Below, piece by piece: positions 1-43,874 of a DNA stretch of 43,874 bases; the stretch's first letter is position 1; every line of letters starts with the position of its first letter. The DNA is taken from positions 1-43,874 of IMG/VR virus record IMGVR_UViG_3300007511_000044. One strand, written 5' to 3'. This DNA is from a virus. The position numbers and the translations under genes were made by a program. The notes beneath the pieces are model-generated. The model had not been told where the DNA came from. It made no database searches and worked only from the letters and a program-made list of their open reading frames with translations.

Positions 1-5
1 ATCTC

Positions 6-3000
6 TTACTTAGTCCACATCTTACTAAGCTTTTCAAAGAGGAAATCGTTCTTGTCACGAAGTCGGCTTTCAACGGTGACTTCTTCTTTGGTAGCCACAT
101 ATTCGTCTAATATTGCCGTCATCGCGTCTTCTGCTTGGTGCTCCTCAATCGTTTCTTCATCTAACTCTTCAGAAACGTCGTCAGCCTCCTCTAAACGCGC
201 GCTGTTGGCAACATCTTCGCCTTCGCGGCCTCTACCATGGCCAGCAGCCTCGGAGCCGTCAGCGGACTTTCTACGCTCGTCTAGGTCATCTCTCTTATAA
301 TAAGATCCTTCCTCCAACTCATCGTGATCACCGCATGCTTCTTCTACGGTCTCTTCTTGTACATCATCTTCTTGAAGTTCGCTGGATTCAAAAAGAACCT
401 TCTTGAGGCCATCACGAACCATCTTTCTAATTTGGGTTTCACTTAACATTTTATTATTCTCCTTTATAGAATCTTCCCAATCTCTAAATAGGAATCCATT
501 GCCCATTAAATAGGCCTCGGCTTCCATTTTACGCAAATGGGGGTCCTTTTGTGCATATCCGGGCCCCGTGTCTGTTAATTTATCAAAATCCCCTCTACAA
601 TTTTGTGCATGGTGTACCAATTCATGGGAGAGGGATCTCATTAAATCTTTTGGATGCCTGTTATCGACATATAATACTATTTCATAATTTTCCGGATCAT
701 AATGAGCAGTTTTTCCTAATGGATTTGATGCGTTATCAGGATCTGAGGTCAATTTAATACCAGCCGGCTTATCAAATCCTAATCTTTGTTGAGAGTAAGG
801 ATAGAAGTCATACGCCATATCTATTAGCTGAGACATATCTTGATCAGTTTCGTCTGTTATATTAGGTTTTACAGAAATAGGCATAGATTCACTAATAATA
901 CCACGAACTTTCATTTCGTTTAATACTCTTTCAGAAATAACTTTCATATCCTGTTTACCAATTCTCTGCATATTCTTATTAAGGAATCTACGAATAACCT
1001 TCAACATTCTCTTATGTATCTTTTGACCTTCGGGAGAATTGATATTAATCCCGGCCGCTTTAAGATTGGGACCGACTGATTGTCTTGAGTTAACCTTACC
1101 TTTAGTAGTTCTGCCAGTATTTCTAGTATCGTCCTTATGTAATCCCGTGTCTTCTGGCCCGGTTTCTTGGTCTTTTACACCTCTTGCAGATCTTGAGGCT
1201 TTCATTGCTCTATCCGAGTCAACCAAACCTGCAATCTTAAAATATTTTATATATGTTTCTAACCATCTTTGAAATTCACTATTTTCAGTAGGCTCTTCTT
1301 GTTCGTTGAGAGGTTGAAGAATTTTTTCTATTTTTCCAGTACGATCTTCTAGTCTTCCAGTTTTAATTCCGCCTAGAGCTAGATTCATAGCTTTATAAAA
1401 TCTATAAGCACCTAAATAAGCTTCGTCTGTTTGTGAAGCAGCTTTCCTACCTTCAGGAGTATGCAAATCTAATATTCTTAATATTTCTTTAAAACGATTG
1501 AATAAACTATTGTCCTCTTCTTTACAATACTCTTTATCACCGGCCCAACAGAGAGCGGCGTTTCTTGCTTGTTTAGACTGGGCCTTTCTGGTCTTGCCTT
1601 CATAATCAGATAGATTAAATTCTTTCCTACTTCCATCAGCGCGCTGGCCAGTCCAAATATTGTCTGCAACAACTGCTTTATTATCAACAAACCTTAGTTT
1701 ACCAGCAGTTGGTTTTTTGGATTGCAGTGCATCTTCCAGAGCTTTCTTATGTTGTCTAAATAAATCATTACGACCAGACTTACGAGCTTTCTCTAATAAT
1801 ATCTTAGCAATAACTTCTTTGTTTTCTTGAATATTGATATTTTGAGATTTTAGCTGCTTCGCAATATCTTTAAGAATTTGAGATATAGCAGATTTAGGAA
1901 CATCTGGGAATACTTTCGCTAATTGGCTAGCTAAACTTCTTGGTGGCGCGCCGGCTTCTTGTTCTTTACCTGAGTGCTTCTTAAAAACAGGTACGGCAAA
2001 TTTGGAACCTGTACCTCCGCCGCCACCATCAGGATCGCCACCAGGACCAGTGGGACCCCCGGGCTGTCCGGGTTTTACAGGAAAGTTGCCGGGACCGGGG
2101 CCACCGTCTTTACAATCTACACCAAGACCCATGACCTGCTTATTCATCTTTTCAATGTAGTTTAGTACTTTTTCTTCTCGTGAAGATCTGAGAGCACCTA
2201 AAAATTTAGTTCTAGCGAAGTCGCCTAAGCCGGGTTTCCCTGTTTTCTTATCTGTTTTTGAATCTGCCCAACAATCAAAGATAGTTCTTAAATCACCACC
2301 TCTTTTTAATCGATCGTAGAAGTTTTCTTGAGGTTTACCTGTGTTTTCATTACCACTAGACATATGTGGCCTATATCTTCCGCCAACAGCTTCTATTATT
2401 TTTTGGACGCCTAATATAGATTCTTCTAGAGACTGATCACCTTTCATGATAGCAGACATCTTTTTATAGTCAACTGGGGACCTCATAGCTTTCTTAGCAC
2501 CAAATTTATCTAATGTCGCGGTAGCAAAACCAGCATTTAAAAATACTTTAAAGGATTTATCAAAATTTCTCCTACCGGACTCAAACCATTTATATAGAAA
2601 CTTAGAGTTTAAAACTTTGTGATATTGTTCTGGTCCGGTTATGTCTCTTTCACCTACCGCGGAGAACTTAGATAACATAACGCAGATGGCATATATTAAT
2701 CTCATTTCTGTTAACATACCAGCATTAATAGGTTGACTAAAAACTTCTATGACATCTAACTTTTTCTTTTCAAAAGCTGACCCCATATCTTTAAAGTTTT
2801 GATTAAACATTTTTAGCCATGTTGATGCTTTTCTTGCTAAATCAATTGCTTCTTCTGTAAATTCCAATTCTGAAGCACCGCTTTGTCGGTATTCTCTATC
2901 TTCGTAATCTTTTTTTATATTTTTAAATGCCTTCTGCACATTGGGATCTACTTTTGGAGTATCTTGCTCTGCTTCTTGTATATTTTCTTCGAGATTCCAC

Positions 3001-3440
3001 TCTGCCCCTAAACTATCAAGCTCATCTTTATGTTTGTCGGTAAGATCATCCAATTCGCCTCTTATAACCTGTATAGGGGCCTTACCAATCAAAAAATCAG
3101 GCTTTCCTAAGACTCTATTGGAAAATCCTTGTACTTTTTGGGCCGAAGTTGCAAATACTTTGTTAGTTATACGCATAAAGTCATTAAAAGACTTAGAATC
3201 ATTGACTGATTTAATGGCTTTGAATATTCTTTTTTCATATTCCCCCTCAGATTTATCAACAAATTGTAGTATAATATCGGCCTTTTTCTTGCGTTTTTTA
3301 CGATTTTCTGCCTTTTCGGCAGCATTATCAGCCTGCTCCTCGCCTTGATCTGCGAATTCTTCAGCGTCATTTTGCTCATTTAAGACAAATTTGTGCTTTT
3401 TTACGCTAATTCTGATGTTTTTGCGATTTGATGCAGTCAT
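6..3440 (-). CDS. Giant putative virion protein with HExxH peptidase motif
   Basis: A 1144-residue protein. Near residue 939 it carries SHELVHHAQN, the HExxH zinc-peptidase signature, followed about 35 residues later by a KMEAEAY stretch that could supply the third ligand. A Gly/Pro-rich collagen-like linker lies near residues 455-485. The N-terminal half is Lys-rich and helical, and the last 120 residues are very acidic. The end of the protein has a VEEAC-x2-H motif that recurs in the acidic protein at 39510..40169. Size, linker and neighbourhood suggest an ejected or structural virion protein with a peptidase module; this is inference. ATG at 3440 was chosen because the upstream in-frame start would be a TTG without a ribosome binding site. 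A CTAATTAT motif lies 40 nt upstream. Confidence 0.75.
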   Translation of the reverse strand: MTASNRKNIRISVKKHKFVLNEQNDAEEFADQGEEQADNAAEKAENRKKRKKKADIILQFVDKSEGEYEKRIFKAIKSVNDSKSFNDFMRITNKVFATSAQKVQGFSNRVLGKPDFLIGKAPIQVIRGELDDLTDKHKDELDSLGAEWNLEENIQEAEQDTPKVDPNVQKAFKNIKKDYEDREYRQSGASELEFTEEAIDLARKASTWLKMFNQNFKDMGSAFEKKKLDVIEVFSQPINAGMLTEMRLIYAICVMLSKFSAVGERDITGPEQYHKVLNSKFLYKWFESGRRNFDKSFKVFLNAGFATATLDKFGAKKAMRSPVDYKKMSAIMKGDQSLEESILGVQKIIEAVGGRYRPHMSSGNENTGKPQENFYDRLKRGGDLRTIFDCWADSKTDKKTGKPGLGDFARTKFLGALRSSREEKVLNYIEKMNKQVMGLGVDCKDGGPGPGNFPVKPGQPGGPTGPGGDPDGGGGGTGSKFAVPVFKKHSGKEQEAGAPPRSLASQLAKVFPDVPKSAISQILKDIAKQLKSQNINIQENKEVIAKILLEKARKSGRNDLFRQHKKALEDALQSKKPTAGKLRFVDNKAVVADNIWTGQRADGSRKEFNLSDYEGKTRKAQSKQARNAALCWAGDKEYCKEEDNSLFNRFKEILRILDLHTPEGRKAASQTDEAYLGAYRFYKAMNLALGGIKTGRLEDRTGKIEKILQPLNEQEEPTENSEFQRWLETYIKYFKIAGLVDSDRAMKASRSARGVKDQETGPEDTGLHKDDTRNTGRTTKGKVNSRQSVGPNLKAAGININSPEGQKIHKRMLKVIRRFLNKNMQRIGKQDMKVISERVLNEMKVRGIISESMPISVKPNITDETDQDMSQLIDMAYDFYPYSQQRLGFDKPAGIKLTSDPDNASNPLGKTAHYDPENYEIVLYVDNRHPKDLMRSLSHELVHHAQNCRGDFDKLTDTGPGYAQKDPHLRKMEAEAYLMGNGFLFRDWEDSIKENNKMLSETQIRKMVRDGLKKVLFESSELQEDDVQEETVEEACGDHDELEEGSYYKRDDLDERRKSADGSEAAGHGRGREGEDVANSARLEEADDVSEELDEETIEEHQAEDAMTAILDEYVATKEEVTVESRLRDKNDFLFEKLSKMWTK

Positions 3441-3517
3441 ATTTTCTAAAAATACCTCTAAAACACAGGTTATCAATAAATAATTAGTTTATTTTGTGTT
3501 TAAAAAGCTATTTTATT

Positions 3518-4450
3518 TCATCCGAGAGGCGGAGCGGACTTTGAACGCTTATTATGTTCGCCTTTTGTGCCAATTAATCGATTTTTAAGCCTAGAATGCT
3601 TTTTTTTAACCATTTTTTGGAATGGTTCCTCTTCTTCAAGCTTATTTTGGCCGTTTTCAACGAAATTCCGCATTTTTTTGTTAAAATCTTCGGACATGGA
3701 CATCATTTGGTCATAAGAATTACCAACTAACTTAGATAAGTTCTCTAAATACCCATTTCTACGTAAAACTTTGAATGCAAGGTTCTCTGAAGAGTATTGT
3801 CCACCACTTTCAAGGCCACATTGACGAAACTTCTTAATTTTTTGTTTAATTTTTGTAGCAAATTGATGTGCTTCTTCATACTTTTGCTTATAATACATTT
3901 CTTTAGCACAATCTATTAGGCACATAAGCTTGTCTGCTTTCATTTGTATATTCTCAAAGTCTATCTCTGGCTTTTCTAACACAGGTTGGACTAGCCATTC
4001 ATCATTTAAAACAGAATATACACCAGTAGAGATGTGAGCTTCATTAGAATCTTGCACATAGATCTCTACTTCGAAGCCTTTTATATGGATATCATGGCTC
4101 TTATTCCAGATTCCGTACTTACCTCGGAAGAATTCTCTAACTAAATCAGTGTTTTCATCTACTTTAGAGAAGTCTACTAACAAATGTAGGTCGATATCAG
4201 AGAACTTAGACCAATTAAAGTTAGCTAAAGACCCAGTAAAGGTAATATCTTCGTATTCTAGACCATCTAAACCTACATTTTGCAAAAAATCATCAACAAT
4301 TACAGTAAGTTGTTTAGATATATCTTCTTTTAGTATGCTATTCTCATCCCAAAAGCTTGGATGGAGGTGATCTTTTAGCTCAAAGCTCGTTAAATCTACT
4401 TTTTTAGAGTCTTGAACGAACTCTTGCCATAATTTCTTATAATTTGCCAT
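3518..4450 (-). CDS. Nucleotidyltransferase-like protein (Pol beta superfamily)
   Basis: A 310-aa protein. Residues 72-92 read TGSLANFNWSKFSDIDLHLL, matching the GS-x(n)-DxD metal-binding core of the Pol beta nucleotidyltransferase superfamily (GS at 73-74, D85 and D87). An acidic EVEIYV strand near 127-132 could supply the third carboxylate. The C-terminal third is a basic helical extension ending KSAPPLG. The family transfers nucleotides to RNA, proteins or small molecules; the acceptor cannot be read here. It sits between the giant virion protein and the lipoprotein, so virion packaging is possible. The superfamily call is fairly sure, the function unknown. Confidence 0.7.
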   Translation of the reverse strand: MANYKKLWQEFVQDSKKVDLTSFELKDHLHPSFWDENSILKEDISKQLTVIVDDFLQNVGLDGLEYEDITFTGSLANFNWSKFSDIDLHLLVDFSKVDENTDLVREFFRGKYGIWNKSHDIHIKGFEVEIYVQDSNEAHISTGVYSVLNDEWLVQPVLEKPEIDFENIQMKADKLMCLIDCAKEMYYKQKYEEAHQFATKIKQKIKKFRQCGLESGGQYSSENLAFKVLRRNGYLENLSKLVGNSYDQMMSMSEDFNKKMRNFVENGQNKLEEEEPFQKMVKKKHSRLKNRLIGTKGEHNKRSKSAPPLG

Positions 4451-4460
4451 AACTTAATTA

Positions 4461-6353
4461 TCACTCACAAGCGTTTTCATCAATGATTTCCATTAAACTA
4501 TTATATACAGTTAACATATCATCTGTTAACTCATACCATTTGCCGCCAGAGGCGGTGCATATAGGTTCCCACCCGGGATGATATGAACCATTATCTTTAT
4601 GCCATAGTTTTGAAAATATATATATCCTTGTATTGGACGTTTTATCTATTAATTGTAATAAAATATCTTGTTCAATTTCGGGATTTAAATAAGTTTGAGG
4701 AGTTTCATCAGTAAACAAGATAATAACTCTCTCAACATCTGTTTCAGTCCTCCAATTAACTTCAAAATCTAATAATGTAGGGTTAGATTGAGCAACTCCC
4801 TTCATAGTATTCCAAGCCAAGTCAGCCATTTTTATTGGTAAGGCTCCAGATCCTACTAAATTATGTAATGCGAGGTATAGAGCATCAACAAGCATCTCTC
4901 TAGCGCCCGTCATCGAATAAGAATTAACATTTAGTTGCGCCATAGCCGCCAAAAAATTGCTAAATCCTGACAAATTATGATGTAACTTAAGATATTCTGC
5001 ATATGGGCCGCCTAAACTCTCTAAGGGTCCTAAAATAATACCCCATTGGAGTACTTCTTCATCACTATATTGTCCCGCAAATTTATTGAGAGCAGTCATA
5101 ACAGCAATAATTTCAGTATCCATGGAACCTGACCAATCAACAATAAATAATACGTCAACCGGTTGTAATTCTTCTCCAGAATCAGTTACTCCGTCACAAT
5201 CATCATCAATACCATTACAAACTTCTTCTTGAGGCACAGTTTCATCTTTACAAAACCCGGGTGTGAAATATTGTGGCTCTTCTGGCATAGAAACCCAATA
5301 ATTTCCCCAAACCCCCGCAAGACATGTCATGATTCCTGGTTCACATATACCTACATATAAAGTATCCGGCTCTCCAGAATAACATTGAACATATAAATCT
5401 TCATCAATTAGCTGATTACAATTATCATCAAAATTATTGCATTCTTCTAATTCTAAAGGCATGCCGATTGTCGGCTCACAAACCTCATCTGGCTCTGGAA
5501 AGTAAACACAGGGTGCTACACAATCTGTTGTATAAATTTCTGTACAATCAACGTCCGCACATTCACACGTTTTATATCCTTGTCCACATAATAAAGGAGA
5601 TTCATTACAGGGAAATAGCGCCCCTACATGATCAATAGTACACTCACACTTAAGTTCTTCATCAATTTGCCCATCACAATCATTATCAAATCCATCGCAT
5701 ATTTCAATTTGTACAGGAGGCGCAGTACAGGATACCCAATTACCAGCAATACAATATTCTACGCCGACTCCGCATGCGGTAGAACATTCCTGAATAAGAT
5801 CTTCGTCGGATGCTCCATCACAATCATTATCAAATCCATCGCATATTTCTTCTGGAACAAATCCACACTCTCCACATGCATTTAGCTGACCTTCATCAAT
5901 AAAATCATCACAATCATTGTCTTCATAATCACAAATTTCTTCAGAACATAATGTTTCACAATTTGTAAATTTAATTTTTCCCTTATCACATACCTGTTCT
6001 TGCGTACCTGGGAAACCATCAATAGTTATACAGTCTATTGTTCCCATATTATAATTTGTGGGATCACACTCTAAAAATTCTTCACATTCACCGACTTCTA
6101 AAATTTTTGGAGGATCAAAACAGATATCTTTTGTTATTTTCATTCTCCACTGTGCATTTAGATCACAAAAAAACCATTCTTCGCGGATACACTCTTTTTG
6201 ATACTCTTCCGGAGACATTAATTCTAGAATAACTGGATTTGGAATTGTTATTGGATATAAATGAAGACCTTCACCTTTCTCTTCTTTTGGTTCAGCACAA
6301 GCATATACAAAACTTAAAAATAAAAGTAATATTAGTTGTACACACTTTTTCAT
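4461..6353 (-). CDS. Lipoprotein with MopE-type repeats and VWA domain
   Basis: A 630-aa secreted lipoprotein. The N-terminus is a signal peptide with lipobox FVYAC (Cys19). Five copies of the putative metal-binding MopE-type motif follow, such as EICDGFDNDCDGASDEDL and EVCNGIDDDCDGVTDSGE, in a Cys-rich region. From about residue 400 there is a von Willebrand A domain with the MIDAS motif DWSGSMD. Such proteins are typical of bacterial surfaces, notably in deltaproteobacterial lineages, and are unexpected in a phage. The ATG overlaps the stop of the upstream gene (ATGA), so it is translated as part of the phage operon. It may act on the infected cell surface or be a captured host gene. Domain calls are strong, role unknown. 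Confidence 0.85.
   Translation of the reverse strand: MKKCVQLILLLFLSFVYACAEPKEEKGEGLHLYPITIPNPVILELMSPEEYQKECIREEWFFCDLNAQWRMKITKDICFDPPKILEVGECEEFLECDPTNYNMGTIDCITIDGFPGTQEQVCDKGKIKFTNCETLCSEEICDYEDNDCDDFIDEGQLNACGECGFVPEEICDGFDNDCDGASDEDLIQECSTACGVGVEYCIAGNWVSCTAPPVQIEICDGFDNDCDGQIDEELKCECTIDHVGALFPCNESPLLCGQGYKTCECADVDCTEIYTTDCVAPCVYFPEPDEVCEPTIGMPLELEECNNFDDNCNQLIDEDLYVQCYSGEPDTLYVGICEPGIMTCLAGVWGNYWVSMPEEPQYFTPGFCKDETVPQEEVCNGIDDDCDGVTDSGEELQPVDVLFIVDWSGSMDTEIIAVMTALNKFAGQYSDEEVLQWGIILGPLESLGGPYAEYLKLHHNLSGFSNFLAAMAQLNVNSYSMTGAREMLVDALYLALHNLVGSGALPIKMADLAWNTMKGVAQSNPTLLDFEVNWRTETDVERVIILFTDETPQTYLNPEIEQDILLQLIDKTSNTRIYIFSKLWHKDNGSYHPGWEPICTASGGKWYELTDDMLTVYNSLMEIIDENACE
5671..5705. repeat. 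35-bp direct repeat, copy 1, in MopE motif
   Basis: Identical at the DNA level to 5815..5849, with a 144-bp period. It encodes the central ICDGFDNDCDG part of two adjacent MopE-type repeats, showing recent repeat duplication or homogenisation. Confidence 0.9.
5815..5849. repeat. 35-bp direct repeat, copy 2, in MopE motif
   Basis: Second exact copy of the 35-bp repeat at 5671..5705, inside the lipoprotein gene. Confidence 0.9.
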
Positions 6354-6634
6354 TTAAAGAAATCTCCTAAAAAAAATTCTCCCGTGTCTCTAAGTTCATA
6401 TGTTCTGTAATATTCCCAAGCTTTAACAAGTTCTCTTCCGGCCTCTATGGGACCAATATACAATTTATTTATTTTTTCCATATCCGCCCTATCAACAGGA
6501 AAAAAAGCTTTTAACTTCCATTGTAGTTTAGTACTTTGAAAAGCATGTCCTATATTATGTATCCCATGGTCATCTACTACACAAATATCTACTGTATGTT
6601 CATCGATATTTCTGTATGTGACCTTGTGTGTCAT
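6350..6634 (-). CDS. Hypothetical protein, 94 aa
   Basis: Not recognised. A mixed alpha/beta protein with a segment WKLKAFFPVDRADMEKINKLY and a Phe-rich end (GEFFLGDFFK). Its stop overlaps the lipoprotein start by 4 nt and its start overlaps the end of the zinc-ribbon gene, so the genes are translationally coupled. Confidence 0.65.
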   Translation of the reverse strand: MTHKVTYRNIDEHTVDICVVDDHGIHNIGHAFQSTKLQWKLKAFFPVDRADMEKINKLYIGPIEAGRELVKAWEYYRTYELRDTGEFFLGDFFK

Positions 6635-6837
6635 TTATCAAAAAATTCCTCGTTTACATGCCCGCAACTAGCACATCTAAATAACTGAACCGGGACAAAA
6701 GTTTCTTGTCCGGTTGGAGAGACAACGGGGGAAATCCTTCTTATTTGGTATACTTGAACAAATTCTGTACACTCACATTCATTACATTCCACAGCTTTAG
6801 TGTCACTCATATTAATATTAACATTCATCTTGTTCAT
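6631..6837 (-). CDS. Small zinc-ribbon protein
   Basis: 68 aa with two Cys pairs, CNEC at 18-21 and CASC at 55-58, framing a beta-rich core containing ISPVVSPTG. This layout resembles zinc-ribbon proteins common in marine T4-like phages; the function of those is unknown. It overlaps both neighbours by a few bases, including a TAATG junction at its start. Confidence 0.75.
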   Translation of the reverse strand: MNKMNVNINMSDTKAVECNECECTEFVQVYQIRRISPVVSPTGQETFVPVQLFRCASCGHVNEEFFDK

Positions 6838-7061
6838 TAGAAATTTTCTATTTCCTTTCTCTCTAGCGTAAGAAGCTGTTTCGAGTTTAAGTTCTTACCG
6901 TCAATTATAATTCTGTTGAGTTCAGGAATAGATACAGATTTCTTACTATTAAAAATATTTTCCTTCATAAGCTCATAAGAAGGGTGATCTGGATATACAA
7001 CCAGTACTTCAACATTAGAGTTAATACTACTCTTATATAATACTACACTTTTATTAGGCAT
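6837..7061 (-). CDS. Hypothetical protein, 74 aa
   Basis: Not recognised. It begins with a beta-rich part (SVVLYKSSINSNVEVLVVYP) and ends in a charged helix. It shares a one-base stop/start junction (TAATG) with the zinc-ribbon gene. Confidence 0.6.
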   Translation of the reverse strand: MPNKSVVLYKSSINSNVEVLVVYPDHPSYELMKENIFNSKKSVSIPELNRIIIDGKNLNSKQLLTLERKEIENF

Positions 7062-7080
7062 TGTTACTCTCTTTTAGATT

Positions 7081-7470
7081 TTATCCAAGCGGACTGCAGC
7101 CTTTTCTTTCCATTTCCGCTTTAATCTTTTTAGTTGTTTCTTCATCTTCTGCATCGCTTAATTTCTGTTTAAGCTGGAAGCATAAATCTTTTGCATAAGG
7201 ACGTTCTTCTTCGCCTTCTTCAACTGGTCCCCTCAACCGACCGGTTTGACGCAATCTATCATAGCGATCGCTATCTGCTTGGCCTGTGGTGCTAGCGCCG
7301 GCGGCGGCGCGCTGAACATCTGGTGAAAAGCCTCCTAGCGCCGCTAGCGCTGCTTTATCATCTTCAGACTTTTTCTTTTTTTCTTTACCTTTAAAGAGTT
7401 TCCCTAAACCTAAAATCTCATTAAGTTCCTCTTCAACTATTGCTTGAATCTCTTTTTTTGTTATGCTCAT
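7081..7470 (-). CDS. Hypothetical acidic/basic helical protein, possibly structural
   Basis: 129 aa. The N-terminus (ITKKEIQAIVEEELNEIL) is an amphipathic helix of the kind seen in phage structural and head-core proteins. Lys-rich and Ala/Gly-rich linkers follow. It ends GCSPLG, similar to the SAPPLG end of the nucleotidyltransferase-like protein at 3518..4450. A ribosome binding site (TGGAGG) precedes the ATG. Confidence 0.6.
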   Translation of the reverse strand: MSITKKEIQAIVEEELNEILGLGKLFKGKEKKKKSEDDKAALAALGGFSPDVQRAAAGASTTGQADSDRYDRLRQTGRLRGPVEEGEEERPYAKDLCFQLKQKLSDAEDEETTKKIKAEMERKGCSPLG

Positions 7471-7498
7471 ATATCATAGCCTCCAATAGTAATTATTA

Positions 7499-7960
7499 CT
7501 AATACCATATTATTGGCTGAAACTGTATTAATTCGTTGAAAAAATTGTTAATAATTTCCTTATCTTTTGTAGAAATTACTCCATCTTTAGCCATAATAAT
7601 CTTACTGTTTTGCTCAACGCCGACTGGTTTATCCTTTCCAACCTGATTCCATATAGAATCATCGCCTAAATAATTGACTTCGCCCACTGGAAGTAAATTA
7701 TCTGTGTCCTCGTCATCACTGTTCGCTATAATTAAATCCCAACCCATTCCGTCAGAAGGATTAATTAGCGCCGGCCACTCCCCATAATCGAAGGGCAAGA
7801 CCTTTTTTTCCAACCCGCCGAATTTTTTTGTCGTGCCGCGAGGGTTATCTAGATAAATTTGTTGATTTGGATTCGCCCGTAAAAAAATAATTAATTCTTC
7901 TTTTGAGCGAAAAACTTGCTCATTCATTCTTACGCGCCAATTTTCAAAAATTTTTTTCAT
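7499..7960 (-). CDS. Hypothetical protein, 153 aa
   Basis: Start placed at MKKIFENW, just after the stop of the upstream gene. The core has FDYGEWPALINPSDGMGWD followed by a strand-rich region and NSKIIMAKDG. The spacing of Asp residues is faintly like inorganic pyrophosphatase, but the family cannot be claimed. It lies among putative virion genes. Confidence 0.6.
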   Translation of the reverse strand: MKKIFENWRVRMNEQVFRSKEELIIFLRANPNQQIYLDNPRGTTKKFGGLEKKVLPFDYGEWPALINPSDGMGWDLIIANSDDEDTDNLLPVGEVNYLGDDSIWNQVGKDKPVGVEQNSKIIMAKDGVISTKDKEIINNFFNELIQFQPIIWY

Positions 7961-7961
7961 T

Positions 7962-8387
7962 TTAGCTGTAAGATATTCCTGCAGTAGCTGATCCAACAAC
8001 CCACCAAACAGAATTTGTCCATACTAAATCGACAAAAGTAGCGGAGGCAGAAAAAGTAATAGTTCCAGAAGAGCCTCCACCCCAGGAGGCGCTAGAAACA
8101 GTTACGGTTAAACTATTATTATATCCAGTAACTAAAATCTTCTTAGCTTGCCCATCTACAGTCCCATCAGGTAAAGTAACAGATAAGGTACCCATTGCAG
8201 AAGTTAATACAGATAACGGTAAATAAATACTTAAGTTATCGCCACTATTAGCAGCTCCAGCTTTAGTCTCAGCGCTATAGGTAAGACCCTTAAGGATCAC
8301 CTCATCATTTCCGGTACCTAGAATAATATCGCCATCGACTTCTAGAGAGCCGGTTATTTGCGCATCAGCGCCATATTTTGTTGCCAT
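7962..8387 (-). CDS. Putative virion fibre or decoration protein
   Basis: 141 aa rich in Gly, Ser, Thr and Val. The N-terminus, GADAQITGSLEVDGDIILG, resembles the repeats seen in phage fibre and head-decoration proteins. The rest is predicted beta-strand (TVSSASWGGGSSGTITFSA). Its start and the stop of the next upstream gene share one base (TAATG). A structural role is inferred from composition. Confidence 0.55.
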   Translation of the reverse strand: MATKYGADAQITGSLEVDGDIILGTGNDEVILKGLTYSAETKAGAANSGDNLSIYLPLSVLTSAMGTLSVTLPDGTVDGQAKKILVTGYNNSLTVTVSSASWGGGSSGTITFSASATFVDLVWTNSVWWVVGSATAGISYS

Positions 8388-8662
8388 TATCTAAATATCC
8401 TTTCCTTCGACGTTCTTAATAGATCATACATGAAACTCTTTTTAAGTTTAAGTAACCTATTAAAACGAACTTTTTTCCTAGAATCAGTATAGAGAGTGGC
8501 TGGTTTCTTGATTTCTCCATCGATTAGCTGATCCTGGAAGTCGTAGAACTTCGATTTTGGCGATCTGCCGTGCGCAGTGCCAATATAAACGACTCCTATA
8601 ACGAATATTGCAACCAATATCCCAAAAGAGGCAACAAACATGTCTTTTAAAGTAGACCTCAT
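8387..8662 (-). CDS. Small membrane-anchored protein
   Basis: 91 aa with one transmembrane segment (about residues 8-30, VASFGILVAIFVIGVVYIG) followed by a basic tail ending in Arg/Lys-rich helices. Not recognised. A CTAATTAC motif lies 5 nt before the ATG. Confidence 0.6.
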   Translation of the reverse strand: MRSTLKDMFVASFGILVAIFVIGVVYIGTAHGRSPKSKFYDFQDQLIDGEIKKPATLYTDSRKKVRFNRLLKLKKSFMYDLLRTSKERIFR

Positions 8663-8702
8663 ATTGGTAATTAGTTAAAAATATCTCTAGATTAAAAAGT
8701 TC

Positions 8703-8725
8703 GAAAAAATTCAGAAAATTTTTTC
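8703..8725 (-). terminator. AT-rich hairpin, possible terminator
   Basis: A perfect 9-bp inverted repeat (GAAAAAATT / AATTTTTTC) with a 5-nt loop, about 12 nt after the stop of 8737..9075 and followed by a T-rich run. The stem has almost no GC, so termination would be weak. Confidence 0.35.
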
Positions 8726-8736
8726 TTTCCTTTTTA

Positions 8737-9075
8737 CTATTTTGATCCGTCGTTAACGAATTTATCTAGTATTTCACCTACAGCTTCCATAACTTTTTCC
8801 ATAAGTTGTAGAGCTAAAACCATATTGATCATATCTTTGGTATCTTTCATGGCAGTGTCCGTACCTTTAGCTTGCTGTGATAAGGAAACAAAGTTACTAG
8901 TACTCATACCATCGGACTTACCGTACCAAGAAGGTGCACCCGGTGTATTATTACCGGCAGAACCGGCCTGTTTTGGTGTGCTAGCGGCATTTGCGCCAGC
9001 ATTCTTAACCGGGCTAGCACCAGACGCTGCGCCGGCAGAGGAAGCCCCCACAGGGCTTACGGAAGAAACACTCAT
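8737..9075 (-). CDS. Ala/Ser/Gly-rich low-complexity protein with helical tail
   Basis: 112 aa. The first 50 residues are almost entirely Ser, Ala, Gly and Pro. The C-terminal half is a helix (MVLALQLMEKVMEAVGEIL). Such disordered-plus-helix proteins often sit among phage structural genes, but no family is recognised. A CTAGTTAT motif lies about 20 nt before the start. Confidence 0.6.
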   Translation of the reverse strand: MSVSSVSPVGASSAGAASGASPVKNAGANAASTPKQAGSAGNNTPGAPSWYGKSDGMSTSNFVSLSQQAKGTDTAMKDTKDMINMVLALQLMEKVMEAVGEILDKFVNDGSK

Positions 9076-9100
9076 ATTTTACTCCTAGCTATACTAATAA

Positions 9101-9364
9101 CTAGTCTTGAGGCTCTTTTTCTAGTTTCGACAGGGTTTTTAACGTTTCAGATTCTTGTAGTTTAACCCTTGATACTAATTCTAAAGAATCACTAGGGAAA
9201 TAAAAGTAGCTGCCAAACGGCCACCAAAAAATTTTATACAGCAAGTTACCTTCAAAATTATCATATGAAATAACAATACCGATTTTGCACTGCCGGCCGG
9301 TGTGCTTTTTAGTAGATATATAATTTTTCGTAGGTTTAACTAAGTCGCCAATTTTGAAGTCCAT
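9101..9364 (-). CDS. GDLV-family small protein
   Basis: 87 aa starting MDFKIGDLVKPTKNY, an outlying member of the MK-x-GDLV paralog family that fills 19.4-28.2 kb. The beta-rich body (CKIGIVISYD, YKIFWWPFG) fits a small SH3-like barrel; the fold is inferred from pattern. It is divergent from its plus-strand paralog at 9382..9588 across only 17 bp. Confidence 0.65.
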   Translation of the reverse strand: MDFKIGDLVKPTKNYISTKKHTGRQCKIGIVISYDNFEGNLLYKIFWWPFGSYFYFPSDSLELVSRVKLQESETLKTLSKLEKEPQD

Positions 9365-9381
9365 ACCATAATTAGTCTTGT

Positions 9382-9588
9382 ATGGAAAGTAACTTTATAA
9401 GAATTGGTGATTTAGTTGTAGAAACTTACGATGACGTGTTGGGCGTAGTGATAAATACCGTAGATCCTACTCCAAAATATAACCAAGGGCATGCCTTGGT
9501 AGTTTTTATAGGGCATGTAACCAGATGGTATAAATGGGAGGACCTACGGATTATATCACAAAACCCGAAAAGTTACTTAGAAGATTAA
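9382..9588 (+). CDS. GDLV-family protein, the only plus-strand gene
   Basis: 68 aa. FIRIGDLVVET at the N-terminus, VLGVVINTV and a W-x-KWEDLRII end match the MK-x-GDLV family, which is why this plus-strand frame is accepted. It faces away from its paralog at 9101..9364, and its stop overlaps the stop of 9585..9776 in a shared TTAA. It looks like an inverted family cassette. No plus-strand promoter is evident in the 17-bp gap. Confidence 0.65.
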   Translation: MESNFIRIGDLVVETYDDVLGVVINTVDPTPKYNQGHALVVFIGHVTRWYKWEDLRIISQNPKSYLED

Positions 9589-9776
9589 GTGCGACCGTTA
9601 CGCTCGTCTTGCACAGTTTTACGTAGTGTCTTGCAACCGGTTGCTACAGACTGTAGGGACTTACGTAGCCTCCCTCCTGCAGCATTATTACCGGTTTCAT
9701 GCTTTTCCACGTCTGTAAGCGCTTCGGTAAGCGTCTCAATCATAGTTGTAATAGTTTCAGTAGTTGTAGTAGCCAT
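9585..9776 (-). CDS. Short helical Arg/Lys-rich protein
   Basis: 63 aa. A Thr-rich N-terminus (MATTTTETITTMIETLTEAL) is followed by GGRLRKSLQSVATGCKTLRK, a basic helix. The spacing of basic residues recalls short virus-encoded nucleic-acid-associated helices, but this is only a resemblance. Confidence 0.55.
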   Translation of the reverse strand: MATTTTETITTMIETLTEALTDVEKHETGNNAAGGRLRKSLQSVATGCKTLRKTVQDERNGRT

Positions 9777-9791
9777 AGTGATTCTCCTTAT

Positions 9792-9998
9792 TTAGCAATC
9801 AGCTTTTTTCTTGGCAGTCATGAGCGCGCGCGTGGCGACCTTTACCTTAATCTGGGACAATATCTCACCCCAGTTTTTGATCTCGGACTCTTTTATCTCG
9901 TCCAACATCGTCCACAAAGACTCTACTTCGTCAGTTAGTTGTCTGTTTTGATCTCGCAACTCTCTTATAAGTTCATTTTTAGTCTTTTTCACGCTCAT
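9792..9998 (-). CDS. Coiled-coil protein, 68 aa
   Basis: A heptad-rich helix (ELIRELRDQNRQLTDEVESL) with a basic C-terminus. It is the first of three consecutive short coiled-coil genes (with 10041..10259 and 10337..10543). Function unknown. Confidence 0.6.
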   Translation of the reverse strand: MSVKKTKNELIRELRDQNRQLTDEVESLWTMLDEIKESEIKNWGEILSQIKVKVATRALMTAKKKADC

Positions 9999-10040
9999 AA
10001 TGACCTATGATAATCTTAAATAGCGTTAATGTTAAGCTTT

Positions 10041-10259
10041 TTACTTCTTTTGCTCGCGAATTTCTTCGTTTGCGTCGCCTAAACCGCGCATATTTAACGA
10101 ATGCATGGCATGTAGGCGGGCTTGTACGTTACTAATTCGCTCGTGTAGCTTATCGATGTCCTGAGTAAACCTCTTTAACAAATCTTCCAACTGCTCTAGC
10201 TGTATTTCTAAGTTATCCATTCTACCCTCCAACACCTTTACGCGTTCTATAGCCCCCAT
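10041..10259 (-). CDS. Coiled-coil protein, 72 aa
   Basis: A long coiled coil (RVKVLEGRMDNLEIQLEQLE) resembling the small coiled-coil proteins that accompany holins or baseplates in phages; no direct homology is recognised. A CTAATTAC motif lies about 20 nt before the ATG. Confidence 0.6.
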   Translation of the reverse strand: MGAIERVKVLEGRMDNLEIQLEQLEDLLKRFTQDIDKLHERISNVQARLHAMHSLNMRGLGDANEEIREQKK

Positions 10260-10336
10260 AATGACACCCCCCTATACTAGTAATTAGACTTTCGATTACT
10301 ATCTGGAGAAAATTTTGGCCGATTTTTTGCTGAATA

Positions 10337-10543
10337 TTACTTTTCATTCTCGACTTTTCCTTTGAGGTGCGCGTTGTACCGTTGCTCATCTCTTAGCATC
10401 GCCCTAGCCACGCCGGCGTCGCTACACACGCTATCGTAGCGCGCTTTCCAATGGGTAACCAGGCCTTCGAGCTTACGCATGGTGAGGTGGAGTTTTTCAT
10501 TCTCCTCTGCAATTTTTCTACAAAACTCACATAATTCCGGCAT
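10337..10543 (-). CDS. Coiled-coil protein with CxxC start
   Basis: 68 aa starting MPELCEFCRKIAEENEKL. A CxxC pair precedes a coiled coil. Not recognised. A CTAGTTAT motif lies 3 nt before the ATG. Confidence 0.55.
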   Translation of the reverse strand: MPELCEFCRKIAEENEKLHLTMRKLEGLVTHWKARYDSVCSDAGVARAMLRDEQRYNAHLKGKVENEK

Positions 10544-10650
10544 GCTATAACTAGCTAGCTACTACCTCTAATTCTCAAATTTTTTCGTCGCGTGATCGAA
10601 CGCGCATCTAGTCAGCATCCGGCATATGCGCCATATTGGAACATAGATTC

Positions 10651-10677
10651 GGGGTACCCGGGAGGGGGGAGGGGGGT
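10651..10677 (+). other. G-rich tract with quadruplex potential
   Basis: Runs of G4, G3, G6 and G7 separated by short spacers on the plus strand. The minus-strand transcripts of this region would carry the complementary C-rich run. It lies in the 190-bp gap between 10543 and 10734, where no gene is seen. Confidence 0.5.
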
Positions 10678-10708
10678 GTAAAGTGTTTCTTTCCCCCTCG
10701 CGCTTTGC

Positions 10709-10726
10709 AAAAAAAAGCAGTGCTTT
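10709..10726 (-). terminator. Small hairpin with U-run
   Basis: AAAGC-ACT-GCTTT followed by further T residues on the minus strand, 7 nt after the stop of 10734..10973. The stem is short (5 bp), so it is a weak intrinsic terminator candidate. Confidence 0.45.
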
Positions 10727-10733
10727 CAAGGCT

Positions 10734-10973
10734 TTACGCAGGCTTTGTTGGCTTTATTTTGACAAATGGCAGGCCGTCACGCCATACTATGTCAATCTCG
10801 CCGTCAATGTGCGCTTCTAGGCAGTCTTCTACCTGTTTGGCACTGTGATAGTCTCCTATCTCATTGAATTCTTTAGCTAATTGCTTAAGCTTTATAACTG
10901 TAAAGTCAATTAGCTTGTTACTTGCGCTAATACTTGCTGAATTAGTATTATTTTTGTTATTACTCTCGGCCAT
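10734..10973 (-). CDS. Hypothetical protein, 79 aa
   Basis: An Asn/Ser-rich N-terminus (AESNNKNNTNSASIS) is followed by a helical body and a short beta end (IDIVWRDGLPFVKI). Its start is 7 nt after the sigma factor gene, so it is probably co-transcribed with it. Not recognised. Confidence 0.6.
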   Translation of the reverse strand: MAESNNKNNTNSASISASNKLIDFTVIKLKQLAKEFNEIGDYHSAKQVEDCLEAHIDGEIDIVWRDGLPFVKIKPTKPA

Positions 10974-10980
10974 ATTGTAA

Positions 10981-11844
10981 TTATGGCGTCAAGTCCTTAT
11001 TTGCCAAGAATTCCGCACACTTACGGTTCAGGGCCTTCTCGATCTGACAAACTCGCGGCTTAGAAATACCATTAATTTCTGCAAGTACAGCTTGCGAAAG
11101 AGCATCTTTTCCCAAGTATTCCGCAAGGTTACGGCTCTCGAAAATATGACGGTCCCGCAAGGAAAGAGTGGAAATAAAAGAGGAAAGTGCGCGCGCAATT
11201 CTCTCACTCTTGCGGGTGCGATCCATCTTTTCGTCTTGGCGAAGCTCGCGAGAAAAAAGCAAGTCACCGAAAGTAGAACCGTCAGAATCTCCGACGGGAG
11301 TTGACATAGAAGTAGCAGATCCGAACACAACGGCCCAAGCGTCTGCGATCTTGTCGGCGTCCAGCTTCAGGTGATCCGCGATGGTTTCCGGTGTAATATC
11401 AACACCTTGCGCGGTAAGCACGCGACGGGCGCGGTGAATCTTGCGGTAAAGCTCGCGAGTTGTGCGATCATCGCCGGAGACGACGCCGCGCGACTTTACA
11501 ACTTCTTGACAGCGGGCAACCATCCATTGACGGGCAACGGTTGGAAAGTTTGCACCCTTCGACGCGTCAAACACGCGGATCGCGTCAAGCGTAGCACCGG
11601 CAGCGGTGGCGATCAGATCTTCAAGTTCGATCCCGTTGCGCTTGTGATTGTTCGCGACGTTGATCGCGAGCCGGATGTTAGAGAGCACGAGCGCCTGACG
11701 TGCATCGGCGTCACCGGCCTGAGCCAATGCGGCGAGACCGGTCTGCTTTGCGCGGGGGAGCGGAGCGTTGTCTTTTGCTAGCTTGAAGAAGTCCAATGTC
11801 TGATCCTTTGTTGGGGTTGCTTTCCTCGACTGCTTATAGATCAT
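10981..11844 (-). CDS. Phage sigma-70 family RNA polymerase sigma factor
   Basis: 287 aa from ATG 11844. Region 2 is clear at about residues 50-112 (NIRLAINVANNHKRNGIELE, then a Trp-containing PTVARQWMVARC stretch). Region 3 follows, and region 4 is a helix-turn-helix near the C-terminus (LAEINGISKPRVCQIEKALN). It would redirect host RNA polymerase to phage promoters. It lies directly downstream of the 25-copy promoter array at 12.5-28.8 kb, making it the prime candidate to read those promoters; this is inference. A GTG at 11880 is an alternative start. The upstream 320 bp holds four repeated elements that could serve autoregulation. Confidence 0.85.
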   Translation of the reverse strand: MIYKQSRKATPTKDQTLDFFKLAKDNAPLPRAKQTGLAALAQAGDADARQALVLSNIRLAINVANNHKRNGIELEDLIATAAGATLDAIRVFDASKGANFPTVARQWMVARCQEVVKSRGVVSGDDRTTRELYRKIHRARRVLTAQGVDITPETIADHLKLDADKIADAWAVVFGSATSMSTPVGDSDGSTFGDLLFSRELRQDEKMDRTRKSERIARALSSFISTLSLRDRHIFESRNLAEYLGKDALSQAVLAEINGISKPRVCQIEKALNRKCAEFLANKDLTP

Positions 11845-11882
11845 AGCACAGCTAGATCCAAATAGGGAGAAAATCGACACTC

Positions 11883-11901
11883 GTAAGTCTTTGATATCAT
11901 T
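11883..11901 (-). promoter_or_regulatory. Repeated element A upstream of sigma gene
   Basis: Minus strand: AATGATATCAAAGACTTAC. First of four related elements (A-D) in this intergenic region; A and B keep the same 19-nt length. Possible operator or promoter. Confidence 0.45.
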
Positions 11902-11964
11902 AATGAAGTGAAAATAGATTTAACTAATTTCTCTTTGATTATCGCGGACTTACGGGCCTCCTTT

Positions 11965-11983
11965 GTAAGTTATTGAAATCATT
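11965..11983 (-). promoter_or_regulatory. Repeated element B upstream of sigma gene
   Basis: Minus strand: AATGATTTCAATAACTTAC, same length and layout as element A. It is followed by an AAAGGAGG ribosome-binding-like stretch with no start codon near it, flanked by ACTTAC/GTAAGT inverted repeats. Confidence 0.45.
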
Positions 11984-12029
11984 AGACCCCAAATCACCCC
12001 GATCTGGCCTGTCTCAGCAGGCTATGATC

Positions 12030-12045
12030 GTAAGTGATATCAAGG
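12030..12045 (-). promoter_or_regulatory. Repeated element C upstream of sigma gene
   Basis: Minus strand: CCTTGATATCACTTAC, a shortened version of elements A and B keeping TGATATC and ACTTAC. It lies just after the stop of the microprotein at 12048..12128. Confidence 0.4.
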
Positions 12046-12047
12046 GG

Positions 12048-12128
12048 TTAGCGAAGGCGACCGGAAGGGCCGATCAGGAAGCTCTGAGCCACAAGCGCCG
12101 CGAGCGAAAGGTAACCGAACAGAATCAT
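12048..12128 (-). CDS. 26-aa membrane microprotein
   Basis: MILFGYLSLAALVAQSFLIG plus a short basic tail, a single hydrophobic segment. An AGGAG ribosome binding site sits about 9 nt before the ATG. It is the only coding candidate in the 320-bp gap between the sigma gene and 12201..12506. Confidence 0.5.
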   Translation of the reverse strand: MILFGYLSLAALVAQSFLIGPSGRLR

Positions 12129-12158
12129 TGAACTATCTCCTAGAGAAAAGTGAACTAA

Positions 12159-12173
12159 GTAAGCGAAATCATT
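12159..12173 (-). promoter_or_regulatory. Repeated element D upstream of microprotein
   Basis: Minus strand: AATGATTTCGCTTAC, the shortest form of the A-D element, 30 nt upstream of the 26-aa gene. Confidence 0.4.
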
Positions 12174-12200
12174 GAAGATTTCAAAAGGGGGTTTTTGTGA

Positions 12201-12506
12201 CTAGAACCGGACAAAGGGCAGGGGGTGCACCTTGCGACCGGCGAAGGCTGACACCGCGTCATACGCGCGGCGCTGACCATCCTGACCACCGTAAATGTCC
12301 GGGCTGGACTGTAGCGGCTTCTCGTTGCGGTCGAACCGAGCGAGCAGATACACGCCGTTAACGTGTGCGATGGCGAGGGTCTCGCCGTTGGGGAGATGCA
12401 CGCGGCGCTCGATGGTCACGTCCTCCGGTGCCTTGTTGAGTTTCTGGGTGAATCGCTCGCGAGTGTGTTGCGTGCGTCGCTTGTTGGTCTTGCACTTGCC
12501 TGCCAT
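12201..12506 (-). CDS. Hypothetical protein, 101 aa
   Basis: A basic N-terminus (CKTNKRRTQHTRERFTQKLN) precedes a beta-rich domain (ETLAIAHVNGVYLLARFD). Not recognised. Array promoter P1 and an AGGAG ribosome binding site lie upstream. Confidence 0.65.
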   Translation of the reverse strand: MAGKCKTNKRRTQHTRERFTQKLNKAPEDVTIERRVHLPNGETLAIAHVNGVYLLARFDRNEKPLQSSPDIYGGQDGQRRAYDAVSAFAGRKVHPLPFVRF

Positions 12507-12552
12507 GGTGTTGGCTCCTGTGTGTGTGTCTTGGTTGCCTGCCTACATGGTA

Positions 12553-12580
12553 ACAGTAAGCACGCGGGTGAATGAATTAA
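12553..12580 (-). promoter_or_regulatory. Array promoter P1
   Basis: TTAATT, 16 bp ending GTGCT, TACTGT. Leader of about 40 nt to 12201..12506. The 12581-12735 stretch upstream shows no convincing gene. Confidence 0.7.
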
Positions 12581-12735
12581 GGGTTGACAGTGAGAAAGTG
12601 AAGGGCCTAAGTCAGTCGCCTATTCGCCGGTATCAGTTCCGCATGTTTTGTATGCGCCACGCTAGCCACGTAACTACGTTTTGACTAGTCTCCCCTATCC
12701 CACTGTGTTCTATACCGGCGTGTAGGTATCTCTTT

Positions 12736-12762
12736 ATAATATTCTACTACTGAGAATATTAT
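12736..12762. repeat. 10-bp perfect inverted repeat
   Basis: ATAATATTCT and AGAATATTAT flank a 7-nt loop and overlap the stop codon of 12759..12851. There is no U-run, so it may act as an RNA-end stabiliser or weak terminator. Confidence 0.45.
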
Positions 12763-12851
12763 TTATTACCCTCGTTCTTTTTATTCTGCTTAGGGAGCAC
12801 CGAGTCAAAAATATAAATGGTGCAGGCGATCATAATAAGGGCCTTAAACAT
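12759..12851 (-). CDS. 30-aa membrane microprotein
   Basis: MFKALIMIACTIYIFDSVLP followed by a Lys/Asn-rich tail: one hydrophobic segment. A GAGGAGAGA ribosome binding site precedes the ATG. One of several membrane microproteins in this block. Confidence 0.55.
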   Translation of the reverse strand: MFKALIMIACTIYIFDSVLPKQNKKNEGNK

Positions 12852-12878
12852 TTTATATTCTCTCCTCTCGTAAAATTA

Positions 12879-13118
12879 TCACGAACCCATATCTTCGACA
12901 ATGGCAGAAAAAAGAGCGGCGAGGTCTTTGGCCTCGTTCACGTCAAGAGCGAGCGAAACGCCACGCTTGCGACCGGGAACGTTCAGGGTGAGAGAAACCA
13001 GCGGAGCGGTATCGTTGACCTTACGGACCAGGGCAGAAGCAAGTTGTGCCTCGTTGGCTCCGGTGACGGTGAAAGTGTTCTCTACGACGACGGTTTGAGT
13101 GGTGCTCTTGTTCAGCAT
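12879..13118 (-). CDS. Hypothetical protein, 79 aa
   Basis: An alternating beta-strand and helix protein (TTQTVVVENTFTVTG, then LALDVNEAKDLAALFSAIVE). Not recognised. Driven by P2 with a GGAGG ribosome binding site. Confidence 0.65.
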   Translation of the reverse strand: MLNKSTTQTVVVENTFTVTGANEAQLASALVRKVNDTAPLVSLTLNVPGRKRGVSLALDVNEAKDLAALFSAIVEDMGS

Positions 13119-13163
13119 TTTAGTGCGTCCTCCATGGATGCGGTGTGTTTCTGCTACAAGGTA

Positions 13164-13191
13164 ACTATAAGCACGGATCGTGCCTAGTTAA
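13164..13191 (-). promoter_or_regulatory. Array promoter P2
   Basis: TTAACT, 16 bp ending GTGCT, TATAGT; leader of about 40 nt to 12879..13118. Confidence 0.72.
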
Positions 13192-13209
13192 CCCCTTGAT
13201 GATCTTTTT

Positions 13210-13449
13210 TTAGCTCTCGCAGCAATCGGGGTGTGACCAGTTGTCATACTGCCAATCACTGATCTTTTTGTCTTCGCGGAGAGAATCGGTCCAATTGTTC
13301 CAAGTCTCTGAGCGGTGTATCTCGTCAACTTCCCGCCACGTTCCGCCCTGCCATTCGGTTTCTTCAATTATGAGCAGCGGAAGGATATCGCGCTCGAACT
13401 CTTCAATCGCTTCGTCGCGGGTCTTGACTGTGTATAGGTCTCTGGCCAT
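13210..13449 (-). CDS. Acidic Trp-rich hypothetical protein, 79 aa
   Basis: Rich in Glu, Asp and Trp (ETEWQGGTWREVDEIHRSE) and ending DCCES. Not recognised. P3 and an AGAGGAG ribosome binding site precede it. Confidence 0.65.
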   Translation of the reverse strand: MARDLYTVKTRDEAIEEFERDILPLLIIEETEWQGGTWREVDEIHRSETWNNWTDSLREDKKISDWQYDNWSHPDCCES

Positions 13450-13481
13450 CTTGGAATCTCCTCTGTCCCTCTGACACTTAT

Positions 13482-13509
13482 ATGGTAAGCACCGGAGGGA
13501 CAGAATTAA
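13482..13509 (-). promoter_or_regulatory. Array promoter P3
   Basis: TTAATT, 16 bp ending GTGCT, TACCAT; leads into 13210..13449. Confidence 0.7.
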
Positions 13510-13607
13510 GTACGTGAAGGGAATAGTTAGCGGGTTTCTTGTGCGGCGTATCCCACGAGCCGCTAGCGCGAACGCATTAAATTACCTCTTTGTGTGTTTA
13601 CGTGCTA

Positions 13608-13635
13608 ACTGTAAGCACGGAAGGCTGAGAGTTAA
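13608..13635 (-). promoter_or_regulatory. Array promoter P4
   Basis: TTAACT, 16 bp ending GTGCT, TACAGT. Downstream there is only an AGAGG ribosome binding site and a four-codon frame (MRSR then stop) before P3, so it makes a leader-like or non-coding transcript unless it reads on. Confidence 0.65.
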
Positions 13636-13650
13636 GGCTTGGGCCAAAAA

Positions 13651-13845
13651 TTATCGCTCGCGGGCAGCTTTTGAGGCGCGCCGTGCGCAACCCTTGCAAA
13701 CGTGCAACACGGGCACCAGAAATCCCATGCCATCGCGATCAAAGTATACGTTGACCTTCCGATCTTGGCCGGGAGTTACACAATACTCATCACTATCACA
13801 CGTCCCGATGGTAACGCGATCGGATGGGTGAATATCATAAACCAC
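13651..13845 (-). CDS. Small Cys-containing protein, 64 aa
   Basis: GTG start chosen for the AGAGGAG ribosome binding site before it. The body contains CDSDEYC and a VCKGC pair, so metal binding is possible. The end is basic. Not recognised. Confidence 0.55.
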   Translation of the reverse strand: MVYDIHPSDRVTIGTCDSDEYCVTPGQDRKVNVYFDRDGMGFLVPVLHVCKGCARRASKAARER

Positions 13846-13874
13846 AGTTTTCTCCTCTCTCCTCTGGCTCTTAT

Positions 13875-13902
13875 ACAATAAGCACGGGAGACCGAGAGTT
13901 AA
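13875..13902 (-). promoter_or_regulatory. Array promoter P5
   Basis: TTAACT, 16 bp ending GTGCT, TATTGT. The TAA stop of 13899..14057 lies inside the -35 box. Confidence 0.72.
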
Positions 13903-14057
13903 GCGTCTTCGTCATCTTTTTTATTGAGTGAGTGACCGACCAAGATCCCCAGCAGAAACACCGCTAACGATATCGCAACGAAGTCAACAAAGAGTGACGC
14001 GGGCGAACAGCAAAGGGCCGCGTAAAAATCAAGTGGTTCTGTAAATGTTGGAGTCAT
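13899..14057 (-). CDS. 52-aa single-pass membrane protein
   Basis: A hydrophobic segment (ISLAVFLLGILVGHSL) near the C-terminus is followed by an acidic tail (KKDDEDA). Not recognised. P6 and an AGAGGA ribosome binding site precede the ATG. Confidence 0.6.
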   Translation of the reverse strand: MTPTFTEPLDFYAALCCSPASLFVDFVAISLAVFLLGILVGHSLNKKDDEDA

Positions 14058-14077
14058 CTTTTTCCTCTCACACTTAT

Positions 14078-14105
14078 ACAGTAAGCACGGAGAGCAGGGA
14101 ATTAA
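14078..14105 (-). promoter_or_regulatory. Array promoter P6
   Basis: TTAATT, 16 bp ending GTGCT, TACTGT; drives 13899..14057. Confidence 0.72.
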
Positions 14106-14106
14106 C

Positions 14107-14301
14107 CTAGAAGGGAATAGAATCTTCCCAAAGTACTGTTTTCATTACGATTATCGCGATCTTCCCTTCGCCTAGTATACGATTCCTTCTGATTTGAGCA
14201 GCACTCATATTATGGCACTGTATCTCATTAATGATCTCGCAGTCATTAGATAAAACCTGCACAAAAGGTAACTGGATCGTATCCAAATCCAATTTGATCA
14301 C
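14107..14301 (-). CDS. Hypothetical protein, 64 aa
   Basis: GTG start overlapping the upstream stop by 4 nt (GTGA). The protein reads MIKLDLDTIQLPF and ends in a beta/helix mix. Not recognised. Confidence 0.55.
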   Translation of the reverse strand: MIKLDLDTIQLPFVQVLSNDCEIINEIQCHNMSAAQIRRNRILGEGKIAIIVMKTVLWEDSIPF

Positions 14302-14480
14302 TCCTTGGCTCTGTTAAATCCGATTGCAACCTTTTGTGCCTTGTTGCTTACAAGATCTTGGATCTGACTATCGCTCATCTTCGCGATAGCTTGCTGATCT
14401 GCCCTGATCTGTGAAAAGGTAACGAGGGCCTGAGATACTGCAACAGATGCAGCATATGCTAGAGAAATAACCGTATCCAT
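14298..14480 (-). CDS. Helical protein, 60 aa
   Basis: An Ala-rich helix (SLAYAASVAVSQALVTFSQI) followed by a polar helix (MSDSQIQDLVSNKAQKVAIG). Ribosome binding site GGAGG. Not recognised. Confidence 0.55.
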   Translation of the reverse strand: MDTVISLAYAASVAVSQALVTFSQIRADQQAIAKMSDSQIQDLVSNKAQKVAIGFNRAKE

Positions 14481-14481
14481 T

Positions 14482-14637
14482 TTATTCCGACCTCCATCGG
14501 TTAGCCTTCGAGCACTGACGCTTGGGCTTACGACAACGACCTTTGCAGACGTTCAAAGTCCGAGCATTGTGCGCGCCAGACTTGCCAGCGTGCATAACGC
14601 GCGGGTCAATCGTTTCTTTTTGTGCCTTCTTCTTCAT
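14482..14637 (-). CDS. Basic Cys-rich protein, 51 aa, predicted leaderless
   Basis: Starts MKKKAQKETIDPRVMHAGKS and ends with VCKGRCRKPKRQC, a very basic segment with three Cys, so nucleic-acid or metal binding is plausible. The ATG lies exactly 6 nt after the -10 box of P7, so the mRNA should begin at or next to the start codon. No ribosome binding site is present. Confidence 0.65.
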   Translation of the reverse strand: MKKKAQKETIDPRVMHAGKSGAHNARTLNVCKGRCRKPKRQCSKANRWRSE

Positions 14638-14643
14638 GGTATA

Positions 14644-14671
14644 ACCATAAGCACGGATCGGGTGAAGTTAA
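14644..14671 (-). promoter_or_regulatory. Array promoter P7, leaderless type
   Basis: TTAACT, 16 bp ending GTGCT, TATGGT; then 6 nt and ATG of 14482..14637. The TAA stop of 14668..14820 is in the -35 box. Confidence 0.75.
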
Positions 14672-14820
14672 AGCTGGATCACAATAATGTGAGTATTATT
14701 TTCTTCATCCTCGATCACATTCTGATCAGGGTTGGGAGGCGTCGCGGCCTCAATATTTTCACGCTCGTTGGCAGTGGGCCAAGGGCCGGGAGCAGGGAGC
14801 TGAAGATATTGATATTCCAT
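14668..14820 (-). CDS. Pro/Glu/Asn-rich small protein, 50 aa
   Basis: MEYQYLQLPAPGPWPTANER followed by an acidic segment and a beta end (THIIVIQL). Not recognised. Its stop forms part of P7. Confidence 0.5.
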   Translation of the reverse strand: MEYQYLQLPAPGPWPTANERENIEAATPPNPDQNVIEDEENNTHIIVIQL

Positions 14821-14835
14821 AGTAATTCTCGCTAG

Positions 14836-14994
14836 TTACAGGGCCATGGGCAGCCATAGAAAAACAAAGAAAGTCGCGAACATCGCGATGCACACCAATG
14901 CTTCAGCTAGCTTTTGCCTGCGATCAAACTCTTCTTTGATCTCTCTCCTGCAATTAAGGCGCAATGAAATTTTCCTTTGAAGAAGAAAAGTCAT
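14836..14994 (-). CDS. 52-aa single-pass membrane protein
   Basis: A basic N-terminal half (LRLNCRREIKEEFDRRQ) is followed by one transmembrane helix (LVCIAMFATFFVFLWLPMAL). ATG at 14994 overlaps the upstream gene by 41 nt. A TTG further in, with AAAGGA before it, is an alternative start. Confidence 0.5.
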   Translation of the reverse strand: MTFLLQRKISLRLNCRREIKEEFDRRQKLAEALVCIAMFATFFVFLWLPMAL

Positions 14995-15175
14995 CCTGTG
15001 CGCCCTCTTCATCGTTCGGCTCTGTCTTGCAAGCAGACAGAAAACGAACAGTGTCGAAACGATCATTTTGTTTGTGCAGTTCAGTCGCAAAGTTGAGCGC
15101 GACCGTGTTGCGGGTGCGAATGTCGTCAATCGTCGCGACGACTTTGGCGACTAGTTGAAAGTCCTTACGGGTCAT
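14954..15175 (-). CDS. Hypothetical protein, 73 aa
   Basis: A helical N-terminus (KDFQLVAKVVATIDDIRTRN) and an acidic Ser-rich tail. Not recognised. P8 and a GAGGAG ribosome binding site precede it. Confidence 0.6.
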   Translation of the reverse strand: MTRKDFQLVAKVVATIDDIRTRNTVALNFATELHKQNDRFDTVRFLSACKTEPNDEEGAQDDFSSSKENFIAP

Positions 15176-15206
15176 TGGCGTGTACTCCTCGTGTGCCTAC
15201 ATATAA

Positions 15207-15234
15207 ATAGTAAGCACGCGGGTCAAAGGGTTAA
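15207..15234 (-). promoter_or_regulatory. Array promoter P8
   Basis: TTAACC, 16 bp ending GTGCT, TACTAT; drives 14954..15175. Confidence 0.72.
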
Positions 15235-15235
15235 G

Positions 15236-15886
15236 TCAGCGAAGTTTTTTGGGCAACTTTTTGAGCCATCGTTCTTCGGTCTCCACGGGTACAGATTCAC
15301 CAACCGGTAGAACAATCACGCGGCGCGCTCCATTGGCAGAATTGTGCACGCCCTCTGGATGTTCAATAACAACAATGGTCTTTCCTCGGATCCGGTGCGG
15401 AGTTTGGCGTGAGTCTCGCGCGACGGCCATCGTGCCAGCAGGAAAAAGAGGATCCCCGTTGTGGATATCCATCACCTTGCGAGAATACTTGTTCTCGCAC
15501 ATCGCGTTATATGCGCGCTCGGTTGGGATATAATCGGGATCGCTCAGGATCCTATTAGCAAGATCCCCGAAATAAGGAGGGTTCGCCTTGTAGTAGCGCG
15601 CCATCACTTGAAGACGATTCTTCTTTTCATCGTCGAAACTACCGATCCAGTTCTCGCGCGCCTTAACGTTATCCGGGTTATAGCGATCCGCCAGCTTTTG
15701 AATCATGGTGTGTTGCTTTTCAGTCACAGACCCATACTTCTGCCAGCCTTCCTTGATCGAATTGATAAAGCTGCGTTCCCACGCGGTGAGATTCTGAATC
15801 TTGTCAATCGTCTCGATTGTATTCTTCACTTTCTCGGTCCCGATAGTTTCGGGCCTTGGCCTAGGCGCTCGTCGGTAGTAACTCAT
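15236..15886 (-). CDS. Hypothetical protein, 216 aa
   Basis: Two parts can be seen. The N-terminal half is helical, with LTAWERSFINSIKEGWQKYG and then SVTEKQHTMIQKLADRY, a pattern seen in uncharacterised phage proteins. The C-terminal half is beta-rich (MAVARDSRQTPHRIRGKTIV). Well expressed by its GC-rich codons and P9 with a GGAGG ribosome binding site. Function unknown. Confidence 0.7.
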   Translation of the reverse strand: MSYYRRAPRPRPETIGTEKVKNTIETIDKIQNLTAWERSFINSIKEGWQKYGSVTEKQHTMIQKLADRYNPDNVKARENWIGSFDDEKKNRLQVMARYYKANPPYFGDLANRILSDPDYIPTERAYNAMCENKYSRKVMDIHNGDPLFPAGTMAVARDSRQTPHRIRGKTIVVIEHPEGVHNSANGARRVIVLPVGESVPVETEERWLKKLPKKLR

Positions 15887-15906
15887 CTTCTAACCTCCAC
15901 GTACTA

Positions 15907-15934
15907 ATAGTAAGCACGCGCCAGAGATAATTAA
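15907..15934 (-). promoter_or_regulatory. Array promoter P9
   Basis: TTAATT, 16 bp ending GTGCT, TACTAT. The TAA stop of 15931..16065 lies in the -35 box; drives 15236..15886. Confidence 0.72.
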
Positions 15935-16065
15935 TAGGCGAACTGAAGAGTATCGGCAACATCAGGGTGCCAGATCTCCGAGAGATCCGTGGGATCATAA
16001 TCTTCATCAAGATCCATCTCAGTCTCTTCAGTCATATACTCGTCTTCAAAATCAAAATCATCCAT
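15931..16065 (-). CDS. Very acidic protein, 44 aa
   Basis: MDDFDFEDEYMTEETEMDLD and onward: about 40% Asp/Glu. It could be a DNA-mimic or chaperone-like peptide. It follows the VWA gene by 12 nt with a GGAGT ribosome binding site, so it is probably the last gene of the MoxR/VWA unit. Confidence 0.6.
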   Translation of the reverse strand: MDDFDFEDEYMTEETEMDLDEDYDPTDLSEIWHPDVADTLQFAY

Positions 16066-16077
16066 GATTTCAACTCC

Positions 16078-17304
16078 TTATACGTCAATAGCGATCACTC
16101 GCTCGTTAGTCTTAAAGTAGGGATGCTCCGCATAGTATCGCGTCGTCATCCACATACGCTGGCAATTGCTAGCCCTGGGTTTGGGCGCGCAAAGATCAGT
16201 CAAGATAATGTGACCGTCAAAATTGCCCTTGTTCACATAGTCAGTCGGAGCATTAAAACACGTTCCTCCGCACAAGACACGTTCCCAATTTTTAGTTTCG
16301 CCCTTCTTCCAAACATAAACCTTCTCCTCGAAAACTCGATCATCGAACGGAATCACGGTAAATGTTGCGATGTTGGACAGCTTGTTAAGCTCCGAATAGA
16401 ACGCGGCGAGCATAGCATCATCGACAGAACCAGATTGATCAATACTAATGGCGATGCTCGCGTTGCGCTTGACGCGCTTTCCTGGGTGAATGTGCGGGAA
16501 TCGTTTATTCAGTCGCTTAGGCGTAGACTTGCGCTCAGATCGCTGAGAAGTTTTTACGAAGTATCGCATGACCTTGCGCCAATCCACTTTAGGAGTAATG
16601 CGTTCCATAATTTGCTTACGCATTTCTGAGCTAACAGATCCCCAACCGGATCCACTAGAAGAAGCCTCTCCAGCAGCCTTTTTAACTGCATCCTTCAGTC
16701 GCTCTTTAGCCTGTGCGCTAGCGGTGGGGTCGCTCTGTCCCCAACCCTCGTGATCATCGAATTGGCCAGCTTCGTTGGGATCGATCTCGCCCTCACCCTG
16801 GCCACCTTGACCGTTCTGCTCTTGTTCTTCGATCTTTTGTTTGAGGAGATCGAAATAAAACTCGGCGGTCTGGCCTTCAGGGAAATCCTCGAACATGCCC
16901 TCGCCGGGAAAGCAGCACATATCGGGAAGATTAGAACGACCGATCAAATAATTGATAGAGAGATCAGCAGCAATATTCCACATCTTAAAGAGTTGTGCTT
17001 CTTTCTGTGTGGGGTTGTTCGACTTCATAACGCCAGCCAACTCATCGGGCAGGCGACCAGTAACGTGCTCAAACACAAGATGATAGAACTCATGGATGAT
17101 CACGCCAGTACGATGCGCGTCAGGCAGCGGTTCAAAGAAGTCTGGATTGTATCGAAGCTCGAAGTATCCAGTTTCAGGGTTGACTCGGACGCCAGCGGTC
17201 GGGATGCTCTTGTCTGCCATCTTATCGATGCGTCGAGAGAGAGCAGCGAAGAAGGGCTCGCGAACCATCAGGCGATGCGTATGTTCATTCAGGTTGAAAC
17301 TCAT
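16078..17304 (-). CDS. HExxH metallopeptidase/VWA-like protein (DUF2201 type)
   Basis: 408 aa. HEFYH at 71-75 is a zinc-peptidase signature in an N-terminal domain. A Gln/Gly/Ser-rich linker spans about 160-225. A VWA-like C-terminal domain has the MIDAS motif DQSGS at 289-293. This matches the putative metallopeptidase/VWA proteins that are partnered with MoxR AAA+ ATPases, one of which lies next door at 17541..18611. P10 gives it its own promoter, with an AGGAG ribosome binding site. Family assignment is strong; the substrate or complex being remodelled is unknown. Confidence 0.85.
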   Translation of the reverse strand: MSFNLNEHTHRLMVREPFFAALSRRIDKMADKSIPTAGVRVNPETGYFELRYNPDFFEPLPDAHRTGVIIHEFYHLVFEHVTGRLPDELAGVMKSNNPTQKEAQLFKMWNIAADLSINYLIGRSNLPDMCCFPGEGMFEDFPEGQTAEFYFDLLKQKIEEQEQNGQGGQGEGEIDPNEAGQFDDHEGWGQSDPTASAQAKERLKDAVKKAAGEASSSGSGWGSVSSEMRKQIMERITPKVDWRKVMRYFVKTSQRSERKSTPKRLNKRFPHIHPGKRVKRNASIAISIDQSGSVDDAMLAAFYSELNKLSNIATFTVIPFDDRVFEEKVYVWKKGETKNWERVLCGGTCFNAPTDYVNKGNFDGHIILTDLCAPKPRASNCQRMWMTTRYYAEHPYFKTNERVIAIDV

Positions 17305-17323
17305 GTTTGTCTCCTACACAATA

Positions 17324-17351
17324 AGTATAAGCACAGCGAAAGCATTGTTAA
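17324..17351 (-). promoter_or_regulatory. Array promoter P10
   Basis: TTAACA, 16 bp ending GTGCT, TATACT; short leader to 16078..17304. Confidence 0.72.
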
Positions 17352-17380
17352 GTCGGGGATGGGATTTCTCACGTTGCCCA

Positions 17381-17470
17381 TCACGTTATCTCGTCGTTGA
17401 TTTTCCCCTCGTTACGAGCATTGAGGGTTTCGAGCGGTGATAATAGCCGCCCATTTTTACATATAATCAT
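17381..17470 (-). CDS. Possible 29-aa protein
   Basis: MIICKNGRLLSPLETLNARN and nine more residues, with a weak GGG-rich ribosome binding site. It lies in the 236-bp gap between the VWA and MoxR genes. Upstream, a strong AGGAGG site opens only a four-codon frame (MNWP, 17505..17519). Confidence 0.3.
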   Translation of the reverse strand: MIICKNGRLLSPLETLNARNEGKINDEIT

Positions 17471-17540
17471 TGATTCCCGACCCTATATTAACAATGCAGC
17501 ACCTTTAAGGCCAATTCATTGCGTAACCTCCTCTTTTTCA

Positions 17541-18611
17541 TTAGTTGGAATCAGAAGCGAACATCTTGACCATCATCGAGGCGACGGTTCGACCATCAGC
17601 GGTCTCGCCCTTATGCAGAGCAACCACATTCTCCTGTGGACCCTCGCCCAGAACACCCCACAGCTTCATCGCAACCTCGGACGGAAGCGTAACGAAGTAG
17701 TTAACAACGTTCTGCATCTTCTCGTCTTCGATCTTCTCCTTGAAGATGCCCGAAGCCTGGAACTTCTCGATAAGAGCACAGTGGTCGTTGATACCAAAAT
17801 CATCCGTCTTGGAGATCTCGCCACGGTCAACAATGTCTTCGATAGTGACCTGTGACTCGTACTTGGCGCAGAAGTCATTGAACGATACAGCAGCCTCGAA
17901 TCCAATGAAGCCGGAAGCAAGGTGGAACACCACGGGTCCAGCAGAAGCCTTGGGATCCTCGGTCAGACCAGCGTTAACAAGGCAATCGTTGAAACGCTTC
18001 CACGAACGACGGGAAGGGTAAACCTTGTTAGGCTCGAACTCTCCATCATGCTCAAGGTGTGAGCGATTCTGGTTAACAAAGTCCCAAATAGGTCCAGAAA
18101 CATTGTCCTTTGCCCAATCGAGCCAGTCTTCAGCAGTCGGCTCCAGATCGAACACGGTATAGCGATCAAGCTCGGCGGGATCCATCTCGCCAACCTGATA
18201 CTGCGCGCCATGCTCGCCACCGTTGACGGCAGCAATGATCAGAGTCTCCGGGTGAAGAACCTGACCAGCGATCTTGCGCGAGTCACAAAGCTCGAAGAGT
18301 CCCTGTCGAACCTCAGTCACGGCTCGGTCAACCTCATCGAGAAAGAGAACCACGGCTCGACTACATGCAGCCGCCAGGAACTCAGGCGGGCACCAAGAGG
18401 TAACGTCGCCATCGGTGGAGGGAAGACCAAGCAGATCGCCCTCAGTCATCTGCGAAGCGCGGCGTTCCACAACGGGAAGGCCAAGATTGGCAGCAATCTG
18501 ATAAACAATCTCACTCTTGCCAATACCATGGCGGCCTCGAATGAGAACCGGCTTGCGTACAGCAAGAACGTGGGGAGCAATTTCATTGAATGTCTTGAAG
18601 TCGATAGCCAT
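17541..18611 (-). CDS. MoxR-type AAA+ ATPase
   Basis: 356 aa. Walker A GRHGIGKS at 26-33, Walker B VVLFLDEVD at 87-95, then a sensor-type ETLIIAAVNGG segment: a MoxR/CbbQ-like AAA+ ATPase. In bacteria these act with VWA proteins as chaperone-like remodellers, for example in metal-cofactor insertion. The partner gene 16078..17304 lies immediately downstream. P11 and a GGAGG ribosome binding site precede it. The family call is firm, the target unknown. Confidence 0.88.
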   Translation of the reverse strand: MAIDFKTFNEIAPHVLAVRKPVLIRGRHGIGKSEIVYQIAANLGLPVVERRASQMTEGDLLGLPSTDGDVTSWCPPEFLAAACSRAVVLFLDEVDRAVTEVRQGLFELCDSRKIAGQVLHPETLIIAAVNGGEHGAQYQVGEMDPAELDRYTVFDLEPTAEDWLDWAKDNVSGPIWDFVNQNRSHLEHDGEFEPNKVYPSRRSWKRFNDCLVNAGLTEDPKASAGPVVFHLASGFIGFEAAVSFNDFCAKYESQVTIEDIVDRGEISKTDDFGINDHCALIEKFQASGIFKEKIEDEKMQNVVNYFVTLPSEVAMKLWGVLGEGPQENVVALHKGETADGRTVASMMVKMFASDSN

Positions 18612-18639
18612 GATGGCCTCCTGTGTGTCTTACAAGTAT

Positions 18640-18667
18640 ATAGTAAGCACAAACAAGTATGAATTAA
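18640..18667 (-). promoter_or_regulatory. Array promoter P11
   Basis: TTAATT, 16 bp ending GTGCT, TACTAT. The stop of 18664..18864 lies in the -35 box; drives the MoxR gene. Confidence 0.73.
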
Positions 18668-18864
18668 CGATTAGTTTCAGAAAAACCGTTGAAAACGATA
18701 TTCTTGAATGATCCTGGGATGATAGCGATAAGGTTTAGTTCCCCGTAACGCTCGCTGGCAATTGCCCACGCCTTCTCTTTATCATGCGGTAGACTGGTCT
18801 CTCGTATGTGACTGTAGCCACTGCCATACGTCTCGCCGGATACAATTACTGTCCAAGGTTTCAT
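18664..18864 (-). CDS. Hypothetical protein, 66 aa
   Basis: Starts MKPWTVIVSGETYGSGYSH, a strand-turn pattern seen in small phage proteins, and includes a helix KEKAWAIASERYG. Function unknown. P12 and an AGGAGAGAG ribosome binding site precede it. Confidence 0.65.
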   Translation of the reverse strand: MKPWTVIVSGETYGSGYSHIRETSLPHDKEKAWAIASERYGELNLIAIIPGSFKNIVFNGFSETNR

Positions 18865-18883
18865 ATCTCTCTCCTATGTCCCA

Positions 18884-18911
18884 ATAGTAAGCACACTAAG
18901 GTGCCGATTAA
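18884..18911 (-). promoter_or_regulatory. Array promoter P12
   Basis: TTAATC, 16 bp ending GTGCT, TACTAT. The stop of 18908..19303 lies in the -35 box. Confidence 0.73.
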
Positions 18912-19303
18912 GTGTTTGATCCAATATGGATCGAGGCTTGTGGCCAGATTGGCCATGGCCCATGGCCTTCTTGGCGAACGTCATCACATTCCTCGCCAAC
19001 TCGCACGAAAATGAAGTGTTCAGACCAGTCAACTGAACTAGGCTCCAGTTCTCCATATTCAAGCAGATTATCTGAATTCATCGCATCAACAAAATCATTG
19101 ATTACATCAACTTCTGGATATCCTTCGTACCACTTGATACTGCTCCAGTGAACTAACCAGCCGCCTTCTTCATCGAAGTCGGGTGTGAACTTATGTGCGG
19201 TTTCACACATTCGTTTGGTATCTGGATTCTTGGCTAACATCGCCATGAAGTATGGCGCAGCTTCTTTTGATACAGCCAAGACTACTTCTGATCGATATCC
19301 CAC
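18908..19303 (-). CDS. Conserved phage protein of the MGYRSxV type
   Basis: 131 aa. It starts MGYRSEVVLAV and contains WYEGYPEVDVINDF, both hallmarks of a widespread but uncharacterised phage/prokaryote family. It is co-transcribed behind tRNA-Lys from P13. Function unknown. Confidence 0.75.
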   Translation of the reverse strand: MGYRSEVVLAVSKEAAPYFMAMLAKNPDTKRMCETAHKFTPDFDEEGGWLVHWSSIKWYEGYPEVDVINDFVDAMNSDNLLEYGELEPSSVDWSEHFIFVRVGEECDDVRQEGHGPWPIWPQASIHIGSNT

Positions 19304-19318
19304 TGGTTCTCCTGCGTG

Positions 19319-19394
19319 TGGTGCCCCCTGTCCGGCTCGAACGGACGACCTACGGGTTAAAAGCCCGGTGCTCTACCAACTGAGCTAAAGAGGC
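19319..19394 (-). tRNA. tRNA-Lys (anticodon TTT)
   Basis: A complete cloverleaf with 7-bp acceptor (three G-U pairs), D-loop AGTTGGTAGA, anticodon loop CTTTTAA, T-arm GTTCGAGCC and encoded CCA. P13 lies just upstream. Confidence 0.93.
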
Positions 19395-19410
19395 GTACTC
19401 TGATATTTAA

Positions 19411-19438
19411 AGTATAAGCACGAAAGTTTGTTAGTTAA
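19411..19438 (-). promoter_or_regulatory. Array promoter P13
   Basis: TTAACT, 16 bp ending GTGCT, TATACT; about 16 nt before tRNA-Lys. The stop of 19435..19779 lies in the -35 box. Confidence 0.74.
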
Positions 19439-19779
19439 GTTGTCGGTCTAACAAAATCGGCGCAGATCTGACTGGGTACTCCGGTATTGTCTCCCGAAAC
19501 GTAAACAATATCGTAGAGCCCACCCCACGAATGATAGTGCTCGACGGGTCCGCTAGTAATCATCGCTAGCGTGCCTTCCGGCTCTGTCCCCCATCCTCGT
19601 GGGTGTTCATCTTTATATCGAGGTGGAGCGAGCGAAGTGATCACTAGATCCCCTGGCTTGAAAAATTGAGGAAAGATTGCAGCATCGAAAATCTTTTCGT
19701 GCTCCTTTCTTTTCCCGCAAGATCGCCTAGTGTGCCCTCGCTTGGCACAATACCCGCACATAGCTTGTTTGTGTTTCAT
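19435..19779 (-). CDS. Zinc-knuckle fused to GDLV domain, predicted leaderless
   Basis: 114 aa. A CCHC zinc knuckle (C8, C11, H16, C21 within MCGYCAKRGHTRRSC) is followed by FKPGDLV at 40-46 and a beta-rich body of the MK-x-GDLV family. The fusion suggests the family works on or near nucleic acid. The ATG at 19779 lies 6 nt after the -10 of P14, so the mRNA should be leaderless. Confidence 0.75.
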   Translation of the reverse strand: MKHKQAMCGYCAKRGHTRRSCGKRKEHEKIFDAAIFPQFFKPGDLVITSLAPPRYKDEHPRGWGTEPEGTLAMITSGPVEHYHSWGGLYDIVYVSGDNTGVPSQICADFVRPTT

Positions 19780-19785
19780 ACAATA

Positions 19786-19813
19786 ATAGTAAGCACCGCC
19801 CAAAGAATATTAA
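19786..19813 (-). promoter_or_regulatory. Array promoter P14, leaderless type
   Basis: TTAATA, 16 bp ending GTGCT, TACTAT; then 6 nt and ATG 19779. The stop of 19810..20070 lies in the -35 box. Confidence 0.75.
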
Positions 19814-20070
19814 TAGGGCGCGCCGGTTTCGGGGTCATATAGTCCAGCCTCATAATCACCTCCAACAATATAGTACAAGGGTGCTGGAGAGAGGTAAGTA
19901 TACTGTGTACGATCTGTAACCTCCCACAAACCTAAAGTCATCTCATGTGTGTTAAATGCACAACGATCTCCGATAACTTTAGTAACCATATAAAGTTTCT
20001 CTCGCCTGCTATAGCCTTCACGGCGTACTAGATCACCAACTTTAACAGTGTGTATATTATTCATCGGCAT
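19810..20070 (-). CDS. GDLV-family protein, 86 aa
   Basis: MPMNNIHTVKVGDLVRREGY, then strand-rich LYMVTKVIGDRC and a Tyr-rich end. Start chosen for the GGAGG ribosome binding site; it overlaps the previous gene by 14 nt in a different register from the classic family seam. Confidence 0.68.
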   Translation of the reverse strand: MPMNNIHTVKVGDLVRREGYSRREKLYMVTKVIGDRCAFNTHEMTLGLWEVTDRTQYTYLSPAPLYYIVGGDYEAGLYDPETGAPY

Positions 20071-20230
20071 GGTTGATAACCTCCAAATCGCGCGCCAATT
20101 GATCAAGCTCCCAACCAAAGGAGCCAAAAACTTTAACAATTCCGCTGGGTTGTAGGCGTTTGGTGCTAATAACGACAGCCACCTGATCTTTATCCCAATA
20201 AGACGCTTTTACTAAATCACCGACTTTCAT
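20057..20230 (-). CDS. GDLV-family protein, 57 aa
   Basis: MKVGDLVKASYWDKDQVAVV and onward, ending LEVINHADE. Its first 14 nt are also the last 14 nt of 20217..20465. Confidence 0.68.
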   Translation of the reverse strand: MKVGDLVKASYWDKDQVAVVISTKRLQPSGIVKVFGSFGWELDQLARDLEVINHADE

Positions 20231-20465
20231 TGATCACTTCGAGTTCTGTTAAACACATTGGGTGGAAGCCAGACGAGCGCTCGTTTCCCCATGGGGTAGC
20301 GCGGCCTTGATTCTCTGCACCTGCGAAATGCACGAGCGCGCTGTTGGGAGGCAATACGCCGTTCTTTTTGATACCGTGTGTGCTATACAGTCTACATACA
20401 ACGCCAATTCGGCCTCTATAGAACTTAGCAACGCCAACAAACTTAACGAGATCACCTGCTTTCAA
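20217..20465 (-). CDS. GDLV-family protein, 82 aa, TTG start
   Basis: MKAGDLVKFVGVAKFYRGRI, GVVCRLYS and an end LEVINESR. The start codon is TTG inside the seam with 20452..20664, and the end INESR-stop is dual-coded with the start of 20057..20230. It therefore has a 14-nt overlap on both sides. Confidence 0.68.
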   Translation of the reverse strand: MKAGDLVKFVGVAKFYRGRIGVVCRLYSTHGIKKNGVLPPNSALVHFAGAENQGRATPWGNERSSGFHPMCLTELEVINESR

Positions 20466-20664
20466 CTGGAGCCTCCGCGTAAACCACTGCGCGTCGCTTA
20501 AGCATATCTATGCTCATGTTAGTTGGGTTTGGGCCGGTATAATCACCGTATATAGCCAACGTAACATTGGTGCACCCGTATTCGGTTGCAACTTTCACAA
20601 TAGTAGCAAAGTAACCACTATCAGGAAACTTTACTAGCGCGCCGGTCTTAAATGCCTTATCCAT
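20452..20664 (-). CDS. GDLV-family protein, 70 aa, predicted leaderless
   Basis: MDKAFKTGALVKFPDSGYFA, a divergent member ending APVESR, the dual-coded seam with the next gene. The ATG is 6 nt after the -10 of P15. Confidence 0.7.
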   Translation of the reverse strand: MDKAFKTGALVKFPDSGYFATIVKVATEYGCTNVTLAIYGDYTGPNPTNMSIDMLKRRAVVYAEAPVESR

Positions 20665-20670
20665 ACACTA

Positions 20671-20699
20671 ACTATAAGCACCTGGGGGGAGGATATTAA
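20671..20699 (-). promoter_or_regulatory. Array promoter P15, leaderless type
   Basis: TTAATA, 17-bp spacer (the only one not 16) ending GTGCT, TATAGT; then 6 nt and ATG. The stop of 20696..20917 lies in the -35 box. Confidence 0.72.
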
Positions 20700-20917
20700 G
20701 AAGAAAAGATTATAAGATCTTCAGGTAACATCAAGTCCCAATCGGGCTGACCAAACCAGTGTATCCAAAATAATTGGTGTGCATCTGGAATCGTCATATC
20801 CTTTCCGCTCGGACGTTCGCAAACGAGACCGATAGTATCGTGAGTTACACCCCTGTCTGATAGCCAACTATCAATTTCAATCTTAGGAGAATGTTTAACT
20901 AGAATTCCTGCTTTCAT
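20696..20917 (-). CDS. GDLV-family protein, 73 aa
   Basis: MKAGILVKHSPKIEIDSWLS, then TIGLVCERP and LFWIHWFGQPDWDLM. The GD pair of the family start is GI here, so the neighbour's frame reads on to a TAG, giving a 23-nt overlap. Confidence 0.67.
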   Translation of the reverse strand: MKAGILVKHSPKIEIDSWLSDRGVTHDTIGLVCERPSGKDMTIPDAHQLFWIHWFGQPDWDLMLPEDLIIFSS

Positions 20918-21104
20918 TTATAACCTCTAACCAGTTTGGAAACGCGACTGTAACTTGCTCTTGGCCCGACCACAACACATGTACGCTCTCTTCAAGATAC
21001 CCTTCCGCTGGGAAGTGTTCCACTATTACGCCGATTAGATGCTCACCGGGTCGATAGACCGATCTATGCTTTTCTACTATGACCACTAGATCACCAACTT
21101 TCAT
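20895..21104 (-). CDS. GDLV-family protein, 69 aa
   Basis: MKVGDLVVIVEKHRSVYRPG, GVIVEHFP and VHVLWSGQEQVTVAFPNWLE, ending VINESRNSS through the seam. Start overlaps the upstream stop by ATGA. Confidence 0.7.
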   Translation of the reverse strand: MKVGDLVVIVEKHRSVYRPGEHLIGVIVEHFPAEGYLEESVHVLWSGQEQVTVAFPNWLEVINESRNSS

Positions 21105-21283
21105 TTAACGATCTCCAAATCTTTTTCAAGCCTCTGTATACAACGCTCTGATCCTATGAGAGTTAGTTCGTATATATTAAACTCATCAAAGTTTGATCTG
21201 GCAACTGATGAAATCAAAGCGAGAGCCCCGAAAGGTACGCCAATTCCCGGTCTTATTACTCTTACGAGACTGCCCGCCTTCAT
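21101..21283 (-). CDS. GDLV-family protein, 60 aa
   Basis: MKAGSLVRVIRPGIGVPFGA, ending LEIVK. ATGA overlaps on both sides (with 21280..21999 and 20895..21104). Confidence 0.66.
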   Translation of the reverse strand: MKAGSLVRVIRPGIGVPFGALALISSVARSNFDEFNIYELTLIGSERCIQRLEKDLEIVK

Positions 21284-21999
21284 TCTGCATCCAGCAGTTC
21301 TCTAACCTGCCACGAATAGTGCCTAAGATCTTTCGCATTGTTGCGGATTAGGCGTTCCATTTTCTTCTTGTTATGAAACACTTCTGGTGGTGAACAGTTT
21401 TCGACTGGGCTCACAACAATTGGGGCACAATCCCATCGGGATGAGGACATCATCTCTTCTCTGTTGTTTTGCAAGGCTTTTGCAACAACATCAAAAGGCA
21501 TACTAAGATGTCGCTTCACTGGAACATAAGAGCCGTCATCACACATCTCAATGCTTTCAACCGTAATAAATTGAGAAGTAGAATCATAGCTATTACTATC
21601 AATCATCTCCCATCTAATATTGCAAACGACGCCGGTATTTTGAATGGTCACATACTCTGATTTTGAATAATCATAGTCCCTCACTTTAAAAGAAACGAGC
21701 GCGCCAAGGCCCAAGCCAATATCACTAATCTTTCCAGCGATGTCGTGGCGCGCGTCCAGATCCAGGGTGGATCGCTTGTCAACGTAAGCGCCTAGCTGCT
21801 CGCACTTTCTTCGATCGTGTCCACGGGTGCCACAGAACGAACAAGTGCGCTGGCTCTTGTCTTTGCCTTTACCTCGTCGCTCCAACTCTTCTTTGTAATA
21901 TTCGCTACCGCTCTCGGCCAACCGCTGAATCCTTGCTGTATAGTCGGGGCAAGTGCGGCGGTTGTGTCCATCTACATAACAATATGAGCAACGTGCCAT
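21280..21999 (-). CDS. Double zinc-knuckle protein, 239 aa
   Basis: Two CCHC knuckles at the N-terminus: C4, C7, H12, C17 and C53, C56, H61, C66, each with a GH-x-RR-x-C end. The middle (GLGALVSFKVRDYDYSKSEY, TGVVCNIRW) resembles the GDLV-type barrel, and the C-terminus is helical and basic. Similar knuckle proteins occur in other phages; RNA or ssDNA binding is likely from the motif. It leads an operon of four GDLV genes. P16 and an AGGAGA ribosome binding site precede it. Confidence 0.75.
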   Translation of the reverse strand: MARCSYCYVDGHNRRTCPDYTARIQRLAESGSEYYKEELERRGKGKDKSQRTCSFCGTRGHDRRKCEQLGAYVDKRSTLDLDARHDIAGKISDIGLGLGALVSFKVRDYDYSKSEYVTIQNTGVVCNIRWEMIDSNSYDSTSQFITVESIEMCDDGSYVPVKRHLSMPFDVVAKALQNNREEMMSSSRWDCAPIVVSPVENCSPPEVFHNKKKMERLIRNNAKDLRHYSWQVRELLDAE

Positions 22000-22029
22000 T
22001 TTGTTTTCTCCTGTTCGGGTTACGCTATA

Positions 22030-22057
22030 ACTGTAAGCACAGTTTAGGCGGAATTAA
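22030..22057 (-). promoter_or_regulatory. Array promoter P16
   Basis: TTAATT, 16 bp ending GTGCT, TACAGT; drives 21280..21999. Its -35 lies in the 3' end of 22044..22262. Confidence 0.72.
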
Positions 22058-22262
22058 GTAAAAAAAGCATACCATCGCCAGGCCCGTGCCAGCCGGATGC
22101 TTCGGGATCGTCTCGCCAATTAATATAATAGGGCTCGCGATCTTCATCTCGTTTATGGTAGGTATCTCTTTCATCGAGATCAATCTTGGTTACAATGCCA
22201 ATGTCTCCATCGGGAGCCCATGTAACTAAGTCACCTACTTTAAGTAGCTCTAGGTTCTTCAT
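22044..22262 (-). CDS. GDLV-family protein, 72 aa, predicted leaderless
   Basis: MKNLELLKVGDLVTWAPDGD, GIVTKIDLD and a YINWRDDPEASGW segment. The ATG at 22262 lies 6 nt after the TATAAT of P17. Confidence 0.72.
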   Translation of the reverse strand: MKNLELLKVGDLVTWAPDGDIGIVTKIDLDERDTYHKRDEDREPYYINWRDDPEASGWHGPGDGMLFLLNSA

Positions 22263-22268
22263 AAGCAA

Positions 22269-22296
22269 ATTATAAGCACAGATTGTGCTAGATTAA
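22269..22296 (-). promoter_or_regulatory. Array promoter P17, leaderless type
   Basis: TTAATC, 16 bp ending GTGCT, perfect TATAAT; then 6 nt and ATG. The stop of 22293..22853 lies in the -35 box. Confidence 0.78.
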
Positions 22297-22853
22297 GAGT
22301 GATCAAGTGCCATGTTCAAAATATATTTAGCTAAAGGAATAGACTTTGTTTGGATGCTTCCGGCATCATCTTTATCAGATATCCAAACACTATCCTCATA
22401 AAAAGACATAATGCGAGAGGAGCTAGCGGTCAAGCAAGTAACTACTTCGGCAAGCTCTCTTTCAAAAAAACTATAGAACTTTGGATTGTTACTATCCCAT
22501 CCCGAAACTCTCTCGTCCTCTTGTGCATCTTCATATGACATCCACTCATGAATCTTGGGATCGTCGAAGAAGCCCTCTTCATCGAGGGCAATGAACATGG
22601 AGTTTGTCAAATCACATGCGCGCACAGGCTCGTCACTGTGGCAAAGCTCGGTGGCGTTCGACATATCAGAGGCTCCGCTGTAAGGATCTGCCTCGCCGTA
22701 GAATCTAATATATCCTTCTGGGAGGTCGCGAGTATCAAATCCCCAATAAAGCCCAGCGTCGTTCCAACCAAGCCACTGCTCGCAAAAGCTTTTTAATACT
22801 GTCTTTGCGATCTCTTTCTGCTTAGGCTTGAATATGAAATTACAGAATCTCAT
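22293..22853 (-). CDS. Hypothetical protein, 186 aa
   Basis: A mixed alpha/beta acidic protein (VLKSFCEQWLGWNDAGLYWG, then YIRFYGEADPYSG). Not recognised. Its start shares a base with the upstream stop (TGATG), and an AAGGAG ribosome binding site is present. Confidence 0.65.
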   Translation of the reverse strand: MRFCNFIFKPKQKEIAKTVLKSFCEQWLGWNDAGLYWGFDTRDLPEGYIRFYGEADPYSGASDMSNATELCHSDEPVRACDLTNSMFIALDEEGFFDDPKIHEWMSYEDAQEDERVSGWDSNNPKFYSFFERELAEVVTCLTASSSRIMSFYEDSVWISDKDDAGSIQTKSIPLAKYILNMALDHS

Positions 22854-23080
22854 CACATCTCCTTGGGTCTTCCAAGAAAATCATAAGCACGCATCGGCTC
22901 AAGTTTAGCACTTTCTCCAATATGAAGAACGACCGCTGGGCCGATGTCTATTTTTCTCTTTGGTTCTGAGGACTTATGCTTGATAAAATCATTTTTATTA
23001 GTGCTCTCACCAGATTTCGCTCCAGCATTAATTTGTCCGTAGCCTCTAATATTGGCACTAAGATATTCCATCGGAATCAT
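22853..23080 (-). CDS. Hypothetical protein, 75 aa
   Basis: A Lys/Ser-rich middle (GAKSGESTNKNDFIKHKSSE) and an end MRAYDFLGRPKEM. The final codons also form promoter P18. Not recognised. Confidence 0.58.
   Translation of the reverse strand: MIPMEYLSANIRGYGQINAGAKSGESTNKNDFIKHKSSEPKRKIDIGPAVVLHIGESAKLEPMRAYDFLGRPKEM
22880..22907 (-). promoter_or_regulatory. Array promoter P18, inside a gene
   Basis: TAAACT, 16 bp ending GTGCT, TATGAT. It lies wholly within the 3' end of 22853..23080 and drives 22293..22853. Confidence 0.6.
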
Positions 23081-23343
23081 TTTGCGTGGCTCACTAGCAT
23101 CAGACCATAACTTGAAATCTTTGAGACCATCTCGTGTACTACACCATAACTAGGGCGAGGTTTGAACCAGGCGACAGTTACGATGTATCTACTATCTTTC
23201 TTTTGACAAAGCTGGGGTTCTACTTTCGTGCCAGTCTCGTATTTCTTGTCAAGTACAATCCCGTGTACTGCACCAGAGCTTGTTGACCAACTTTCTCTAA
23301 CGATCGCTCCAGCTTTTAATTTATGTGCTTCTTTAATATTCAT
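23077..23343 (-). CDS. GDLV-family protein, 88 aa
   Basis: MNIKEAHKLKAGAIVRESWS, then AVHGIVLDKKY and RYIVTVAWFKPRPSYG. ATGA overlaps with both neighbours. Confidence 0.65.
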   Translation of the reverse strand: MNIKEAHKLKAGAIVRESWSTSSGAVHGIVLDKKYETGTKVEPQLCQKKDSRYIVTVAWFKPRPSYGVVHEMVSKISSYGLMLVSHAK

Positions 23344-23543
23344 TTTGCATACTTTAGATCTGCTCTAATCTGGTACGTCTTCTGATTCTGTACACCAGCC
23401 CATAAAACATTAATAGAGGTACACCGATGTAAAGGTAGGCGACCGTCAACGGAAACTACCACTCCCACGGAGTCGGTAAACTCACTATTGCATCTCAACC
23501 TACGTCCATAAGCAGACAGTATTACTAAGTCACCGACTTTCAT
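23340..23543 (-). CDS. GDLV-family protein, 67 aa
   Basis: MKVGDLVILSAYGRRLRCNS, GVVVSVDG and INVLWAGVQNQKTYQIRADL. Close relative of 27155..27349 (shared LSAYG-x-RL). Its first 14 nt are dual-coded with the end of 23530..23811. Confidence 0.7.
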   Translation of the reverse strand: MKVGDLVILSAYGRRLRCNSEFTDSVGVVVSVDGRLPLHRCTSINVLWAGVQNQKTYQIRADLKYAK

Positions 23544-23811
23544 TCCTACTCTCCCACAAAGACCAGCCGCCTTCTGTGACAAAAGAATGGGCGCCTGTCT
23601 TTTGAAAGCGAGGTTTCTTGTGTGACATATAGACTTGTTCTCCAGAGGCTAGTCGTATAAGGTACTGTGAGCCTCTGATATGTTCCATAACTAGAGCGCC
23701 TTCAAATCCCTTCTGTGAAATAATCGAGCCAACCAACTTCTGTCGCGAACGCGCGAACTCTGCGCGCTGTTCCCCTGTCAGTCTCTTTCGTGTTCCATTT
23801 CTTCGTCCCAT
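23530..23811 (-). CDS. Basic protein ending in a family seam, 93 aa
   Basis: MGRRNGTRKRLTGEQRAEFA, a basic helix, then a beta-rich body (SQYLIRLASGEQVYMSHKKP). The end LWESRNESR carries the dual-coded seam with 23340..23543. Start fixed by AAGGAGG and P19. Confidence 0.66.
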   Translation of the reverse strand: MGRRNGTRKRLTGEQRAEFARSRQKLVGSIISQKGFEGALVMEHIRGSQYLIRLASGEQVYMSHKKPRFQKTGAHSFVTEGGWSLWESRNESR

Positions 23812-23831
23812 GACTACCTCCTTGTGTAATA

Positions 23832-23859
23832 AGTATAAGCACACGGCACACGCAATTAA
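23832..23859 (-). promoter_or_regulatory. Array promoter P19
   Basis: TTAATT, 16 bp ending GTGCT, TATACT. The stop of 23856..24017 lies in the -35 box; drives 23530..23811. Confidence 0.74.
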
Positions 23860-24017
23860 GCGCCGCTGACAATTTCTAAGTCTTTTTTGTGATGGAGAAG
23901 GTTCTTTGACTTTCCCTCAAGCCTGACCCAATCGCCGTCAATCTCCAAAATCAGGTAACACTTATCGAGATCTCTAGTAGAGGGTTTCGTAAATTTTGCT
24001 AGCTCACCGGGTTTCAC
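23856..24017 (-). CDS. GDLV-family protein, 53 aa, GTG start
   Basis: MKPGELAKFTKPSTRDLDKC, then a YLILEIDGDW strand and an end LEIVSGA. The GTG start is within the 14-nt seam with 24004..24180. Confidence 0.62.
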   Translation of the reverse strand: MKPGELAKFTKPSTRDLDKCYLILEIDGDWVRLEGKSKNLLHHKKDLEIVSGA

Positions 24018-24180
24018 TGATCACCTTACACGCTTCTGCGTCCCAATAATCTTCGCCGTAAGAAGCGAGGCACACCACACTTCGTGAGACTGTTCCGTCT
24101 CTCAGCGTATATTCGCTTACGCTTATGACGAGGGCTGGCCCTCTGCCTTGCGGCATTTCTATGAGATCACCTGCTTTCAT
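24004..24180 (-). CDS. GDLV-family protein, 58 aa, predicted leaderless
   Basis: MKAGDLIEMPQGRGPALVIS and onward, ending KVISETR, the dual-coded seam. The ATG is 6 nt after the -10 of P20. Confidence 0.7.
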   Translation of the reverse strand: MKAGDLIEMPQGRGPALVISVSEYTLRDGTVSRSVVCLASYGEDYWDAEACKVISETR

Positions 24181-24186
24181 GCCTAT

Positions 24187-24214
24187 ATTGTAAGCACGAT
24201 TAGAAGTATGTTAA
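24187..24214 (-). promoter_or_regulatory. Array promoter P20, leaderless type
   Basis: TTAACA, 16 bp ending GTGCT, TACAAT; then 6 nt and ATG 24180. It overlaps the end of 24200..24325. Confidence 0.74.
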
Positions 24215-24325
24215 GGCCATTGGACCCATAAAAGCGACGATGGCAGCTACCATGGCCCAAAAGAATCCATAGATGCTCAGGCTTCCGTCCGAAGTTTGTA
24301 ATGGTTGTTTAAGTAATTTCTTCAC
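24200..24325 (-). CDS. 41-aa membrane microprotein, GTG start
   Basis: A short basic N-terminus and one transmembrane helix (GFFWAMVAAIVAFMGPMALT). The start directly follows the TAA of the upstream gene (TAAGTG). Confidence 0.5.
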   Translation of the reverse strand: MKKLLKQPLQTSDGSLSIYGFFWAMVAAIVAFMGPMALTYF

Positions 24326-24538
24326 TTATTTCCTCTCTAGTTTTTTTCTACACCAATGAAGAGTTTTGGTCATTGTAGAGTCATCTCTTTGAAGCACAGC
24401 AATTTGCTTGTCTTCATCTACTGATATAATATCATAAACGAGATAAGTCCGATCCTTAACAAAGTAAGAACCGGGCTCAATATTGATATGTTTATATTTC
24501 TCGTACTCTTCGAGATATTTTCTTTGACTTTCTTTCAT
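24326..24538 (-). CDS. Distant GDLV-like protein, 70 aa
   Basis: A helical start (MKESQRKYLEEYEKYKHINI) leads into IEPGSYFVKDRTYLVYDIIS, a beta pattern like the GDLV family with the motif changed. It lies 6 nt after the tRNA-like gene. Confidence 0.6.
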   Translation of the reverse strand: MKESQRKYLEEYEKYKHINIEPGSYFVKDRTYLVYDIISVDEDKQIAVLQRDDSTMTKTLHWCRKKLERK

Positions 24539-24544
24539 AGTGTT

Positions 24545-24624
24545 TGGTCGGGGAGGAGGGACTTGAACCCTCGTGTAACCAACTACTCTTTCTACTGTTT
24601 ATAAGACAGAGGAGATACACCCCG
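24545..24624 (-). tRNA. tRNA-like gene with missing D-arm (anticodon TAT, Ile-type)
   Basis: The acceptor (CGGGGTG / CTCCCCG, 6 of 7 pairs), a perfect T-arm (GAGGG-TTCAAGT-CCCTC), discriminator A and encoded CCA are clear. A 4-bp stem presents loop CTTATAA. Only 7 nt separate acceptor and anticodon stem, so there is no D-arm in the usual place. A D-loop-like AGTTGGTTA lies between the anticodon and T-arms, where a 21-nt variable region would be. It may be degenerate or non-canonical; charging identity is uncertain. Confidence 0.5.
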
Positions 24625-24632
24625 GTAATAAT

Positions 24633-24821
24633 TTAAAGTATTTTTATGTCTTTTCTATATTCTGACTCTATGCAAATTGCGGATCCGGCGAGGAACCACT
24701 GAATAACAGGATCATTATCCTCGTCGAAAGAAACGATGATTCCTAGGAGCCGGTCGCGCTGCGACTGCGCTCGGCGCTCGTCGCGCGCTGGAGACAATTT
24801 AACTAAATTACCTATTTTCAC
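24633..24821 (-). CDS. GDLV-family protein, 62 aa, GTG start
   Basis: MKIGNLVKLSPARDERRAQS, LGIIVSFDEDNDPVIQWFLA. The GTG start is in the 14-nt seam with 24808..24966. Confidence 0.67.
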   Translation of the reverse strand: MKIGNLVKLSPARDERRAQSQRDRLLGIIVSFDEDNDPVIQWFLAGSAICIESEYRKDIKIL

Positions 24822-24966
24822 TGATTACCTCTATATTGTGCTCAGAATACATGTTTAGATCTTCGACAATGCTATCATCGCACCACCAAACAAGTGTTGC
24901 CCACTCGTCACATTGCACGATTAGGCCGATACTATTGTAGCACTTTATTAAATCACCGGCTTTCAT
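24808..24966 (-). CDS. GDLV-family protein, 52 aa
   Basis: MKAGDLIKCYNSIGLIVQCD, then ATLVWWCDD, ending EVISENR through the seam. ATGA overlap upstream. Confidence 0.68.
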   Translation of the reverse strand: MKAGDLIKCYNSIGLIVQCDEWATLVWWCDDSIVEDLNMYSEHNIEVISENR

Positions 24967-25187
24967 ACCTCTTCGATGTCTCCGTTAACGAAATCACTAA
25001 CGTCATACCACATGCCTTCATATCCAACAATCTCCTGGAGATCGATATGCCACATAATTTTATATTTCCAGCCCACTATTTGATTATAATGTCTTGCAAC
25101 AATAAATCCTAGGCCACCATGATCCCAGGTTTTATGGCGTGACCATCTGACCAAGCCACCGACTTTATATTGTGGTTCTACTCTCAT
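24963..25187 (-). CDS. GDLV-family protein, 74 aa
   Basis: MRVEPQYKVGGLVRWSRHKT, then GFIVARHYN and YKIMWHIDLQE. ATGA overlap with both neighbours. Confidence 0.68.
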   Translation of the reverse strand: MRVEPQYKVGGLVRWSRHKTWDHGGLGFIVARHYNQIVGWKYKIMWHIDLQEIVGYEGMWYDVSDFVNGDIEEV

Positions 25188-25393
25188 GCTAGCACCTTTA
25201 GAACTCTGCGTTCCGGGCGAGTCACCTTGCCATCCGGCCAATATACGTGACACCGGATACCGACACACTTGGTGATAATTCCGGGCGCAGAAAATCGGCT
25301 TTTGTCGGTCCAAAGCCGCTCATCCATGGATATCTCTTCCCAATTGAGAACAACAAGATTTCCAACAACAGGCTTCTTAGGTTTCGTTTCCAT
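25184..25393 (-). CDS. GDLV-family protein, 69 aa, predicted leaderless
   Basis: METKPKKPVVGNLVVLNWEE, then PGIITKCVGIRCHVYWPDGK. The ATG lies 6 nt after the TATAAT of P21. It leads a coupled run of four family genes (down to 24633). Confidence 0.7.
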   Translation of the reverse strand: METKPKKPVVGNLVVLNWEEISMDERLWTDKSRFSAPGIITKCVGIRCHVYWPDGKVTRPERRVLKVLA

Positions 25394-25399
25394 ATTTAT

Positions 25400-25427
25400 A
25401 TTATAAGCACGGATTAGAGATGATTAA
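25400..25427 (-). promoter_or_regulatory. Array promoter P21, leaderless type
   Basis: TTAATC, 16 bp ending GTGCT, perfect TATAAT; then 6 nt and ATG 25393. Its -35 lies within the last codons of 25414..25560. Confidence 0.78.
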
Positions 25428-25560
25428 GCTGCTCCATCAACTGTTCTGCGATGGCTCGCTTAAGTTCATCGGCAATATATCTTGCCAAGTCTTCCTTTGT
25501 GCTGAAGTTTTCAAGCTGATCTTCTGCTCGCTCTAGCGAGTTAAGAATAATCTGTTCCAT
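25414..25560 (-). CDS. Helical acidic protein, 48 aa
   Basis: MEQIILNSLERAEDQLENFS and an amphipathic helix (LARYIADELKRAIAEQLMEQ). Ribosome binding site AGGAG. It follows tRNA-Leu and shares its promoter. Not recognised. Confidence 0.58.
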   Translation of the reverse strand: MEQIILNSLERAEDQLENFSTKEDLARYIADELKRAIAEQLMEQLNHL

Positions 25561-25582
25561 TTCATTTCTCCTTTTGAATGAC

Positions 25583-25669
25583 TGGTAGCCAAGGTGGGAC
25601 TCGAACCCACAAGCCCATGAGGGCGACAGATTTTAAGTCTGCTGCGTATGCCAATTCCGCCACTCGGCC
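25583..25669 (-). tRNA. tRNA-Leu (anticodon TAA)
   Basis: A type II tRNA of 87 nt with long variable arm, anticodon loop CTTAAAA, T-arm GGTTCGAGTCC, discriminator A and encoded CCA. The P22 -10 box is 10 nt upstream. Confidence 0.93.
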
Positions 25670-25679
25670 ATGTATTTAT

Positions 25680-25707
25680 ATTGTAAGCACGCATTGTGCT
25701 GAATTAA
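25680..25707 (-). promoter_or_regulatory. Array promoter P22
   Basis: TTAATT, 16 bp ending GTGCT, TACAAT; drives tRNA-Leu and 25414..25560. It abuts the truncated tRNA-Arg repeat. Confidence 0.74.
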
Positions 25708-25708
25708 G

Positions 25709-25727
25709 TGGCACGCCCGACAGGATT
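25709..25727 (-). repeat. 19-bp copy of the tRNA-Arg 3' end
   Basis: Identical to 26216..26234 (CCA, acceptor and part of the T-arm). Together the two copies bracket the nuclease-like gene, like the ends of a small element inserted at a tRNA 3' end. Confidence 0.85.
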
Positions 25728-26202
25728 AGATAAGCTCAGCAATCTCTGTTTTCCAGATAGACGTATCATCTACTGCAATTCTTTGTATTTTCTTTAAACA
25801 GTCTGGGTAGTTGTTATCTCTCGCGAGATTCTTAGCAAGAGCAAAGCGAAAATCATCTTGCTTTTTTGTGTGCTCACTAATGTCAACTGATATTATATCA
25901 AACTGTTCAATAAGGTAATATCTATTCTTCTTAGAAGAACCAGAGTCTCGTGACTTCTGAAGCTCTACTTTCAAATCTCCATTTGCATACTTGGTATTCC
26001 TAGCTCTTTTGTGCTCTACCAAATATTCTTTCTGCATGTATTTGATTTTAAAATCGGCATCTCCATTATCGGGAGAACACTCTACGTGTGCCACTTTATC
26101 ACTTAAAAAATTAAACATGCTATATTCACTTAAATTGCCTTTAAGCGCAGTGATAAATCTAGGTGAATTTTTTTCACAATAAGATATAAATTGTCTATTC
26201 AT
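25726..26202 (-). CDS. PD-(D/E)XK nuclease-like protein
   Basis: 158 aa. GDADFKIKYMQKEYLVEHK at 47-65 gives D50-x12-E63-x-K65, the PD-(D/E)XK nuclease core, on a strand-turn-strand. The rest is helical. It lies between an intact tRNA-Arg and a 19-bp repeat of that tRNA's 3' end, with its stop codon overlapping the repeat. This suggests a mobile endonuclease gene inserted at the tRNA; the cleavage target is unknown. Confidence 0.7.
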   Translation of the reverse strand: MNRQFISYCEKNSPRFITALKGNLSEYSMFNFLSDKVAHVECSPDNGDADFKIKYMQKEYLVEHKRARNTKYANGDLKVELQKSRDSGSSKKNRYYLIEQFDIISVDISEHTKKQDDFRFALAKNLARDNNYPDCLKKIQRIAVDDTSIWKTEIAELI

Positions 26203-26215
26203 AATAAATCTCGTT

Positions 26216-26234
26216 TGGCACGCCCGACAGGATT
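26216..26234 (-). repeat. 19-bp repeat within tRNA-Arg 3' end
   Basis: Partner of 25709..25727, 507 bp apart. Confidence 0.85.
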
Positions 26235-26292
26235 CGAACCTGTGACCTACGGCTTAGAAGGCCGTTGCTCTATCCAACTGAGCTACGGGCGC
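26216..26292 (-). tRNA. tRNA-Arg (anticodon TCT)
   Basis: A complete cloverleaf: acceptor GCGCCCG / CGGGCGT, D-loop AGTTGGATAGA, anticodon loop CTTCTAA, T-arm AGGTTCGAATCCT, discriminator G, encoded CCA. Its last 19 nt are duplicated at 25709..25727. Confidence 0.93.
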
Positions 26293-26316
26293 AAAAATAT
26301 TCATAACACCATCATA

Positions 26317-26547
26317 CTAAATTTGGTTTATTAAGTCAAGAGCGGAGTCAGATAAAGTATGCTCATAGTTAAACTTTGGAAATAGTACCACGTTATAACT
26401 GCCTGTGCAGTACTGTTCCTTCTTCCTAACAATTATTCCGTATTCCCCTTCAATTGTGTATTGCATCGGGATGCAGCATTGTGTTTCTTTATCGATCCTC
26501 GATACCGAGGGTTGCCAATTACATTTTACTAGATCACCGACTTTCAT
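26317..26547 (-). CDS. GDLV-family protein, 76 aa
   Basis: MKVGDLVKCNWQPSVSRIDK, then GEYGIIVRKKEQY and YNVVLFPKF. First 14 nt dual-coded with the end of 26534..26764. Confidence 0.7.
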   Translation of the reverse strand: MKVGDLVKCNWQPSVSRIDKETQCCIPMQYTIEGEYGIIVRKKEQYCTGSYNVVLFPKFNYEHTLSDSALDLINQI

Positions 26548-26764
26548 TTACTAGGCCCATGTAATTATAATCTGGTGAATCTCCGAGAATGCTGTCTATA
26601 TTTTCGTATGTTGGTAGGCCGTCATCCATCCATACTACTGATACTGCTTCGCCCTTAGCTTCTCTTTTCCAGCCTACGAGCTTTACAACCAATCCATATA
26701 CTATTTCTTGGTCTATGTTGCAGAACCAAATCAGATCGCCTACTTTTAAACTATTTTCATGCAC
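26534..26764 (-). CDS. GDLV-family protein, 76 aa, GTG start
   Basis: MHENSLKVGDLIWFCNIDQE, then YGLVVKLVG and VSVVWMDDGL, ending LVNESR through the seam. GTG at 26764 is preferred for AAGGGGA before it; TTG at 26770 is also possible. Confidence 0.67.
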   Translation of the reverse strand: MHENSLKVGDLIWFCNIDQEIVYGLVVKLVGWKREAKGEAVSVVWMDDGLPTYENIDSILGDSPDYNYMGLVNESR

Positions 26765-27102
26765 TCCCAATCCCCTTCCAAGTTGGTATACTTAATTTCT
26801 TTGATGCCAGCTTCTCGTATGTACTTCATACAATGCGCGCAAGGCTTCGCCATGGCACGCCCACCGGTCTTTAGAAAGCGCATGACCTCTAGGGTATCAC
26901 CGGGCCTAGCAAAGCGTAGCACGTTCATTTCTGCGTGCATATGACTGCCGTGCGTACCATCTGGATATCTTCTCTTGAATCTGGGATGTGTCTTAAAGGT
27001 ATTCTCGCCAACCTTGACGACCTTTTTGCCTCGCTTAAGAATTGCAGCGAGGTGATAGACTCTTCCATTGTTCAACGCTCTTTCACGAGCTTCGTAATAC
27101 AC
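26746..27102 (-). CDS. Cytidine/deoxycytidylate deaminase-like protein
   Basis: 118 aa from a GTG start. HAE at 56-58 and PCAHC at 87-91 are the zinc and catalytic motifs of the cytidine deaminase superfamily. In phages dCMP deaminases make dUMP for dTTP supply, which fits the dUTPase at 42195..42737. No CDA-specific features allow the substrate to be fixed. The start is uncertain: the reading frame is open up to P23, whose -10 overlaps an upstream GTG. Confidence 0.75.
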   Translation of the reverse strand: MYYEARERALNNGRVYHLAAILKRGKKVVKVGENTFKTHPRFKRRYPDGTHGSHMHAEMNVLRFARPGDTLEVMRFLKTGGRAMAKPCAHCMKYIREAGIKEIKYTNLEGDWECMKIV

Positions 27103-27133
27103 CGGACATAATGTCCACTCCTTTTCTTCATAA

Positions 27134-27161
27134 ACAATAAGCACGAAATTGTACTTATTTA
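27134..27161 (-). promoter_or_regulatory. Array promoter P23
   Basis: TAAATA, 16 bp ending GTGCT, TATTGT; the weakest -35 of the set. Drives the deaminase. Confidence 0.6.
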
Positions 27162-27349
27162 GCTTTTTTTATGTCTTTTCTTTCCATGAGGCACGTTTTT
27201 GTATGGCCTTGCCAGCGTACTTCGTAGCTCCCCTGTTCGTACAACGTTCGATCGGTCTTGACAACCAACCCAACTTTATTATGGAGTTGTACAAACATCA
27301 GTAGCCTCTGTCCGTAAGCGGACAAAGTTACCAAATCACCGGGCTTCAT
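27155..27349 (-). CDS. GDLV-family protein, 64 aa
   Basis: MKPGDLVTLSAYGQRLLMFV, GLVVKTDRT and YEVRWQGHTK, ending DIKKAK. Close relative of 23340..23543. Seam with 27336..27530. Confidence 0.7.
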   Translation of the reverse strand: MKPGDLVTLSAYGQRLLMFVQLHNKVGLVVKTDRTLYEQGSYEVRWQGHTKTCLMERKDIKKAK

Positions 27350-27530
27350 TTATAATTTCCAGCCAGCCTGGAACCTCAAGCTCGATTTCGCCGTCGTTCC
27401 AGCGAACTACGACGGCTTCGCGATAACCTTTTTTGCTTGGAAGATATTCGAGAATAATTCCATGGGCTCGACCGTCTAGACCGCGGCATCCGTGGTTTTC
27501 TCCTGGCTCTACTAAATCACCGGCGCGCAT
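27336..27530 (-). CDS. GDLV-family protein, 64 aa
   Basis: MRAGDLVEPGENHGCRGLDG, HGIILEYLPS and AVVVRWNDGE, ending LEIINEAR. It has a 14-nt seam on both sides. Confidence 0.7.
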   Translation of the reverse strand: MRAGDLVEPGENHGCRGLDGRAHGIILEYLPSKKGYREAVVVRWNDGEIELEVPGWLEIINEAR

Positions 27531-27669
27531 TTTTTAACTCCGTCGTAAATTGAGAGAAAGTATGGATTTCTCCATTATCATCCTTCACAATTAAATCTCT
27601 TGTCTTTGGCTGAAATCGTATGATTTTGCCTTCTTTGCCTTCGCAGACAACATGATCGCCAATCTTCAT
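27517..27669 (-). CDS. GDLV-family protein, 50 aa
   Basis: MKIGDHVVCEGKEGKIIRFQ and onward, ending LKNARR through the seam. Leads a three-gene coupled unit. P24 and AGGAGGT precede it. Confidence 0.68.
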   Translation of the reverse strand: MKIGDHVVCEGKEGKIIRFQPKTRDLIVKDDNGEIHTFSQFTTELKNARR

Positions 27670-27690
27670 TAGGCACCTCCTAGTCAATAA

Positions 27691-27718
27691 GTTATAAGCA
27701 CCGATGCAATAAAATTAA
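27691..27718 (-). promoter_or_regulatory. Array promoter P24
   Basis: TTAATT, 16 bp ending GTGCT, TATAAC. The stop of 27715..27960 lies in the -35 box; drives 27517..27669. Confidence 0.72.
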
Positions 27719-27960
27719 CAAGAAATAATCTTTTTTATTTTATTCCTGTTCATTAGATTTATTTCGCTCTCGCCGTACTGAATATTGTAATTATAAGGTG
27801 GCGAGTTTGGAAATTCGATACGCCAGCACCAGCATGGTGTATAATTTCTGCTAGCAATTTTGCCCCTGGTGTACAGATCAAAACGCTCGATTAATATACC
27901 GATCGAGCCATCTTTCCATATCACCATATCGCCAGCCTTTGGCGGGGTTCTTCTACTCAC
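27715..27960 (-). CDS. GDLV-family protein, 81 aa, GTG start
   Basis: MSRRTPPKAGDMVIWKDGSI, GILIERFDLY and WCWRIEFPNS. The GTG start lies inside the end of 27953..28153 (8-nt overlap). Confidence 0.67.
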   Translation of the reverse strand: MSRRTPPKAGDMVIWKDGSIGILIERFDLYTRGKIASRNYTPCWCWRIEFPNSPPYNYNIQYGESEINLMNRNKIKKIISC

Positions 27961-28153
27961 TCAATATCCTTAAGTCTGTCTCGTCGTGCCAGAAGGATTC
28001 TTCTGATTCCATCCAGTATACGCAGATGTTTGTGCCCTGATAATGCTCTCCCATCTCTATTATTATTCCGTAAGCTGGCTCCCTGGTTCTATCCTCGGGA
28101 AATATCCCAGGGATCCAGGGGCCAATATACGAAACTAGGGAGCCTACTTTCAC
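27953..28153 (-). CDS. GDLV-family protein, 66 aa, GTG start
   Basis: MKVGSLVSYIGPWIPGIFPE, YGIIIEMGEH and ICVYWMESEES. GTGA overlap with the upstream stop. Confidence 0.67.
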   Translation of the reverse strand: MKVGSLVSYIGPWIPGIFPEDRTREPAYGIIIEMGEHYQGTNICVYWMESEESFWHDETDLRILSE

Positions 28154-28503
28154 CTAGCATACATCACCCCATGTGGAGTAAGTACGCTAGCCGCCCATTC
28201 ATCAGTTACATAACCTCTTACGGCGCTTTTACCCTTAGTATAGGGCGCCTTCCAAGACGCTGGTTTAAAAATTGCGCCATCTCTCTTTCTGACAAAAGCG
28301 TATACAGTTCTTGAAGTTGCGCCATGGCGATCCGAGTCTCTGACTCGGGATAGTTTCCAGTATACGTGCCCGTTATCATTCACTTCGATATGCTCTTTGG
28401 GCAATGTTGGAAAGTGTGTGTCCATATATTCTGACACTATTCTTTGCGCTTCTGTAGCAAAATGCTCAAACGCTAGTTCTATTTCTTCTTCTGAATAATT
28501 CAT
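28150..28503 (-). CDS. Conserved phage hypothetical protein, 117 aa
   Basis: An acidic helical N-terminus precedes a beta domain with NDNGHVYWKLSRV, SRTVYAFVRKRDGAIFKPAS and WKAPYTKGKSAVRGYV. The same order (VYxK, S-x-VYxF, G-x-xxK-x-A-x-WKxP) is seen in uncharacterised proteins of many phages. TGATG junction with 28503..28739. Confidence 0.7.
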   Translation of the reverse strand: MNYSEEEIELAFEHFATEAQRIVSEYMDTHFPTLPKEHIEVNDNGHVYWKLSRVRDSDRHGATSRTVYAFVRKRDGAIFKPASWKAPYTKGKSAVRGYVTDEWAASVLTPHGVMYAR

Positions 28504-28739
28504 CAAGCCTCCGCTATGGGAAATTTTGCAGCAATATCCAACATTGTATCCGCGCTAGCAATGTATATATCATACTTGCGTATCAATCTTGTATATTCTG
28601 CGTATTTTCCCGCGTGTTTTGAAGCTATAGCTTCTTTGTATATTTCTCTTGCCTCTACACGTAACTTATTCCAGTCCTCTAAGAAGATATTCTTAAATAT
28701 TTCTGGTTTTATTTCGTGTGAGGGCGGTGCCATTTCCAT
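28503..28739 (-). CDS. Helical hypothetical protein, 78 aa
   Basis: An all-helical pattern (LEDWNKLRVEAREIYKEAIA). Not recognised. P25 and AAGGAGG precede it, making it the first gene of the run 28503-27715. Confidence 0.62.
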   Translation of the reverse strand: MEMAPPSHEIKPEIFKNIFLEDWNKLRVEAREIYKEAIASKHAGKYAEYTRLIRKYDIYIASADTMLDIAAKFPIAEA

Positions 28740-28758
28740 GTAGCCTCCTTATATAATA

Positions 28759-28786
28759 ACTATAAGCACAAATCAAAATTATTTAA
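28759..28786 (-). promoter_or_regulatory. Array promoter P25
   Basis: TTAAAT, 16 bp ending GTGCT, TATAGT; the first copy in transcription order. No copy was seen above this coordinate. Confidence 0.72.
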
Positions 28787-29099
28787 GTAGTTTTTTTGGA
28801 GCCTCGGATATAATTTTAAAGTGCTTAAGCTTATACCATGCTTTGTTTTCGTAATCTATTGGCCAGTATCGTAAGTCGGAAGAGGTTGAATGATTATAGC
28901 CGTCGTCATTCCAAGAACTCGCGGGCCAAATTTGAGATGGCATCTTATCATCTTTCCTAACCCACTCTATTGCTACGATAATGTCCCCGAACTGCATAGT
29001 CCGGCTACCTCCGGCGACGCGTTCGTATCTAAAATAATCTACGACTAGTCCTAGAGCTTGCGAGCCGGCGTTATTATACCAAAGTAATGTGCCTGTCAT
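28779..29099 (-). CDS. Beta-rich hypothetical protein, 106 aa
   Basis: MTGTLLWYNNAGSQALGLVV and FGDIIVAIEWVRKDDKMPSQ resemble a diverged GDLV-type barrel (a LxW start, GLVV, then a strand ending in W). ATGA overlap with the upstream stop. Confidence 0.6.
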   Translation of the reverse strand: MTGTLLWYNNAGSQALGLVVDYFRYERVAGGSRTMQFGDIIVAIEWVRKDDKMPSQIWPASSWNDDGYNHSTSSDLRYWPIDYENKAWYKLKHFKIISEAPKKLLK

Positions 29100-29299
29100 T
29101 TTAGAGATCTAAAAAGAGCCTCTTTAGCGTCAAATATAGCGCGCTCACATCTGGTCACGCCGTCCTCGGCTAGTCGAAGTACAAACGCCTCCTCTTTGCC
29201 TCGAAGCTGCCTAAGCTCCTCTTTTTTATCAGGCAAGGACGCCTCTGCTGCCTCTAGTAAGACAGTAAGCGCGTCCTCGGAAATGTTAACAGTTGACAT
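29096..29299 (-). CDS. Helical hypothetical protein, 67 aa
   Basis: MSTVNISEDALTVLLEAAEA followed by a charged helix (KKEELRQLRGKEEAFVLRLA). Not recognised. Confidence 0.6.
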   Translation of the reverse strand: MSTVNISEDALTVLLEAAEASLPDKKEELRQLRGKEEAFVLRLAEDGVTRCERAIFDAKEALFRSLK

Positions 29300-29300
29300 G

Positions 29301-29474
29301 TCAATCCTTATGGAAATTTTCTTTTATTTCGATCAGTATCGATCGAATGTTGTTAATTTTAGTTTCAATTTTCTCTGAAGCCTCTGTCTCTAACGCATGC
29401 TTTAAAAGATATAGCTGCGTTATAGCCTCGTCTAATTTAGTTTCATTTTTGTCCGGTTCGTATACTCTTCTCAA
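29301..29474 (-). CDS. Helical hypothetical protein, 57 aa, TTG start
   Basis: A charged helix (KLDEAITQLYLLKHALETEA) ending KENFHKD. The TTG at 29474 has AAAGGAAA before it; other non-ATG starts further up are possible. The 29475-29598 stretch holds no convincing gene. Confidence 0.45.
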   Translation of the reverse strand: MRRVYEPDKNETKLDEAITQLYLLKHALETEASEKIETKINNIRSILIEIKENFHKD

Positions 29475-29598
29475 AATATTGTTTCCTTTATGCGTAATTA
29501 AATTCGAACAGAGGTTTGGTAAAATATTATATACTCCATCAATTGCCCCCTATAGTAAATAGAGGACATTGGCCGCGGCGGCCGTTTGGAATATTATT

Positions 29599-29778
29599 TT
29601 ATCTGAGTACGACGTGGCCTAAGTCAATTAGGTTATTAGCAGACGCATAATAGTCGTTTTTCATGTTAATTATTTTTCCAGAATCAACTAAATGCTGGAA
29701 CAAGTATACTGTGTTTTCGAAAGAAAGGAGGCCAGATTCATACTGCTCTATCTTTTCCAAAAAGGAGGGGTCTTCCAT
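29599..29778 (-). CDS. Conserved phage protein, DUF7417-like, 59 aa
   Basis: LLSFENTVYLFQHLVDSGKI followed by a YYASANNLIDLGHVV end. This matches the pattern of a small protein found in many phages (LL-x-x-E-x-V-x-LFQ-x-L-x-D-x-G, then A-x-x-LI-x-x-G). The family name is from memory; the function is not known to me. Confidence 0.65.
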   Translation of the reverse strand: MEDPSFLEKIEQYESGLLSFENTVYLFQHLVDSGKIINMKNDYYASANNLIDLGHVVLR

Positions 29779-29817
29779 TATAAGTACTCCATGGATTAAG
29801 CATAAATAGTATACTAG

Positions 29818-29922
29818 TTACATTAATTGCTGTTTTTCTAGATACGACATACAAATAGCATAATTATCTATTAGTATTTGTATCAAGCATATAAGCTCGT
29901 GCTCCACGGATCCGTATGACAT
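29818..29922 (-). CDS. Possible 34-aa protein
   Basis: MSYGSVEHELICLIQILIDN plus 14 residues. The ATG overlaps the upstream stop (TAATG), which is the main support. Confidence 0.4.
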   Translation of the reverse strand: MSYGSVEHELICLIQILIDNYAICMSYLEKQQLM

Positions 29923-30149
29923 TATTTTATCTTTTTTTCTAGTTTTCTTATGTAGAGCTGGTTGTACTCTAGAATTTTTTTATATTTATTGTTTTCGTGA
30001 GCTAAAATTCGAATTTCTAATATCATTTCTTTTAGTATACGCGCACACTCAAAGTCTGCCTTAAACACATAATCATTATTGATGATGCTTATCCTGCTTT
30101 CCGCCCTCTCAAGAAGTTCATGTCGCCTTTCTTTTCTATTTTTTTTCAT
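29922..30149 (-). CDS. Basic helical protein, 75 aa
   Basis: MKKNRKERRHELLERAESRI and a Lys/Tyr-rich coiled-coil end. Probably nucleic-acid-associated by charge; no family recognised. Ribosome binding site AGGAGAG. Confidence 0.58.
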   Translation of the reverse strand: MKKNRKERRHELLERAESRISIINNDYVFKADFECARILKEMILEIRILAHENNKYKKILEYNQLYIRKLEKKIK

Positions 30150-30190
30150 TCGCGACTCTCCTTGAAAATGGGGTTTAAGTCAGTTTTATA

Positions 30191-31180
30191 TCATAATGTA
30201 TGTGGATTCCCAGAAAAATGAACTTCTAAATTATTTCCTAACTTGTTTTGTAGCCACTTTTCCATATCTGTACCGGAAGAAAAATCTACCGTTTCACTGT
30301 TATTAATTAGTTTCCAAACTTTTACTTCTTCTAGAATATCAACCTTATTGAACACAAGCTTGTTAACTCCGTTAATCTTGGCGGCGCGCTCTAGTAAATT
30401 AAAGTCCATCCAGTTACATTGGCGCGCGCGACCTGTGGTTGCTCCGTACTCTTCACCAGCATCCCGAATTTTTTGAAATATTTTTTCCTTTGGCTCGAAG
30501 TCTTTGTATCCAGAGTAGGTTTCATATAGCTTGGCCACGCCCCATACATCTCTAATCCAAGATGGCGGGATAGCGTTGAGCAACGCTCCTGCGCTCGTAC
30601 AATGGCTAGACGTCACGTATGGGTAGTCGCCATGGTCTATGTCCAACCCAAAGCCTTGTGCGCCCTCACACAGTATCCTCACGGCCTCTCCAGACTCATG
30701 GAACTCTTCGTATAAGTTAATCAAATATGGCTCAAGTTCGGGAACATCCTTTGCGCGCACTCCCACGCGCGCGTACTTGTCTCTGTATGCGGGCCCATTG
30801 CCTTGCTTAGTTGTGCCTAACTTGCTATCCTTACCGTCCTCTTCAAGATGCTTTGTAGTGATTACATGCGTGTTATCAGCTATGTATAGCAGGCCTTGTG
30901 TATTAATACCGCCAGCCTCTAGCTCTTCAATTTCCTTAAAGAATTGAGCGGGGTTGACTACGCAGCCTGAACCTATTATCGACTTAACACCGTGGAATAC
31001 TCCGCTAGGTATATGATGGGTAACGAACTTTTTACCTTCGTGATAAATCGTATGGCCTGCGTTGCAGCCTCCGTTATATCTCAGTACGTGCGTGTACTTC
31101 TTATATTTACAAAGATAGTGCGTAACCTTTCCCTTACCACAGTCACCATATTGCAGATCGACAATTATATCAGCTAACAT
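30191..31180 (-). CDS. purA: Adenylosuccinate synthetase (PurA/PurZ superfamily)
   Basis: 329 aa, the short archaeal/phage form. Motifs: DLQYGDCGKGK at 8-18 with the catalytic Asp13, CNAGHT at 39-44 with His43, and TTGRARQCNWMDF further on. PurA joins IMP and Asp using GTP to make succinyl-AMP. The phage PurZ branch, which uses dGMP for 2-aminoadenine DNA, usually has Ser at the Asp13 site, so this looks PurA-like or PurZ0-like. It has its own TTGACA/TATACT promoter. The other IMP-branch enzyme is at 40817..41863. Confidence 0.85.
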   Translation of the reverse strand: MLADIIVDLQYGDCGKGKVTHYLCKYKKYTHVLRYNGGCNAGHTIYHEGKKFVTHHIPSGVFHGVKSIIGSGCVVNPAQFFKEIEELEAGGINTQGLLYIADNTHVITTKHLEEDGKDSKLGTTKQGNGPAYRDKYARVGVRAKDVPELEPYLINLYEEFHESGEAVRILCEGAQGFGLDIDHGDYPYVTSSHCTSAGALLNAIPPSWIRDVWGVAKLYETYSGYKDFEPKEKIFQKIRDAGEEYGATTGRARQCNWMDFNLLERAAKINGVNKLVFNKVDILEEVKVWKLINNSETVDFSSGTDMEKWLQNKLGNNLEVHFSGNPHTL

Positions 31181-31212
31181 TTACTGCTCCTTAAGCTAAA
31201 AACTATACAACT

Positions 31213-31241
31213 AGTATACTTTAGTTTATCTAATTTGTCAA
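31213..31241 (-). promoter_or_regulatory. Sigma-70 type promoter of purA
   Basis: TTGACA, 17-bp spacer, TATACT, 32 nt before the ATG. A near-consensus host-type promoter, distinct from the array promoters, and so likely active early with host sigma factor. Confidence 0.75.
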
Positions 31242-31424
31242 GCACAACCCGCTAAGGGGAAAAATTTTTTCGGATAAATTTTGCGCGGTCGGGCGCGTTT
31301 GCAAATACTCATCCGGAGTGGCCGGCTCCATCGCCAGAAGGAGCGCGATGCATAAAAATAAACTCTGAACCAGAAGTGTCATCAATAATATTATTATTAT
31401 GCGTTGCTCTGTAGTTTCTTTCAT
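31230..31424 (-). CDS. Small single-pass membrane protein, 64 aa
   Basis: A hydrophobic segment (IIIILLMTLLVQSLFLCIAL) near the N-terminus and a polar exported or cytoplasmic tail. A small holin, spanin part or PAP2 accessory is possible; no motif decides. ATGA overlap with the PAP2 gene. Confidence 0.55.
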   Translation of the reverse strand: MKETTEQRIIIILLMTLLVQSLFLCIALLLAMEPATPDEYLQTRPTAQNLSEKIFPLSGLCLTN

Positions 31425-32062
31425 ACTTCTTGCAATATTTCTTCATTCTTATACAGGCCATAATATTCAATGACTGAATCTACCAAAAAATAACATGTGA
31501 GCGCCAAGGAGATGCCTGAAAAAACATCTATAATGTAGTGTTGCTTCAATACTAAAGTGGATAAAGATATTCCTATGGCCCAAAGCAAGTATAAAGATTT
31601 TGTTCCAAGCAAGTTTTTAGCTAACTTTGTTTGTCGTACTCCCATGAAAAGAGTCCACGCGAAAGCTACATGACCACTCGGAAATGTATTGTTGGCGCCG
31701 TCTATCTGTCTTGTTAAGTCTAGCAACATTTCAGAAATTGTATTGACTTCGAAAGGAACCCTAGGGTAGTGTGATGGCAAGAGAACATATGAAATATTTA
31801 AAACGGCTGCGACGGCGACACAAGACCAGAAAGTTGTAAAGAAGGTTTTTTTAGTTTTTACAAGCAAAACCATGGTAACAAATATAACAGGTATTATACT
31901 GTGATATATCCATATGTGTTCTGGCATGAGAGGGATCGCTTCATCGAGACCTGTCATGAAATCGAATCTATGCTCGCTAGCGTAGGATTGAATTAGAAAG
32001 TAAAAAGCGAAGTTTATAATACTAAAAATTAGCATATGTTTCGCTTTACTTCCTATAGACAC
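31421..32062 (-). CDS. PAP2-family membrane phosphatase
   Basis: 213 aa, multi-pass membrane. TFPSGH at 126-131 and H175-x3-D179 are the second and third PAP2 motifs; the first is weak around YPRVP at 99-103. Such enzymes remove phosphate from phosphatidic acid, undecaprenyl diphosphate or similar lipids. In a phage this could change membrane or cell-wall lipid flux. GTG start chosen for the GAGGG ribosome binding site. Confidence 0.8.
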   Translation of the reverse strand: MSIGSKAKHMLIFSIINFAFYFLIQSYASEHRFDFMTGLDEAIPLMPEHIWIYHSIIPVIFVTMVLLVKTKKTFFTTFWSCVAVAAVLNISYVLLPSHYPRVPFEVNTISEMLLDLTRQIDGANNTFPSGHVAFAWTLFMGVRQTKLAKNLLGTKSLYLLWAIGISLSTLVLKQHYIIDVFSGISLALTCYFLVDSVIEYYGLYKNEEILQEV

Positions 32063-32204
32063 AGAATTCCCTCGCCAAAGCCAGTGGACAATGATATATT
32101 GGTCAAGATGTGAAAAGATTTACACACTTAGCCTATACATAAATATATAGAAAAAACAAAAGGTTCGCGGCTCTGTGTCTTTTTTATTATTTTATTTAAA
32201 AGCT

Positions 32205-32570
32205 CTAGTGAATAGCTGTGGAGATGCCAGAAGTTTTTACTAAGTCCAGGCCAATATAGTGACGTGCCATCATAGCTGTTTGTAGTACCAACATATCTGT
32301 ACCATTTATTAAAATTTCTTCTTTGTCTGGTTCCCCAAAACGCTCATTTTCTTCTAGGAGTCGGCTGGAGATGCTCGCAACTTTATAACTTGTTTGGTAG
32401 CTCTCGCACAACAAAGAGAACGTGTTTTTATTAATAGGTACCAGATCCGGCTCCTCTCTTATTAGATCTTCTAATATGTCCAACTGTGTACTACATTCTT
32501 TATTGATCTCTTTCGCATCTAAGACTGTAATAGAGAAAGTATCGGAAGAATTAGGTGGGTTTTCAGACAC
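32205..32570 (-). CDS. Hypothetical helical protein, 121 aa
   Basis: Acidic, helical (ECSTQLDILEDLIREEPDLV). Not recognised. It overlaps the glutaredoxin gene by 8 nt. The 140-bp gap before the PAP2 start contains no gene. Confidence 0.6.
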   Translation of the reverse strand: MSENPPNSSDTFSITVLDAKEINKECSTQLDILEDLIREEPDLVPINKNTFSLLCESYQTSYKVASISSRLLEENERFGEPDKEEILINGTDMLVLQTAMMARHYIGLDLVKTSGISTAIH

Positions 32571-32823
32571 AACTGTCCTCCAATAACTTTTTCAAATCGT
32601 CGAATCCACCAATTAGCTGATATGATCTTTCATCGACACGACCAAATATCACTGGTACGGTGGACCAGCCATAAGCTTCTTTAACAGAATCAAAGAGTTG
32701 TTCTGACGCGTCCAAGGAAATTAAACTATAATTTAGTTCTTTCTCTTGAAGTAGATCGACTGCAAAGTGACAATAGGGGCATGAATTTTTTACATATAAT
32801 ACATAATTGTTAATCTCTATCAT
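32563..32823 (-). CDS. Glutaredoxin
   Basis: 86 aa with the CPYC active site at 15-18 and a TVPVIF cis-Pro strand: a complete glutaredoxin. In phages such proteins reduce ribonucleotide reductase or other thiols; no reductase gene is in this window. ATGA overlap with the upstream gene. Confidence 0.88.
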   Translation of the reverse strand: MIEINNYVLYVKNSCPYCHFAVDLLQEKELNYSLISLDASEQLFDSVKEAYGWSTVPVIFGRVDERSYQLIGGFDDLKKLLEDSCV

Positions 32824-33176
32824 GTTGCTTCGAGTATTTTGGAAGTTATAAGCTCAAAACTACCGAGCACTATCATATTTGCCATAGAAGAAACGGAGTT
32901 AGAGCCACAGTTCATTTGTATTTTAGTAAACCCCTGCTCCTCGTTTAGCTCTTCTGCCCAAGAACAATCGTCTCCCAACCTCTCGATGAAATTAGAATAA
33001 TCCTTTGCCGATGTAATATGATTCACATTAACAAGCACCTTTCTCAAAGAGAATCCTCTATCGTTGGAAGAAGAGAAAATCTTTCTTTGGGTGTCGTTCC
33101 CGCCAGGATCAGGCGAATATTTAAAGAAGCCGCTGTTTTCGTATACTTCAGTTAGAATAATAAATTTACTAGTCAT
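32820..33176 (-). CDS. Hypothetical protein, 118 aa
   Basis: A beta-rich protein (SKFIILTEVYEN, RKVLVNVNHITSA) with two Cys. Not recognised. Overlaps neighbours. Confidence 0.6.
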   Translation of the reverse strand: MTSKFIILTEVYENSGFFKYSPDPGGNDTQRKIFSSSNDRGFSLRKVLVNVNHITSAKDYSNFIERLGDDCSWAEELNEEQGFTKIQMNCGSNSVSSMANMIVLGSFELITSKILEAT

Positions 33177-33408
33177 TTTTTAGCCCTTCTTCTACAGGTG
33201 TGACTTCTTTTTCTTTCACATACCATGTTTCGTTTTCAAAGAAAACGCCGACTTGATCATTTATGCTTTTCGTATCTGAAACTAAAAAAGTCTTTGGCTC
33301 CTCGAATCTTTTCCAATCTGAAACGGCGCTGGAGCCGTCTTTGGACACTTCGTACTTTTGTAAAATAACTTGCGATGGTACGAAAACTAACTTTCCTTCT
33401 CTAATCAT
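33169..33408 (-). CDS. Hypothetical protein, 79 aa
   Basis: Beta-rich (KLVFVPSQVILQKYEVSKDG), with a VGVFFENETWYVKEKE strand. Not recognised. It overlaps both neighbours by 8 nt. Confidence 0.6.
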   Translation of the reverse strand: MIREGKLVFVPSQVILQKYEVSKDGSSAVSDWKRFEEPKTFLVSDTKSINDQVGVFFENETWYVKEKEVTPVEEGLKND

Positions 33409-33766
33409 TCGATAGCTCCTCTGTATCTTTGATTTGATTTACTAAATCTTTCATATCTTGAATAGTATTATATGTTTGTTCGTCTATCTCTTGAAGACCT
33501 TCACTTTCGGACAAGAGTATTCTCTGGTATCCTATTAGAATATTTTTCATATCTTCCAGTTGTTTCGAAACGCTATAAATTATATCTTGGGCAGAATCTA
33601 GATCTTTTATACATTTTATAGGATCGTTTTCTATTCCCAAAAGAGACGACGAATTTGCGACAAGCTCACACGAATTTTTTAAATCTTCGTGGGACTCCGC
33701 TATAAGGGAGGAAACTTTCACTGGCACGTCTTCTAAGTCTATACTATAAGTAACTTTAACTCTCAC
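33401..33766 (-). CDS. Hypothetical protein, 121 aa, GTG start
   Basis: A beta start (MRVKVTYSIDLEDVPVKVSS) leads into long helices (LDSAQDIIYSVSKQLEDMKN). The GTG at 33766 was chosen for AGAAGG 5 nt before it. Not recognised. Confidence 0.58.
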   Translation of the reverse strand: MRVKVTYSIDLEDVPVKVSSLIAESHEDLKNSCELVANSSSLLGIENDPIKCIKDLDSAQDIIYSVSKQLEDMKNILIGYQRILLSESEGLQEIDEQTYNTIQDMKDLVNQIKDTEELSND

Positions 33767-33776
33767 ATATACCTTC

Positions 33777-34061
33777 TTAGTTGGCTCCGATAATATAATT
33801 AATCCACACTGCTGAACAAATACCAATTAGACTACTGACTGTAATCCACATGAGCTTGGTGTGTATTTTCTTCCAAGACTCTAACTCTCTCAATCTCGCG
33901 TATATTCCCTGATCCGGATCGTATACAGCTTTCTTAATCTGGGAGATGTGCACAGCTACTTCTTCCTGCTTCTCTTTGACAGTTTGAATTGCGTCCATTA
34001 AACGTTGCAATTTGCCATCTATCTCAACTAAATCAATCTGAATATCTGTTTCGCTAGCCAT
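33777..34061 (-). CDS. Coiled coil with C-terminal membrane helix, 94 aa
   Basis: A coiled coil (LQRLMDAIQTVKEKQEEVAV) ends in one transmembrane segment (WITVSSLIGICSAVWINYII). The layout is that of XhlA-like proteins near phage lysis genes, so a holin-accessory role is possible but unproven. A CTAGTTAT motif lies 20 nt upstream of the ATG. Confidence 0.6.
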   Translation of the reverse strand: MASETDIQIDLVEIDGKLQRLMDAIQTVKEKQEEVAVHISQIKKAVYDPDQGIYARLRELESWKKIHTKLMWITVSSLIGICSAVWINYIIGAN

Positions 34062-34097
34062 AATATATTATACCTCGAAAGATAACTAGTGTTAATG

Positions 34098-35681
34098 CTA
34101 TAATTCCACTACCGCATGCCCAGATGTAATTAGTGAAGTAGCCACAGAAGCAGCATTTTGCAAGGCTGTTCTTGTAACCTTAACAGGATCTATTACACCA
34201 GCAGACATCATGTCTACAATCTCGCGGCTTACAAAATTATAACCATGGCTATTCTCGGCTGACTCGATCATAGAGATTATGATATCCGGAGATTCCGAAG
34301 CATTCAGAGACATTTGTCTTGCGGGCTCTTTGGCCGCATCAAGTACAATACTTGCTCCTAATTCTTGATCGTGGTTGTCAAGCTCTAGCCTTCTAATATC
34401 TTCTCTTACAATCTTCGCCACCCTCAGAAGGGCGGTACCGCCACCGGGTACCATACCTTCCTCCTGAGCTGATTTGACGGCCTCTAGGGCGTCTTCAATG
34501 CGATGTTTCTTTTCAATCATCTCGACTTCTGTTGCGGCGCCAACTTTGATAATCGCGATGCCGCTAGCTAGTCGAGTTATCCTCTCCTGAATTCTCTCGC
34601 ATTGCTTGAGATCGCTGGTCTGAGAAAGCTCGGTCTTTAGATTATCAATTGTCCTCTCAATATCTTCGATATCAGCTTCGCCACCAACGATCGTTGTAAA
34701 GTTCTTTACCACCTCTATGTTCCTACATATACCAAGATGCTTAAGCTCGACCTGATCCAATCCAACTCCTGCCTCTCTGGATATAAACGTCGCTCCAGTT
34801 GACACGCACAGATCCTTGAGAATATTTCTGCGCTCTTCTCCATACCTTGGAGCTTTTACTGCTGCAACTCTCAGTGTACCTCTGGTCTGATTCATAATTA
34901 AGGATGCCAAAGCTTGACCATCTACTTGTTCTGCTATAATAACCAAAGGTCTTCCATCTCTTGAAATAATCTCTAGAGTCGGCATGATCTCTTCTACTGT
35001 ACTGAGCTTGTAATCAGTAATCATCAGGAAGCAGTTATCATATTTGACTGCTCCCTTTCTTTCATCGTTGATAAAAGCGTTTGCAAAGTATCCAGAGTCG
35101 AACCTGAAGCCCTCAATAACATCTAAACTCGTATCTAGAGACTTTGCTTCCTCTACTGTAATCGCGCCATCCTTGCCAGCTTGGTCTGCTGCCATAGATA
35201 TCAACTCTCCGATAGCCTTGTCATTGTTAGCAGAGATGGTTGCGATATGCTTAATGTCTTCCTGGCTGGAGACAGGGCGCGCGAGACTCTTTAGTTCTGT
35301 AACCATAGCTTCGGTTGCCTTGTCGATGCCCCTCTTTAGATCAATAGGGACAGCGCCGGCCGCTAAGTATCTTTGGGAGTTGGTAAGGATTGCGCGCGAC
35401 AAGATCGTAGCCGTAGTCGTACCATCGCCTGCTTTCGCATTGGTTTGAAATGCGGCTTGCTTAACAATCTGCGCTCCAACATTCTCCATAGGATCTTCTA
35501 GATCAATGAAGGATGCGACAGTTACACCATCTTTAGTTACTATAGGATTCTTATCCTTCTGGTGTAAGATAACGTTTCTACCTCTCGGCCCAAGAGTAGA
35601 GCCTACGTTATCCGCTAGGGTATTCACACCCTTCAAAAGCTTTTCATTCAAAGCTTGGTTAGATGCATATTGCTTAGACAT
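34098..35681 (-). CDS. groEL: GroEL-type group I chaperonin
   Basis: 527 aa, full chaperonin length. GSTLGPRGRNV at 27-37, KDGVTV at 50-55 and GDGTTT at 85-90 are the nucleotide-binding motifs of GroEL, and the C-terminus retains the ATPase region (ALQNAASVA). It ends GHAVVEL with no Gly-Gly-Met tail. A phage GroEL would fold phage capsid or other proteins. No GroES-like gene is seen in the window. Its TTGACT/TATTAT promoter is host-like. Confidence 0.93.
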   Translation of the reverse strand: MSKQYASNQALNEKLLKGVNTLADNVGSTLGPRGRNVILHQKDKNPIVTKDGVTVASFIDLEDPMENVGAQIVKQAAFQTNAKAGDGTTTATILSRAILTNSQRYLAAGAVPIDLKRGIDKATEAMVTELKSLARPVSSQEDIKHIATISANNDKAIGELISMAADQAGKDGAITVEEAKSLDTSLDVIEGFRFDSGYFANAFINDERKGAVKYDNCFLMITDYKLSTVEEIMPTLEIISRDGRPLVIIAEQVDGQALASLIMNQTRGTLRVAAVKAPRYGEERRNILKDLCVSTGATFISREAGVGLDQVELKHLGICRNIEVVKNFTTIVGGEADIEDIERTIDNLKTELSQTSDLKQCERIQERITRLASGIAIIKVGAATEVEMIEKKHRIEDALEAVKSAQEEGMVPGGGTALLRVAKIVREDIRRLELDNHDQELGASIVLDAAKEPARQMSLNASESPDIIISMIESAENSHGYNFVSREIVDMMSAGVIDPVKVTRTALQNAASVATSLITSGHAVVEL

Positions 35682-35707
35682 ATCTCTCCCTTTATTAACT
35701 ATAGTCT

Positions 35708-35736
35708 ATAATAACAACAAACGATTGTAAAGTCAA
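35708..35736 (-). promoter_or_regulatory. Sigma-70 type promoter of groEL
   Basis: TTGACT, 17-bp spacer, TATTAT, 26 nt before the groEL ATG with GGGAGAG between. Not of the array type. Confidence 0.72.
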
Positions 35737-35748
35737 GAGGTTAATTAA

Positions 35749-37440
35749 TTATTTTGAAGATTGTACCGAGCTTACAACTGCAGCTTCTAAATCTTCAGCA
35801 TCTCGCATCGCTTCAACGCCGGCTAGATGCCTATCTGCTGCATCCTCATCCGTACAAGCATCGCCGCCACAATCTACCAAAAAGAATCTTCCAATGTTAT
35901 CAGTTAAAGATGCTAGCGCGTTAAACATTACAATTAGATCATCATTCATTTGTGACGCAGCAAGTGCAAAAAAGTCTTCCACTGTTTTTGTGGTTATCTT
36001 AAGTGTGCCTAACTTGCCGGCATCACCGCCAGCATTTCCTGCCATTCCCATATAATGAGAGGGGCTAATGTGAAACTGTGTTTCGCCCTTGGCACCGGTC
36101 ACTCCTGGGGCTGGCTCAAGAACTGTGCCATCGGGCAAAGTAACGCCGCTTTGTATTGCCTGGAATAACTTTTGACTATCCCAGCCTTCGTCTCTAAGCT
36201 TGGCCCATTGGCCTAGTTGCTCTACGCTTCCCCATAGTTTATTCGTAGCTGATGTAGCGGCGCCGAAGAGTTCATCTGTAGCGCCCTTTTTCTTGACATA
36301 TTGCTTTCTGACTGATGCACCGCCAACTCCGCCGCGCGCGTAAAGTGCTAAGTCTGCTGTTAATATAGTTTTTTCAGGATCAATCAGGCCTTCCGGAGAT
36401 ATTCCTTGAAGGTTCATAAGTTCAGCAGTCCTCCCGCCCTCGGCGTCCACCTGAACCATTCCTGTTTTGGTAATCTTTCCTAGACGTAACCATTTTGTTT
36501 GTTGCCTGCCCCACTGATCTTTGCTGGAGTGTCGAATAAAGATATAGGACCCTGGGCCGGTGGCTTTAGCGTTGAGGCCCTTCTTTAACTTGACCTTTTT
36601 CCCGGGATTGTTCAAAGTAAATGTTTTCGTTTCAGTTTCGGCCACTTCTTCATACTCAACTGCTCCAATCCAATCAAAAAAGCTTTGGGCAGTTATATCG
36701 AATTCATAAAAAGTTACTGCTGAAATTTCTTTCTCTACTGCTGATTGATCTTTTACAACAATCACGTATCGCATAGAGTCACCGCCGCCAGCGAAATGGT
36801 TCACGAGATCCCTGAAACTCCCTTTTACGTATCCCTCCTCATTTAGAATCTTTAAACTGATTGATTCGCCAGTCTTCGATCCGCCGGGATAAATCTTAAT
36901 ATCAGCGATGTCTCCCTTGCTTGTTGGAACCTGTTCAGACTTTCCTCCAAACAAAGATGCCAAGAAAGGCTCCCACAGGAAGCCAGCAACAGAAGCGTTG
37001 AACTCTTTTACCATCCACACGAACTGATTCATAAACATGAGATATGAAAGTGTTTGTGGAAGAGTGGCATTGGGTAAATTATCTGAAGGGCTGTTAAAGA
37101 AATTAGTGATGGCAGTTAATTTAGCTGCTACTGCACTAGAATCTGAACCGCCTTCGTGCATACCAAGATTGCGCATCCATAATTCAAACTGGGCCCTGTC
37201 TTTGCTAGACGGTTTTTGACCTACTGAAATCTCTGTGGGTATCACATTGGGAAGCCTTAAGACGCGCGAGCGCTCCTTCGCTCCTGTTGGCACTCGGGTC
37301 GGGCCCTTCTTTTCTCCTTCGCGGAGATGTTGTGTTTCCATCTGCTCACTAATCAAGGAGATTAGAGACTCAAAGGAAAGATCGGGAAATGGCTTTTTAC
37401 TTTCGGAAAGAAAATCCGCGACAATATCTTTATTATCCAT
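35749..37440 (-). CDS. Hypothetical protein, 563 aa, possible nuclease-like core
   Basis: Not recognised as a named family. Around residues 160-200 it has WEPFLASLFGG, a GDIADIKI strand and an ISLKI strand; such E-D-(x)K spacing is seen in PD-(D/E)XK folds but is not decisive. The C-terminal half is Gly-rich and ends in a helical acidic region. It lies between amidase and groEL, so a virion or maturation role is as likely. Start MDNKDI chosen for the AGG 7 nt before it; MTM at 37446 is possible. Confidence 0.6.
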   Translation of the reverse strand: MDNKDIVADFLSESKKPFPDLSFESLISLISEQMETQHLREGEKKGPTRVPTGAKERSRVLRLPNVIPTEISVGQKPSSKDRAQFELWMRNLGMHEGGSDSSAVAAKLTAITNFFNSPSDNLPNATLPQTLSYLMFMNQFVWMVKEFNASVAGFLWEPFLASLFGGKSEQVPTSKGDIADIKIYPGGSKTGESISLKILNEEGYVKGSFRDLVNHFAGGGDSMRYVIVVKDQSAVEKEISAVTFYEFDITAQSFFDWIGAVEYEEVAETETKTFTLNNPGKKVKLKKGLNAKATGPGSYIFIRHSSKDQWGRQQTKWLRLGKITKTGMVQVDAEGGRTAELMNLQGISPEGLIDPEKTILTADLALYARGGVGGASVRKQYVKKKGATDELFGAATSATNKLWGSVEQLGQWAKLRDEGWDSQKLFQAIQSGVTLPDGTVLEPAPGVTGAKGETQFHISPSHYMGMAGNAGGDAGKLGTLKITTKTVEDFFALAASQMNDDLIVMFNALASLTDNIGRFFLVDCGGDACTDEDAADRHLAGVEAMRDAEDLEAAVVSSVQSSK

Positions 37441-37454
37441 AGTCATACCTATAA

Positions 37455-38330
37455 TTAGTTATCTAAATCGCTAGATGGCTTGTTTAATTTATTAATAATC
37501 TCATCAAGTTTTAAGCCAGCGGTATCAATCTTTCTCTTTGTCAAGTGGTAGTGACATACAACACCATGATAATTGCCATCTGCAGCCGGCTGGTGTACGC
37601 TAGTTATGAGTTCGCCCTTCTTCGTTGGGCATGCCAATGGTATATCATAATGCTCGTTCAGAAATTCGAGTAAGGCCTCATAAGCCCAAATCTGTTGCGG
37701 ATAATAGCCAAGGTGCGGCTTTAGAGTTCTGCCGTGTACAACACTGTCAGTTAATATTGGCCTCTCTCCGTGACCTCTCTTGACGTAAGTGTTCTGGTAC
37801 TTTGTGTAATAAGCATTACTGAAGTCGATACCTATAGAGTTGCTATTGACCTTTCTTATTCCAGCATGCCAGCCAATGTCATTGCAGTCCAGAAGCTGGA
37901 CGATTGTCCCATCGTTATCAATAACGAAGTGAGTGGATATGTTTCTCTTCTCCAATACTCTCTTGCAAGAGTTAGCAGACAAGCATACATCCCAATGTGT
38001 TACTGCCATGTGAGGGGCGCGGCGGCCATTGTACTTCTTGTGTGTCCCGTCCTTCAAGAGGTCAATCTTAACCTTTGGCCAATCAATCGCGATCATCTGA
38101 CCGTTACACAAGATACGGCTAGCTGATTTTGAAAAGGCTTCTCTGTTAGTGTTGGCTCTTCGGTAAGTTACTTCTCCCACCAGGCCATCAGCTTTCAAGT
38201 CGTGGGCTCTCTGGAATTCCGTTATCATATCCACTAGATAATCATCAAACTTGGTTGCTCCGAACCAGTTTGGGGTCCAGCCATATTTCTTTGCTGTTCT
38301 TTTGTTGTAGAGAATTTTATATAATTTCAT
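37455..38330 (-). CDS. N-acetylmuramoyl-L-alanine amidase with peptidoglycan-binding domain
   Basis: 291 aa. The N-terminal part (about 30-60, ITEFQRAHDLKADGLVGEVT) is a peptidoglycan-binding helix pattern. The catalytic part has H112, STHFVIDNDGTIVQLLD at 132-148, GWHAG at 153-157 and a CHYHLTKRKIDTAG end, typical of zinc amidase_2 enzymes. It is the likely endolysin or tail lysin. Start MKLYK overlaps the ClpP-like stop by 14 nt. Confidence 0.82.
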   Translation of the reverse strand: MKLYKILYNKRTAKKYGWTPNWFGATKFDDYLVDMITEFQRAHDLKADGLVGEVTYRRANTNREAFSKSASRILCNGQMIAIDWPKVKIDLLKDGTHKKYNGRRAPHMAVTHWDVCLSANSCKRVLEKRNISTHFVIDNDGTIVQLLDCNDIGWHAGIRKVNSNSIGIDFSNAYYTKYQNTYVKRGHGERPILTDSVVHGRTLKPHLGYYPQQIWAYEALLEFLNEHYDIPLACPTKKGELITSVHQPAADGNYHGVVCHYHLTKRKIDTAGLKLDEIINKLNKPSSDLDN

Positions 38331-38988
38331 CTGCAATGCCCAGCTCAACAACTTCTTTAGCGTCAAGGTATACATTCATTTTCCTATCAATAAGCTTTTT
38401 AATATATCTTTTAGACATATCTGTCTCTTCTACGAGTGCGTCGATATATCTATCCTGTGTCCATTTGGCTTCTTCAATCTCGTTTACTAAGCTGTGGAGA
38501 TTGCCATGATGGCCTGCGATTACTCCATGGATCATTACGCGGCAGTTCTTACCAACTTTTCTCTTGCCCTTTGTTCCTGCTGCCAAAAGTATAACGCCGG
38601 CGGACATTACTTTCCCAAGACCATGGGTGTGTATCTCTCTGTCTGTTCTTACTAATCTCATAGTATCGTATATGCCAAACATATCTGCCGCGGATCCGCC
38701 CCAGCTAGATAAATAGAAGTTAACAGGCTTGCAATCTTCTACTGGTTCGCTAATTTTACTTTTTAACAAAGAAGTGATGGCGTCTGCAGAGTTTTCTTCA
38801 TCTATATCTCCATACAGAATTAAGCTAGACTCTTCTTGGCCGGGTAGGGTCTCATTCCCCAAGTTAGGAAAATTGATCATCAGTGGCAATGAAGGCTCTA
38901 CTTCATTTCCACCAGTTGCTTCTATTTCCCCAATCTCCTCTGAATCCGGCGTGTCCTCTGAATCCATTTTTTCTTTTGATAATTTCAT
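38317..38988 (-). CDS. ClpP-family serine protease
   Basis: 223 aa. SSWGGSA at 94-100 is the oxyanion loop, Ser129 in GLGKVMSAG is the nucleophile and His154 in RVMIHG follows; the C-terminal EVVELGIADE is the usual end. It is ClpP-like with a 45-residue acidic N-terminal extension. Phage ClpP homologs act as head-maturation proteases; the head-core candidate at 39510..40169 is close. Direct evidence for that role is absent. Confidence 0.85.
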   Translation of the reverse strand: MKLSKEKMDSEDTPDSEEIGEIEATGGNEVEPSLPLMINFPNLGNETLPGQEESSLILYGDIDEENSADAITSLLKSKISEPVEDCKPVNFYLSSWGGSAADMFGIYDTMRLVRTDREIHTHGLGKVMSAGVILLAAGTKGKRKVGKNCRVMIHGVIAGHHGNLHSLVNEIEEAKWTQDRYIDALVEETDMSKRYIKKLIDRKMNVYLDAKEVVELGIADEII

Positions 38989-39038
38989 ATAGCAAAAACT
39001 CCAACAATATAATTAGATTTTCAAAATATTTTCTCTAA

Positions 39039-39440
39039 CTACATGCCTTTTCTTTTGTATTCCTTCTCTACATACCTCATGGCCTGTAGCCAATTGGAAA
39101 ACTTCAATGTCCCTCTTAAATTTTCCGGAGTATTCAGTACTATAAACTTGATAGCGCTAGCCCTCCACTCTTTTACAAAAACCTCATCATAAGCAACTAA
39201 CTTCTCTATATCGTCTTGGGATATATCGTTATCTTCTTCTTTGAAAGCCTTATATTTAATATCTCTGGCAACTTCCATGTGAGTGTCCGCAACTTTAAGA
39301 AGTCCAAGGCTATACAACAACATCTCGCGAAATAAGTAATTTAATTTAGATACTCTCAATACCGCGCTCATGAGCTTGTAGCAGAAGGCTCCACAGAAAA
39401 ACCATATTGCGCTGTTAAGAAGTGGGTCTTCTGATATCAT
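39039..39440 (-). CDS. Membrane-anchored hypothetical protein, 133 aa
   Basis: A hydrophobic N-terminus (LLNSAIWFFCGAFCYKLMSA) precedes a helical cytoplasmic part. Similar proteins occur in marine T4-like phages as unknowns. Start MISEDP chosen because the earlier ATG lies next to the terminator. Confidence 0.6.
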   Translation of the reverse strand: MISEDPLLNSAIWFFCGAFCYKLMSAVLRVSKLNYLFREMLLYSLGLLKVADTHMEVARDIKYKAFKEEDNDISQDDIEKLVAYDEVFVKEWRASAIKFIVLNTPENLRGTLKFSNWLQAMRYVEKEYKRKGM

Positions 39441-39454
39441 GTCTATATAATAAC

Positions 39455-39486
39455 ACAAAATAAAAAGCCCGTCAAGGACGGGCTTT
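39455..39486 (-). terminator. Strong intrinsic terminator
   Basis: A 10-bp stem AAAGCCCGTC / GACGGGCTTT with a 3-nt loop and a T-rich run on the minus strand, just after the head-core candidate gene. The clearest terminator in the window. Confidence 0.85.
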
Positions 39487-39509
39487 CTAAAAAATCAAAT
39501 TAAAGCGTT

Positions 39510-40169
39510 TTATTTATTGTTCTTAGTCTTCTCTAGGAGGCGACGTGCAACTCTACGAGTAACCTCATTTAGATATTCCTCGTCTAGTTCCTCTTCCACG
39601 CTGATCCCTGCAGAATCAAAATCCTCTAAAACGGGATCCTCCTCTTCTTCTCCGGCCGGCTCCTCGGGAGGTAACTCCTCGCCGCCTTCGTCACCAAGTG
39701 GCTCCTCGGGAGGTAACTCCTCGCCGCCTTCGCCGCCCTCTACGTCGATGTCGACGGGATGGCCCTGGGAGTCAAGCTCTTGTGCGAGCGCGTCGGTTAC
39801 AGCTTGAACGATTGCTGTGACATCCAAGTCGCCGCCAGCATCGCCGCCTAGATCATCAACAGGCTCGTCCTCAAGGGGCGGAGCATCGTCAACAGGCTCG
39901 TCCATGGGAACTTCCTCGGGCGGAAGCTCCTCTTCGGGATCCTGCTCGGAAAGAAAGCCCTCTTCAGTTATTTCAGCATCCTCAGATACCTCTTCCTCTT
40001 CCTTGAGCCAACGGCCAGTGGCCTTGTTCGCCCCAGGCTTGACTTCCTTGCCCGGGCCATGGCCGGAGCATGCTTCCTCTACTTTCTCTAGAAAGTTCTC
40101 GGTGTGTGGCTTTAGGTTAGCCAGCTTCATAAACTTCCTAGTTGTGTCTTCATTCAATAAACGCTTCAT
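39510..40169 (-). CDS. Acidic head-core/scaffold-like protein, 219 aa
   Basis: Extremely acidic (many Glu/Pro/Asp blocks), with an N-terminal helix MKRLLNEDTTRKFMKLANL and a C-terminal basic helix (VTRRVARRLLEKTK). The middle has two copies of GGEELPPEEP. Such acidic, repetitive proteins serve as prohead cores in T4-like phages and are often cut by the maturation protease, here perhaps 38317..38988. It shares a VEEAC-x2-H motif with 6..3440. Role inferred from composition and place. Confidence 0.6.
   Translation of the reverse strand: MKRLLNEDTTRKFMKLANLKPHTENFLEKVEEACSGHGPGKEVKPGANKATGRWLKEEEEVSEDAEITEEGFLSEQDPEEELPPEEVPMDEPVDDAPPLEDEPVDDLGGDAGGDLDVTAIVQAVTDALAQELDSQGHPVDIDVEGGEGGEELPPEEPLGDEGGEELPPEEPAGEEEEDPVLEDFDSAGISVEEELDEEYLNEVTRRVARRLLEKTKNNK
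39658..39690. repeat. 33-bp direct repeat, copy 1
   Basis: Exact 33-bp repeat of 39700..39732 with a 42-bp (14-codon) period, encoding the GGEELPPEEP motif twice. Confidence 0.9.
39700..39732. repeat. 33-bp direct repeat, copy 2
   Basis: Second copy of the 33-bp repeat in the acidic head-core candidate. Confidence 0.9.
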
Positions 40170-40245
40170 TTGCTTTCTCCTTGTGCTTTATAAAGACTAG
40201 AACACTATCCAATATATAAATAGTCGTTATTTTCTTTAAAAGGTA

Positions 40246-40482
40246 TTAAAATTCTAACTTATTTGCAAAATCTGTTAATTTTTTCAAAGCCTTATCTTCT
40301 ATCTGTTTCACTCTAACGAAACTTATATTTAATCTTTTAGCGACTTCTCTTAAAGTTAATGCTCCATTGTTTGTCACTGTCTCGCTTACGCAATTCAAGT
40401 CTGGACCGAAATCTACCCACAATCTGCAGTCCTTATTTCGGCATGGAGTTTTTGTTTTTCTGCACTTCTCTAAACAGTTCAT
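40246..40482 (-). CDS. Sigma region-4-like HTH protein, 78 aa
   Basis: Cys residues C3, C7, C14, C19 and C31 form a likely metal site in the first part, then LTLREVAKRLNISFVRVKQI at 42-61 is a helix-turn-helix of the sigma region-4 type. Such proteins occur in marine T4-like phages and may bind promoters or RNA polymerase. It has no region 2, so it is not a full sigma factor. ATGA overlap upstream. Confidence 0.72.
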   Translation of the reverse strand: MNCLEKCRKTKTPCRNKDCRLWVDFGPDLNCVSETVTNNGALTLREVAKRLNISFVRVKQIEDKALKKLTDFANKLEF

Positions 40483-40820
40483 AGGTCGGGATGTTCCTCC
40501 GCTAAAACGTCGAAAATCTCCTCTAGATCTCTACTATCAAGTCTATATTGTTTTCCAACTTTCTTGCCTTCTTCTATAAGTTTTTTATTTTTAGCCCTCT
40601 TGTTCTTGCCCTGCAATTCATATTGTTCTTTAAAATCATCAATATATTTCAAGATTAGATCGTCCTTCTCTAAGTAACCTGTAATCATAGCTCTAAAGAA
40701 CTGTGATTGGTTCATACCATCATATTTAAGTCTGGTTCTTAGGTCTGCTTGTCTCTTGTGAGAATCATAGAACATAAACTTTTTTCTTTCTCTTGGATTT
40801 GGTACCGGTGGTTTTTTCAT
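40479..40820 (-). CDS. Basic hypothetical protein, 113 aa
   Basis: Starts MKKPPVPNPRERKKFMFYDS; a Lys/Arg-rich helical protein with a YDGMNQSQFFRAMITGYL segment that recalls ribbon-helix-helix or other small DNA-binding folds. The end EEIFDVLAEEHPDL is acidic. Not firmly recognised. Start chosen by the overlap with the IMPDH-like stop. Confidence 0.58.
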   Translation of the reverse strand: MKKPPVPNPRERKKFMFYDSHKRQADLRTRLKYDGMNQSQFFRAMITGYLEKDDLILKYIDDFKEQYELQGKNKRAKNKKLIEEGKKVGKQYRLDSRDLEEIFDVLAEEHPDL

Positions 40821-41863
40821 TTTCTTCCTCTCATAATATGCGTAGAACTTTCTATTTGTCCAGCATTTGTTTGCTGCGCGAATTCGCATTTATTCTGAAA
40901 TTCGACAATATCTCTTGCGCCGGAATATGAAAATCCACTCTTTATACCGCCGCGAAGATCTTCTAATATATTTTGAACTTTTCCCTTGTAAGGTACAGTG
41001 GTAGAAACTCCTTCCGGAGTGGAAGTTTTAGATCTCCAATCTTTTTGAGCGGCGCTTGAAGCCATGCCCCGGTAAACTTTATATTTCTTACCGTTAGCAT
41101 TGCTAAATATTTCGCCAGGAGTTTCTTTCGTGCCGGCTAACAAAGAGCCCACCATCACGAAATCGGCACCAGCGCCGAGAGCTTTTACAATATCTCCGGA
41201 TGTTTTTATGCCTCCATCAGCTATGATCTTTGTATCAAAGCTAGTCTTGGAGCAATCCAATATACTTTGTAGGGTCGGAATTCCATGGCCAGATACTATC
41301 CTAGTCGAACATATACTCCCGCCGCCGATCCCAACCCTTATGCTGTCCGCGCCCCAAGAGGCCAAAGCGCTGAAAGCCTCTAAAGTAGCTACGTTGCCAG
41401 CCATGATATGCACATCACCTTCGAACCGGTCCTTTAATGTTTTAATACATCTTTCCATCATAATATGGTGCCCATGAGCAACGTCTATACACAGCATGTC
41501 AACATCGCATGTATTATATAAATAGGTGGCGCGCTGAATATAATCCCCTGTCATTCCAATTGCTGCCGCGCGGTAGCCTTCGACTTCCGACAAAATAATA
41601 GCCTGCTCCTCGACTGAATTGTATCGATGTACAATCCCGAAGCCTCCGGCATGTACCATCGCGTTTGCCATATTGGCGCCAGTTATTGTATCCATCGGGC
41701 TGGATATAATGGGCAACTCAAAATTCCTAGTTTCGTCTAGTGAGCTTGAGGTATCCACTTCTTTTCTACTTTCTATATCACTATACTTAGGTACCAGTAA
41801 AACGTCCTCGAAAGAAAGCGTTTGGCGCGGTGCCGGAGGATTATAAACTAAAGATTCTGTCAT
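40817..41863 (-). CDS. IMP dehydrogenase/GMP reductase family enzyme
   Basis: 348 aa without CBS domains. PMDTITGANMANA, the GGGSICSTR loop with catalytic Cys185, ADGGIKTSGDIVKALGAGAD and YRGMASS are all present. Length is that of GMP reductase, but YRGM and the EGVSTTVPYKG end lean to IMP dehydrogenase. IMPDH would make XMP from IMP for GMP synthesis; GMP reductase would do the reverse. The direction cannot be decided by eye. It complements PurA at 30191..31180. Confidence 0.85.
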   Translation of the reverse strand: MTESLVYNPPAPRQTLSFEDVLLVPKYSDIESRKEVDTSSSLDETRNFELPIISSPMDTITGANMANAMVHAGGFGIVHRYNSVEEQAIILSEVEGYRAAAIGMTGDYIQRATYLYNTCDVDMLCIDVAHGHHIMMERCIKTLKDRFEGDVHIMAGNVATLEAFSALASWGADSIRVGIGGGSICSTRIVSGHGIPTLQSILDCSKTSFDTKIIADGGIKTSGDIVKALGAGADFVMVGSLLAGTKETPGEIFSNANGKKYKVYRGMASSAAQKDWRSKTSTPEGVSTTVPYKGKVQNILEDLRGGIKSGFSYSGARDIVEFQNKCEFAQQTNAGQIESSTHIMRGRK

Positions 41864-42192
41864 TTGCGTTTCTCCTGTAATTTTTGAATCAGTCTCTCTA
41901 CATACCACTTGGCCTTTTTTAAGTCTTCAAGCGGACTTCCCTTGTACTTGTGCCTGGAAAGATACTTAATCGCATTACCTGTGTTGAAATCCATATCCCA
42001 AGATTCTATGAAATCTATCACTTCTATACCCTTATTGTAGTGATCGGGATGATCAACTAATTCCTTTTTCTCTTTCACACATTCCTCACAAGTTTCAATA
42101 GCTATCGTATTATAAGCTTTAGGGTTCTCTCCCCCAACGGTATCATACTTCTTCAAGTGTCGCTTACATAAAGGAAAGAGTACTTTTGCCAT
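41860..42192 (-). CDS. DUF3310 family protein, 110 aa
   Basis: HPDHYNKGIEVIDFIES at 48-64 and AIKYLSRHKYKG are the hallmarks of the phage DUF3310 family (SaV-like). The N-terminal 45 residues hold Cys9, Cys35 and Cys38. Function unknown; members are often near nucleotide genes, as here. ATGA overlap with the IMPDH-like gene. Confidence 0.8.
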   Translation of the reverse strand: MAKVLFPLCKRHLKKYDTVGGENPKAYNTIAIETCEECVKEKKELVDHPDHYNKGIEVIDFIESWDMDFNTGNAIKYLSRHKYKGSPLEDLKKAKWYVERLIQKLQEKRK

Positions 42193-42194
42193 AC

Positions 42195-42737
42195 TTAGAA
42201 GCCATTTGGGCGCCAACCCTCTGCAACGAGTTTGCCAATATTACGGTCTCTCATGTGTAAGTCGGCAGTTGATACCTGCTCAGGCTTGTCTGTAGAGCCT
42301 AGTGCTCCGGAGCCTCGATTCGACATACTTATAGAATCGTCGTATAGGGAACCGTTTTCCTTTTCCATAGTCCTAAAATGTACTACAGGCACTAATACAA
42401 CTTGAGCAATCTTGTCCCCAGGTCGCAAGTCTACATCGCCAATACCGATGTTGTGTAGGTCTATAAACACCTCTCCATCATATCCGCTATCAATACAGTG
42501 CGCGCCGACAACAAGCGATCTCTTAGCGGCCATACCAGATCTGTTCATTACTTGTAGCATATATCCATGCGGAACACCAAACTTTAATCCGGTCTGGAAT
42601 AGCTTGTTCTCTCCTCTTTTTAATTTTATAGATTCTCTGTCTTCTGGACAAAAGAATACATCCAGACCCGCATCACTGGGATTTGATCTGGTTGGGCTTT
42701 TAGCGCTTTCTCTAGTTTTCATAAATTCAAGAATCAT
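42195..42737 (-). CDS. dut: dUTPase, trimeric family
   Basis: 180 aa. All five motifs: SDAGLD 21-26, RSGMA 66-70, IDSGYDGEV 82-90, GDKIAQ 107-112 and RGSGALGSTD 141-150. It makes dUMP from dUTP, keeping uracil out of DNA and feeding dTMP synthesis. About 30 extra C-terminal residues follow motif 5. The start overlaps the previous gene by 11 nt. Confidence 0.93.
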   Translation of the reverse strand: MILEFMKTRESAKSPTRSNPSDAGLDVFFCPEDRESIKLKRGENKLFQTGLKFGVPHGYMLQVMNRSGMAAKRSLVVGAHCIDSGYDGEVFIDLHNIGIGDVDLRPGDKIAQVVLVPVVHFRTMEKENGSLYDDSISMSNRGSGALGSTDKPEQVSTADLHMRDRNIGKLVAEGWRPNGF

Positions 42738-42996
42738 TGTTACCTCTATTGCTAAATTCTTCTATTACTTTTTGTGCTGTACCCCAGCACTCGGGACAGT
42801 ATAGATTAACTACACCTTGTTCTTCTCTAACGGTTACAAACCAACTTGTAACATCCTCTTTCGACTTCTTATCGAATGGCTTTTCGCAAACTAAGCATTC
42901 ATCTTCAAGCTTGTCGAACATGCCTACTTTTTGTTTTAAGTCTTTCTTTGCTTGTTTGGCTTTATTGCGAGCCATCTTTCTTTTTAAGCTTCCCAT
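42727..42996 (-). CDS. Zinc-binding protein, 89 aa
   Basis: A Lys-rich helical N-terminus (KRKMARNKAKQAKKDLKQK) precedes CLVC at 34-37 and CPEC at 67-70, a split zinc ribbon. Common in marine T4-like phages as an unknown. A nucleic-acid role is likely from charge and zinc. Confidence 0.7.
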   Translation of the reverse strand: MGSLKRKMARNKAKQAKKDLKQKVGMFDKLEDECLVCEKPFDKKSKEDVTSWFVTVREEQGVVNLYCPECWGTAQKVIEEFSNRGNNDS

Positions 42997-43571
42997 TATT
43001 TATATTCTTCTCTTGGGAAGTTAAGGCTGGCAAACTCTCTGTGAAGCTCGATAGCTTTCAAATCTCGTGCTCGGGCTGCTTCTACTTTGTCTTCAAACCT
43101 GCCGAGGCGATATGTTTTGTAATTGTGACGCACACTGGCTAGCCACTTTCTACCTTCTTTTGTGACGCCAACATATCCTGATGTGTTGTTCTTTCTCTTT
43201 TTAACGTTTCTGTTATTCTCGGCGCGGGTACAAACTCGTAAATTGCATTTCCTATTGTCTAATACATTACCGTTGATGTGATCTGCGACTAGCTTACTTT
43301 CACGCGGGTCGTGTTCTAAGATAAGATTGTGAATTTTCACCTGTCTTTCTTTAAATCCTGCTTTTTCCCATCCTCTGCGACTAGTAAATTTAGGGTTGCG
43401 CCGCTCTCTTGGCTCGCGAATAACATTTGTCCGGACTGAGGTTACGCGATCGATGCGCGTATCATAGTACAGTCTCCAAGTACGATTCTTAACCTTGTCC
43501 CAGTCCTCTTCATCGATTAGAACCGTGTGGTTCCCATATTTTTTGCTTTCAATTATAAATTCTTTTGTCAT
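42996..43571 (-). CDS. HNH homing-type endonuclease with AP2 domain
   Basis: 191 aa. HNLILEHDP at 81-89, DHINGN at 97-102 and NLRVCTRAENN at 110-120 make the HNH site. SGYVGVTKEG from 131 onward, with a VR-x-YKTYRLGRF strand, is an AP2-type DNA-binding domain. This pairing is typical of free-standing phage homing endonucleases. It lies right after the DNA polymerase end, a common location. Confidence 0.88.
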   Translation of the reverse strand: MTKEFIIESKKYGNHTVLIDEEDWDKVKNRTWRLYYDTRIDRVTSVRTNVIREPRERRNPKFTSRRGWEKAGFKERQVKIHNLILEHDPRESKLVADHINGNVLDNRKCNLRVCTRAENNRNVKKRKNNTSGYVGVTKEGRKWLASVRHNYKTYRLGRFEDKVEAARARDLKAIELHREFASLNFPREEYK

Positions 43572-43575
43572 TTTA

Positions 43576-43874
43576 TTATCCTAATAATCTAAAGTTGTAA
43601 TACATTGATCTGGTTGAAAAGCCCCATTGATCATTATAGTCAAGCTTACCCATGTACGGGCGATTTAAGTGGATGGTGTCTTTCTCTTTGACACCCCAGC
43701 ACTTGATGCTTGTTATCGCTGACGTTGTATCAATCACTCTTACGATCCAATATGACTTTCCATTCTTTGTTTTCTTCTTGATTACTTCTCTCGGAATAAA
43801 CCATGCTACTCCCAAATCATTGTCCCATTCTCCAATGGGCGGGACACAATAATCATTTAACTTAGATTGTACCT
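43576..43874 (-). CDS. C-terminal end of a probable DNA polymerase III alpha-like protein (partial)
   Basis: The frame is open through the window edge, so the N-terminus is missing. The visible 98 residues have PREVIKKKTKNGKSYWIVRV, then ITSIKCWGVKE and LNRPYMGKL, which fit a C-terminal OB-fold of a DnaE-type polymerase. The natural stop follows NFRLLG. The family call rests on this short segment only. Confidence 0.5.
   Translation of the reverse strand, partial: VQSKLNDYCVPPIGEWDNDLGVAWFIPREVIKKKTKNGKSYWIVRVIDTTSAITSIKCWGVKEKDTIHLNRPYMGKLDYNDQWGFSTRSMYYNFRLLG

Follow-up and report, generated by a model that had tools for sequence, protein, structure and literature searches.

In Myxococcus xanthus, the Agl-Glt machine includes two VWA outer-membrane lipoproteins, CglB and CglD (PMC4488436). 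CglB is described as a surface adhesin of this machine (Islam et al. 2023, as cited in PMC11752065); the corresponding source for CglD is Jolivet et al. 2023, as cited in PMC11444678. The M. xanthus genes gltD, gltE and gltF encode proteins of 1191, 471 and 89 aa and follow each other in this order; GltF is found in focal-adhesion clusters, and there are duplicated glt clusters that have other roles (PMC3169522). In the literature, a survey of 1180 proteomes recovered GltF from Myxococcales and Bdellovibrionales and from no other group. The copper site of MopE* is formed by two His residues and kynurenine and sits elsewhere in MopE than the repeats, and calcium is reported to stabilise the protein (PMC3423442). 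Our literature search, which covered open papers, yielded none linking phages with MopE or GltF.

The gene studied here occupies positions 4461–6353 on the minus strand of the window, that is, of the whole analysed stretch of DNA, a complete IMG/VR virus record of 43,874 bp. The initial annotation gave no strand, but correctly described a complete lipoprotein ORF: the signal peptide, five Cys/Asp repeats and the VWA domain were all found. The product has 630 aa (family f0; further referred to as the lipoprotein), and all features listed below lie on the minus strand. The type II signal peptide MKKCVQLILLLFLSFVYA and the lipobox Cys19 (FVYA/C-AEPK, with Ala at position +2) together occupy 6297–6353. 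They are followed by an N-terminal Cys domain (aa 55–133, 5955–6191) with the pattern ..DGFPGTQ..C.KG.., five MopE-like repeats, a central Cys-rich domain (aa 234–304, 5442–5654) situated among them, and an integrin-beta-like VWA domain; the N-terminal and central domains were seen in the phage family only. The ATGA coupling reported earlier is also real, as the ATG of the gene overlaps the stop codon of a 94-aa gene without an assigned function (family f47, 6350–6634, minus strand). The downstream gene (3518–4450, minus strand) encodes a 310-aa protein of phrog_36119 with relatives in T4-like and huge phages.

Relatives of the lipoprotein were detected in 443 IMG/VR loci by a profile scan with E-values up to 1e-3, the weak ones among which may match through the repeats only. 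The best 80 of the 443 loci, on contigs of up to 267 kb, were retained; 88 copies were studied, and these relatives keep the same design. The family had no match in 50,697 INPHARED phage records and no NCBIfam model. No PHROG was assigned to the window protein, and only three of 16 relatives had a marginal one. Full-length relatives were found on virus contigs only, and bacterial matches cover just the repeats or the start of the VWA domain. The N-terminal Cys domain had no match in 379 Myxococcota genomes and the central Cys-rich domain none in 189, both searches having been run without a positive control. These results contradict the initial view that the architecture simply belongs to bacterial cell surfaces and was borrowed from there, and for the same reasons recent capture of a host gene was rejected. 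Judging by the searches performed, the gene is not a stray bacterial one but represents a phage family. Cellular VWA lipoproteins of a related design do occur in Myxococcota genomes (loci L227, L229 and L232), and two of these carry calcium-type repeats and have a MopE-like motif at their end; the alignment of these cellular proteins to the phage family spans about 50 aa of the VWA domain only.

Each of the 85 copies whose N-terminus is intact has the signal peptide and the lipobox Cys (74 recognised by script, one of them doubtful on account of an Arg preceding the Cys, and 11 by eye); the remaining three of the 88 copies are truncated there. In an alignment of 16 sequences the Cys of the lipobox is invariant, as are nearly all others, and the linker following the lipobox varies freely. 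The +2 residue of the 74 copies is mostly Ser, Ala, Thr, Gly or Asn, with Lys and Asp occurring once each. The inner-membrane lipoprotein signal is Lys at +2 in M. xanthus and Asp at +2 in E. coli (PMC3222651); since the +2 residue is mostly neither, the retention signal of these bacteria is not present. The protein is thus a lipoprotein of bacterial type, probably of the outer membrane, made by the phage, and we infer that it is exposed on the cell surface rather than on the periplasmic face.

The five MopE-like repeats are CDYEDNDCDDFIDE (aa 141–154, 5892–5933), CDGFDNDCDGASDE (aa 171–184, 5802–5843), CDGFDNDCDGQIDE (aa 219–232, 5658–5699), CNNFDDNCNQLIDE (aa 305–318, 5400–5441) and CNGIDDDCDGVTDS (aa 379–392, 5178–5219). 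The Pfam family PF11617 (Cu-binding_MopE) matches the protein with an E-value of 1e-16 and 61.3 bits against a curated cut-off of 27. The Asp-rich loops of the repeats are invariant in the 16 aligned sequences and have the spacing of calcium loops (DxDxDGxxDE), which suggests that the repeats bind calcium. The identity of 35 bp of DNA between two repeats is exact (5671–5705 and 5815–5849). The further claim that the repeat region has been recently active stands in part. In its DNA, repeat 2 resembles repeat 3 of this gene (85% identity) more than it does the orthologous repeat 2 of loci L002 (74%) and L003 (72%), a likeness that fits local gene conversion; on the other hand, the repeat number, which ranges from four to eight across 87 copies, is constantly five in all close relatives.

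The VWA domain covers aa 393–630 (4464–5177). Its AF2 model has a mean pLDDT of 90.4 and a pTM of 0.91. In the Foldseek search with this model, integrin beta-3 took ranks 1–3 (integrin I domains: E-value 4e-7, probability 1.00), and the other matches were further integrin and VWA domains; TM-scores of the structural matches were moderate, 0.5–0.7 by the better normalisation. When a profile of 26 copies was compared with PDB sequences, the nine best matches were all integrin beta-8 (E-values from 6e-4 to 7e-3). With the Pfam VWA model, relatives scored 17–23 bits, below the cut-off of 23.8, and the window protein itself was not among the matches.

D406xS408xS410, E486xxxD490A, W534R535 and D549 are the invariant positions of the window copy; all 26 phage copies keep DxSxS, the Glu and the Asp of E-x3-D-A-[IL], WR and the Asp, and the Ala of the second motif is nearly invariant. 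Integrin beta-3 has D119xS121xS123, E220GGFD224AI, W238R239 and D251 (the sequence is identical to PDB 1tye_B), of which D119xS121xS123, E220 and D251 are the metal ligands. The E-x3-D-A segments correspond by motif, the profile alignment itself spanning the DxSxM and WR..TD parts. The Thr canonical to the sites of alpha-I and VWA domains is not conserved in the phage copies, and Glu replacing Thr at the predicted metal site is the beta-type arrangement. The predicted site is therefore a MIDAS of the integrin-beta type (DxSxS, Glu, Asp); by way of a divalent cation it would be expected to bind an acidic ligand.

A T4-type large terminase was found on 23 of the 35 contigs tested. These terminases are 45–97% identical to each other and at most about 44% identical to that of any cultured phage, the nearest being Flavobacterium phage immuto (TerL, 43%) and Microcystis phage Mel-JY01. 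By this gene, the carriers in which a packaging gene was identified belong to the T4-type myoviruses. The lipoprotein gene is present on one of 26 TerL-bearing contigs, most contigs being short and the gene lying about 45–110 kb from TerL; it is probably not universal in the clade. The contig with the closest relative of the gene, L002, encodes homologs of gp17, gp20, gp21, gp23, tail sheath, tube and baseplate wedge. Its lipoprotein gene is located at about 152–154 kb, some 110 kb from the head and tail block at 22–45 kb, and the baseplate wedge is at 80 kb. In another lineage (L013–L018 and others) the lipoprotein gene is found between ThyX and DnaE within a replication block, its neighbours mostly being separated from it by 0–3 bp or sharing about 10 bp with it. 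Both arrangements place the lipoprotein gene outside the structural cluster. Homologs common across unrelated phages as virion proteins without signal peptides had been named as evidence that would speak against the initial interpretation; homologs are indeed common in phages, but they carry signal peptides throughout and the gene lies outside the virion cluster.

A second lipoprotein gene often comes after the first one (families f11, f38, f94 or f57), in several lineages immediately so. Family f11 (L007:7764-8372, L030, L043, L049, L052, L054 and others) has a HELVH motif resembling that of zinc peptidases and a weak SprT-like match; an f38 lipoprotein gene at L034:7802-8110 directly follows the VWA lipoprotein gene. 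Several other minus-strand genes were noted in the window. The protein encoded at 6–3476 (1156 aa) has an HExxH-like motif and is related to an NMN-adenylyltransferase-type protein of phage immuto. A DUF2201 gene (metallopeptidase plus VWA-like) and a MoxR/AAA-type ATPase gene stand side by side at 16078–17304 and 17541–18611 in the early-type region. The phage GroEL gene (34098–35681) encodes a protein at best about 46% identical to INPHARED copies. Two genes of purine metabolism, one for an adenylosuccinate synthetase (PurA/PurZ-like, 30191–31180) and one for an IMPDH/GMP-reductase-type enzyme (40817–41908), could bear on modified DNA bases.

About 2 kb upstream of the lipoprotein gene, in the same gene group, an exported 91-aa protein is encoded (family f23, 8387–8662, minus strand). 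It is 71% identical over 56 aa to copies in Myxococcota gltD-gltE-gltF clusters, and the comparison concerning the monophyly of the phage copies covers the same small number of positions, 56. The cellular copies, those in loci L322–L329 among them, are mostly 83–88 aa long and, in the bacterial genomes inspected, follow a gene for a TPR protein of 1149–1196 aa and, where the call of that gene was clean, one for a TPR lipoprotein of 457–520 aa. On the grounds of this gltD-gltE-gltF synteny, size and the signal peptide, we consider the protein a GltF homolog. Strong homologs were found in 65 of 141 genomes of the phylum to which a Myxococcales MAG belongs (best E-value 1.6e-35) and also in other MopE-rich bacterial genomes. 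There were none in 96 genomes of another phylum, selected through a Magasanikbacteria MAG, and none in plasmids or INPHARED. With 114 IMG/VR loci, family f23 is common among these marine phages, and in many of them it occurs alongside the lipoprotein gene. Both genes are present on 19 contigs that are 60 kb or longer; their midpoints are within 8 kb of each other in nine of these, with 2.6 expected, and within 9 kb in 13, the latter limit having been looked at afterwards; a part of this linkage may reflect shared ancestry. No GltC, GltD or GltE was found in the phage loci examined, and no GltF was seen near those family members that reside in DNA-replication blocks.

MopE repeats are abundant in the same bacteria as GltF homologs. 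Together with the reported restriction of GltF to Myxococcales and Bdellovibrionales, this points to hosts of the Myxococcota or Bdellovibrionota type. The suggestion that the lipoprotein marks the host lineage is supported in this sense, mainly by the neighbouring GltF homolog. A Bacteroidota host, considered because the nearest cultured phage is immuto, was not favoured: Shine-Dalgarno sequences and TTGACA-type promoters were seen by eye at the phage genes, and GltF points elsewhere.

Two motif classes were distinguished in the window, the assignment to early and late being made solely by position and strand bias. The minus strand holds 27 copies of GTGCTTAY and the plus strand none, with 1.5 expected per strand; they lie nearly always just 5' of small genes or tRNAs at 12.5–28.8 kb, and the motif is probably an early phage promoter. 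Its minus-strand copies at 11.4–28.8 kb have a cTTAAtt box about 19 nt upstream. The second class, ACTA[AGT]TTA (written ACTANTTA), has 11 copies on one strand and one on the other, with sites at 3488, 8675, 9105, 9376, 34090, 37459, 40224 and others. In the L002 genome (20 versus 4 by strand) this motif precedes sheath, head-completion and wedge genes; hence it is probably the clade's late promoter. The transcription unit of the lipoprotein has the late-type motifs ACTAATTA at 8668–8675, before the GltF homolog, ACTAGTTA at 9098–9105 and ACTAATTA again at 9369–9376 (all minus strand), and the early motif is absent from it. The T4 late promoter TATAAATA was also tried; its six occurrences in the window versus 3.2 expected are not significant.

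The explanation that we tentatively prefer, giving it somewhat less than an even chance, is that the lipoprotein is a phage-made outer-membrane adhesin which alters adhesion or gliding of the infected cell in the manner of CglB and CglD, with GltF as a partner in the lineage of the window. It builds on computed features, namely the lipoprotein signal, the fold, the metal-site residues, their conservation, the non-virion position and the nearby GltF homolog. The VWA domain would be held out by the lipid anchor and by a stalk that is rich in disulfides and contains the calcium-loop-like repeats, and its metal site would bind an acidic ligand via a divalent cation. The protein would then work like the myxobacterial gliding adhesins and, together with the phage GltF homolog, would engage the gliding and focal-adhesion machine Agl-Glt of a Myxococcota- or Bdellovibrionota-type host. 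Adhesion or movement of the infected cell would serve the phage, for example with the cell staying attached or gliding, or with the host adhesin being replaced. Several facts tell against this explanation: the examined phage loci lack the other three Glt proteins named above, some family members sit in replication blocks with no GltF seen nearby, the existence of duplicated glt clusters with other roles (PMC3169522) could break the link to gliding, and both CglC and the phage protein Llp face the periplasm (PMC4488436, PMC9586334). A broader statement, that marine T4-like phages of one deep clade possess a small gliding kit of an integrin-beta-like surface adhesin and GltF, and that this kit plugs into the Agl-Glt machine of predatory gliders and controls the sticking or movement of infected cells, seems to us doubtful.

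The main rival is superinfection exclusion or protection of the progeny, in which the lipoprotein would mask or jam a phage receptor in the outer membrane, the way T5 Llp acts on FhuA. Adsorption of related phages, or of the progeny of the phage itself, to infected cells and debris would thereby be prevented. Phage outer-membrane lipoproteins with such a role are well known (T5 Llp, PMC9586334; Ltp, PMC3952083), the lipobox is universal in the family, other lipoproteins often come directly after this one, and late-type motifs in the window's lineage fit progeny protection. However, the known examples named here are small and have no VWA domain or MIDAS, and a multidomain adhesin-like protein of 600–750 aa is far beyond what the task needs. 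A receptor blocker would also be expected to diversify, whereas the VWA metal site is invariant despite divergent terminases, and the GltF homolog is left unexplained. We regard exclusion as rather unlikely.

A cell-cell adhesin gluing infected cells to neighbours or surfaces, so that the progeny meet new hosts, with no direct link to gliding, would agree with the integrin-beta-type site and the adhesin-like layout, and would need no GltF in the lineages where none was seen. The closeness of the gene to the GltF homolog in many phages argues against it, no ligand is known, and we consider it improbable. Metal capture, i.e. gathering of calcium, copper or another metal by the repeats at the surface of the infected cell, is highly improbable. 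Metal binding, which the initial annotation proposed, is itself probable for divalent metals, given the calcium-loop-like repeats and the predicted MIDAS, and both the PF11617 match and the invariant Asp-rich loops agree with a metal store; yet an invariant MIDAS would be superfluous for such a store. Copper binding by the repeats was rejected as unsupported: with the copper site of MopE* (two His and kynurenine) lying elsewhere and calcium stabilising MopE, the repeats look structural (PMC3423442). Finally, a virion component such as a fibre or tail-tip adhesin with an incidental signal peptide, for which one may cite VWA domains in other phage proteins of unassigned role, was ruled out for practical purposes by the lipoprotein signal in every intact copy and by the position of the gene away from head, tail and baseplate genes, within replication blocks in the other lineage.

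The family is common in ocean viromes and yet has no match in INPHARED or NCBIfam, nor does a PHROG exist for it. For these uncultured phages it would indicate a probable host range, gliders of the Myxococcota or Bdellovibrionota type, for which few phages are known to us, and the GltF homolog renders this assignment testable at once. It would also add adhesion and motility to the functions taken over by phages, and it offers a compact bacterial-type domain resembling that of integrin beta. If the proposed role is true, there exist a motility and adhesion class of phage auxiliary genes and integrin-beta-type ligand binding in a virus.

Compared with known systems, the lipoprotein shares with CglB and CglD the outer-membrane lipoprotein signal, the VWA domain and the proposed metal-dependent adhesion, the likeness being one of described designs, and the phage encodes a GltF homolog as well; it differs in being phage-encoded and in its two Cys domains, unmatched in the searched Myxococcota genomes. 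The GltF homolog resembles GltF (MXAN_4868) in synteny and size, being similarly short, having a signal peptide and having cellular homologs in the gltD-gltE-gltF order, but in the phage it stands alone, without gltC, gltD and gltE. With the I domain of integrin beta (beta-3, beta-8) the protein shares the VWA fold, DxSxS, the Glu in E-x3-D-A, the Asp ligands and WR..TD, at about 12–17% identity in structural alignments; in contrast to integrin beta, it has no known alpha partner, and the lipid anchor replaces the transmembrane helix. The C-D-x-x-D-N-D-C-D-G-x-x-D-E repeats are those of bacterial PF11617 proteins, abundant in Myxococcota genomes, but the bacterial matches align over the repeats only and none is full-length. 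The superinfection-exclusion lipoproteins T5 Llp, Cor and Ltp are likewise phage-encoded and act in the host envelope, but they are small, have neither VWA domain nor MopE repeats, and no sequence relation to them was found. Phage envelope lipoproteins and VWA adhesins are known kinds of proteins; what is new, to our knowledge, is a widespread phage family that unites the two, has an integrin-beta-type metal site and is accompanied by GltF.
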